Virus record (IMG/VR): IMGVR_UViG_3300010354_000019
Span: 1-33,391 of that record
Strand: one strand, 5' to 3'
DNA length: 33,391 nucleotides
Origin: a virus
Positions 1-33,391 of the stretch are shown piece after piece. Made by a program: the position numbers and the translations under genes. Every line of letters starts with the position of its first letter. Positions within the stretch are counted from its first letter, which is position 1. The notes under the pieces are model-generated. The model did not search any database, was not told the origin of the DNA, and saw nothing but the letters and a program-made list of their open reading frames with translations.

Positions 1-123
1 GACAAATCGCGCCTAGAACGCTTGAAATACGAAGTGAACAAGCGTTTTACGAACGAACAGGCAGACCGCCTAATCCGACAGATACGGCAAGAGATGAATT
101 TCACCAATCCCCACAGGAGAGGC
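1..123. repeat. Left copy of 123-bp terminal direct repeat
   Basis: Bases 1-123 are identical to 33269-33391. The repeat lies inside a reading frame that continues unbroken when the two ends are joined, so the simplest reading is an assembly overlap of a circular or circularly permuted genome and not a biological end. The unique length would then be about 33,268 bp. Confidence 0.97.
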
Positions 124-135
124 CAACGTGACTGA
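1..135 (+). CDS. 3' end of conserved phage protein split by the contig ends (joins 33047-33391)
   Basis: This is the C-terminal part, starting DKSRLERLKYEV and ending RRGQRD before TGA at 133-135, of the gene that begins at 33047. Joining 33047-33391 to 124-135 gives one open frame of 118 residues. The piece is rich in Arg, Lys and Glu, suggesting helices. The stop overlaps the GTG start of the scaffold-like gene (GTGACTGA), so the two are probably translationally coupled. Its place between portal and scaffold genes suggests a late, head-assembly associated role, but I recognise no function. Confidence 0.85.
   Translation, partial: DKSRLERLKYEVNKRFTNEQADRLIRQIRQEMNFTNPHRRGQRD
104..119 (+). 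promoter_or_regulatory. 16-bp repeated ribosome-binding leader (copy 1)
   Basis: CCAATCCCCACAGGAG at 104-119 recurs exactly at 4654-4669 (and at 33372-33387 in the terminal repeat). Both copies place AGGAG shortly before a late gene start (GTG at 128, ATG at 4678). The match extends well beyond the Shine-Dalgarno core, so it is either a duplicated leader or a conserved translation-control element. Confidence 0.6.
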
Positions 136-1135
136 CCAGATTGATAACGCTGAAGCCCCACAGGCCGAGGTAACTGACCGCCGAGCGCTGATTGAGCAAA
201 GTTTGGAGGCGGTGGAGCGCGGTGAACCCGCCGAATCCGTCACCCGCGACACTAGCGGGCGTTTTGCGTCTGCAAAAACCGAGCAACCCGCCGAAGAAGC
301 GCAAACAGAGGAAGAACCGCCGGTATGGCGTCGTCCTCCGGCGTCGTGGAAGAAGGACTATCACGAAATCTGGCAGAAAGCCGACCCAAAGATGCAGGAA
401 TACGCTTGGCAGCGCGAGGAGCAGATGCGCCGAGGCGTAGAGCCGCTGCTGTCCAAGGCACAATTTGCCGATACGATGCAGGAAGTGTTGCAGCCGTACA
501 TGACGACGCTGCAAGGCTTGGGATTGACGCCCGAAAAAGCGGTTTCTGCATTGATGGAAGCCGATCACAAGCTCCGCAACAGCGACCCGCAGACCCGACT
601 CGCTTATTTTCAGCAACTCGCGCAGTCATACGGTATCAACCTTGGCGCGATGCAAGCACAAGGCGGTCAAGCACCGCAAACTTCCACCAACTCGGTTGAC
701 CCGCTTGTGTGGCAACTGCAAAACGAACTGAATCAAGTTCGTGGCGAGGTGATGGGGTGGAAACAACAACAGGAAATGATGGAAAATCAAACCCTGTTAA
801 ATGAAATCAACCAATTTAGTCTAAAGGCCGAGCATTTTGAGGACGCCCGACCGGCCATGATTCAACTCCTACAGAGTGGCATGGCAGAAACGCTGGACGA
901 AGCCTATGAAAAGGCCATTAGACTAGATTCCAACTTGTTTGAGCAGGTCAGTAAGGCTAAACAAGCCGAGACTGTTGCAAAGCAAGCGCAAGTGATGAAC
1001 AAGGCTGCAAAAACAGCCAGAGCAGCAGCGGTGAGTGTCAGAAGCGCCACACCCGGCGCGAACACGGCTCCCAAGGCAGCGACCCGTCGCGCACTTTTAG
1101 AGGACGCTATGTCCGATCTGGAAGCGCGTTTTTAA
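128..1135 (+). CDS. Putative scaffolding protein
   Basis: A 335-aa soluble protein between the portal-side gene and the major capsid gene, the usual position of a phage scaffold. It is acidic and Gln/Glu/Ala rich, with predicted long helices (about residues 185-300, many Gln, Glu and Lys). It ends in a basic then acidic stretch (AATRRALLEDAMSDLEARF), as seen in scaffolds whose C-terminal helix-turn-helix binds capsid. The GTG start at 128 is chosen because AGGAG lies at 115-119 and the start overlaps the preceding stop. Assignment rests on position and composition, not on a motif. Confidence 0.7.
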   Translation: MTDQIDNAEAPQAEVTDRRALIEQSLEAVERGEPAESVTRDTSGRFASAKTEQPAEEAQTEEEPPVWRRPPASWKKDYHEIWQKADPKMQEYAWQREEQMRRGVEPLLSKAQFADTMQEVLQPYMTTLQGLGLTPEKAVSALMEADHKLRNSDPQTRLAYFQQLAQSYGINLGAMQAQGGQAPQTSTNSVDPLVWQLQNELNQVRGEVMGWKQQQEMMENQTLLNEINQFSLKAEHFEDARPAMIQLLQSGMAETLDEAYEKAIRLDSNLFEQVSKAKQAETVAKQAQVMNKAAKTARAAAVSVRSATPGANTAPKAATRRALLEDAMSDLEARF

Positions 1136-1158
1136 TTAACTGATATAGGAGTATTTCA

Positions 1159-2178
1159 ATGGCATTTGCCAACTCTAGTATCAGCGACATCATCGCTACT
1201 ACGATTCAGAGCCGTAGCGGCGAACTCGCTGATAACGTGACGAACAACAACGCCCTTCTGCGGCGTTTGCGTGACCGAGGAAACGTTAAGACGTTCTCGG
1301 GCGGTAACGTGATTTTGCAAGAAATCATGTACACCGATGCGACGACCAACAACACCAACTCGTACAGCGGCTACGAAGTGTTGAACGTGGGACAGAACAG
1401 CCCGATTTCGGCTGCCCAGTTCAGCATCAAGCAGTACGCTGCTGCGGTGACCATCTCGGGTCTGGAGATGATCCAGAACTCGGGCAAGGAGGCCATCATT
1501 GACCTTCTTGACGGTCGTATGGAAGTTGCTGAGGCGCAGCTTGCCAACCGCATCAGCGGCGACCTGTACGGCGACGGCACGGGCAACGCGGGTAAGAACC
1601 TTGACGGTCTTGCCGTGGCGGTGCCGGATGCCCCGACCGTGGGAACCTACGGCGGCATCAACCGCGCCGTGTGGAGCTTCTGGCAGTCGGTTGCCTACTC
1701 GGGTGTCACCAACGGTGGCGCTGCGGTGTCGGCTGCCAACATCCAGCAGTACATGGACGCTGTTGCTGTTCAGTTGATTCGTGGTACGGATAAGCCCGAC
1801 CTGATCGTTGCTGACAACAACTACTACCGCTTGTACCTCCAGAGCTTGCAGAGCATCCAGCGCATCACCGACTCGGGTTCGGGTATGGCGGGTGCTGGCT
1901 TTGCGGCCCTCAAGTACTACGGTGCCGGTATGGCGTCTGACGTCGTGCTGGACGGTGGTATCGGTGCCTCGTCGTATAACAGCGGCTCGGGCAACGCGAA
2001 CCATATGTGGTTCCTCAACACCAAGTACCTGCACTTCCGCCCGCACAAAGATCGTAACTTTGTGCCGATTGGCGGCGAGCGACAGGCGGTCAACCAAGAT
2101 GCCGTTGTGAAATTGATTGGCTGGGCAGGCAATTTGACCTGCTCGGGCAGCCAGTTCCAAGGCGTTTTGATTGCTTAA
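1159..2178 (+). CDS. Major capsid protein (HK97-fold type)
   Basis: A 339-aa protein following the scaffold, with a strong leader TAGGAGTA before ATG 1159. It has the features of a podoviral HK97-fold capsid protein: an N-terminal helical arm (residues 1-35), a Gly/Asn/Thr-rich extended loop (ETNNTNSY-type segment near 55-70), a long helix with EAQLANRISGDLYGDGTG near 125-145 and a C-terminal domain ending HFRPHKDRNFVPIGGERQ. Codons are strongly biased to GC-rich choices, as expected for the most highly expressed gene. A 334-aa open frame on the opposite strand is a by-product of this bias. The exact capsid family is not named because no profile search was possible. Confidence 0.88.
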   Translation: MAFANSSISDIIATTIQSRSGELADNVTNNNALLRRLRDRGNVKTFSGGNVILQEIMYTDATTNNTNSYSGYEVLNVGQNSPISAAQFSIKQYAAAVTISGLEMIQNSGKEAIIDLLDGRMEVAEAQLANRISGDLYGDGTGNAGKNLDGLAVAVPDAPTVGTYGGINRAVWSFWQSVAYSGVTNGGAAVSAANIQQYMDAVAVQLIRGTDKPDLIVADNNYYRLYLQSLQSIQRITDSGSGMAGAGFAALKYYGAGMASDVVLDGGIGASSYNSGSGNANHMWFLNTKYLHFRPHKDRNFVPIGGERQAVNQDAVVKLIGWAGNLTCSGSQFQGVLIA

Positions 2179-2193
2179 TAGGAGTACACGAAA

Positions 2194-2676
2194 ATGCCCG
2201 TTATTATTAATAACCTCGCGTACCCCGCCCTCACCGACACGCAGACTTCACCGTCTATCAATGTCGGTACCCTCGTAAACTTGGACGATGGTGGTCAGGC
2301 GGTTTATGTCCGTGCTGCTTCCAACATCTCTCAGTACAACGCGGTTTGCATCCCGGCCACCAACATTGCCACGAACGCGACGACCGCTCGTGTTGCCGCC
2401 ACCAAGCGTGTCGGCTTCGCGCAGGTGTCTATCGCCTCGGGTGATTATGGTTGGGTGCAGCTTGGCGGTAAGGTTCGCGTCGTGGTGTCGGCTTCCTGCC
2501 TTCCGGCGGTGGCCCTCTACACAACGTCAACTGAAGGCGTGTTGGACGATGCGACCGTTTCTGGTGCGTTGATTGCCGGTGTTGTCACGGAAGTGACCGC
2601 CTCGGCTACCTCGGCCATGACGGCTGTTGCGGCCTACACAATGGTTATCCCGGTTCCGTCTAACGCGACCCCGTAA
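2194..2676 (+). CDS. Head decoration-like protein
   Basis: A 160-aa Ala/Thr/Val-rich, almost entirely beta-predicted protein directly downstream of the capsid gene. The segment VGFAQVSIASGDYGWVQLGG resembles capsid-associated decoration proteins of the DUF2190 type, which have a Gly-rich turn and small beta-barrel. The ATG at 2194 follows TAGGAGTACACGAAA, the same leader style as the capsid gene. It probably decorates the capsid surface. The role is inferred from position and fold-like composition. Confidence 0.62.
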   Translation: MPVIINNLAYPALTDTQTSPSINVGTLVNLDDGGQAVYVRAASNISQYNAVCIPATNIATNATTARVAATKRVGFAQVSIASGDYGWVQLGGKVRVVVSASCLPAVALYTTSTEGVLDDATVSGALIAGVVTEVTASATSAMTAVAAYTMVIPVPSNATP

Positions 2677-2678
2677 CC

Positions 2679-3452
2679 ATGCAAAAACTGGAACTCACGG
2701 TGCAAGCAGCAGGAACGCCAGAGGAGCTTTGCTCCAACATCCGTTCGGCTCTTGCCCGTGGGCTTCCAGAGTTGGCCCCCGCTCCTACAAAGCACGACGG
2801 TACGTTTGTGTGCGTAGCGAGCGGGTGGTCAATGCCCGCTTACATTGATGAAATCAAAGCGCAGCGCGATATGGGCCGTCCGATTGTGGCGGTTAAGGCA
2901 GCGCACGACTTTCTGTGCGATCACGGCGTAACGCCTGATTTGTGGGTCAACCTTGATCCTCGGGATCGCACAAGCGGAATTCAGAAGGCCAACGACCACA
3001 CCACTTACTTAGTGGCTTCTCGCTGCCCGCCCGTGACATTTGACCACTTGAAGGGGCGCAAGGTCGTCCTGTGGCACTCATGGGCAGAGGGGCCAGAAAT
3101 GAAAGCCATTGGTGGTGGTAAACTAGCCGTTGGCGGCGGGACGACAAGCGGCATGAGAGCCATCAACATTGGCTACCTGCTTGGGTTTCGCAAATTTGTG
3201 CTTTTTGGATACGACAGTTGCAACAACGCTGACGGCATGAAGCGGTTTACGGGCGAAATGACAGGCCCGACGATGGATGTGTACGTTGGCGAGGCAAAAC
3301 GTAAATTTACCTGCAATGCCGCTATGGCACAGCAGGCGAACGAGTTTCAGATGGTGTATGCCGTGATGGATGACATCACGATAGACGCCCGAGGGCCGGG
3401 ACTGATTGCGGCCATTTTGGAAGAACGACGCAAGTTAAATTTTGCAGCATAG
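2679..3452 (+). CDS. DUF115 / MptE-like Rossmann-fold protein
   Basis: A 257-aa protein with the signature of the DUF115 family (related to MptE pterin pyrophosphokinase and to motility-associated glycosyltransferase-like proteins). VGGGTTSGMRA at about 151-161 is followed by GYLLGFRKFVLFGYDSC at about 165-181. Earlier landmarks are CVASGWSMP (45-53) and DLWVNLDPR (87-95). Family members are sugar or pyrophosphate transferase-like enzymes; the substrate here is unknown. It sits two nucleotides after the decoration gene with no clear Shine-Dalgarno site, suggesting coupled translation. An enzyme inside a head-gene block hints at modification of virion proteins, which is inference. Confidence 0.72.
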   Translation: MQKLELTVQAAGTPEELCSNIRSALARGLPELAPAPTKHDGTFVCVASGWSMPAYIDEIKAQRDMGRPIVAVKAAHDFLCDHGVTPDLWVNLDPRDRTSGIQKANDHTTYLVASRCPPVTFDHLKGRKVVLWHSWAEGPEMKAIGGGKLAVGGGTTSGMRAINIGYLLGFRKFVLFGYDSCNNADGMKRFTGEMTGPTMDVYVGEAKRKFTCNAAMAQQANEFQMVYAVMDDITIDARGPGLIAAILEERRKLNFAA

Positions 3453-3463
3453 GAGTAACGACG

Positions 3464-3820
3464 ATGGCATTTCCTTCACGAGTACAAGGCGCAGGTCAGT
3501 CGGGCGGTTCCGCTCAAGCAATCTGCGGTCAGGTTGATAACAGCGTCACAGCCGCCGGTACGACGGCAACCGACGCCACGCAGGTCAACAACACTTGGGT
3601 GCGCGTTGCTACGGCAGCCGCCAGCACGGGCGTGAAGCTCCCGGCGGTGGAAGCGGGCGCAATGATGGTTGTGCGTAATGACGGTGCAAACACGCTGACC
3701 GTTTACCCGCTGACGGGTTCCACGATCAACGGCAGCGCCTCGGATACGATTGCCGCCGGTAAGGCCAATCTGTATTTCGGCACTAGCACGACGACTTGGG
3801 TTTCGTTAGACGGAGCCTGA
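3464..3820 (+). CDS. Small beta-rich virion protein, paralogue of the next gene
   Basis: A 118-aa Thr/Ala/Gly-rich protein predicted to be all beta. It aligns along its length with residues 1-118 of the following protein: FPSRVQGAG / IPSRVLGSG at the N terminus, SVTAAGT in both, GVKLP in both, and VVRNDGANTLTVYP / IVRNGGANPLTVYP. The two genes look like a tandem duplication. The start ATG 3464 follows TAGGAGTAACG. It is probably a capsid or neck-associated fibre base, judged only from context. Confidence 0.68.
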   Translation: MAFPSRVQGAGQSGGSAQAICGQVDNSVTAAGTTATDATQVNNTWVRVATAAASTGVKLPAVEAGAMMVVRNDGANTLTVYPLTGSTINGSASDTIAAGKANLYFGTSTTTWVSLDGA

Positions 3821-3823
3821 TAG

Positions 3824-4651
3824 GTGCCGATTCCTTCTCGGGTACTTGGCTCGGGAGTGTCGCAGTTATCTACCGTCTCCATTTGTGGGGATGGCACCGC
3901 AAGCGTAACTGCTGCTGGCACTTCAGCAGGTGATGCCACGGCCATAACTTACGTTTACAACAATGTTGTAACCGTAGGTTCTGGCGCGGGCGTTAAACTG
4001 CCGCCAACCGAGATGGGCGAAACCATTATCGTGCGTAATGGTGGTGCAAACCCGTTGACGGTGTACCCATACGACGCGGGCAGCAGCATCAACAACGTAG
4101 GTTTTGGCACGATCAACCCTGATTGCTCGGCCTTGTTCTTCGCCGTAAGCAATACGCTCTGGGAAGAACTGCAAGGCTTTGGCCGTTCGGTGCCGATCCT
4201 GCATTACGGTGCGTTTAGCGATACGACGCTACAAGCAGCAGCATCTATCAACACCGCTTACGGCATGACGTTTAACACCACCGATAGCAGCAATGGCGTG
4301 TCTATTGGCTCGCCGTCGTCCCGCTTAGTTGTAGATTATCAAGGCGTCTACAACGTGCAGTTTTCGGCGCAGTTAGACAAAACCTCGGGCGGCACAGGCA
4401 ATATTTACATTTGGCTGCGTAAAAACGGCACCAACGTCGCCAACACCGCCAGCACGGTCGCCATCCAAGGAAGCGCAGCGCGTACCGTTGCCGCGTGGAA
4501 CTTTATTATCCAACTTGACCCCACTAACTATGTAGAGTTGATGTGGGCGACGGATGACACAAGCGTTAGAATTCTTGCAGCCAGCGCTACAAGCGTGTGG
4601 CCTGCAATCCCCTCGGTTATTTGTACTTTGACCCAAGTCAATAACCTATAA
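3824..4651 (+). CDS. Virion fibre-like protein with C-terminal C1q/TNF-like jelly-roll domain
   Basis: A 275-aa protein starting at GTG 3824, three bases after the previous stop. Residues 1-118 duplicate the preceding protein. Residues 125-275 form a second beta domain (SVPILHYGAFSDTTLQ start; YQGVYNVQFSAQLDK; NIYIWLRKNGTNV; WNFIIQLDPTNYVELMW) with the strand pattern of C1q/TNF-like trimeric jelly rolls, common at the tips of phage capsid or tail fibres. The likely layout is an anchoring N-terminal domain plus a trimeric head that could bind receptors or carbohydrates. Domain assignment is by pattern only. Confidence 0.66.
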   Translation: MPIPSRVLGSGVSQLSTVSICGDGTASVTAAGTSAGDATAITYVYNNVVTVGSGAGVKLPPTEMGETIIVRNGGANPLTVYPYDAGSSINNVGFGTINPDCSALFFAVSNTLWEELQGFGRSVPILHYGAFSDTTLQAAASINTAYGMTFNTTDSSNGVSIGSPSSRLVVDYQGVYNVQFSAQLDKTSGGTGNIYIWLRKNGTNVANTASTVAIQGSAARTVAAWNFIIQLDPTNYVELMWATDDTSVRILAASATSVWPAIPSVICTLTQVNNL

Positions 4652-4653
4652 CC

Positions 4654-4669
4654 CCAATCCCCACAGGAG
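4654..4669 (+). promoter_or_regulatory. 16-bp repeated ribosome-binding leader (copy 2)
   Basis: This is an exact copy of the 16-mer at 104-119 (CCAATCCCCACAGGAG), here placed 8 nt before ATG 4678. It supplies the AGGAG Shine-Dalgarno core of the next gene. Confidence 0.6.
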
Positions 4670-4677
4670 TAAGGACG

Positions 4678-5217
4678 ATGCCATTAGATAGCGATATTTC
4701 CAACGGCGACTCACAGTTGCACGCGGAATTTTACATTTCGGACTCAAAAGGCTGGGAAGGAAAGCCCTTTGTGCGTATTTCCATCCCCGGTGACAAAAAC
4801 ACCGTGATTGACCAGCCCGCGAGGGACGAACACCGAGAGCGCTTTCCGCGCCAATGGCTGTATTTCCAAATGCAGCAGGGCGAGGGGGCAGCGCAAGAAA
4901 TCGGTACGCCGCTGTCGCAATGGCACCGCGATTATCCCGAAGAAATTACTCGGGATCACATCGCAGAACTGTCTATTTTGAAGTTTGTGACGGTAGAGCA
5001 ATTGGCGTTGGCGTCTGACGGCCAGTTGCAGCGCATTATGGGTGGCGTTGGGCTGCGGGAACGCGCTCGGCAATACCTCAATCGCAAGAACCGAACTGAA
5101 GCAAACGCGGAACTAGAAGAAACCAAGCAGCAACTTGCCGCCTTGCAGGCGCAGATGGCGCAGTTGTTGAGTCAGGAAGCCCCGAAACGCAGAGGGCGAC
5201 CGCCTAAAGAGGAATAG
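4678..5217 (+). CDS. Phage neck-region protein with helical C terminus and AT-hook-like tail
   Basis: A 179-aa protein. The N-terminal half (to about residue 110) is mixed alpha/beta with FVRISIPGDKN and WLYFQMQQGEG. The segment FVTVEQLALASDGQLQRI is followed by a coiled coil rich in Glu, Gln and Ala (about 130-165). The C terminus reads APKRRGRPPKEE, whose RGRP core resembles a DNA minor-groove AT-hook. The gene lies between the fibre-like protein and the adaptor. A DNA-contacting head or neck role is possible but unproven; otherwise it is a conserved hypothetical virion protein. Confidence 0.62.
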   Translation: MPLDSDISNGDSQLHAEFYISDSKGWEGKPFVRISIPGDKNTVIDQPARDEHRERFPRQWLYFQMQQGEGAAQEIGTPLSQWHRDYPEEITRDHIAELSILKFVTVEQLALASDGQLQRIMGGVGLRERARQYLNRKNRTEANAELEETKQQLAALQAQMAQLLSQEAPKRRGRPPKEE

Positions 5218-5220
5218 TGT

Positions 5221-6138
5221 ATGTCCACGACCACGATGCTTGAACTGATCCAGCAAGTTACGAACGAGCTGGGTATTGCCACGCCCTCAACGGTAGCGGG
5301 CAACACAAGCCAAGACGTTGTGCAGCTTTTAGCGCTGATGAACGCCTCGGGTTACGAGTTGATGCGTCGTGCGGATTGGCGTGAGCTGACCCGTCAGCAC
5401 ACGTTTTACACGGAAGCCATCTCCACCACCGGCACATGGACGGATAGCGCGTACACGATTACGGGCATCCCCTCTACTGCCGGTCTGTCCACCGCTTACC
5501 AAGTGCAGGGCGTGGGTATCCCCAACGCGACCTACATCACTAGCGTGGACAGCGCCTCACAGGTCACGCTCAACTATGAGCCGACCGAGGGGCAGGTGGG
5601 CGGCGAGTTGATATTCCAAAAGGTCAAGTATGACCTTCCCGCTGACTACTACAGCACGGTTAATCGTACTCATTGGGATAAGAGCAAGCGTTGGGAAATG
5701 CTCGGCCCCGAGTCGCCGCAGCAATGGGAATGGCTGCTCTCGGGCTACATCAGCACCGGCCCGCGTATCCGCTGGCGCTTGTTAGGCGCGTATTTCCAGA
5801 TTTGGCCGGGTATGAACGCTGGCGAGTTACTCGGCTTTGAGTACCGCAGCAAGGCGTGGGCGCAAGCCGCTAACGGCACCCCGAAAAATAGTTTCACGGT
5901 AGACACCGACACCTGCATCTACCCAGATCGGGTGATGGTGCTGTCTACCAAGCTTAAGTATTTTGAAGCCAAGGGCTTTGATACGACGGCTATCTACCGC
6001 GATTACCTGACGGAGTTGGAAACGGCTATTGCACAGGATACGGCGGCTGCCAACCTGTCGTTTGCGCCACGACCGGGTACGGTGTTGATCGGCTACGACA
6101 ACATCCCGGACAGCGGCTACGGCACGGAAAGCAACTAA
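5221..6138 (+). CDS. Head-tail adaptor (tail tubular A / P22 gp4-like)
   Basis: A 305-aa protein that starts with a helical segment (MLELIQQVTNELGI, then LLALMNASGYELMRRADWREL) typical of podoviral adaptor proteins that dock on the portal. A beta-rich insert follows (about 75-145), then a helical C terminus (LKYFEAKGFDTTAIYRDYL). Its position, after head genes and before the tail hub, supports an adaptor closing the head. GAGGAATAGTGT before ATG 5221 supplies a Shine-Dalgarno site. The family call is by pattern and context. Confidence 0.72.
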   Translation: MSTTTMLELIQQVTNELGIATPSTVAGNTSQDVVQLLALMNASGYELMRRADWRELTRQHTFYTEAISTTGTWTDSAYTITGIPSTAGLSTAYQVQGVGIPNATYITSVDSASQVTLNYEPTEGQVGGELIFQKVKYDLPADYYSTVNRTHWDKSKRWEMLGPESPQQWEWLLSGYISTGPRIRWRLLGAYFQIWPGMNAGELLGFEYRSKAWAQAANGTPKNSFTVDTDTCIYPDRVMVLSTKLKYFEAKGFDTTAIYRDYLTELETAIAQDTAAANLSFAPRPGTVLIGYDNIPDSGYGTESN

Positions 6139-6139
6139 A

Positions 6140-7696
6140 ATGCCTCGTCGCCTTGTTCAGAAAACCAACGCCAATGTGGCATCGCTCCCCGCCCCGATTG
6201 GGGGCTGGAACGCCCGTGATTCCCTCGCCAACATGGCTCCCACGGATGCCGTCACGCTGGATAATTTCTTTCCGGGCGTCTCCAACGTCAATCTGCGCGG
6301 TGGATATACGAAACACGCCACCGGGCTGCCGAGCCAAGTTGAAAGCCTGATGGTGTATTCGGGTGCGGCAAGCAACAAGATGTTTGCCGCATCGGGTACG
6401 GCGTTTTATGACGTAACCTCCGCAGGTGCGGTGGGTGCAGCGGCGGTCAGCGGCCTAACTAACGCCCGCTGGGAATACGTCAACATCACGACCCCCGGCG
6501 GCAACTTCTTGATGGCCGTAAACGGGGTGGACAAGCCGCAGTTGTATAACGGCTCAACGTGGACGGCAATTGATGGCGCGTCATCGCCTGCCATTACGGG
6601 CGTTACCACGACCACGCTAGACAACATCACGCTGTTTAAGAACCGGCTGTGGTTTATCCAAAAAGACACTCTTAAGGCGTGGTACTTGCCAACCCTTTCG
6701 GTGGGCGGTGCAGCACAAGCATTGGACTTATCTGCCGTCGCCAAGCTCGGTGGCAAGTTAGTTTCTGTCGGCACATGGACGATTGACGCCGGTTACGGTG
6801 TGGATGACAACCTTGTGTTTGTCACCGACAAAGGCGAAATCATCGTCTATCGCGGAACCGACCCCTCTAGCGCCTCCACATGGGCGCTGATCGGCGTCTG
6901 GATGGTGGGTGCGCCTATCTCCAAGCGCTGCATGATGAAGTACGGCGGCGACATCTTGCTGCTGACGCTAGATGGCTTGTTGCCGCTTGCCTCTGCGCTG
7001 CAATCGTCCCGCCTTGACCCTAACGTGGCACTCTCTGACAAGATTCAAGGTGCTTTTGCTGCCGCCGCGCAGAACTACAAAAACACCTTTGGCTGGGGCA
7101 TGACGTACAACGCCGATAACAATGCGTTGGTGGTCAATATCCCCGTTGCCGTAGGCAGCCAAGAGCAGTTTGTGATGAACAACATCACAAAGTCATGGTG
7201 TCGGTTCACCGGCTGGGCTGCCAACTGTTTTAACGTCCTCAATGACGACTTGTATTTTGGCGGCAACCAATACGTTGCAAAAGCGTGGGTCATCGGCTCT
7301 ACGGGCTATGTTGACGACACCAACAACATTGAAGGCCGCGTATTACAAGCGTTTAACTACTTTGATTCGCGGGGCGTGAAGAAATACTTTACCCGCGCCC
7401 GCCCGAGCATTTTTAGCAACGGGCAGCCCGCGATCAACATTGACATCAACGTGGATTTTGACTTGTCGGCCAGCACCGCCGCACTCGCCTACTCCCCGAT
7501 CACGGTAGCCGTATGGGATTCGGGGCTTTGGGATACGGGGCTATGGGGTCAGGACACGGTGATTTCTAACAACTGGCAGGGCGTTACCGGCATTGGCTAC
7601 AACGCGGGTATACAACTCAACAGCAGTAGTAAGAATTTACAGATTCAATGGGCATCAACTGACATCGTGTATCAAATCGGATGGGCTGGAATATAG
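6140..7696 (+). CDS. Tail hub / DNA-stabilisation protein (P22 gp10-like)
   Basis: A 518-aa, overwhelmingly beta protein. The opening PAPIGGWNARDSLANMAPTD, about 15 residues in, followed by DNFFPG and LRGGYTKHA, is the characteristic start of podoviral tail hub proteins, which form a beta-propeller-like nozzle below the adaptor. Trp/Gly blade-like repeats (WAANCFNVLNDDLYFGG; WDSGLWDTGLWGQD near 455-470) support this. Start ATG 6140 lies one base after the adaptor stop, and the end overlaps the next gene by 16 bp. Confidence 0.72.
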   Translation: MPRRLVQKTNANVASLPAPIGGWNARDSLANMAPTDAVTLDNFFPGVSNVNLRGGYTKHATGLPSQVESLMVYSGAASNKMFAASGTAFYDVTSAGAVGAAAVSGLTNARWEYVNITTPGGNFLMAVNGVDKPQLYNGSTWTAIDGASSPAITGVTTTTLDNITLFKNRLWFIQKDTLKAWYLPTLSVGGAAQALDLSAVAKLGGKLVSVGTWTIDAGYGVDDNLVFVTDKGEIIVYRGTDPSSASTWALIGVWMVGAPISKRCMMKYGGDILLLTLDGLLPLASALQSSRLDPNVALSDKIQGAFAAAAQNYKNTFGWGMTYNADNNALVVNIPVAVGSQEQFVMNNITKSWCRFTGWAANCFNVLNDDLYFGGNQYVAKAWVIGSTGYVDDTNNIEGRVLQAFNYFDSRGVKKYFTRARPSIFSNGQPAINIDINVDFDLSASTAALAYSPITVAVWDSGLWDTGLWGQDTVISNNWQGVTGIGYNAGIQLNSSSKNLQIQWASTDIVYQIGWAGI

Positions 7697-8124
7697 AAAG
7701 CAGCACAGAGGTGGGCGAGTGGGTCTGCTCCCATACAGGGGGTGGCTACCATGAGGCTCGTTCTAACGCTATTGGGCTGCGTAAAGATGGCGAATTGGTG
7801 GCGGGTGTGGTGTACGAGAACTGGAACGGTCGTTCCGTCGTATGCCACATCGCATTTAAGGGCCGTCTTACCCCTACCTACCTTGCCGCCATATTTGATT
7901 ACCCCTTCAATGTGTGTGGGGTTGACAAAATTATCGCTCCCGTGTCAAGCGGGAATGGCAAAGCATTGCGTTTAGTGAGTAAAATGGGGTTCACCGAGGA
8001 AGCGCGTATCCATAACGCCGACACCGCCGGGGACATCGTGTTTTTAACTATGGCACGGGAGTCGTGCCGGTATCTAGGAAGGCGTTATGGGCAAAAAGTC
8101 ACCGAAACCACCTCCGGCACCTGA
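7681..8124 (+). CDS. GNAT-family N-acetyltransferase-like protein
   Basis: A 147-aa protein. The order of segments matches a compact GNAT fold: strand GELVAGVVYENWNG, central IAFKGRLTPTYLAAIFDYPF, then VDKIIAPVSSGNGKALRLVSKMGFTEEARI near residues 82-112, where the N-G-K-A-L-R helix and KMGF turn resemble the acetyl-CoA binding and C-terminal motifs of RimJ/RimL relatives. It overlaps the tail hub by 16 bp and the next gene by 38 bp, so it belongs to the late operon. The substrate is unknown. Similar small acetyltransferases occur in podoviral structural regions. Confidence 0.68.
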   Translation: MGWNIESSTEVGEWVCSHTGGGYHEARSNAIGLRKDGELVAGVVYENWNGRSVVCHIAFKGRLTPTYLAAIFDYPFNVCGVDKIIAPVSSGNGKALRLVSKMGFTEEARIHNADTAGDIVFLTMARESCRYLGRRYGQKVTETTSGT

Positions 8125-10021
8125 TTACGCCGCTGCGGCACAAGCGCAGGGACAGGCCAATCTTGATGCGGCACGGCTAACGGCCCGCATCTCCAACCCG
8201 AACGTATCCACGCCTTATGGCGGCCAGAAAGTCACATTCGGCAAGTCCGTTTTTGACGAATCGGCCTACAACAAGGCGATGGCCGATTACAACCGCCAAC
8301 TTGAGGCGTACAACCAGCAGCAAATTGAAAGCGCTGGCCCCATTGACCGCGAAGGCGATATGTACGGCATGGGAATTTATGGCGGTGGCGTCACCCGAAT
8401 CGGCGGTGTTCCTCGCCCTGTCGTTCCTACCCGTGAGCAGTTCACGACAACTAGCGATCAAGATACACCGTATATTGAACAGTATTTGTCGCCCGAGCAG
8501 CAGCGCATTTTAGAGGCGCAGCAGCGGGTTGACCTTGGGCTTGCCGGTCTTGGCGAAACCGCCCTAGGAACCGCACAGCGCGTTATAGGGCAGCCTTTCC
8601 AGCCCAACCTGCGTAACCTGCAAACCGAGCTTGGCGGGTACGGTCGGGTGCAACGCGCACCTGATTTGATGCGAATGGGACAGGCTCGCGCCGATGTTCA
8701 AGCGGGCGAAATGCCGACGTTGGACATGGCTCAATATGGGCAAGCGCAAGGCGGCCCCTACGGCGGTTTGTTTGGGTTTGCTCAAGGGGCAAGATCGCCG
8801 CTGCAACAGCAAACTGGATTAGATACGTCTGGTGTTGCTGGGGTGCAATATGCCCCCGATTTATCCCGATTGGGATACGCACGCGGTGAAATTCCGACTG
8901 AGCGATTGCAGCGTGGAATTGACACCTCGCAACTCGCCGCCATGCCGGTGTCGGCTGGAACAACGGCGCAACAAGCCATTTTGGCGCGGCTAACTCCGCA
9001 GTTGCAGGGTGAGCGTCAGCAGCTTTACACGCAACTTATTAACCAAGGAATTACGCCCGGAAGCGAAGCCTTCAACTCTGCAATGTCAGGGCAGCAGATG
9101 AAGGAAAACGACCTAATCCAACAAGCAGCGCTTGAGGGCATTAGGCTTGATATGGCCGCTCGCCAGCAAGGGTTTGGCGAAGCACAGGCCGCTGCACAGT
9201 TCGCCAACCAAGCCGCCCTTGGGCAGTTTGGCATGGGGTCAGAAGCGGCAGGTTTTTACAATCAAGCGTTGCAGCAAAATATCGGCACGGCGTTGGCGCA
9301 GCAACAAGCGCAGAACACCGCCCAACAGCAAGACTTTGCCCAGCGCGTAGCCGCAGGCGAGTTTGGCAACGAAGCGCAACGGGCTTTGTATGGCGCAGGG
9401 CTGCAAGGAGCAGAACTGCAAAACCAAGCTATTGCTCAAAACTTTGCCCAATTCCAAGCCGCTCAACAACTGCAAAATCAAGCGGTGGCGCAAAACCAAG
9501 CCGCCGCATTGGACGCTTATCGGGCGCTCCTTGGTGGTCAGGGGCAGGCGTTTGGTCAGCAGATGGATGTGCAGGCCGCTCGCAACGCAGCCTTGGCGCA
9601 GAACCAAGCCATTGCCGCCCAACAGCAGCAACTTGCCAACGCCGCGCAACTCCAGCGGTACAACCAAGCCTTGCAAGGCGCACAGTTTGGCAATACGGCG
9701 CTACAGCAGTCGTTGCAGCAACAGCTTGCCCTGCGTAATCAGCCGATCAACGAGATCGCCGCGCTTATGTCAGGCGTCCAAGTCAATATGCCGCAGTTCC
9801 AAGGCTACCAAGGCGCAAACGTGGCGGCGTCTCCGGTGTTTGCGGCAACGCAGGCAGCGGGCGATTACGCGCAGCGCAACTATCAAAACCAAGTTGCCAA
9901 CTACAACGCCCAAATGGGATTGCTCGGCGCACTTGGAGGCGCAGCAGGCACCGCCCTTGGCGGCCAGTTCGGCGGCGCAATAGGATCACGATTGTTCTCA
10001 ACTAAACCGGCGGGGCCGTAA
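8087..10021 (+). CDS. Gln/Ala-rich internal virion (ejection) protein
   Basis: A 644-aa low-complexity protein with about 100 glutamines, many in Q-Q or N-Q-A runs (about residues 370-560), predicted to be mostly helical. The N terminus MGKKSPKPPPAPDYAAAAQ is a common beginning of phage internal or tail-knob proteins. The C terminus LLGALGGAAGTALGGQFGG is a glycine-zipper segment, able to enter membranes, followed by a short polar end. Position after the tail hub and before two more long helical proteins suggests it is ejected with DNA to form a periplasmic or membrane channel. Function is inferred from architecture and order. Confidence 0.66.
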   Translation: MGKKSPKPPPAPDYAAAAQAQGQANLDAARLTARISNPNVSTPYGGQKVTFGKSVFDESAYNKAMADYNRQLEAYNQQQIESAGPIDREGDMYGMGIYGGGVTRIGGVPRPVVPTREQFTTTSDQDTPYIEQYLSPEQQRILEAQQRVDLGLAGLGETALGTAQRVIGQPFQPNLRNLQTELGGYGRVQRAPDLMRMGQARADVQAGEMPTLDMAQYGQAQGGPYGGLFGFAQGARSPLQQQTGLDTSGVAGVQYAPDLSRLGYARGEIPTERLQRGIDTSQLAAMPVSAGTTAQQAILARLTPQLQGERQQLYTQLINQGITPGSEAFNSAMSGQQMKENDLIQQAALEGIRLDMAARQQGFGEAQAAAQFANQAALGQFGMGSEAAGFYNQALQQNIGTALAQQQAQNTAQQQDFAQRVAAGEFGNEAQRALYGAGLQGAELQNQAIAQNFAQFQAAQQLQNQAVAQNQAAALDAYRALLGGQGQAFGQQMDVQAARNAALAQNQAIAAQQQQLANAAQLQRYNQALQGAQFGNTALQQSLQQQLALRNQPINEIAALMSGVQVNMPQFQGYQGANVAASPVFAATQAAGDYAQRNYQNQVANYNAQMGLLGALGGAAGTALGGQFGGAIGSRLFSTKPAGP

Positions 10022-10269
10022 TGAACAGCAGATATCAAAGTTTCAGCGGCCCTCTTTCTCGCCCACAGCGATTAGCCAATATGTTGCAGCGGCAAAGTGA
10101 CGCCTACACGCCGCCGCAGGATATGCAGTACAACCCGATGGTGGCATCGCAAGCCAAGCCGCAATATGGCCGTGTAGTACCGCGTGGCATGGCAAAGCCG
10201 CTATCACCTGGCATGGTGACGCCGCAAGGCGGGCGTTACAGAGGAGATTTTGACGATGGCCAAGAGTAA
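10021..10269 (+). CDS. Small conserved phage protein
   Basis: An 82-aa Pro/Gln/Arg-rich protein starting in a TAATG overlap with the previous stop and overlapping the next gene by 14 bp. It contains YQSFSGPLSRPQRLANMLQ and a Pro/Gly-rich C terminus ending DFDDGQE. No motif is recognised. It is coupled on both sides to ejection-type genes, so a minor virion or assembly role is plausible. Confidence 0.6.
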   Translation: MNSRYQSFSGPLSRPQRLANMLQRQSDAYTPPQDMQYNPMVASQAKPQYGRVVPRGMAKPLSPGMVTPQGGRYRGDFDDGQE

Positions 10270-11848
10270 CGTCCGATACATAGAGACGTTTCGCGCTCCA
10301 ACGGAGTACGAGCGTCAGATGGCCGAGGCTCGCCGTCGTCAGGCGATGGCAGAAGCCCTTGCACAGCAGGAATATCAGCCGATGGAGGGCGCTGCTGCGC
10401 CTATCCCGAAGGCTGCGCCGCTAGTAAAGGCATTGCAGAGTTTCTTGACCGCCCGCGAAGGCCGTAAAGCGCGTGAGGCAGCTGAGGAAGCCAAGGGGCT
10501 AGAGGATACATACGCTCAACGGATGCTTGGTCGCATGGAAGGCGGGTACGTTTACAAGCCCGACGCCGAACTGCAAACGCAGATGGCGAAACGCCCCGAG
10601 GAAACGCTGGATCAATACACTCAGCGTATGGAAACCACGCCGTTTGTGGGTCGCGCTGCCCCTGTTCCTGAGCAGACCGAATTGGGCGAGGTTACGCGCC
10701 AATCGCAGTATCGCCGCGCACCAGAAGAAGTGTTGGGCATGGCTTCAACCGGGCTTGGCGCTGCGGCGCTGAAAGATCGCCCAATTATGGCAGAGCGTTT
10801 AGCGTTAATGCTTAAAGAGCCAGAAAAGGCGAAATCGCCGTATGGTTCTATAGACCCATCTAAATTTACGCAAGCAAGTTTGCAAAAGTTTGATGCAAGC
10901 GTACAAGCGGGCAAACCTGATTACACGCTGCTCCAATCGCGTGAATACGCGGAACTTACCCCGCAACAACAAATTGATGCGATGTTTAGAACGGGTGAGT
11001 TTGGTATTAAAGGCGGCCAATATACGTTTGAAACCGGTCAAACCGCGCCACAACTGCGGTTCCCGTTCCAATCGCAGGTTACTGCGCCGCCTGCCGCACC
11101 TGCTGCTGTTCCGCAAGCAGGGCCGCCTCCAGTTGCTGCTACGCCGCGCCAAGCGCCAACTGCTCCTGTTGTGCCGCCCGCAGCGCCTCGCGTTGCTGCG
11201 CCGACCGCGCAAGCGCCTGCAACTGGCGAAAAACCAAAGCCGTTACCAGCCATTCAAGCCGCCCCAGAAAAAGATCGTATTCAGTTGCGATTGGATTACC
11301 CCAAGGCGCAGATGGCCGCACAAGTCGGTTTGGGCAAATTGGATCAGTTGGATGCGTACCTTGCCGACCTTGAAAACCATGCGGGATTGGATCGCATTGC
11401 AGGCAAATTTAATCAATATGAAAGTACTGATTATGATCCTTCGGCGTTATCGGCTCGTTCCTTGTTTAACGCATTTTTGCAAGGCACTAGTATCCAATCC
11501 ATCAACGAGGCAAAACAATCGTCTGCACAAGGCGGCGGTTATGGAAACATGACCGTTCAAGAATGGCCGCGACTTGAAGGCGCGTTTGGCGCAGTTGTTG
11601 CGGCAAAAGAACCCAACGATTTACGCCGCGCAATTCGCAATGCGCGAAAAGAGATTGATAAATCCCGAAATCGTTACAAATCGGTGTGGGAAGCAACTTA
11701 CGGCGACATGGACGTTGGGTATGTGCCGTCAGATTACGAACCAGAAAGTTTGGCGTATCCGCGAGCAAAGCCAAAGCAAAGCGAAAGCCGATCAATCGCT
11801 GATAGGATTCTTGAGGAAGAGCGTCAACGCGCTAAAGGAGTTCGGTAA
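10256..11848 (+). CDS. Internal virion (ejection) protein with Pro/Ala linker
   Basis: A 530-aa protein. The start is taken at ATG 10256 and not the in-frame TTG 10250 because GAGGAG at 10241-10246 is spaced 9 nt from the ATG. The N-terminal third is helical and charged (EYERQMAEARRRQAMAEAL). A long Pro/Ala/Thr linker (about residues 275-350, e.g. APPAAPAAVPQAGPPPV) joins it to a helical C-terminal region (about 360-530) ending in Arg/Lys/Glu-rich sequence. No enzymatic motif is seen. Location between two glycine-rich ejection-type proteins supports an internal virion protein. Confidence 0.62.
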   Translation: MAKSNVRYIETFRAPTEYERQMAEARRRQAMAEALAQQEYQPMEGAAAPIPKAAPLVKALQSFLTAREGRKAREAAEEAKGLEDTYAQRMLGRMEGGYVYKPDAELQTQMAKRPEETLDQYTQRMETTPFVGRAAPVPEQTELGEVTRQSQYRRAPEEVLGMASTGLGAAALKDRPIMAERLALMLKEPEKAKSPYGSIDPSKFTQASLQKFDASVQAGKPDYTLLQSREYAELTPQQQIDAMFRTGEFGIKGGQYTFETGQTAPQLRFPFQSQVTAPPAAPAAVPQAGPPPVAATPRQAPTAPVVPPAAPRVAAPTAQAPATGEKPKPLPAIQAAPEKDRIQLRLDYPKAQMAAQVGLGKLDQLDAYLADLENHAGLDRIAGKFNQYESTDYDPSALSARSLFNAFLQGTSIQSINEAKQSSAQGGGYGNMTVQEWPRLEGAFGAVVAAKEPNDLRRAIRNARKEIDKSRNRYKSVWEATYGDMDVGYVPSDYEPESLAYPRAKPKQSESRSIADRILEEERQRAKGVR

Positions 11849-13404
11849 TGCCTACCGCAGACGAATACGCGGATTGGATTGCGCGAAACCAAAACAAGCG
11901 CGGTACGCCTGAATTTCAGGCTTTCCTGAAGGCGTATGAAGAGGCAAAGACGGACGAAAGCCGCCCGCAAGAGCAATCTTGGTCTACGGCGTTGTCGCGT
12001 GGCGTGGCGCGTGTTCCAGAGCAAATTTCTGGCGCTATAGATTTTGTACGCAATTTGCGCCCAAGCGACGTAACTGAAGGGCTTGGCAGCATTGCGCCGA
12101 CACCGCTCAATATGTTGCGCGGCCAAAGCCCACTTACGGACGTTGAGACGTACGAAGCGATTGCCAATGCTCCAGCAGAGCGTTATGGCACCACAGCGCG
12201 AGCCAAGGAAACGATTGCGACCGATCCGCTTGGCGCAATGATGGACGTTTCCCTCGTTGGGCGTGGCATCGGCACTTTGTTGCGGCAAGTGCCAAAAGCC
12301 GAAAGACTTGGCAAGGCGTTAGAGAAAACTTCTGAATACATTGACCCGCTAACAATGGCGACCAATGTGGTCACTAAATTGCCGCGAGAGGCTGCTGCGT
12401 TTCGTTTTGGCGCAGAAAGCCCAGAGAAGCTGCGCGAAATGTCTACGGCGGCGTTTAAGCGAGCAAGTGACGCTGGCGTTGTGATTAAGAAAGACAAGTT
12501 CAACGATATGTTGGACGACATCAATTACAACCTTGATATTGATCCTGATGTTGTAACGACGCTAGAGCCGGGCGCTGCAAAGGCGTTTAAGGCACTTGAG
12601 TTGTACCGCGATCAACCAATAACGCTTGACCGTCTTTATAAATTGCGCCGCAAAGTCACGGCTTCTATTTCCCGAGATGCCACGGATAACGACATGGCAA
12701 AAATCTTGGGTGTGCGTGACAAGATTGATGATTTGATTGCTGATTTGAAGCCTGCTGACGTTATGGCGGGTGATCCTGCTGTAGCGGCCCCTGCTATCAC
12801 CGAGGCGCGTAACCTTTGGTCAAAAATGAGCAAAGGCGAGACGTTAGATGAGGCCGTTGAGCGGGCAAAAAACAAAACCAGTTTTTTTACCGCTGCGGGT
12901 TACGAAAACGCTTTGCGAACCGAGTTTCGCACCCTTGCTAACTCCAAACAGTTCCGCAGGTTTTCAAAACCAGAGCAAGAAGCCATCCTTGAGGTGGTGC
13001 GCGGCGGCCCGATTGACAATGCAATGCGGGCAATGGGGCGGTTCTTGCCAACTGGCCCGGTGACCGGCATCGCAACAGGCGGCGCGTATGCAATCAATCC
13101 TGCTCTCGCTGCAACTACAGCGACGATGGGTGCAGTTGGTCGTGCTGGCGCAACAGCAGGAACGGCGTATAACGTCCGTCAAGCTAGTCAGTTAATGCGC
13201 GGCGGCACAACGCTACCGCAAAAAATTGCATCGTTTTTACAAAACGATCAGCGTGTAAAGAAATTTGTAAAAGACAACCCGTCTATGGCTATGTCCATAG
13301 ATATGATGAAGAAGGCTGCTGCAACAGGCAGTAAAGTTGACCCCTATTATGCGCGGCAGTTGGCGGCTCAACTTGCGCGAATGGAAGAGGAGGAATCCAA
13401 GTGA
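11848..13404 (+). CDS. Internal virion (ejection) protein with glycine/alanine membrane-like segment
   Basis: A 518-aa mainly helical protein starting at ATG 11848 in a TAATG overlap, with AAAGGAG upstream. Near residues 400-440 there is an Ala/Gly/Thr-rich hydrophobic stretch (ATGGAYAINPALAATTATMG, GRAGATAGTAY), flanked by charged helices, as in DNA-ejection proteins that insert in the cell envelope. The C terminus is charged (QLAARQL-like helices, EEEESK). The gene is followed immediately by the tail fibre (GTGA overlap). Assignment is by order and composition. Confidence 0.62.
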   Translation: MPTADEYADWIARNQNKRGTPEFQAFLKAYEEAKTDESRPQEQSWSTALSRGVARVPEQISGAIDFVRNLRPSDVTEGLGSIAPTPLNMLRGQSPLTDVETYEAIANAPAERYGTTARAKETIATDPLGAMMDVSLVGRGIGTLLRQVPKAERLGKALEKTSEYIDPLTMATNVVTKLPREAAAFRFGAESPEKLREMSTAAFKRASDAGVVIKKDKFNDMLDDINYNLDIDPDVVTTLEPGAAKAFKALELYRDQPITLDRLYKLRRKVTASISRDATDNDMAKILGVRDKIDDLIADLKPADVMAGDPAVAAPAITEARNLWSKMSKGETLDEAVERAKNKTSFFTAAGYENALRTEFRTLANSKQFRRFSKPEQEAILEVVRGGPIDNAMRAMGRFLPTGPVTGIATGGAYAINPALAATTATMGAVGRAGATAGTAYNVRQASQLMRGGTTLPQKIASFLQNDQRVKKFVKDNPSMAMSIDMMKKAAATGSKVDPYYARQLAAQLARMEEEESK

Positions 13405-15029
13405 GCTTTAACGGCAGCGGCGTTTTTCAAATAAACACGGCAGGGCAACCCGTCGTATCAGGCACGGTTATCAGCAGCACGGCGTTCAACGCCCTGACCG
13501 CTGACCTTGCTACGGGTCTTTCCACTTGCGTTACCAAAGACGGCCAAACCACGCCAACCGCTAACCTGCCGATGGCGAACTATAAGTTCACCGGCCTTGG
13601 TGCAGGCACCGACGCGGGCGACTCGGCCACCCTCGGCCAAGTGCAAAGCACGGTCGTTAAGCTGATCGGCTCGGTATCGGGTACGGACACCATTACAGGC
13701 TCGCTGACGCCCGCTTTGACCGCCTATGCCGCAGGCCAGATGTTTTACTTTGTGGCTGCTGGCGACAATACCGGCGCTGTCACGATCAACATCAACAGCC
13801 TTGGCGCAAAGAACGTCACGAAGGACGGAACTACTGCGTTATCGGCAGCAGAAATTAAGTCAGGCCAAACCGTTGTGGTCGTGTACGACGGCACCCGATT
13901 CCAGATGGTTAATCCTGTTGTTGTCGGCCTTATTGGCGCTACAACTTCCGCAAAAACCGCGCTTGGAATAGCTGCTGGCGATAGCGTAACTACGGGAACG
14001 CTAAACACATTTGTTGGCGAAAATGCCGGTACGTCAGTAACAACCGGCGTTTCTAATACTGCTATTGGATACGACGCGGGAGGCGGCTCTAACAACCCTT
14101 CTTTTACAACTTACGTTGGTTATCAAGCAGGTAGAAACGTCCAATCCAACGGAAACACAGGTGTTGGCAATTCCGCTTTGCAAGGAGTGGGAACTTCTGC
14201 AACTGGTGGAAACAACACCGGCATCGGATTTTGGGCGCTTCGTGAAATTACAACTGGCGCAAGCAACACGGCTGTTGGCAACGTCGCTGGAGACAGTATC
14301 AACTCTGGCGCTTTCAATGTTTGCGTTGGTAGTTTTGCTGGTTCAGCTATTACCAGCGGTGGCAGTAACACGGTGCTTGGGTACTCTGCTGGCGGCAGCA
14401 TTACAACCGGCCAATTAAATTGCGCTATCGGCGATGCAGCATATAGCTCTGGCAATTATCAAAATTCGGCTTGTCTGGGTTATAACTCACAAGTAACGGG
14501 GTCTGATCAGGTACAACTTGGTGATTCAAACACCACTACTTATGTGTACGGCTCAGTCCAAAATCGTTCTGATGCGCGAGATAAAACAGAAATAGCGGAC
14601 ACCAATCTTGGGCTAGATTTTGTCATGGCTCTCAAGCCGCGCAAGTTTAAGTGGGATATGCGCGAAGATTACCGCACCACTCCTCCCGTAAAGCCAAACC
14701 CGGTGGACTTTCCTAATGATGACGCATACCAAGCTGCCATTAGCCAATGGCAAGATGATTACTCTAGCTGGCAAGAAGCAAGCAAATTAGCCAATTTGAC
14801 GCACAACGGTACGCATAAGCGCAATCGTTTCCACTATGGTTTGGTGGCGCAAGAGGTAAAGGCCACTATGGACGCAATGGGCGTGGACTTTGGCGGCTAC
14901 CAAGACCACAGCGTTAAAGGTGGCGACGATGTGTTATCCATCGGCTACGAGGAGATGATCGCTCCGCTAATCAAGGCTATCCAAGAACTCAAAGCCGAGT
15001 TTGACGCTTACAAAGCCACCCACCCCTAG
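13401..15029 (+). CDS. Tail fibre with beta-helix repeats and C-terminal peptidase S74 chaperone
   Basis: A 542-aa fibre. Residues 1-190 form an N-terminal attachment and linker region. About 195-375 carries roughly ten repeats of the N-T-x-V/I-G-x-x-A-G type (NTAIGYDAG, NTAVGNVAG, NTVLGYSAG), which resemble YadA-like left-handed beta-helices of trimeric fibres. Residues 390-542 are an S74 intramolecular chaperone: SDARDKTEI with Ser390 and Lys395 as the expected autoproteolytic dyad, then FHYGLVAQEV, VLSIGYEEMIAPLIKAIQEL and a terminal coiled coil. Self-cleavage before Ser390 would release the chaperone after trimer folding. Start GTG 13401 overlaps the preceding TGA with GAGGAGG upstream. 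Confidence 0.88.
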   Translation: MSFNGSGVFQINTAGQPVVSGTVISSTAFNALTADLATGLSTCVTKDGQTTPTANLPMANYKFTGLGAGTDAGDSATLGQVQSTVVKLIGSVSGTDTITGSLTPALTAYAAGQMFYFVAAGDNTGAVTININSLGAKNVTKDGTTALSAAEIKSGQTVVVVYDGTRFQMVNPVVVGLIGATTSAKTALGIAAGDSVTTGTLNTFVGENAGTSVTTGVSNTAIGYDAGGGSNNPSFTTYVGYQAGRNVQSNGNTGVGNSALQGVGTSATGGNNTGIGFWALREITTGASNTAVGNVAGDSINSGAFNVCVGSFAGSAITSGGSNTVLGYSAGGSITTGQLNCAIGDAAYSSGNYQNSACLGYNSQVTGSDQVQLGDSNTTTYVYGSVQNRSDARDKTEIADTNLGLDFVMALKPRKFKWDMREDYRTTPPVKPNPVDFPNDDAYQAAISQWQDDYSSWQEASKLANLTHNGTHKRNRFHYGLVAQEVKATMDAMGVDFGGYQDHSVKGGDDVLSIGYEEMIAPLIKAIQELKAEFDAYKATHP

Positions 15030-15036
15030 GAGCTAG

Positions 15037-15246
15037 ATGATGGAAATGGCACGGGACATTGGCCGTCACGACGCGCAGATTGAGACTTTGCAAGCAGACA
15101 TGGCCGAGATGAAAAAGGACGTACACGAAATCAAGCTAATGCTGGCCGAGGCAAAGGGCGGCTGGCGCACGTTGATGGCTGTGGGCGGGTTTGCGGCAGT
15201 TATGGGCGGCCTTTTCGTCAAGATTGTTGATTGGCTTTGGAAGTAA
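15037..15246 (+). CDS. Small membrane protein of lysis cassette (XhlA-like)
   Basis: A 69-aa protein: an N-terminal amphipathic coiled coil (DAQIETLQADMAEMKKDVHE, residues 12-31) followed by one C-terminal transmembrane segment (LMAVGGFAAVMGGLFVKIV, about 46-64). This is the layout of haemolysin XhlA-like accessory holins. AGGAG at 15028-15032 precedes ATG 15037 (ATG 15040 is an alternative). It opens a four-gene lysis block. Confidence 0.68.
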   Translation: MMEMARDIGRHDAQIETLQADMAEMKKDVHEIKLMLAEAKGGWRTLMAVGGFAAVMGGLFVKIVDWLWK

Positions 15247-15249
15247 CCC

Positions 15250-15507
15250 ATGAATATGCAGAAGATTGTGGATATGTTGTTCCCGGTGCTGCTGGCCGCT
15301 GTCGGCTGGCTGCTCGCGGAAATCGCATCGTTCAACAATCGCCTAATCGCCATTGAGTCCAAAATTCCTATCCTGATTACCGAGGACGGAGTGCCGACTG
15401 ACAGCCCGTTAAGCGCAGCGCGTCGTCAGGAATTGAAGGACGACATTATGGAGGACATTCACGACCTACAGGTGCGCGTCAAACTGATGGAGGAACGCAA
15501 CAAATGA
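15250..15507 (+). CDS. Small lysis-cassette membrane protein with cytoplasmic or periplasmic coiled coil
   Basis: An 85-aa protein with one N-terminal transmembrane segment (MLFPVLLAAVGWLLAEIA, about 9-26) followed by a charged helical domain (QELKDDIMEDIHDLQVRVKL). The reversed layout relative to its neighbour suggests the two could be partners, for example an accessory holin, antiholin or spanin-like component. No lipobox or Rz/Rz1 signature is seen, so the precise lysis role is open. The stop overlaps the holin start (ATGA). Confidence 0.6.
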   Translation: MNMQKIVDMLFPVLLAAVGWLLAEIASFNNRLIAIESKIPILITEDGVPTDSPLSAARRQELKDDIMEDIHDLQVRVKLMEERNK

Positions 15508-15989
15508 TGACAATGGTTAGCACGTTCCTGTCGTTCCTTGCGGGCGGCCTTCCTAAGATTCTTGAGATCTTCCAAGACCGGCAGGACAAAAAGCACGAAC
15601 TTGCCCTTGTTGCCGCTCAGAAAGAGCGCGAACTAGCCCTCGCAGAACGCGGGTTTATCGCCCAAGCACGGGTTGAGGAAATCAAACTAGAGCAGATCCA
15701 AACTCAAACGGCAGGCGAGGAGCGCCAAGCCCTGTACCAGCACGACGTTGAGATCGGCAAAGGCGCAAGCCAATGGATGATCAACCTTCGTGCCTCGGTG
15801 CGTCCGGTTGTTACCTACATTTTTGTGCTGGAACTAGTTGCCATCAACATTGCAGGCGTCTGGTATGCCTACAACACAGGTGTACCGTTTGCCGCCGCGA
15901 TGGCTGAAGTGTTCTCAGATGACGAGATGCTGATACTGTCGTCAATCATTGCCTTCTGGTTTGGCACGCAGGCATTTGGTAAGAAATGA
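15504..15989 (+). CDS. Holin, GTA-type three-TM family
   Basis: A 161-aa membrane protein with an N-terminal hydrophobic helix (TMVSTFLSFLAGGLPKIL), a long charged helix (about 25-85), then two transmembrane segments (VVTYIFVLELVAINIAGVWY and MLILSSIIAFWFGTQAFG). The central ASVRPVVTY and the terminal IIAFWFGTQAFGKK match the holin family first described in gene transfer agents and widespread in proteobacterial phages. It would permeabilise the inner membrane to release or activate the lysozyme two genes downstream. Confidence 0.74.
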   Translation: MMTMVSTFLSFLAGGLPKILEIFQDRQDKKHELALVAAQKERELALAERGFIAQARVEEIKLEQIQTQTAGEERQALYQHDVEIGKGASQWMINLRASVRPVVTYIFVLELVAINIAGVWYAYNTGVPFAAAMAEVFSDDEMLILSSIIAFWFGTQAFGKK

Positions 15990-16546
15990 GCGTTGTTTAC
16001 TGGATAAGACTTGAGAATTATTTTGATATGAACTCTGATGGGTACATCGGGGTTGCAGTTGATTTTAATAGCAGACTTGCCCGACATCGCTCTATTACGT
16101 CACGCAGTGACTGTCATTTTGGAAGAGCCATCCGGTATCACGGCTGGAAAAATATGTTGTGCGATGTGATCTTTTCAGGTTCAGATGCAGAGTGTTATTC
16201 GCTAGAAGGTAAGTTACGCCCTGATTTTCAGATAGGCTGGAATGAAGCGATTGGTGGATGCGGCGGGGATCGTAGTGAATATATTAACTATGCGGCAAGG
16301 GGCAAGCCTGTAGGAAATACAAAACCAAGAAGAGGATTGGAAAACCCATTTTTTGGTAAATCACACAGTAAAGAAGCCCGACGTACACAGACGATTGCTC
16401 GCTCTCAATCTGTAATACGAACTCCAGACGGGATATTTTTTGGGTTTAATTCACTTGCTAGGCACTTAAAAGTTCATAAAGCGACTGCTAAAAACATAGC
16501 GTTGAAGCAGGGGTGGGAAATTGAAAGTAAGCCCTCGCTGTATTGA
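15986..16546 (+). CDS. GIY-YIG homing endonuclease
   Basis: A 186-aa protein with a GIY-YIG nuclease domain (VYWIRL at 3-8, GYIGVAVDF at 19-27, Arg in FNSRLARHRS, Glu in AECYSLEGKLRP, then GWNEAIGG), a NUMOD3-like DNA-binding motif (GLENPFFGKSHSKEARR, about 117-133) and a C-terminal NUMOD1-like helix-turn-helix (PDGIFFGFNSLARHLKVHKA). This is the classic modular layout of a mobile homing endonuclease. Its base composition is visibly more AT-rich than the neighbours, consistent with recent invasion. It overlaps the holin stop (ATGA) and the lysozyme start, so it is freestanding with no obvious intron. Confidence 0.85.
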   Translation: MSVVYWIRLENYFDMNSDGYIGVAVDFNSRLARHRSITSRSDCHFGRAIRYHGWKNMLCDVIFSGSDAECYSLEGKLRPDFQIGWNEAIGGCGGDRSEYINYAARGKPVGNTKPRRGLENPFFGKSHSKEARRTQTIARSQSVIRTPDGIFFGFNSLARHLKVHKATAKNIALKQGWEIESKPSLY

Positions 16547-17003
16547 AATGGTAAAACATCACGAGGGTGTCCGAACCCGCCCGTACCAATGTCCGGCGTT
16601 AATCTGGAGCGTCGGGGTCGGCCACGTTATAGACCCTTCACACGCTGCGGTGAAATATGAAGAACGGCGCACCTTACCGATACCCGAGGGCTGGGATCGC
16701 ACTCTCACTATGGGAGAGGTGGACGCTATCCTTGCTCAAGACCTTGGCCGGTTTGAGCGCGGCGTGGCCCGACTTTGCCCTTCTGCTGTTAATCATCAAG
16801 GCCGGTTTGACGCCCTCGTTTCCTTTTCTTTTAACGTGGGGCTAGGCAACCTCCAGCGCTCAACATTACGCATGAAACACAATCGCGGTGACTTTGAAGA
16901 AACCGCGCAAGAGTTCATGAAATGGTCAAAAGCCGGTGGTAAGGTATTGAAAGGACTTGTAAATCGTAGGCGAGATGAGCAAAGATTGTATTTGAGGGGT
17001 TGA
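16521..17003 (+). CDS. GH24 lysozyme (endolysin)
   Basis: A 160-aa muramidase of the P22/T4/lambdoid GH24 type. Start TTG 16521 is preferred because AGGGG lies at 16509-16513 and the N terminus MKVSPRCIEMVKHHEG matches the family start. Catalytic Glu15 (HHEG) is followed after 8 residues by Cys24 and after 5 more by Ser30, against the usual E-8aa-D/C-5aa-T pattern, so the Thr is replaced by Ser. Later conserved segments are FDALVSFSFNVGLGNLQRST and GLVNRRRDEQRLYL. It has no signal or SAR segment, so release depends on the holin. The 5' end lies inside the homing endonuclease gene. Confidence 0.88.
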   Translation: MKVSPRCIEMVKHHEGVRTRPYQCPALIWSVGVGHVIDPSHAAVKYEERRTLPIPEGWDRTLTMGEVDAILAQDLGRFERGVARLCPSAVNHQGRFDALVSFSFNVGLGNLQRSTLRMKHNRGDFEETAQEFMKWSKAGGKVLKGLVNRRRDEQRLYLRG

Positions 17004-17004
17004 T

Positions 17005-17241
17005 ATGCCAAAGAAAATCCCCGTTGTGCAGATGAACGAGGGTTCTTGGTATAGGGTGAAGGGCTATACCTATACCGAGTGCTGCGACTGTGCGCTGACG
17101 CACAAAGAAGAATACAGACTTGTTGACGGACACTTGGAATGGAGAGCCGAGTTAGCCCCAGAAGTTACCGCGAAACGCCGAGAAGAACTTGGCATCACGG
17201 TTAAAAGGAAGGCTAAACGTGACCGTAAAGAAGGCGACTGA
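17005..17241 (+). CDS. Small conserved phage protein
   Basis: A 78-aa protein with ECCDCALTHKEEYRL near residues 26-40 and a basic C terminus (KRKAKRDRKEGD). Two to three Cys and a His could bind metal. GAGGGG precedes ATG 17005. It overlaps the start of the metallophosphatase gene. Similar small proteins with a 'DCxLTH' core occur in other phages, but no function is known to me. Confidence 0.62.
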   Translation: MPKKIPVVQMNEGSWYRVKGYTYTECCDCALTHKEEYRLVDGHLEWRAELAPEVTAKRREELGITVKRKAKRDRKEGD

Positions 17242-18280
17242 CGAACAGATACTGCAAGCCTTACAAGACTCAAAAGGCGTTAGGTCGGTAGCAGCGCAAA
17301 AGCTCAGGATTAACATCAGAACCTTGCTGAATCGCATACAGGATATGCAAGGCAAGGGTATCAACGTCCCCGGCTCTACCTACCAGCACACCCCAAACGT
17401 GGTTAGGGACGAGTTTGAGTTCACCCCGCTGCCTGATGATGACGTTCCCATTGAGGAGCTAATCAAGCAACGTAAGCGCAAGTTTTTGCATAAGCGCGAA
17501 CACGAAGAAGCCTCCAAACTCATCCCCATACGCATCAAAATTGCAGGCCCAATCGGCCTACTACATTTTGGCGATCCGCACGTTGACGACGACGGCTGCG
17601 ACATTGAGGCCATAGAGCGCCATACCGCCCTTGTAAACGCCACAGAGGGGCTGTTTGCCTGCTCGGTGGGGGATACCACGAACAACTGGGTCGGACGTTT
17701 AGCAAGGCTTTACGGCGAGCAAGCGACATCTGCAACACAGGCATGGCGGTTGGCCGAGTGGTTTGTAAACCGCTGCCGTTGGCTCTACATGATTGCCGGA
17801 AACCATGACCTATGGTCAGGCTCTGGCGACCCTCTGCGGTGGATAGCGAAGCATCAGAACTCACTTTACAAGTCGTCCGAGGCTCGCATCGCGCTGCGGT
17901 TCCCCAACGGCGCAGAGGTTAGGGTTAACGCCCGCCACGACCATAGCGGCTCGTCCATCTGGAACCCCGCCCATGGCCCCATGAAAGCCGCCATTATGGG
18001 AACACGGGATCACCTTTATATCTCGGGCCACAAGCACCACAGCGCCTACAGCGTCCTTAAAGATGCAATATCTGGCATAACGATGCACACGGCTCGCGTG
18101 GCGTCGTACAAGATTTATGACCGATATGCCAAAGAGCGTGGATTTGCAGACAACACGCTTTCACCTTGTGCGCTGACGACTATCAATCCTGATTTGCCTA
18201 ATGACCATCCAGATCTCATAAAAATCTGGTGGCAGCCAGAGGAAGGCGCGGAATATCTGACATGGCTACGGAATCGGTAG
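17219..18280 (+). CDS. Metallophosphoesterase with N-terminal Fis-like HTH
   Basis: A 353-aa protein started at GTG 17219 because AAAGGAAGG lies just upstream; an in-frame start 30 nt earlier lacks one. Residues 5-45 (DEQILQALQDSKGVRSVAAQ, LRINIRTLLNRIQ) look like a Fis-type helix-turn-helix. Residues 110-330 carry all calcineurin-type metal motifs: GDPHVDDD (D119, H121), GDTTNNW (D152), GNHDLW (195-199), ARHDHSG (239-244) and GHKHHSA (270-276). This could be a phosphodiesterase or nuclease acting on DNA or nucleotides. It is the last large gene of the late strand before the leftward operon. Confidence 0.78.
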   Translation: MTVKKATDEQILQALQDSKGVRSVAAQKLRINIRTLLNRIQDMQGKGINVPGSTYQHTPNVVRDEFEFTPLPDDDVPIEELIKQRKRKFLHKREHEEASKLIPIRIKIAGPIGLLHFGDPHVDDDGCDIEAIERHTALVNATEGLFACSVGDTTNNWVGRLARLYGEQATSATQAWRLAEWFVNRCRWLYMIAGNHDLWSGSGDPLRWIAKHQNSLYKSSEARIALRFPNGAEVRVNARHDHSGSSIWNPAHGPMKAAIMGTRDHLYISGHKHHSAYSVLKDAISGITMHTARVASYKIYDRYAKERGFADNTLSPCALTTINPDLPNDHPDLIKIWWQPEEGAEYLTWLRNR

Positions 18281-18456
18281 AGTGGGCGCGGTTTGATCCG
18301 TGTCAGTTATGCGTGTTTTTCTGCCCCGCTAACGGACAAGGGTATTTTTGCTCGCATCCCGAGGTAAAGGATTACTTAAAAGGGGTCTGCAAGTGCAACG
18401 GTCGTTACTTCTTGCAAACCCGCTCGTTTAAGTGGCCGCCCGAGGGGGATGGCTGA
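18262..18456 (+). CDS. Cys-rich small protein
   Basis: A 64-aa protein starting at ATG 18262 inside the end of the metallophosphatase gene. It has Cys14, 17, 21, 30, 43 and 45 plus His32 (CQLC, CSH, CKC), suggesting one zinc site. Its last 7 bases overlap the 3' end of the tRNA-Gln on the opposite strand. An upstream in-frame start would overlap more and is not favoured. Function unknown. Confidence 0.58.
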   Translation: MATESVEWARFDPCQLCVFFCPANGQGYFCSHPEVKDYLKGVCKCNGRYFLQTRSFKWPPEGDG

Positions 18457-18523
18457 AGGGGCTGGGATTGAACCAACATTCACGGAGTCAAAGTCCGTTG
18501 TCCTACCGTTAGACGACCCTTCA
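18450..18523 (-). tRNA. tRNA-Gln (anticodon UUG) with encoded CCA
   Basis: Read leftward, the 74 nt fold as a full cloverleaf: acceptor TGAAGGG pairing with CCCTTCA, D stem GTCT/GGAC, anticodon stem ACGGA/TCCGT with loop CTTTGAC, T stem GTTGG/CCAGC with loop TTCAATC, discriminator G and encoded CCA. Anticodon TTG reads CAA glutamine codons. The first base U is typical of tRNA-Gln. It closes the leftward operon, overlapping the preceding stop by 3 bases. Confidence 0.93.
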
Positions 18524-18724
18524 GCGGTTTAGCAAATACTCAATCTCGTTACGCAGCGTCTTAATCTCTAACTCTAGCAGCGTGGCTTCTTCGTGTAGCC
18601 CCATGCGCCGTATCGCTACAAGCGCATTAGCAAGCCTGTCGCCCTGTTTCTGACCGTATCCCCATGGGATACGCTCCATCTCCTCCTTCCACGCCCCCGG
18701 CGGGCTTATATCGTCTTTCACCAT
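18521..18724 (-). CDS. Small hypothetical protein
   Basis: A 67-aa protein, MVKDDISPPGAWKEEMERIP at the N terminus and a charged helical C terminus (LLELEIKTLRNEIEYLLNR). It starts within the end of the preceding 37-aa gene (ATGGTGA overlap) and stops on the first three bases of the tRNA. No function recognised. Confidence 0.62.
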   Translation of the reverse strand: MVKDDISPPGAWKEEMERIPWGYGQKQGDRLANALVAIRRMGLHEEATLLELEIKTLRNEIEYLLNR

Positions 18725-18831
18725 ATATCGCGCCCTCCACGCGCCGAGCGCCAGTTAGGGGCTGGCACAGAGCGCCATTCACGGTCACGGTTAGCTTTGA
18801 GCTTGCGGAACAAATCTATGATCCATCTCAC
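18718..18831 (-). CDS. 37-aa micro-ORF, translationally coupled
   Basis: It starts at GTG 18831, overlapping the TGA of the upstream gene (GTGA), with GGAGG about 8 nt upstream. The product begins MRWIIDLFRKLKANRDREW and is strongly basic with a hydrophobic amphipathic start. The stop overlaps the next ATG. A longer in-frame start at 18945 would overlap the neighbour by more than 110 bp and is rejected. It fills what would otherwise be a gap in a tightly packed operon. Confidence 0.62.
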   Translation of the reverse strand: MRWIIDLFRKLKANRDREWRSVPAPNWRSARGGRDIW

Positions 18832-19379
18832 GGTAGTGCCTCCACGCTGTAGGAGACTGACGGGGATTTCCAATCCCTCGGAACATCCCCGCCAATCCAT
18901 GACGGGTCTACCCACAACAGCCTGTTGTTGGGGTACGCAATCCATTGCCCGCCGTCTAACGCGATAATGTGATGGTCTTTGCTCTGGTCGCTTACCTCTG
19001 CCCAGCCACCATTAGCCCAGAATACGGTGAAAAGGTACACGCCGGGACGCTTAACGCCGTCGCGTCCAATTCCTTGCACCCGATGGTTACGCAGGAACTG
19101 CACCTCTCGCGCCTCGCAAAACCGGCTGAAGGAATCCCACCAGCAGGCAATTTCAAGCCCTATAGGGTCACAGGGTTTGCTGCATAGGGCATGGATAGGG
19201 ATACGCGCCCATTGCGCCCCCTGCGCCGTCATAATTTGAAACATGGGGACGCGCATCGGTTCGGCGCGAAAGCCAAACACGGTACATTCGGTGAATTCGC
19301 CGTGACCTTTCTGCTGGTCGTACAGAAACTCGTTACGGACGTAGGCCGTGGTGTACGGCGTATCTACCCAGAAACTCAT
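18828..19379 (-). CDS. Hypothetical phage protein
   Basis: A 183-aa mixed alpha/beta protein, Trp and aromatic rich (FWVDTPYTTAYVRNEFLYDQ start; WWDSFSRFCEAREVQFLRNH; GVYLFTVFWANGGWAEVSDQ). ATG 19379 overlaps the upstream stop by 4 bp (ATGA). The C-terminal half has a beta layout with WIAYPNNRLLWVDPSWIGGD. No family recognised. Confidence 0.65.
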   Translation of the reverse strand: MSFWVDTPYTTAYVRNEFLYDQQKGHGEFTECTVFGFRAEPMRVPMFQIMTAQGAQWARIPIHALCSKPCDPIGLEIACWWDSFSRFCEAREVQFLRNHRVQGIGRDGVKRPGVYLFTVFWANGGWAEVSDQSKDHHIIALDGGQWIAYPNNRLLWVDPSWIGGDVPRDWKSPSVSYSVEALP

Positions 19380-19621
19380 AAATCATTTCGCCCCCTAATT
19401 AAAGCAACGCAATCTTCCGCAAACCAATTTTTTAACGTTGCTTCTTCACAAACCTTTGCACACGCCTCCCGCTCGGCTGCGGCAACGAGGGCGGCAAACG
19501 AATAAAGGGATTCTGAATTGTCAGCTTGGATTTGCTCTGTTACTGATTTGTCATCGTCAATGAAGTCAACGAGGTAAAACCCCTCGCTTTCTGCCATACG
19601 GAGTATTTCTTCACGAGTCAT
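19376..19621 (-). CDS. Small conserved phage protein (early operon)
   Basis: An 81-aa acidic protein with AAEREACAKVCEEA at about 48-61, a motif often found in small phage early proteins (E-R-E-A-C-A-K-V/L-C/A). It overlaps the upstream stop by 4 bp. It is conserved in appearance but of unknown function. Confidence 0.65.
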   Translation of the reverse strand: MTREEILRMAESEGFYLVDFIDDDKSVTEQIQADNSESLYSFAALVAAAEREACAKVCEEATLKNWFAEDCVALIRGRNDL

Positions 19622-19902
19622 ATCAATCCCTCTTTGCGTAGTTGTGCGATGGTTCGCACCATGCCCTCAAGGTGAGCAAGGCGCACATAATCTCGGTCAA
19701 GATCGGTACGGAAACGGCGGTCTATCGCGTCGTGGCAAGCAGAACACGCCCACGCACCGAGCAGATCGTCTGCCTTCATGCCCATGCCGCTAACCCCTGA
19801 TAGGCGTATGTGTGCCAACACAGTCGTTTCGCTGTTGTGATTGCAGATGTCCGGCAAACGCACCGTGCATCCACGCCCTTTTGCTTCATTCCGTAGGTTC
19901 AT
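19618..19902 (-). CDS. ybcO: YbcO-like DUF1364 putative nuclease
   Basis: A 94-aa protein closely resembling YbcO of the DLP12 prophage: LRNEAKGRGCTVRLPDICN, ETTVLAHIRLSGVSGMGMKA and ACSACHDAIDRR. Cys12, Cys20, His31, Cys53, Cys56 and His57 are likely zinc or active-site residues of an HNH-like fold. The family is linked to lambdoid recombination gene blocks, fitting the adjacent ninB. Start ATG 19902 is preferred over an upstream ATG at 19938 because it has GGAG about 7 nt ahead and matches the family start. It overlaps ninB by 17 bp. Confidence 0.82.
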   Translation of the reverse strand: MNLRNEAKGRGCTVRLPDICNHNSETTVLAHIRLSGVSGMGMKADDLLGAWACSACHDAIDRRFRTDLDRDYVRLAHLEGMVRTIAQLRKEGLI

Positions 19903-20302
19903 GCAGAGGCTCCGGTAGTGGGCCAATGCCCAGCTCAATGCACTTGTTTTCTATACCGTACAGATATTCTGTGAATTCTTCTTTGGTCATGCGCGATGTA
20001 CGTTTAAGTGGCCGCAAACGCTTTCTGCCAAACCCCTCTAGTGTCTCCCACCCCCAAATTTCGCCTAACAGCCATTCGTGAATATCCTCTCGCGTGAAAC
20101 CTCTTAAGCTCTCGCCCGCCGCCTCCATGATCATGGGATAGACCACCCCAAAGAGATACCGCGACTGCTGATTGGTTTTAGGCTTCTTCCACTCGGTTAC
20201 TTCAACCGACCACACGCGGCGAGGGTCTAACCCTTGCGTCATGCGCGTTACGGCAACCGCTATTTGCTCTGGCGTCGTGCCGTTAGGAAATATGCGCTTC
20301 AC
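19886..20302 (-). CDS. ninB: NinB recombination protein
   Basis: A 138-aa protein matching the lambda NinB (Orf) family in length and pattern: VEVTEWKKPKTNQQSRYLFG, then YPMIMEAAGESLRGFTREDI and WLLGEIWGWETL, ending near LYGIENKCIELGIGPLPEP. NinB binds single-stranded DNA and SSB and replaces RecFOR-like functions in phage recombination. Start GTG 20302 has AAGGAG about 8 nt upstream and overlaps the upstream gene; a longer frame from 20416 is not needed. Its neighbours ybcO and ERF reinforce a recombination module. Confidence 0.84.
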   Translation of the reverse strand: MKRIFPNGTTPEQIAVAVTRMTQGLDPRRVWSVEVTEWKKPKTNQQSRYLFGVVYPMIMEAAGESLRGFTREDIHEWLLGEIWGWETLEGFGRKRLRPLKRTSRMTKEEFTEYLYGIENKCIELGIGPLPEPLHEPTE

Positions 20303-20951
20303 GCATCCACTCCTTTCCGTACTCCACATCCGTCCAATCGGCAAACCACGGGCCGCCACGGGTGAAGTGAACAGCAATCGGGTTCGGACAATCGTGGCGC
20401 GTATACCACCCCTCAAGGTAGTTCCATGTAATTGGTAACTCCCCGATTACGTCATCGGTGAGCCAATTAAAGCGGTGTAGGTACATCCCCGTCTGCGTAT
20501 TGACCACCTCAGGCGTGAGAGCCTTGACTTGTTCATGCCCACAGTTGATAAACATGAAAGATGACCAGTTTTTCCGTGGATAGAGATGTTGCGTTTTGTT
20601 GTCCATCTTGACGGTTTCCGTCGGCCGGTAGTCGTGCTTTACAAGAAAGCACGCTTTTGCCCCGTCGGCGTAGTCCATCAGTCCCGCAATATCCCCCCGA
20701 AACAAAAAATCGCAGTCCATAAATACCGCCCAGCCGTTGTATCCGGCGAGATACGGCGTCAGGAACCGGGTAAACGAAAACTCGGTGGACGACAGCGGAT
20801 CAGTCTCTCGCCAGTAAAGTCCACGCTCCCGAAGTTCTGACTGCACGATGGGTTGTATGTCTACCTCCACGCTGGAGTGCTTGAGGATGCTTTTGCGGCA
20901 CACCTGATACGCAATGTCCTCGCGGCTGTCATAGCCGATAAATACCTTCAT
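20283..20951 (-). CDS. Glycosyltransferase (GT8-like, DxD)
   Basis: A 222-aa GT-A fold protein: MKVFIGYDSREDIAYQVCRK at the N terminus, GWAVFMDCDFLFRGDI with the metal-binding D79-C-D81 triad, WSSFMFINCGH, then NWLTDDVIGELPITWNYLEG and HFTRGGPWF at the end, as in GT8-related nucleotide-sugar transferases. It lies inside the early operon between a nuclease-like gene and ninB, overlapping both neighbours. Possible targets are phage DNA, host surface sugars or proteins. The enzyme class is confident, the substrate is unknown. Confidence 0.78.
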   Translation of the reverse strand: MKVFIGYDSREDIAYQVCRKSILKHSSVEVDIQPIVQSELRERGLYWRETDPLSSTEFSFTRFLTPYLAGYNGWAVFMDCDFLFRGDIAGLMDYADGAKACFLVKHDYRPTETVKMDNKTQHLYPRKNWSSFMFINCGHEQVKALTPEVVNTQTGMYLHRFNWLTDDVIGELPITWNYLEGWYTRHDCPNPIAVHFTRGGPWFADWTDVEYGKEWMREAHIS

Positions 20952-21424
20952 AACCGCTCCTCAAAGTCTATATACCGCCAGCCGAGGTATTCGGGCTTAA
21001 CGGCGTATACGTCATAATCGTAGCCACGCTCCTTGTCGGTGATGCGCCGCACCACCCAATCGGGAAACGTCGTTGCAACGTCTACCAGCGCCGCTACGGT
21101 CATGCTGGCGTTGACGATGTAATAGTAGTCAGGGCGAGGATCGGCAGCATCAAACGACTTCTTGGCGCAGATCGCGGCAGTCTCAAACGGCCACGCCTGA
21201 TACTGGAATTCATGCTTAATGTGCTTCACTTCTATGCGCTTGCCCGAGGCATAAATGTCGCCCTTGTCGGCAAACTCTGCCCGGTCGGCAAAGTCCTTGG
21301 CGATCCGACGTTTGGGCAGCGTCACCGTATGCCCGATGTTGAGGAGATAAGTCGCCACGACAATCTCTGCCGGGCGACTAGCCCTAAACCTCGCCTCAAA
21401 GTCAGAAGGGTGTATCAAGGTCAT
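20948..21424 (-). CDS. PD-(D/E)XK-like nuclease
   Basis: A 158-aa protein. The order of a helix with Glu20 (PAEIVVATYLLNIGHTVTLP), then KGDIYASGKRIEVKHIK with Asp56, Glu65 and Lys67, fits the restriction-endonuclease-like fold (E ... D ... ExK). A further helix and strand region follows (YYYIVNASMTVAALVDVATT). It overlaps the SSB-like gene by 23 bp and the glycosyltransferase by 4 bp. In an ERF cassette it may process DNA ends or junctions, but the exact family is not identified. Confidence 0.66.
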   Translation of the reverse strand: MTLIHPSDFEARFRASRPAEIVVATYLLNIGHTVTLPKRRIAKDFADRAEFADKGDIYASGKRIEVKHIKHEFQYQAWPFETAAICAKKSFDAADPRPDYYYIVNASMTVAALVDVATTFPDWVVRRITDKERGYDYDVYAVKPEYLGWRYIDFEERL

Positions 21425-21686
21425 CCCAATTCTTCTCGTTTATCTCGGGCTTTTTCGTGGCTTGGTGCTGTGGCTCGCCTTGCCGCGACAACTTGCCCTC
21501 GCCTTTCGGTTCAATCTTAATGCTCATGTACTTATCACCTGTCTTTTGCGAGGACTTGATCCAAGCCGACAGGTTGTAATCCACGTTATTAATCACCGCT
21601 GAACCACGGTAGTCAGGCCGCTTTTCATTCCCAGATTTGTCATTACGGAATAAAACGCCTTTCATGTTCGGGTCGTAATCAGGCAC
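21402..21686 (-). CDS. Single-stranded-DNA-binding-like protein (DUF736-like core, acidic tail)
   Basis: A 94-aa protein. MKGVLFRNDKSGNEKRPDYR and VDYNLSAWIKSSQKTGDKYM (about 37-56) resemble DUF736-type small OB-like proteins. A polar linker leads to NWDDLDTPF at the C terminus, an acidic tip like the D-D-x-I-P-F end of SSBs that recruits partners. Start GTG 21686 has AAGGAG about 8 nt upstream and overlaps the ERF stop. Its place directly after ERF supports an SSB role. Confidence 0.64.
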   Translation of the reverse strand: MPDYDPNMKGVLFRNDKSGNEKRPDYRGSAVINNVDYNLSAWIKSSQKTGDKYMSIKIEPKGEGKLSRQGEPQHQATKKPEINEKNWDDLDTPF

Positions 21687-22374
21687 GGTTCTGCTCCTTT
21701 GCTATTTGAATGTACTTCTTAATGGCTGACCGTTCCTTGGCTGTCATAGCGTCGGCTACGGCGATGTAAAGCTCATGGTCAGCGTTAATTTGTTCGTGAA
21801 CGCCTAGCACCGCCAAAGCGATGTCTTTTTCCTCGGCGTCTAAATCAAACGCTGCGCGAAACTGCTTAACAAACGAGTCACGTTTGGCGGGGTCTACGTC
21901 CTTACCCATGTCACCCCTAGGGTCATTGGTAAAACCCGCCTTAGGAGCCACCTCGTGCGTCTGAGCGTCAGCGTCATTGTCCCCCTCGGTCGGGATGCAG
22001 AACGTCTGGAACGCAGCGTACTTGTAAGCGGCTGACATGGCCTTGTTACTGGCCTTATCGCCTGAGTCCATTGCCTCGCCTACTGTCACGACCGTGTGCT
22101 TGCTCGCATCCTCGGCGGCTACAAAATCAAACTCTACGGTCAGCGTGACGTAAAACAGCGCGGTGCCTTGGCGGTTCTGGCGCTCAATAACCTGTCGGTC
22201 AGTCACGCGGGGCAGGATGCACAGGCCGTGCTTGGACAGCAGCGGCGACAACGCACCGTAAACCTGATCAATGCCACGGAAAGCGTAGCCCTGCGACTGG
22301 TTCTTGCTCTCCTTGCTAATGCCAATCTTGGATAGCTCGGCGGTAACCGCCGCAATCTTTTCATAAACCTTCAT
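21679..22374 (-). CDS. erf: ERF-family single-strand annealing recombinase
   Basis: A 231-aa protein with the ERF domain in the first 140 residues: MKVYEKIAAVTAELSKIGIS, GYAFRGIDQVYGALSPLLSK, RQGTALFYVTLTVEFDF, then VGEAMDSGDKASNKAMSAAYKYA leading to FCIPTEGDNDAD. The helical C terminus (KRDSFVKQFRAAFDLDAEEK) probably mediates interactions. ERF proteins anneal complementary strands and can circularise phage DNA. ATG 22374 follows GAAGGAGAGAGAAG. It leads a run of recombination genes. Confidence 0.85.
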   Translation of the reverse strand: MKVYEKIAAVTAELSKIGISKESKNQSQGYAFRGIDQVYGALSPLLSKHGLCILPRVTDRQVIERQNRQGTALFYVTLTVEFDFVAAEDASKHTVVTVGEAMDSGDKASNKAMSAAYKYAAFQTFCIPTEGDNDADAQTHEVAPKAGFTNDPRGDMGKDVDPAKRDSFVKQFRAAFDLDAEEKDIALAVLGVHEQINADHELYIAVADAMTAKERSAIKKYIQIAKEQNRA

Positions 22375-22492
22375 CTTCTCTCTCCTTCAGTTCTGCTAAT
22401 GCCTTGTTGCAGGCTTCTATGCGTTCTTGTTCTTCCAGTTCTTGCATCAGTTGGTCTTGGTGATGCCACCAAGTCATGTCGTCATCGTGCAT
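22361..22492 (-). CDS. 43-aa micro-ORF upstream of ERF
   Basis: ATG 22492 overlaps the end of the previous micro-ORF and its TGA overlaps the ERF start by 14 bp. The product starts MHDDDMTWWHHQDQLMQEL and continues as a charged coiled-coil-like helix (EEQERIEACNKALAELKERE). It is probably translated with ERF; an accessory or regulatory peptide role is a guess. Confidence 0.58.
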   Translation of the reverse strand: MHDDDMTWWHHQDQLMQELEEQERIEACNKALAELKEREDEGL

Positions 22493-22604
22493 GGCTGGCT
22501 CGCTCCTCTGCCGGGGTGCAGCCACCGTCGCCGCACGGGTCGTTGATCGCTGCTATGGCGTATAGCGCCACAATGAGAATGGCTTGGGGTAACCAGCGGC
22601 TCAC
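22482..22604 (-). CDS. 40-aa micro-ORF encoding a single-TM peptide
   Basis: GTG 22604 overlaps the preceding TGA (GTGA). The product begins SRWLPQAILIVALYAIAAIN, giving one hydrophobic segment (about 4-20), then a Cys/Gly/Asp-rich loop (DPCGDGGC) and a charged tail. It could be a small inner-membrane early peptide. Function unknown. Confidence 0.56.
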   Translation of the reverse strand: MSRWLPQAILIVALYAIAAINDPCGDGGCTPAEERASHAR

Positions 22605-22879
22605 AGGTCGTCTCCCCACGGGCCGTTCTGCTCAGCATCGCGTGTGGCAATTTCCTCAAGTTCAAAGATGGCATCTGCACCGAGGTCGCAAATGTCTAGC
22701 TTGATGTCGTGGTTAAGCGATGAGGCGGCCTTGTCGTTGTCAAGGAAGATGCCGATTAGGTCGGCAGCCTCAAGGATGATGCCGCCATCTAGGTCTTGGG
22801 TGTACTCCACGCGCACCTCAAACTTGTTGTTGAGGGCGTAGAAGGTGCCGAAGGCGTGAAAGAAATTGTTCTTAAGCAT
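22601..22879 (-). CDS. Small early protein
   Basis: A 92-aa acidic protein starting at ATG 22879 (MLKNNFFHAFGTFYALNNKF), chosen because ATAGGAGCAACAG lies directly upstream; the longer frame to 22933 would run into the neighbour. It contains VRVEYTQDLDGGIILEAADL and a C terminus ending NGPWGDDL. No family recognised. Confidence 0.63.
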   Translation of the reverse strand: MLKNNFFHAFGTFYALNNKFEVRVEYTQDLDGGIILEAADLIGIFLDNDKAASSLNHDIKLDICDLGADAIFELEEIATRDAEQNGPWGDDL

Positions 22880-22882
22880 TTC

Positions 22883-22894
22883 TGTTGCTCCTAT
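22883..22894 (-). repeat. Repeated 12-bp early leader ATAGGAGCAACA (copy 2)
   Basis: The same 12-mer occurs on the minus strand at 23197-23208 and 22883-22894, immediately before the starts of the first two early genes. It includes AGGAG, so it is a shared ribosome-binding leader, probably arising by duplication or conserved for strong early translation. Confidence 0.55.
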
Positions 22895-22907
22895 TGTGAG
22901 GGGCGGC

Positions 22908-23195
22908 TTATGCCGCCACCTCGTAGATGCCAATAACTTCTGCGGCGGGATCGTAAGGGTATTTTTGTTGTGCAGCGTTGGCGGCTGATCGCAGCGAGGT
23001 GTGATACGTCACAACAAATCCGCGATCTTTGATCCAACGAGCGTCAACGCCTGATCCGCTTTTCTCGCCGGTCGCCAAAAACTGTTGGTATCTGAAGTTA
23101 GCGCGTTCTGACTTGCGAACTACCGCGTGGGTGTAATCGCTTTTTGTGTTGCGAGTAAATTCGCCAACCGGGGTAGTGACTTTGATCGTTTTCAT
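22908..23195 (-). CDS. First gene of leftward early operon, conserved small protein
   Basis: A 95-aa protein starting MKTIKVTTPVGEFTRNTKSD, with HAVVRKSERANFRYQQFLAT and a helical C-terminal part. ATAGGAGCAACAC precedes the ATG at 23195. It is the promoter-proximal early gene. The fold looks like a small alpha/beta protein; function unknown. Confidence 0.66.
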   Translation of the reverse strand: MKTIKVTTPVGEFTRNTKSDYTHAVVRKSERANFRYQQFLATGEKSGSGVDARWIKDRGFVVTYHTSLRSAANAAQQKYPYDPAAEVIGIYEVAA

Positions 23196-23196
23196 G

Positions 23197-23208
23197 TGTT
23201 GCTCCTAT
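23197..23208 (-). repeat. Repeated 12-bp early leader ATAGGAGCAACA (copy 1)
   Basis: See the partner copy at 22883-22894; here it precedes ATG 23195. Confidence 0.55.
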
Positions 23209-23240
23209 CTGTGGTAGCCGGTCGTTATTGACCATGTGTG

Positions 23241-23270
23241 TATCCTGACCAGTTCCAATACCCCTGTCAA
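23241..23270 (-). promoter_or_regulatory. Candidate leftward early promoter
   Basis: On the minus strand a perfect -35 TTGACA (23265-23270) lies upstream of the early operon, with a weak -10-like TCAGGATA around 23241-23248. The -10 match and spacing are imperfect, so it may need activation or the exact -10 may differ. It is placed 45-70 nt before the first early ATG. Confidence 0.38.
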
Positions 23271-23288
23271 CAAGTTTTTTAAACAAGG

Positions 23289-23318
23289 TTGTAAGAGGGT
23301 AACCAATAGGGCTATAGT
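23289..23318 (+). promoter_or_regulatory. Candidate rightward promoter of the Cro/YdaS-like gene
   Basis: TTGTAA (23289-23294), an 18-nt spacer, then TATAGT (23313-23318, 5 of 6 consensus). A start site 7 nt after the -10 would fall on or beside ATG 23326, giving a leaderless message. There is no Shine-Dalgarno site before that ATG, which supports the idea. Confidence 0.5.
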
Positions 23319-23325
23319 CCACGTT

Positions 23326-23532
23326 ATGGACATCAACCAGGTCATAGCCCATTTCGGCTCAACAACCGCTTTATGCAAGGCTTTGGGGGTATTCCCCCAG
23401 CACGTTTCTCATTGGAAAAAGCGGGGTATTCCACGCGCCCGGCAGCACGATATAGAGGCTGTCACGGGCGGCAAATTTGTGGCTGATCGCAGTCATTTGC
23501 CGGGGCTGCCAAAGCCCCCAAAAGGCCGCTAA
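23326..23532 (+). CDS. Cro/YdaS-like DNA-binding regulator
   Basis: A 68-aa protein with a compact helix-turn-helix: VIAHFGSTTALCKALGVFPQ and VSHWKKRGIPRARQHDIEAV (residues 6-45), typical of YdaS/Cro-type regulators (recognition helix containing QHVSHWKKRGIP). It is divergent from the leftward early operon and so placed to repress both promoters. ATG 23326 is chosen over an in-frame upstream ATG because the protein family starts here. No partner CI repressor or integrase was found, so its role may be simple early-late timing. Confidence 0.8.
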   Translation: MDINQVIAHFGSTTALCKALGVFPQHVSHWKKRGIPRARQHDIEAVTGGKFVADRSHLPGLPKPPKGR

Positions 23533-23688
23533 TGACGCCAGAAACGACAAACCCCCTTTCGGGGGTTGACGCGGCTAGGGGGTAGCCATACGCTGTGAAT
23601 GGGTACTAACGCGGGGCAAAGGCTATTCTCGGGGGACTAGCCTGTCAAGTTTCCGCGTTGGGTTTGATTGGAACAACCGGAGACTGTG
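23533..23688. other. Hairpin-rich noncoding spacer between regulator and DUF1376 gene
   Basis: This 156-base stretch holds no convincing gene. Besides the GGGGG/CCCCC stem-loop it carries two inverted repeats of the same arms: GGCTA-GGGGG-TAGCC (23573-23587) and GGCTA at 23621-23625 with TAGCC at 23638-23642, with another GGGGG between. TTGACG at 23566-23571 with TACGCT 17 nt later is a weak promoter candidate. Confidence 0.55.
23550..23567 (-). terminator. Stem-loop AACCCCC-GAAA-GGGGGTT (terminator-like on the minus strand)
   Basis: A perfect 7-bp stem with a 4-base loop follows the regulator stop by 17 nt. Read on the minus strand the loop is GAAA and it is followed by a T-rich TTTGTCGTTT; on the plus strand no T tract follows. 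It could therefore stop leftward transcripts before they reach the regulator, or shape the 3' end of its message. Confidence 0.48.
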
Positions 23689-24156
23689 ATGAAATACTAC
23701 ATTCGCCATCTCGGCGACTATGCCCGTGACGCGGGCTATTTAACCACCCTTGAACACGGCGTGTATACGCTGCTCCTTGACTGGGCTTACGCCTCCGAAA
23801 AGGGCATCCCAAGGGAAATTGCTTACGACATTTGCAAGGCCAAATCTCGGTCAGAAAAGCGGGCTGTCCAGCGCGTGCTAGAAACATTTTTTTTCTGGGA
23901 CGGTAAAAACGGCTGGCGTCACAAACGGGTAGAAGCCGAAATTGCCAAGATGAACGAAAAAGCTGAAAAAGCCCGTAAAAGCATCAATGTTCGGTGGGAT
24001 CGGCAGAAACAAAAGCAGAGCAATGAGGGTATACGAACGTATAACGAACGTAGTACGGATGTAATACAACCCATAACCCATAACCCTAAACGTAGTCCGG
24101 TAGCCCGTGTCAGCACCGCCGCTGTGTTTAGCGTGGTCGGTCGGAGGGTAGAGTGA
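23689..24156 (+). CDS. DUF1376 (YdaU-like) putative replication protein
   Basis: A 155-aa protein whose N terminus YYIRHLGDYARDAGYLTTLE and HGVYTLLLDWAYASEKGI match DUF1376/YdaU, winged-helix-type proteins found beside phage replication genes. The domain ends near residue 100 with NVRWDRQKQK. A polar linker follows, NEGIRTYNERSTDVIQPITH, encoded by iteron-like DNA. Start ATG 23689 is preferred over upstream TTG 23668 because CCGGAG lies nearby and it matches the family start. It is a good candidate initiator recruiting host replication proteins; direct evidence is absent. Confidence 0.78.
   Translation: MKYYIRHLGDYARDAGYLTTLEHGVYTLLLDWAYASEKGIPREIAYDICKAKSRSEKRAVQRVLETFFFWDGKNGWRHKRVEAEIAKMNEKAEKARKSINVRWDRQKQKQSNEGIRTYNERSTDVIQPITHNPKRSPVARVSTAAVFSVVGRRVE
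24033..24090. repeat. Iteron-like tandem repeats inside the DUF1376 gene (candidate origin)
   Basis: Three 11-bp repeats in phase: ACGAACGTATA (24033-24043), ACGAACGTAGT (24044-24054) and ACGGATGTAAT (24055-24065). Four bases later, three 7-bp units CCCATAA, CCCATAA, CCCTAAA (24070-24090). The region is AT-richer than its surroundings. Period and position inside a replication gene recall the iterons within lambda gene O. Confidence 0.55.
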
Positions 24157-24512
24157 TGGGTGACGAATTCACTTATCCCCCGAGCGCCGCGAAGTCCGGC
24201 CCGAAGGGACTGCCGGACGAGCGAGTGGCGCGAGCGGTAGAGCGTAGTGCGTCGGGTTGGGATGAAGCCGTGCGTAGTAGCCCGCTGAACCGTCTGCGGT
24301 ACTATGATGCGTTGCTGGCTCGCACCGCGTTTTCGGGGGACGCGGGCGAGCGGGAGAAAATTAAGATTCGCGTTGCGGAGTTGATCCGCGAAATCGGAGC
24401 CTCTGACGTACTGACCGACCCCGGCGTAATCGGGTTAGTCAGGGAGTTGTTTGGCGAGAAAGGCGTATTGAGGCTGAAAGAACGTGCCAATTCCACCGCT
24501 AAACAGGTATAG
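24156..24512 (+). CDS. Hypothetical protein of replication block
   Basis: A 118-aa protein, ATG 24156 overlapping the previous stop, with GGAGG 8 nt ahead. The N terminus is polar (EFTYPPSAAKSGPKGLPDER), the rest helical (NRLRYYDALLARTAFSGDAG, VAELIREIGASDVLTDPGVI). It could be a helicase-loader-sized accessory factor by position, but no Walker motif or known domain is present. Confidence 0.63.
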   Translation: MGDEFTYPPSAAKSGPKGLPDERVARAVERSASGWDEAVRSSPLNRLRYYDALLARTAFSGDAGEREKIKIRVAELIREIGASDVLTDPGVIGLVRELFGEKGVLRLKERANSTAKQV

Positions 24513-24524
24513 GGCTAACCGGAT

Positions 24525-24572
24525 ATGGTGGCAAATATGGCTGACACGCTGCATCAACGAGGCAAGGCGTGA
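24525..24572 (+). CDS. 15-aa coupling micro-ORF (tentative)
   Basis: ATGGTGGCAAATATGGCTGA opens a frame encoding MVANMADTLHQRGKA whose TGA overlaps the GTG start of the next gene (GCGTGAGG). It may be a leader peptide for coupled translation, or a chance frame. The Shine-Dalgarno site is weak. Confidence 0.28.
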   Translation: MVANMADTLHQRGKA

Positions 24573-24889
24573 GGTACAAAGCGAGGCGGGATGCGAACGA
24601 TGGCCTTATTGGCCGGGCGCTACACGCGGCAGGGTTCACCGTCCACGATTACGCCTCAAACGGCGGCGTACCCGATCGTCTCGTCGTACGGAATCTGCCC
24701 GACGGAACACCGTGGATATGTTGGGTAGAAATCAAGGTAGAAAAAGGAAAATTACGCCCGAGCCAAGAACGGTTCCAAGCGATATTTGAGCCACGGGGCG
24801 AGTTTTACGTCGCCCGTGACCCCGAACAAACCGTCCGAGAACTGATGGAACGGTATATGGCCGCGATTAAGCCGGAGCTTTTGCGCTAA
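24569..24889 (+). CDS. VRR-NUC-like nuclease
   Basis: A 106-aa protein with the PD-(D/E)XK VRR-NUC pattern: GGVPDRLVV (Asp36), then WVEIKVEKGKLRPSQERFQ (Glu54, Lys56, Gln66). The N-terminal helix DGLIGRALHAAGFTVHDY precedes the core as in the family. Stand-alone VRR-NUC proteins cleave branched or flapped DNA. Start GTG 24569. The 3' end converges with the methyltransferase, overlapping by 23 bp. Confidence 0.8.
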   Translation: MRYKARRDANDGLIGRALHAAGFTVHDYASNGGVPDRLVVRNLPDGTPWICWVEIKVEKGKLRPSQERFQAIFEPRGEFYVARDPEQTVRELMERYMAAIKPELLR

Positions 24890-25385
24890 CGACTAACCAG
24901 AACCCATGCTCAATGCTCTGTAGGTGCGCTATCTCAAACCGCTCACAGAGCTTAGGCAGCCACCAAGACGAGGGCTGCTGGATTAAATGCGCGTTACGGC
25001 CATCAGAGAGCGTTTTAAGGGCAGCGCCCGTGTGGATGGTAAAGAACCCCACCCCCGTCGTGATCCGCTGTAAATCGTTTAGGACGGCTTCTAGGTGATT
25101 CGGCTCTATGTGTTCCAGAACGTCTATGCAGCACACTAAATCGGCTGACCGTGGCTCACCGTACTCAGGAAACACGGGATCGTAGGCAGAATAAGCAACA
25201 AGGACGCGCAGTTTCTCTAACTCCTCGCGCAACCGTTGTTTACCGGCTCCGTAATCGTGTAGCGACTCAAAACGAAACTGACGGATAAGGTCAGCCACGA
25301 TGGGTGCAAAGCCGATAGAGGCCACCCCGTACTTAGGATTTTCGTGGAGGCGTTGTTGTTCGGTGAGATATTCAGCGGAAATCAT
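24867..25385 (-). CDS. Class I SAM-dependent methyltransferase
   Basis: A 172-aa protein with motif I LHDYGAGKQRLREEL (residues 42-56), a later acidic residue D69, then DLVCCIDVLEHIEP (82-95) as motif IV-like, matching small phage Rossmann methyltransferases. Start ATG 25385 has GGAAGG upstream; a longer frame from 25451 adds a polar extension without support. It is the only leftward gene in this rightward block, so it has its own promoter or was acquired separately. The substrate is unknown; no DPPY/NPPY motif typical of amino-methylating DNA enzymes is present. Confidence 0.76.
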   Translation of the reverse strand: MISAEYLTEQQRLHENPKYGVASIGFAPIVADLIRQFRFESLHDYGAGKQRLREELEKLRVLVAYSAYDPVFPEYGEPRSADLVCCIDVLEHIEPNHLEAVLNDLQRITTGVGFFTIHTGAALKTLSDGRNAHLIQQPSSWWLPKLCERFEIAHLQSIEHGFWLVVSAKAPA

Positions 25386-25449
25386 GGTAGACCTTCCATT
25401 GTGGTGGTGATCGGTGTACCCTCGTAAAGAGCCGATAAATAGGTGATTC
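25386..25449. promoter_or_regulatory. Divergent intergenic region between methyltransferase and DUF5856-like gene
   Basis: The 64 bases separate two divergent starts and must contain or neighbour promoters in each direction. I see GATAAA (25434-25439) as a weak rightward -10 but no matched -35, so no promoter is assigned precisely. Confidence 0.3.
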
Positions 25450-25821
25450 ATGGCTAAACACGAAGATGCAGGTGTTTTTGTTTCGGCGCTGCTTCACAGC
25501 AGTACGGTGGCGCATTTTCTGCATTTGTCCACCAAATCATACGCTGAACACAAAGCCCTCGGCCACTTTTACGAAGACATCCTAGATTTAGCCGACAAGT
25601 GGGCCGAAACTTATCAGGGTCACTACGGCCTAATCCCGCTCACCGCCTACCTTGACGACTTCAAGGTGCAAAAGGACGCCAAGGCGTACATCAGCGGATT
25701 GTTAAGTTTTGCCAAGGGTTCGCGTGACACGCTCCCCGACGACCCCGACTTGCAGAACATCCACGACGAGATCGTGGGCCTAATCGCCTCCACGCTGTAT
25801 AAGCTGACCAACCTTTCCTGA
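25450..25821 (+). CDS. DUF5856-like helical-bundle protein
   Basis: A 123-aa all-helical protein with LHSSTVAHFLHLSTKSYAEH and KALGHFYEDILDLADKWAE (about 16-52), then YQGHYGLI, a pattern of the ferritin-like DUF5856 family common in phages. His and Glu residues in these helices could bind metal, as in ferritin-like folds. It is separated by one base from the next gene. The role is unknown. Confidence 0.72.
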   Translation: MAKHEDAGVFVSALLHSSTVAHFLHLSTKSYAEHKALGHFYEDILDLADKWAETYQGHYGLIPLTAYLDDFKVQKDAKAYISGLLSFAKGSRDTLPDDPDLQNIHDEIVGLIASTLYKLTNLS

Positions 25822-25822
25822 C

Positions 25823-26578
25823 ATGGCCGCCAAGCGTAATCGGATTGCCGCCGCATTAGCTTACGTTGACGAGAAGGCAAAGCGGCTAACGAGCCTAGAT
25901 CAGCCTAAAGAGTCTGACGCCGTGGACATGGCGCTAGAGATGGGCGGTAGTTTTATCCCCGGCGTAGGCCAAGCCCTTGCTGCCCGCGACTTTGAACGCG
26001 CCCGCCGAGCCGATGACGAGGCCGGTATGGCAATGGCCGCTGCATCTGCTGTGCCGGTAGGCCGGTTGATTGGCGCGTTAAAAGGCTTTGACCCCGTGAT
26101 GCGCGAAATTGACGTTGATCATGGCAACCCACGACAGATCGTTGATAAATTTAATAAATTAGGCGAAGAAGAAACAAAGTTTGTAAACAAACGCCTAGAA
26201 AAAGAATCGGGTGCGGGCAATTACGAAACATTTCAAACGGCTCAATCGCTTGATGACATTGACGTAGATTTCAGCCCCGTCGCATTACGAGCAAAGGCAG
26301 AATTGCTCAAGCAACTAGGTCAAGAGGTTGGGTTAAAAACGTCAGTTGAAGGCTCAAATTTAAGCGCATCGCAATATGTAAAGTTTTATAAAGAATTAGA
26401 TGATGGCGAAATTGACTTCAAGGTGAGAATTTCAGATCATCCCGATGTGTCAAAAAACAGTCCTTATTGGGAAGATAAGGCTTTTGATTTGAACCCCGAC
26501 AGCGGTACGTCAATTAGCGAAGTTGCCGAGTTACTAAAAAACGAACAAGCCCTCAAAAAGAAAGTGAGGCCGTTTTGA
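25823..26578 (+). CDS. Two-part hypothetical protein with glycine-rich N region and divergent C domain
   Basis: A 251-aa protein. Residues 1-90 include MALEMGGSFIPGVGQALAAR and GMAMAAASAVPVGRLIGALK, hydrophobic and Gly/Ala rich, as in membrane-active or ejected phage proteins. Residues 95-251 differ: polar, Asp/Lys/Glu rich (REIDVDHGNPRQIVDKFNKL; YKELDDGEIDFKVRISDHPD) and encoded by more AT-rich DNA from about 26130. This break suggests a fusion in which the C-terminal domain was acquired, perhaps an effector carried into the cell. No catalytic motif is recognised. Confidence 0.6.
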   Translation: MAAKRNRIAAALAYVDEKAKRLTSLDQPKESDAVDMALEMGGSFIPGVGQALAARDFERARRADDEAGMAMAAASAVPVGRLIGALKGFDPVMREIDVDHGNPRQIVDKFNKLGEEETKFVNKRLEKESGAGNYETFQTAQSLDDIDVDFSPVALRAKAELLKQLGQEVGLKTSVEGSNLSASQYVKFYKELDDGEIDFKVRISDHPDVSKNSPYWEDKAFDLNPDSGTSISEVAELLKNEQALKKKVRPF

Positions 26579-26641
26579 TATGCCTAGCACATCTGACAGA
26601 GTTAGACTGTTCCACCTGTGATCTAAAGTAGACCTAAACAG

Positions 26642-26917
26642 ATGGCAAAGGGTAAGAAAACAGGCGGTAGGCAAGCGGGTACGCCTAATAAGTCCACACA
26701 GGCCGCCAGAGAGGCCATTGCAGCGTTTGTGGACGGCAACGCAGACAGACTCCAAGGGTGGCTAGACGAAATCGCAGCAGAGAAGGGAGCGCAGGCTGCC
26801 TTTGACGCCTTTAGCACTCTGCTGGAATACCACGTTCCCAAACTCGCCCGCCAAGAAATCACAGGTAAGGACAACGGCCCGGTCAAGGTACAGATCGGAT
26901 GGATGGCTCCCGAATAA
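26642..26917 (+). CDS. Terminase small subunit-like protein
   Basis: A 91-aa protein starting MAKGKKTGGRQAGTPNKSTQ, the usual basic TGGR-x-x-GTPNK opening of small terminase-like proteins, followed by a helical domain (REAIAAFVDGNADRLQGWLD) and LLEYHVPKLARQE. It overlaps the large terminase start by 19 bp. It probably recognises packaging sites and stimulates TerL. Confidence 0.76.
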   Translation: MAKGKKTGGRQAGTPNKSTQAAREAIAAFVDGNADRLQGWLDEIAAEKGAQAAFDAFSTLLEYHVPKLARQEITGKDNGPVKVQIGWMAPE

Positions 26918-28239
26918 TCCTGCCCTATCGCCCACGCAAGGCGTTCATGCCGTTCCATGAGCGCACGAAACGCTGGGCCTGCCTTGTAGCTCATCGCAGA
27001 GCAGGTAAGACGGTTGCCGCCGTCAACGACATGATCCGCGCTGCTGCGATGTATCAAAGGCCATATGGCTTGTTTGCTTACGTCGCACCGTACCGATCCC
27101 AGGCCAAGGCCGTAGCCTGGCAATACTTCAAGGACGGCGCACACCCGATCATCCAATCGGTCAACGAGCAGGAACTGACCATCACGCTCATCAACGGTAG
27201 CCAGATCCGCTTGTTCGGAGCTGACAACGCAGATGCGATGCGCGGAATGGGCTACTCGGGGGTATACGCTGATGAATATGGAGACTGGAAACCGAGCGTT
27301 TGGGGTAACGTAATTCGCCCAGCTTTGAGTGATAAAAACGGATGGTGCGTTTTCGGGGGTACTCCGAAGGGGCGCAACCAGTTCTACGACATTTTCCAAT
27401 TAGCCACTCGTCTCCCTAGCGAGTGGTTCCTGTTGCGCCTTCCCGCCTCAACCAGCGGGCTTCTCCCTGCGACAGAGCTAGCCGCAGCAAAGGCGCAGTT
27501 AGCCGAGGATCAGTATCTACAGGAGTACGAGTGCAGCTTTGAGGCTGCGATCCTCGGTGCTTTTTACGGCAAAGAGATGCGCGAGGCAGCCGACCAAGGC
27601 CGCATCACCAACGTGCCGTACGACCCGAATCTACCAACCTATACCGCATGGGACTTGGGCTACCGAGACGATACGGCGATATGGTTCTACCAAGTCGCCC
27701 GTGGGGAAATCCGCGTCATAGACTTCTACGCCGTCTCGGGCGCCAACATCCACAGCATTGCCGAGGTCGTGACAGGCAAGCCTTATCGCTACGCCAAGCA
27801 CTTCCTTCCGCATGACGCGAGAGCCAAGAGCTTGCAGACCGGCAAGAGCATCGTGGAGCAGTTAGCCGCACAACTAGACATCGCCAAACTCGCTGTAGTT
27901 CCCGACATCGGCGTGCAGAACGGTATCCAAGCGGTACGCATGATGCTGCCGCGTGTGTGGTTTGACGCCGAGCGCTGTGGCGACGGCATAGAGGCGCTAC
28001 GCCAGTACCAACGCGAATACGACGAGGACAAGAAAGCCTACCGAGCATCGCCGCGCCACGATTGGACGTCACACCCTAGTGACGCCTTCCGTATGGTTGC
28101 GGTATCATGGAGTGAGGTCGCTGACAAGCCCCCAGCGCCAGAAGCTAAACCGCTGATTGTGGGGCCAGAGAACACGGTGACACTTAACGATATGTGGGCT
28201 GTGCATGACCGCACGCCTAGTAAGAGGGCCAGAATATGA
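26899..28239 (+). CDS. terL: Terminase large subunit
   Basis: A 446-aa packaging motor. ATPase part: Walker A HRRAGKT (32-38), Walker B VYADEYGDW with D125 and E126, and coupling motif FGGTPKG (152-158). Nuclease part: WDLGYRDDTA (D252), IRVIDFY (D275) and HDWTSHPSDAFRM (D388, D395) as the RNase H-like metal site. It cuts and pumps DNA into the prohead through the portal. ATG 26899 is used; ATG at 26903 is out of frame. Overlaps the next gene by 4 bp. Confidence 0.94.
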   Translation: MDGSRIILPYRPRKAFMPFHERTKRWACLVAHRRAGKTVAAVNDMIRAAAMYQRPYGLFAYVAPYRSQAKAVAWQYFKDGAHPIIQSVNEQELTITLINGSQIRLFGADNADAMRGMGYSGVYADEYGDWKPSVWGNVIRPALSDKNGWCVFGGTPKGRNQFYDIFQLATRLPSEWFLLRLPASTSGLLPATELAAAKAQLAEDQYLQEYECSFEAAILGAFYGKEMREAADQGRITNVPYDPNLPTYTAWDLGYRDDTAIWFYQVARGEIRVIDFYAVSGANIHSIAEVVTGKPYRYAKHFLPHDARAKSLQTGKSIVEQLAAQLDIAKLAVVPDIGVQNGIQAVRMMLPRVWFDAERCGDGIEALRQYQREYDEDKKAYRASPRHDWTSHPSDAFRMVAVSWSEVADKPPAPEAKPLIVGPENTVTLNDMWAVHDRTPSKRARI

Positions 28240-28496
28240 ATCCGGTTTCCGAATCACAGAACTACCGAAACATCACCTCCACGACGACCCTGTACACGGG
28301 AACGGGCGGTCTGCTCGGTATTTTCGTCTCGTCTGCCTCCAGCACCCCGACCATTACGGTTTCGGACGGAGCCAGTACGATGATCGCGCAGTTCACGCCG
28401 GTTGCAGCGACGTTCTACCCGCTGCCGGGACGTTTTAACACCTCGCTAGTCGTCACGATTGGCGGCACGGTCAACTGCACGGTTTTCTGGACTTAA
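28236..28496 (+). CDS. Small beta-rich structural protein
   Basis: An 86-aa protein, Thr/Ser/Gly-rich and beta-predicted (YRNITSTTTLYTGTGGLLGI; FYPLPGRFNTSLVVTIGGTV). It starts in an ATGA overlap with terL and sits just before the spike. Probably a minor virion protein or a fibre base. Confidence 0.62.
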   Translation: MNPVSESQNYRNITSTTTLYTGTGGLLGIFVSSASSTPTITVSDGASTMIAQFTPVAATFYPLPGRFNTSLVVTIGGTVNCTVFWT

Positions 28497-28500
28497 AGCC

Positions 28501-30261
28501 ATGCTCGCCACTTGGGGGTGCAGCACGTTCCCAAAACCCACGCTGTCGTTAGACTTTGCGGGGGCGACTAGCCTTGATTCCCGAGTGACCTTCTCTCGCG
28601 GCAGTCAGGCAACGCTGTTTGACTCCACGGGTACGCTGAAGTACGCGAAGCATAATCTGCTGTTGCAGTCTCAAAACTTTGCTACCACTTGGTCAGCAAA
28701 CAACGTATCCGTTTCAACAGACTCCACTTCTGCTCCTGACGGGACAACCACCGCAGACACATTGAATGACGGAGTTGTTGCCGCTGCATCTCACTCATTA
28801 ATTCAGACTCCAACGATTGGAGTATCAACAACTTACGTTGCAAGTTTTTTTGCAAAAAATGTTGATCGTAGATATGTTGGATTTGCAATTTCAACGACAT
28901 CATCCAACAACTACGGAACAGTAGAGTTTGATTTGAATGGCGCAGGCGCGGTTAGCAGAACAGCCGTTCTTGGGACTGGCTTTGCCATTGTCTCGTCGTC
29001 AATTACAAGCGTGGGAGATGGCTGGTTTAGATGTGTTGCCACCATTACAACCGGAACTGCTGCTGTAACTGACGGTAGAACAACTCTTTACTTATCGGAT
29101 GGTGCTGGCGCATTTGATTCCAGAGGCCGAGCAACATATTCAGGTGCAAATGCAAGCATTTACGCTTGGGGCGCTCAATTTAACCTCGCCAACATGGAAG
29201 GCGGCGTTACCTCGTCGCTGACGACGTATTACCCGACGACGACTGCGGCCTACTACGCCCCTCGCTTTGACTACAACCCCTCTACGCTACAGCCGCTCGG
29301 CTTGCTCATTGAGGAGCAACGGACGAATAGTTTCCCCAATAGCAACGACTTTTCTAACGCGACTTACTGGACGGTTTACGGTACTGCAGTTGCTACAGCC
29401 GGAGCAGCGACGGGGCCTGATGGTTTAACGTCTGCATCAAACTTGGCTGGTGCAACCGACACCACGTTGAGCGGAAACAACATAGAAGAATCTGTCAGCA
29501 TTTCTGCCTCAACTGCCTACACATTTTCTGTTTTCGTTAAATCAAATGGCGGTACGGAAGTTGTTTTACGACTGCGTGACTCAACGGGCGGATCAACTTC
29601 TACTGCTACGTTGACAGTCACCTCCGCATGGCAATGCATATCGCTGACCAGAACGATGGCTGTTGGCGCAACTTCGGTTCGCTGCATTATTGGGCAGACG
29701 AACGGAAACATTTTAATTTACGGCGCACAACTAGAAGCCGGTGCTTTTGCAACGTCCTACATCCCGACCACAACCACCGCCCTGACTCGCAACGCAGATG
29801 TGGCGACGATGACGGGGACAAATTTCTCGTCGTGGTACAACACAAGTGAAGGGACGCTGTTTGCTCAGTTTTTACGCACGGCCCCAACGAACTCGTCGCA
29901 AGCGCGTGTATTTAGTTTGAGCGTTGGAGCAAACACGGGGTTAATTGAACTCTATCAAGTGAATGTGACTGACCCGGCCGCGCAAATTATCAATACAGCA
30001 ACTCAAGCCCAATGGCTTACAAGTGGATACGTTGTGGGCGCGCCAATACGTCAAGCCTTAGCCTACAAATTAAACGACTCTAATGCGTCTTTTAATGGCA
30101 GCGCAGAAACGCCCGATACCGTTTGCACAATACCAAGCGTCACACAAGCAAATATCGGCAACCGACAAGACTTGGTACGAGCATTAAACGGATATGTGCA
30201 ACGCCTTTCGTATTACCCCACGCGCCTACCTAACAGCACTTTGCAGGCACTCACGGCATGA
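28501..30261 (+). CDS. Phage spike/fibre with duplicated carbohydrate-binding-like modules
   Basis: A 586-aa beta protein started at ATG 28501. Two related modules are visible: one at about 50-245 (HNLLLQSQNFATTWSANNVS, APDGTTTADTL, closing IYAWGAQFNLANMEGG...YYPTTTAA) and one at about 275-435 (NSFPNSNDFSNATYWTVYG, GPDGLTSASNL, closing LIYGAQLEAGAFATSYIPTT). They resemble phage head-spike fibre modules of the 'NLL-x-S-x-x-F' type, carbohydrate-binding jelly rolls. A LamG-like C-terminal domain follows (GTLFAQFLRTAP; YVQRLSYYPTRL). It is probably a receptor or glycan-binding spike. Confidence 0.76.
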   Translation: MLATWGCSTFPKPTLSLDFAGATSLDSRVTFSRGSQATLFDSTGTLKYAKHNLLLQSQNFATTWSANNVSVSTDSTSAPDGTTTADTLNDGVVAAASHSLIQTPTIGVSTTYVASFFAKNVDRRYVGFAISTTSSNNYGTVEFDLNGAGAVSRTAVLGTGFAIVSSSITSVGDGWFRCVATITTGTAAVTDGRTTLYLSDGAGAFDSRGRATYSGANASIYAWGAQFNLANMEGGVTSSLTTYYPTTTAAYYAPRFDYNPSTLQPLGLLIEEQRTNSFPNSNDFSNATYWTVYGTAVATAGAATGPDGLTSASNLAGATDTTLSGNNIEESVSISASTAYTFSVFVKSNGGTEVVLRLRDSTGGSTSTATLTVTSAWQCISLTRTMAVGATSVRCIIGQTNGNILIYGAQLEAGAFATSYIPTTTTALTRNADVATMTGTNFSSWYNTSEGTLFAQFLRTAPTNSSQARVFSLSVGANTGLIELYQVNVTDPAAQIINTATQAQWLTSGYVVGAPIRQALAYKLNDSNASFNGSAETPDTVCTIPSVTQANIGNRQDLVRALNGYVQRLSYYPTRLPNSTLQALTA

Positions 30262-30572
30262 ACGACTACTACCTCAAAGCAGCCGACGCCACAGCCCTGT
30301 ACGACGTATTAGAGGCGGCAGGCGTTGTGACTGAGGGCGACCAAGGCTGGCACGTTACGGACGGCCATAAGTACGCTCTAGATGTGATCGGCGCGATCTA
30401 CAAGCCGACCGGCAAGGTATTGCAGACCGACGACGGCGAAGTGCCGGAGATGAAACCAGTTGACGGTTTCCACGCTAATGTGCGTGTCATTAACATGAGC
30501 GATTTTGATGTTAATAAAATCGCAGAAATCTTACTTGAGCCACCGGCAAACCCGGTGAGGGGTTGGGCATGA
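30258..30572 (+). CDS. Conserved small phage protein downstream of spike
   Basis: A 104-aa alpha/beta protein (MNDYYLKAADATALYDVLEA start; YKPTGKVLQTDDGEVPEMKP; FHANVRVINMSDFDV). It overlaps the spike stop (ATGA) and the next gene. Proteins of this kind commonly follow phage fibre genes; a fibre-assembly role is possible but not shown. Confidence 0.66.
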   Translation: MNDYYLKAADATALYDVLEAAGVVTEGDQGWHVTDGHKYALDVIGAIYKPTGKVLQTDDGEVPEMKPVDGFHANVRVINMSDFDVNKIAEILLEPPANPVRGWA

Positions 30573-30736
30573 ACAGAAAACCCGGTTTGTACGCCAATAT
30601 ACTTGCTAAACAGGAGCGCATAAAAGCAGGCTCCGGTGAGCGAATGAAGCGTTCTGGTGAGGAAGGGCGCCCGACCGCTGCTGACTTCAAGCAAGCTGCT
30701 AAAACCGCTAAACCAAAAAACAAAGGTTACGCATGA
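30569..30736 (+). CDS. 55-aa basic conserved phage protein
   Basis: ATG 30569 overlaps the preceding TGA; the product MNRKPGLYANILAKQERIKA continues with GSGERMKRSGEEGRPTAADF and KQAAKTAKPK, very basic. Short proteins of the M-N-R-K-P-G-L-Y-x-N-I type are seen beside DUF6321 genes in many phages. It could bind nucleic acid. The TGA overlaps the next start. Confidence 0.72.
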   Translation: MNRKPGLYANILAKQERIKAGSGERMKRSGEEGRPTAADFKQAAKTAKPKNKGYA

Positions 30737-31029
30737 GCGCAGCGTGGACACGCAAGGCTGGACAGAACCCACGCGGCGGTTTGAACGCCAAGGGTCGTGC
30801 CAGCTACAAGGCCGAGACGGGTGGCACCCTCAAGCCGCCGGTCAAGAAAGGCGACAATCCGCGCCGCGCATCGTTTTTAGCCCGCATGGGCAACATGGCT
30901 GGCCCGATGGAAAAGAACGGGGAGCCGACACGCCTTGCGCTTGCCCTCCGCGCATGGGGAGCGAGCAGCAAAGAGGACGCCCGCGCCAAGGCCAAGGCCA
31001 TTAGCGCCCGCAACAAAGGGAAAGACTGA
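30733..31029 (+). CDS. DUF6321-like basic protein
   Basis: A 98-aa basic protein with WTRKAGQNPRGGLNAKGRAS, GGTLKPPVKKGDNPRRASFL and LALALRAWGASSKEDARAKA, matching the DUF6321 family of phage and bacterial small proteins. It overlaps the previous and next genes by 4 and 1 bases. Role unknown; its place before the portal suggests late expression. Confidence 0.75.
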   Translation: MSAAWTRKAGQNPRGGLNAKGRASYKAETGGTLKPPVKKGDNPRRASFLARMGNMAGPMEKNGEPTRLALALRAWGASSKEDARAKAKAISARNKGKD

Positions 31030-33050
31030 TGGAACAGATGACGCAACCAGAATTGGATAAGTACCTCAAGATCGTTGGTGCTTATGACAACGAGTTTGCC
31101 AAGTGGACGGCTCGCACCAAGAAGATCATCAAGCGTTACCGCGACGACACCCGTGGTCAAAGCCTGACGGAATCGGCCAAGTTCAACATCCTTTGGTCAA
31201 ACATCCAGACACTCAAGCCAGCGGTGTATTCCAAGCTCCCGAAGGCCGACATCAGCCGCCGCTTTGGCGACAATGACCCCGTGGGCCGCGTGGCAGGGCA
31301 ACTGCTAGAGCGCGCCATTGACTTTGAAATTGAGCATTACGCCGATTACCGCTCCACGATGACGTATTGCGTAGAGGATCGGTTTTTGGGTGGTCGTGGC
31401 ACCGCATGGGTGCGCTACGAACCGCATACCGCCCCGATTGGCATTGCCGACGATGGCGTGTCCATCACCTCCAACATTGAGCAGGGCGAGGGTGCGCCGC
31501 CCCCGATGGAGCGCATTGAATATGAGTGCGCTCCGGTGGATTACGTTCATTGGCGCGATTTCGGCCACTCACAAGCCCGCACATGGGAAGAAGTCACTTG
31601 CGTATGGCGCTGGGTGTACATGACCCGTGAGGCGCTTGTGGAACGTTTTGGCGAGGAAACCGCCCGACGCATCCCGCTTGACCAAGGCCCAGAGCCGCTA
31701 AACGCCTACAACGAATCCAAGCGCAGTTATAACCGCGCCAAGATTTGTGAACTGTGGGACAAGGAAAGCGAAAAGGTTTATTGGTTCTCCAAGGGGCTGC
31801 CGCAGTTTATTGATGTGCGCGACGATCCGTTGGGTCTGGAAGGGTTCTTCCCGTGCGCCAAGCCGCTGTATTCCACAACGACTAGCGACACGCTGGTTCC
31901 CGTCCCCGATTTTGTCCTGTACCAAGATCAGGCAATGGAGTTGGACATCCTGTCCGACCGCATTGACGGCTTGGTCAAGGCTTTGCGCGTCCGAGGCGTA
32001 TACGACGCAAGCCAACCGGCATTGCAGCGCCTCTTAACCGAAGGTGACAACAATGCTCTTATTCCAGTTGATAAGTGGATGGCTTTCAGCGAAAAGGGAG
32101 GACTTAAAGGCAGCATTGACCTCCTCCCGCTGGACACGCTGGCTAATGCCCTCCTCCAATGCTACCGAGCAAGAGAGGACATCAAGTCCCAAATCTACGA
32201 AATCACGGGCATCTCGGACATCATCCGAGGCGCGTCGTTCGCCTCCGAAACCGCAACCGCGCAGCAAATAAAGGGGCAGTACGCCAACCTCCGCTTGCGT
32301 TCTATGCAAGAGGATGTAGCGCTGTTCGCCTCGGAGTTGATTCGCCTCAAGGCGCAGGTCATGTGCTTGCACTACCAGCCCGAGACGATTTTGGCCTACG
32401 CCGCCGCCCAGCAGATGACGCCAGCGGATCAACAGTTGATCCCGCAAGCGTTGGAACTGCTGCGCGACAAGCCGCTGCGTAACTTCCGCGTGGACATCGC
32501 CGCCGACAGCCTCGTCCAGATTGACGAAGCGCAGATGAAGCAAGACCGTTTGCAGTTCTTGCAGGCATTTGGCGGCTTCCTTGCCCAAGCGCTGCCGGTC
32601 GGTCAAGCATCGCCCGAGATGGTGCCGATGATGATGGAACTGATGCGCTTTGGTATGCAGGCGTTTAAGGCCGCACGCCCGATTGAGGGTCAGATTGACC
32701 AGACGTTGCAGCAGTTGGCGCAAGCGGCGTCCCAACGCGGCCCTGATGGCGCAGAGCAGATGCAGCAAGCGGCCATGCAGCAGCGCGGGCAAATGGAAGC
32801 GTCCAAGATGCAAATGGAATCGGCGCTTACGCAAGCCAAGATGCAACACGAATTGCAGATGGAACAAATCCGTCAGCAAGCCAAAATGGCGATGGAGCAG
32901 CAGAAAATGGACTTTGAGGCACGCCTCAAGGCCGCTGAACTGCAACAGAAGCAGATGGCAGATCGTTACAAGGCCGATATGGACGCCCAAACCAAGCTCA
33001 TCATCGCGCAGATGGGCAAAACCATGACAACTTCACCGTTTGAGCAATGA
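31029..33050 (+). CDS. Portal protein
   Basis: A 673-aa portal of the large podoviral kind. The N-terminal part has KKIIKRYRDDTRGQSLTESA and FNILWSNIQTLKPAVYSKLP, the clip/wing region follows (VEDRFLGGRGTAWVRYEPH; EYECAPVDYVHWRDFGHS), and the stem carries EITGISDIIRGASFASETAT with QQIKGQYANLRLRSMQEDV near 395-435, a hallmark of this family. The C-terminal 110 residues form a long Gln/Met/Lys-rich helix (MQMESALTQAKMQHELQMEQ), like the barrel of P22-type portals. Start ATG 31029 in a TGATGG overlap. Confidence 0.9.
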   Translation: MEQMTQPELDKYLKIVGAYDNEFAKWTARTKKIIKRYRDDTRGQSLTESAKFNILWSNIQTLKPAVYSKLPKADISRRFGDNDPVGRVAGQLLERAIDFEIEHYADYRSTMTYCVEDRFLGGRGTAWVRYEPHTAPIGIADDGVSITSNIEQGEGAPPPMERIEYECAPVDYVHWRDFGHSQARTWEEVTCVWRWVYMTREALVERFGEETARRIPLDQGPEPLNAYNESKRSYNRAKICELWDKESEKVYWFSKGLPQFIDVRDDPLGLEGFFPCAKPLYSTTTSDTLVPVPDFVLYQDQAMELDILSDRIDGLVKALRVRGVYDASQPALQRLLTEGDNNALIPVDKWMAFSEKGGLKGSIDLLPLDTLANALLQCYRAREDIKSQIYEITGISDIIRGASFASETATAQQIKGQYANLRLRSMQEDVALFASELIRLKAQVMCLHYQPETILAYAAAQQMTPADQQLIPQALELLRDKPLRNFRVDIAADSLVQIDEAQMKQDRLQFLQAFGGFLAQALPVGQASPEMVPMMMELMRFGMQAFKAARPIEGQIDQTLQQLAQAASQRGPDGAEQMQQAAMQQRGQMEASKMQMESALTQAKMQHELQMEQIRQQAKMAMEQQKMDFEARLKAAELQQKQMADRYKADMDAQTKLIIAQMGKTMTTSPFEQ

Positions 33051-33391
33051 AACGCACCTACGTCTATATAGATGGCGAGTTTGTGGAGCGCAAGAAAGAC
33101 TCCAAGGGCCGCTATCACTATGTCCAAGGCGACATTCAGCCTTACAAGAGCATGGTTGACGGCTCCATGATCACCTCGCGTTCTATGCACCGCCGACACC
33201 TTAAGGCGCACAACTGCATAGAAGTCGGTAACGAAGACCCGACGAAGCACGCGCCCAAGCGCACCGAAGACAAATCGCGCCTAGAACGCTTGAAATACGA
33301 AGTGAACAAGCGTTTTACGAACGAACAGGCAGACCGCCTAATCCGACAGATACGGCAAGAGATGAATTTCACCAATCCCCACAGGAGAGGC
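33047..33391 (+). CDS. 5' part of conserved phage protein split by the contig ends (continues at 124-135)
   Basis: ATG 33047 overlaps the portal stop (ATGA). The frame MKRTYVYIDGEFVERKKDSK runs off the window in phase with codon 124 of the start, where it ends at 135. The combined product is 118 aa with GDIQPYKSMVDGSMITSRSM and HRRHLKAHNCIEVGNEDPTK, a segment conserved in proteins between portal and scaffold in related phages. It may be a structural accessory; no catalytic motif was seen. Confidence 0.85.
   Translation, partial: MKRTYVYIDGEFVERKKDSKGRYHYVQGDIQPYKSMVDGSMITSRSMHRRHLKAHNCIEVGNEDPTKHAPKRTEDKSRLERLKYEVNKRFTNEQADRLIRQIRQEMNFTNPHRRG
33269..33391. repeat. Right copy of 123-bp terminal direct repeat
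   Basis: Exact copy of bases 1-123; see that entry. Confidence 0.97.

Follow-up and report, generated by a model that had tools for sequence, protein, structure and literature searches.

Tandem repeat arrays within a phage DUF1376 gene as a candidate replication origin

Two adjoining tandem repeat arrays, one of 11-bp iterons and one of 7-bp units, were found inside the DUF1376 gene of a phage genome, and we consider it likely (probability of about 0.84) that they form the replication origin of the phage within the gene of its own initiator, where DUF1376 dimers would bind the iterons, the 7-mer tract would open and the helicase would be loaded. The repeats are under selection at the DNA level, they keep a fixed order and symmetry across the family, and the iteron sequence covaries with a basic motif in the encoded protein. 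Anatomy and selection strongly support the proposed origin role, whose biochemical steps are predictions. The stretch studied here (the window) comprises 33,391 nt of the IMG/VR record IMGVR_UViG_3300010354_000019, positions 1 to 33,391. It carries an exact direct terminal repeat of 123 bp (positions 1-123 are identical to 33269-33391), given which it is probably a complete genome with 33,268 bp of unique sequence.

The repeat arrays and the gene that contains them

The DUF1376 gene (23689-24156, plus strand, 155 aa) is proposed to encode the replication initiator on the basis of its Pfam and PHROG matches and an AF2 model. The only Pfam match of the protein is PF07120 (DUF1376), covering residues 3-86 with an E-value of 4.4e-21 and 75.5 bits against a gathering cut-off of 30.1, and the PHROG families that match it are annotated as primosomal protein. 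Both repeat arrays lie 3' of the DUF1376 domain, in the part of the gene coding for the linker and tail. The first consists of three 11-bp iterons on the plus strand (24033-24065), namely ACGAACGTATA at 24033-24043, ACGAACGTAGT at 24044-24054 and ACGGATGTAAT at 24055-24065, and near-palindromic dyad sites were observed at 24032-24041 (TACGAACGTA), 24043-24052 (AACGAACGTA) and 24054-24063 (TACGGATGTA). The second lies on the same strand in the tract 24066-24088 and contains three 7-bp units, AACCCAT at 24068-24074, AACCCAT at 24075-24081 and AACCCTA at 24082-24088, in which the coding strand is devoid of G; this tract is the proposed unwinding and helicase-entry tract. Tandem Repeats Finder reports period 11 at 24029-24057 and period 7 at 24068-24086, and in an exact-period scan the top-scoring period-11 and period-7 arrays of the whole 33-kb window both fall here. 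The 11-bp and 7-bp units that the first-pass annotation had placed in the DUF1376 linker are therefore confirmed by the sequence itself, by Tandem Repeats Finder and by the whole-window scan.

Taken alone, the window gene exceeds its synonymous-codon shuffles with p = 0.01 for period 11 (the floor for 100 shuffles) and p = 0.05 for period 7; these values are modest and it is the homologues that render the repeats compelling. The DUF1376 gene holds the sole cluster of iteron sites in the genome. A single near-copy of the 7-mer pair (TAACCTATAACCC) was seen at 4642-4654, at the end of another gene. The 50-bp segment starting at 24040 has a duplex stability below that of 99% of the windows of the genome, and neither hairpins nor folded single strands better than those of shuffles were found in the arrays. 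The GC skew, which had been suggested earlier as a check, was computed and is uninformative as an origin marker, since gene direction alone accounts for it.

Among the Pfam and PHROG matches of the whole window there is no gene recognisable as a helicase or a loader, a result that gains in meaning if, as is probable, the genome is complete. The next gene (24153-24512, plus strand, 119 aa, family not recognised) overlaps the DUF1376 stop by 4 nt and is a conserved neighbour in close relatives. One may speculate that its product is the loader, or that host proteins fill that role. Elsewhere in the window, 18828-19379 matches a PHROG named ferredoxin (moron class) and 25450-25821 matches one named starvation-inducible transcriptional regulator. 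A C-terminal domain of roughly 100 aa that is present in most relatives is missing from the window protein, which, like the lack of a recognisable helicase or loader, counts against the origin reading. In some relatives (L241, L261 and L279) the ORF that follows DUF1376 begins with sequence resembling this domain (DVDAWERYKAFRKAIKKPI), an arrangement that looks as if the initiator had been split.

The AF2 monomer model of the window protein has a mean pLDDT of 82, with values above 90 up to about residue 110. Helices at residues 8-15, 20-36, 42-48 and 54-67 and strands at 68-71 and 75-78 follow the order of a winged helix, after which a single helix (79-124) bears the basic motif KARKSINVRWDRQK (codons 94-107; 23968-24009, plus strand). 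Iteron tracking, described below, and the model make this the proposed iteron-reading helix. No convincing relative in the PDB was found by sequence, and a fold search against the PDB returned winged-helix-like matches only, the best of which (ORC2, Z 7.0) is background for such models. A bZIP-like basic region, in which the basic helix runs on into a dimerising coiled coil, was considered as an analogy; the monomer model shows the single helix 79-124, and one bZIP row (Z 5.0) appeared among unrelated folds. The palindromic sites suggest dimerisation through helix 79-124. A joint alignment of 13 phage proteins was too divergent to serve as a query and was replaced by sub-alignments.

Conservation of the arrays in close relatives and across the family

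Close relatives were gathered by a search with the downstream gene. Their DUF1376 domain is approximately 44% identical to that of the window, and the three 11-bp units and the 7-mers are still found in the linker. The first-pass annotation had proposed comparing the repeats with the residues that they encode, and in these relatives the repeats persist while the encoded residues vary. The 11-bp unit reads ACGAACGTATA in the window and in the locus L004, and GCGAACGCATA in the other group; the two groups (TACG-AA-CGTA and TGCG-AA-CGCA, respectively) differ at symmetric positions of the near-palindrome and do so in all copies together. Among 15 distinct genes of the GCGAACGCATA group, the share of synonymous differences per codon stands at 0.297 for the domain and 0.345 for the basic helix, falls to 0.049 where the iterons and 7-mers lie, and returns to 0.262 for the tail. 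Synonymous diversity is thus six-fold lower over the repeats than over the domain, and the lowest 25-codon window starts exactly at the first iteron. This is direct evidence for selection at the DNA level, because synonymous sites are frozen over the repeats. One relative (L023, near 5536-6004) carries 21 extra bases, equal to three 7-mers, within the 7-mer tract, so that the tract is longer and the frame intact.

The family set consists of 184 non-redundant full DUF1376 genes (<80% identity) out of 375 loci. Autocorrelation in the linker at lags 7, 11, 14 and 22 lies 12 to 22 SD over synonymous-codon shuffles (z = 21.7 at lag 7 and 21.4 at lag 11), while in the domain the lag-7 signal is absent and the lag-11 signal weaker (z 9.9), and the C-terminal part gives none at the tested lags. 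Gene by gene at p 0.05, period 7 passes in 145 of the 184 genes and period 11 in 114, whereas periods 8, 9, 10, 12 and 13 each pass in 2 to 13, where about 9 are expected. The 11-bp array lies 5' of the 7-bp array in all 92 genes where both pass, and near-palindromes are commoner among the 11-bp consensus sequences than among shuffled units (z 16 in the family dyad test). The 7-mer is mostly TAACCAN, with ACACANN, TCACCAG and related variants, and its array has a strand composition of 52% A, 31% C and 6% G. Over 139 genes, duplex stability was observed to be high across the iterons and to dip across the 7-mers. The earlier reading of these repeats as an origin is accordingly supported in its anatomy, in selection and in the same 11-then-7 order across the family, from which we infer origin activity. 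An independent, unbiased prophage set of 26 further genes (25 from pseudomonadotal genomes, together with E. coli K-12 ydaU) shows period 11 in 12 genes, in favour of the origin reading, and period 7 in only 4, which counts against it.

A scan of viral contigs by DNA alone for (AACCANN) x5 leads back to the same genes: among the matches listed, 78 of 80 loci lie inside DUF1376 ORFs as judged by HMM, on the coding strand, and the other two are genes cut at the end of the locus that still show either the basic region or C-terminal sequence. For the second variant, (ACACANN) x5, 70 of the 80 matches listed are in DUF1376 genes and the rest resemble CA-rich simple repeats. Downstream of DUF1376, a DnaB-like helicase or a P-like or DnaC-like loader was found in a sizeable share of the 75 relatives scanned.

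The basic helix and the iteron sequence

Classes of the basic motif correspond to classes of iteron. The SAxxRW motif occurs with TGCGAACGCA, SINxRW with TACGAACGTA, AGxxS with CGTTCAACG, RIAxxRE with CACGAACCGTG, NGxxGGR with TGGGTTNCCA and ANKRW with TGCCACGGCA. Of the training genes that carry a recognised motif, 141 were uniquely scored; 137 fall on the diagonal of motif class against iteron class and 4 off it, an agreement that is a description and not a proof because the consensus of each class was derived from these training genes themselves. Four genes of the independent set with a recognised motif were scorable for class and all four were as predicted, while seven could not be scored. 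Across 114 genes, iteron similarity has a partial r of 0.63 with motif identity (given the domain) and of 0.24 with domain identity (given the motif). For pairs with less than 50% domain identity, iteron similarity is 0.355 for the nearest by motif and 0.133 for the nearest by domain, against a background of 0.175. In the domain tree SINxRW has two origins, each nested in SAxxRW genes and each accompanied by the change from TGCG-AA-CGCA to TACG-AA-CGTA. One relative (L031, 2993-3476) combines a domain like that of the window with the linker and iterons of the TGCG group, and it bears the SAxxRW motif that the code leads one to expect.

Recent joint transfer of motif and iterons as a cassette was considered as the cause of this covariation and was rejected, because the codon identity of shared motifs in 13 distant pairs equals the domain baseline (0.42 in both). 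The short basic helix of the DUF1376 protein appears to determine which sequence the origin repeats have. The proposed half-site code reads TGCG for SAxxRW, TACG for SINxRW, CGTT for AGxxS, CACG for RIAxxRE, TGGG for GGRP and TGCC for ANKRW, and it relates a basic helix of 12-15 residues after the winged helix to an iteron half-site of 4-5 bp. With somewhat better than even confidence we propose that DUF1376 is a widespread class of phage initiators, with in-gene origins that carry a readable code from basic helix to half-site beside a strand-specific 7-nt array for single-strand entry.

Proposed mechanism, alternatives and known systems

In the proposed mechanism, DUF1376 dimers, spaced at one per helical turn, would occupy the near-palindromic 11-bp iterons, whose half-sites would be read by the basic patch at residues 94-107. 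The bound array would strain the adjoining weak 7-mer tract, whose coding strand is almost free of G, one strand would be exposed at the 7-mers, and the helicase would be loaded there with host or phage loader proteins. Binding by DUF1376, dimerisation, unwinding and helicase loading should all be read as predictions, and for binding the covariation of the iterons with the basic motif gives indirect support. The period of the regular 7-nt tract fits no helical turn of DNA, which hints at a single-strand-binding array.

The repeats could instead be an operator through which DUF1376 represses or times its own operon, with the 7-mer tract serving transcription or RNA control. A DNA-binding protein beside near-palindromic repeats would suit an autoregulator, and many DUF1376 genes lie directly behind Cro/CII-type regulators. 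We nevertheless regard this as improbable, as the sites are in a coding region rather than at a promoter (the one promoter-like match upstream is weak and at chance level), the only site cluster of the genome is in the DUF1376 gene itself, and an operator needs neither a strand-asymmetric 7-mer tract nor neighbouring helicase or loader genes. Direct-repeat arrays and sites in coding regions are also known for packaging and partition functions, and a pac or centromere-like site could by chance lie within the DUF1376 gene. The iteron sequence, however, tracks a motif of DUF1376 itself rather than terminase or ParA/B, no partition gene came to light, and the helicase and loader neighbours in relatives indicate replication, which leaves such a site rather less probable still than an operator.

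The nucleotide pattern might also arise secondarily from a linker peptide of low complexity and repetitive sequence, given that N, Q, P and T abound in the linkers and that a repeat of 21 bp amounts to one of 7 residues. This we hold to be the least probable of the alternatives, with hardly any weight left to it: the signals are stronger than in shuffles that leave the protein unchanged, the same iteron is found in different reading frames, and synonymous sites are frozen only over the repeats. A peptide repeat cannot explain the arrays because neither 7 nor 11 is a multiple of 3, and the synonymous shuffles together with the frozen synonymous sites led to the rejection of both the peptide-repeat and the chance readings, of which the former could be revived only if the synonymous-diversity result came from a sampling artefact.

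If the origin reading is true, a domain of unknown function that occurs in hundreds of phages and many prophages would gain a function, and the replication origins of DUF1376 phages would become locatable by sequence alone. The motif-to-iteron correspondence further predicts that swapping a few basic-helix residues would swap origin specificity. In the searched literature naming DUF1376, part of which was judged by title, no treatment of replication and no binding data were found.

The nearest likeness is with the lambdoid phages. In ori-lambda the iterons and an AT-rich tract lie inside gene O (PMC7466680), and lambdoid phages (ori-lambda and the Stx phages) share with the present case an initiator gene with near-palindromic iterons followed by a weak tract, as well as, in many DUF1376 relatives, a loader or helicase gene next to it. 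The first-pass annotation had described lambda as having the same arrangement; the in-gene layout of iterons stands, but the identity does not, as the lambda iterons are 18 bp against 11 bp here and the initiator O belongs to PF04492 (Phage_rep_O) and not to PF07120. The likeness is for these reasons one of analogy and not of kinship. Lambda also has a plain A-rich opening stretch in place of a regular 7-mer array nearly without G, and no clear 7-base period was detected in that stretch. The oriL of Bacillus phage SPP1 lies in gene 38, with direct repeats and an AT-rich unwinding element in the initiator gene, and its module is completed by the loader gp39 and the DnaB-type helicase gp40 (PMC6316719). 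It is likened here by layout, the direct repeats and unwinding element within an initiator gene, although it belongs to another phage of another host group.

E. coli K-12 has its own DUF1376 member, ydaU (L497, 3620-4477), which lies in the Rac prophage and is open to laboratory tests. YdaU has an AGKxS basic motif, although the automatic motif test left it unclassified, and its linker shows an 11-bp period (p 0.04) with GTTCAA-like sites recognised by eye; no 7-mer array was found in it, unlike the window gene. The adjoining gene encodes YdaV, a DnaC/IstB-like ATPase. The 11-bp period, the basic motif and this neighbour liken ydaU to the present family. The Rac prophage has an active origin, oriJ (PMC3945230). 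A literature search for the map position of oriJ relative to ydaU found none, and ydaU is a possible seat of this origin. The in-gene iteron origin is a kind of element known already; the DUF1376 family, which Pfam does not join to lambda O, would be new to it as an initiator.
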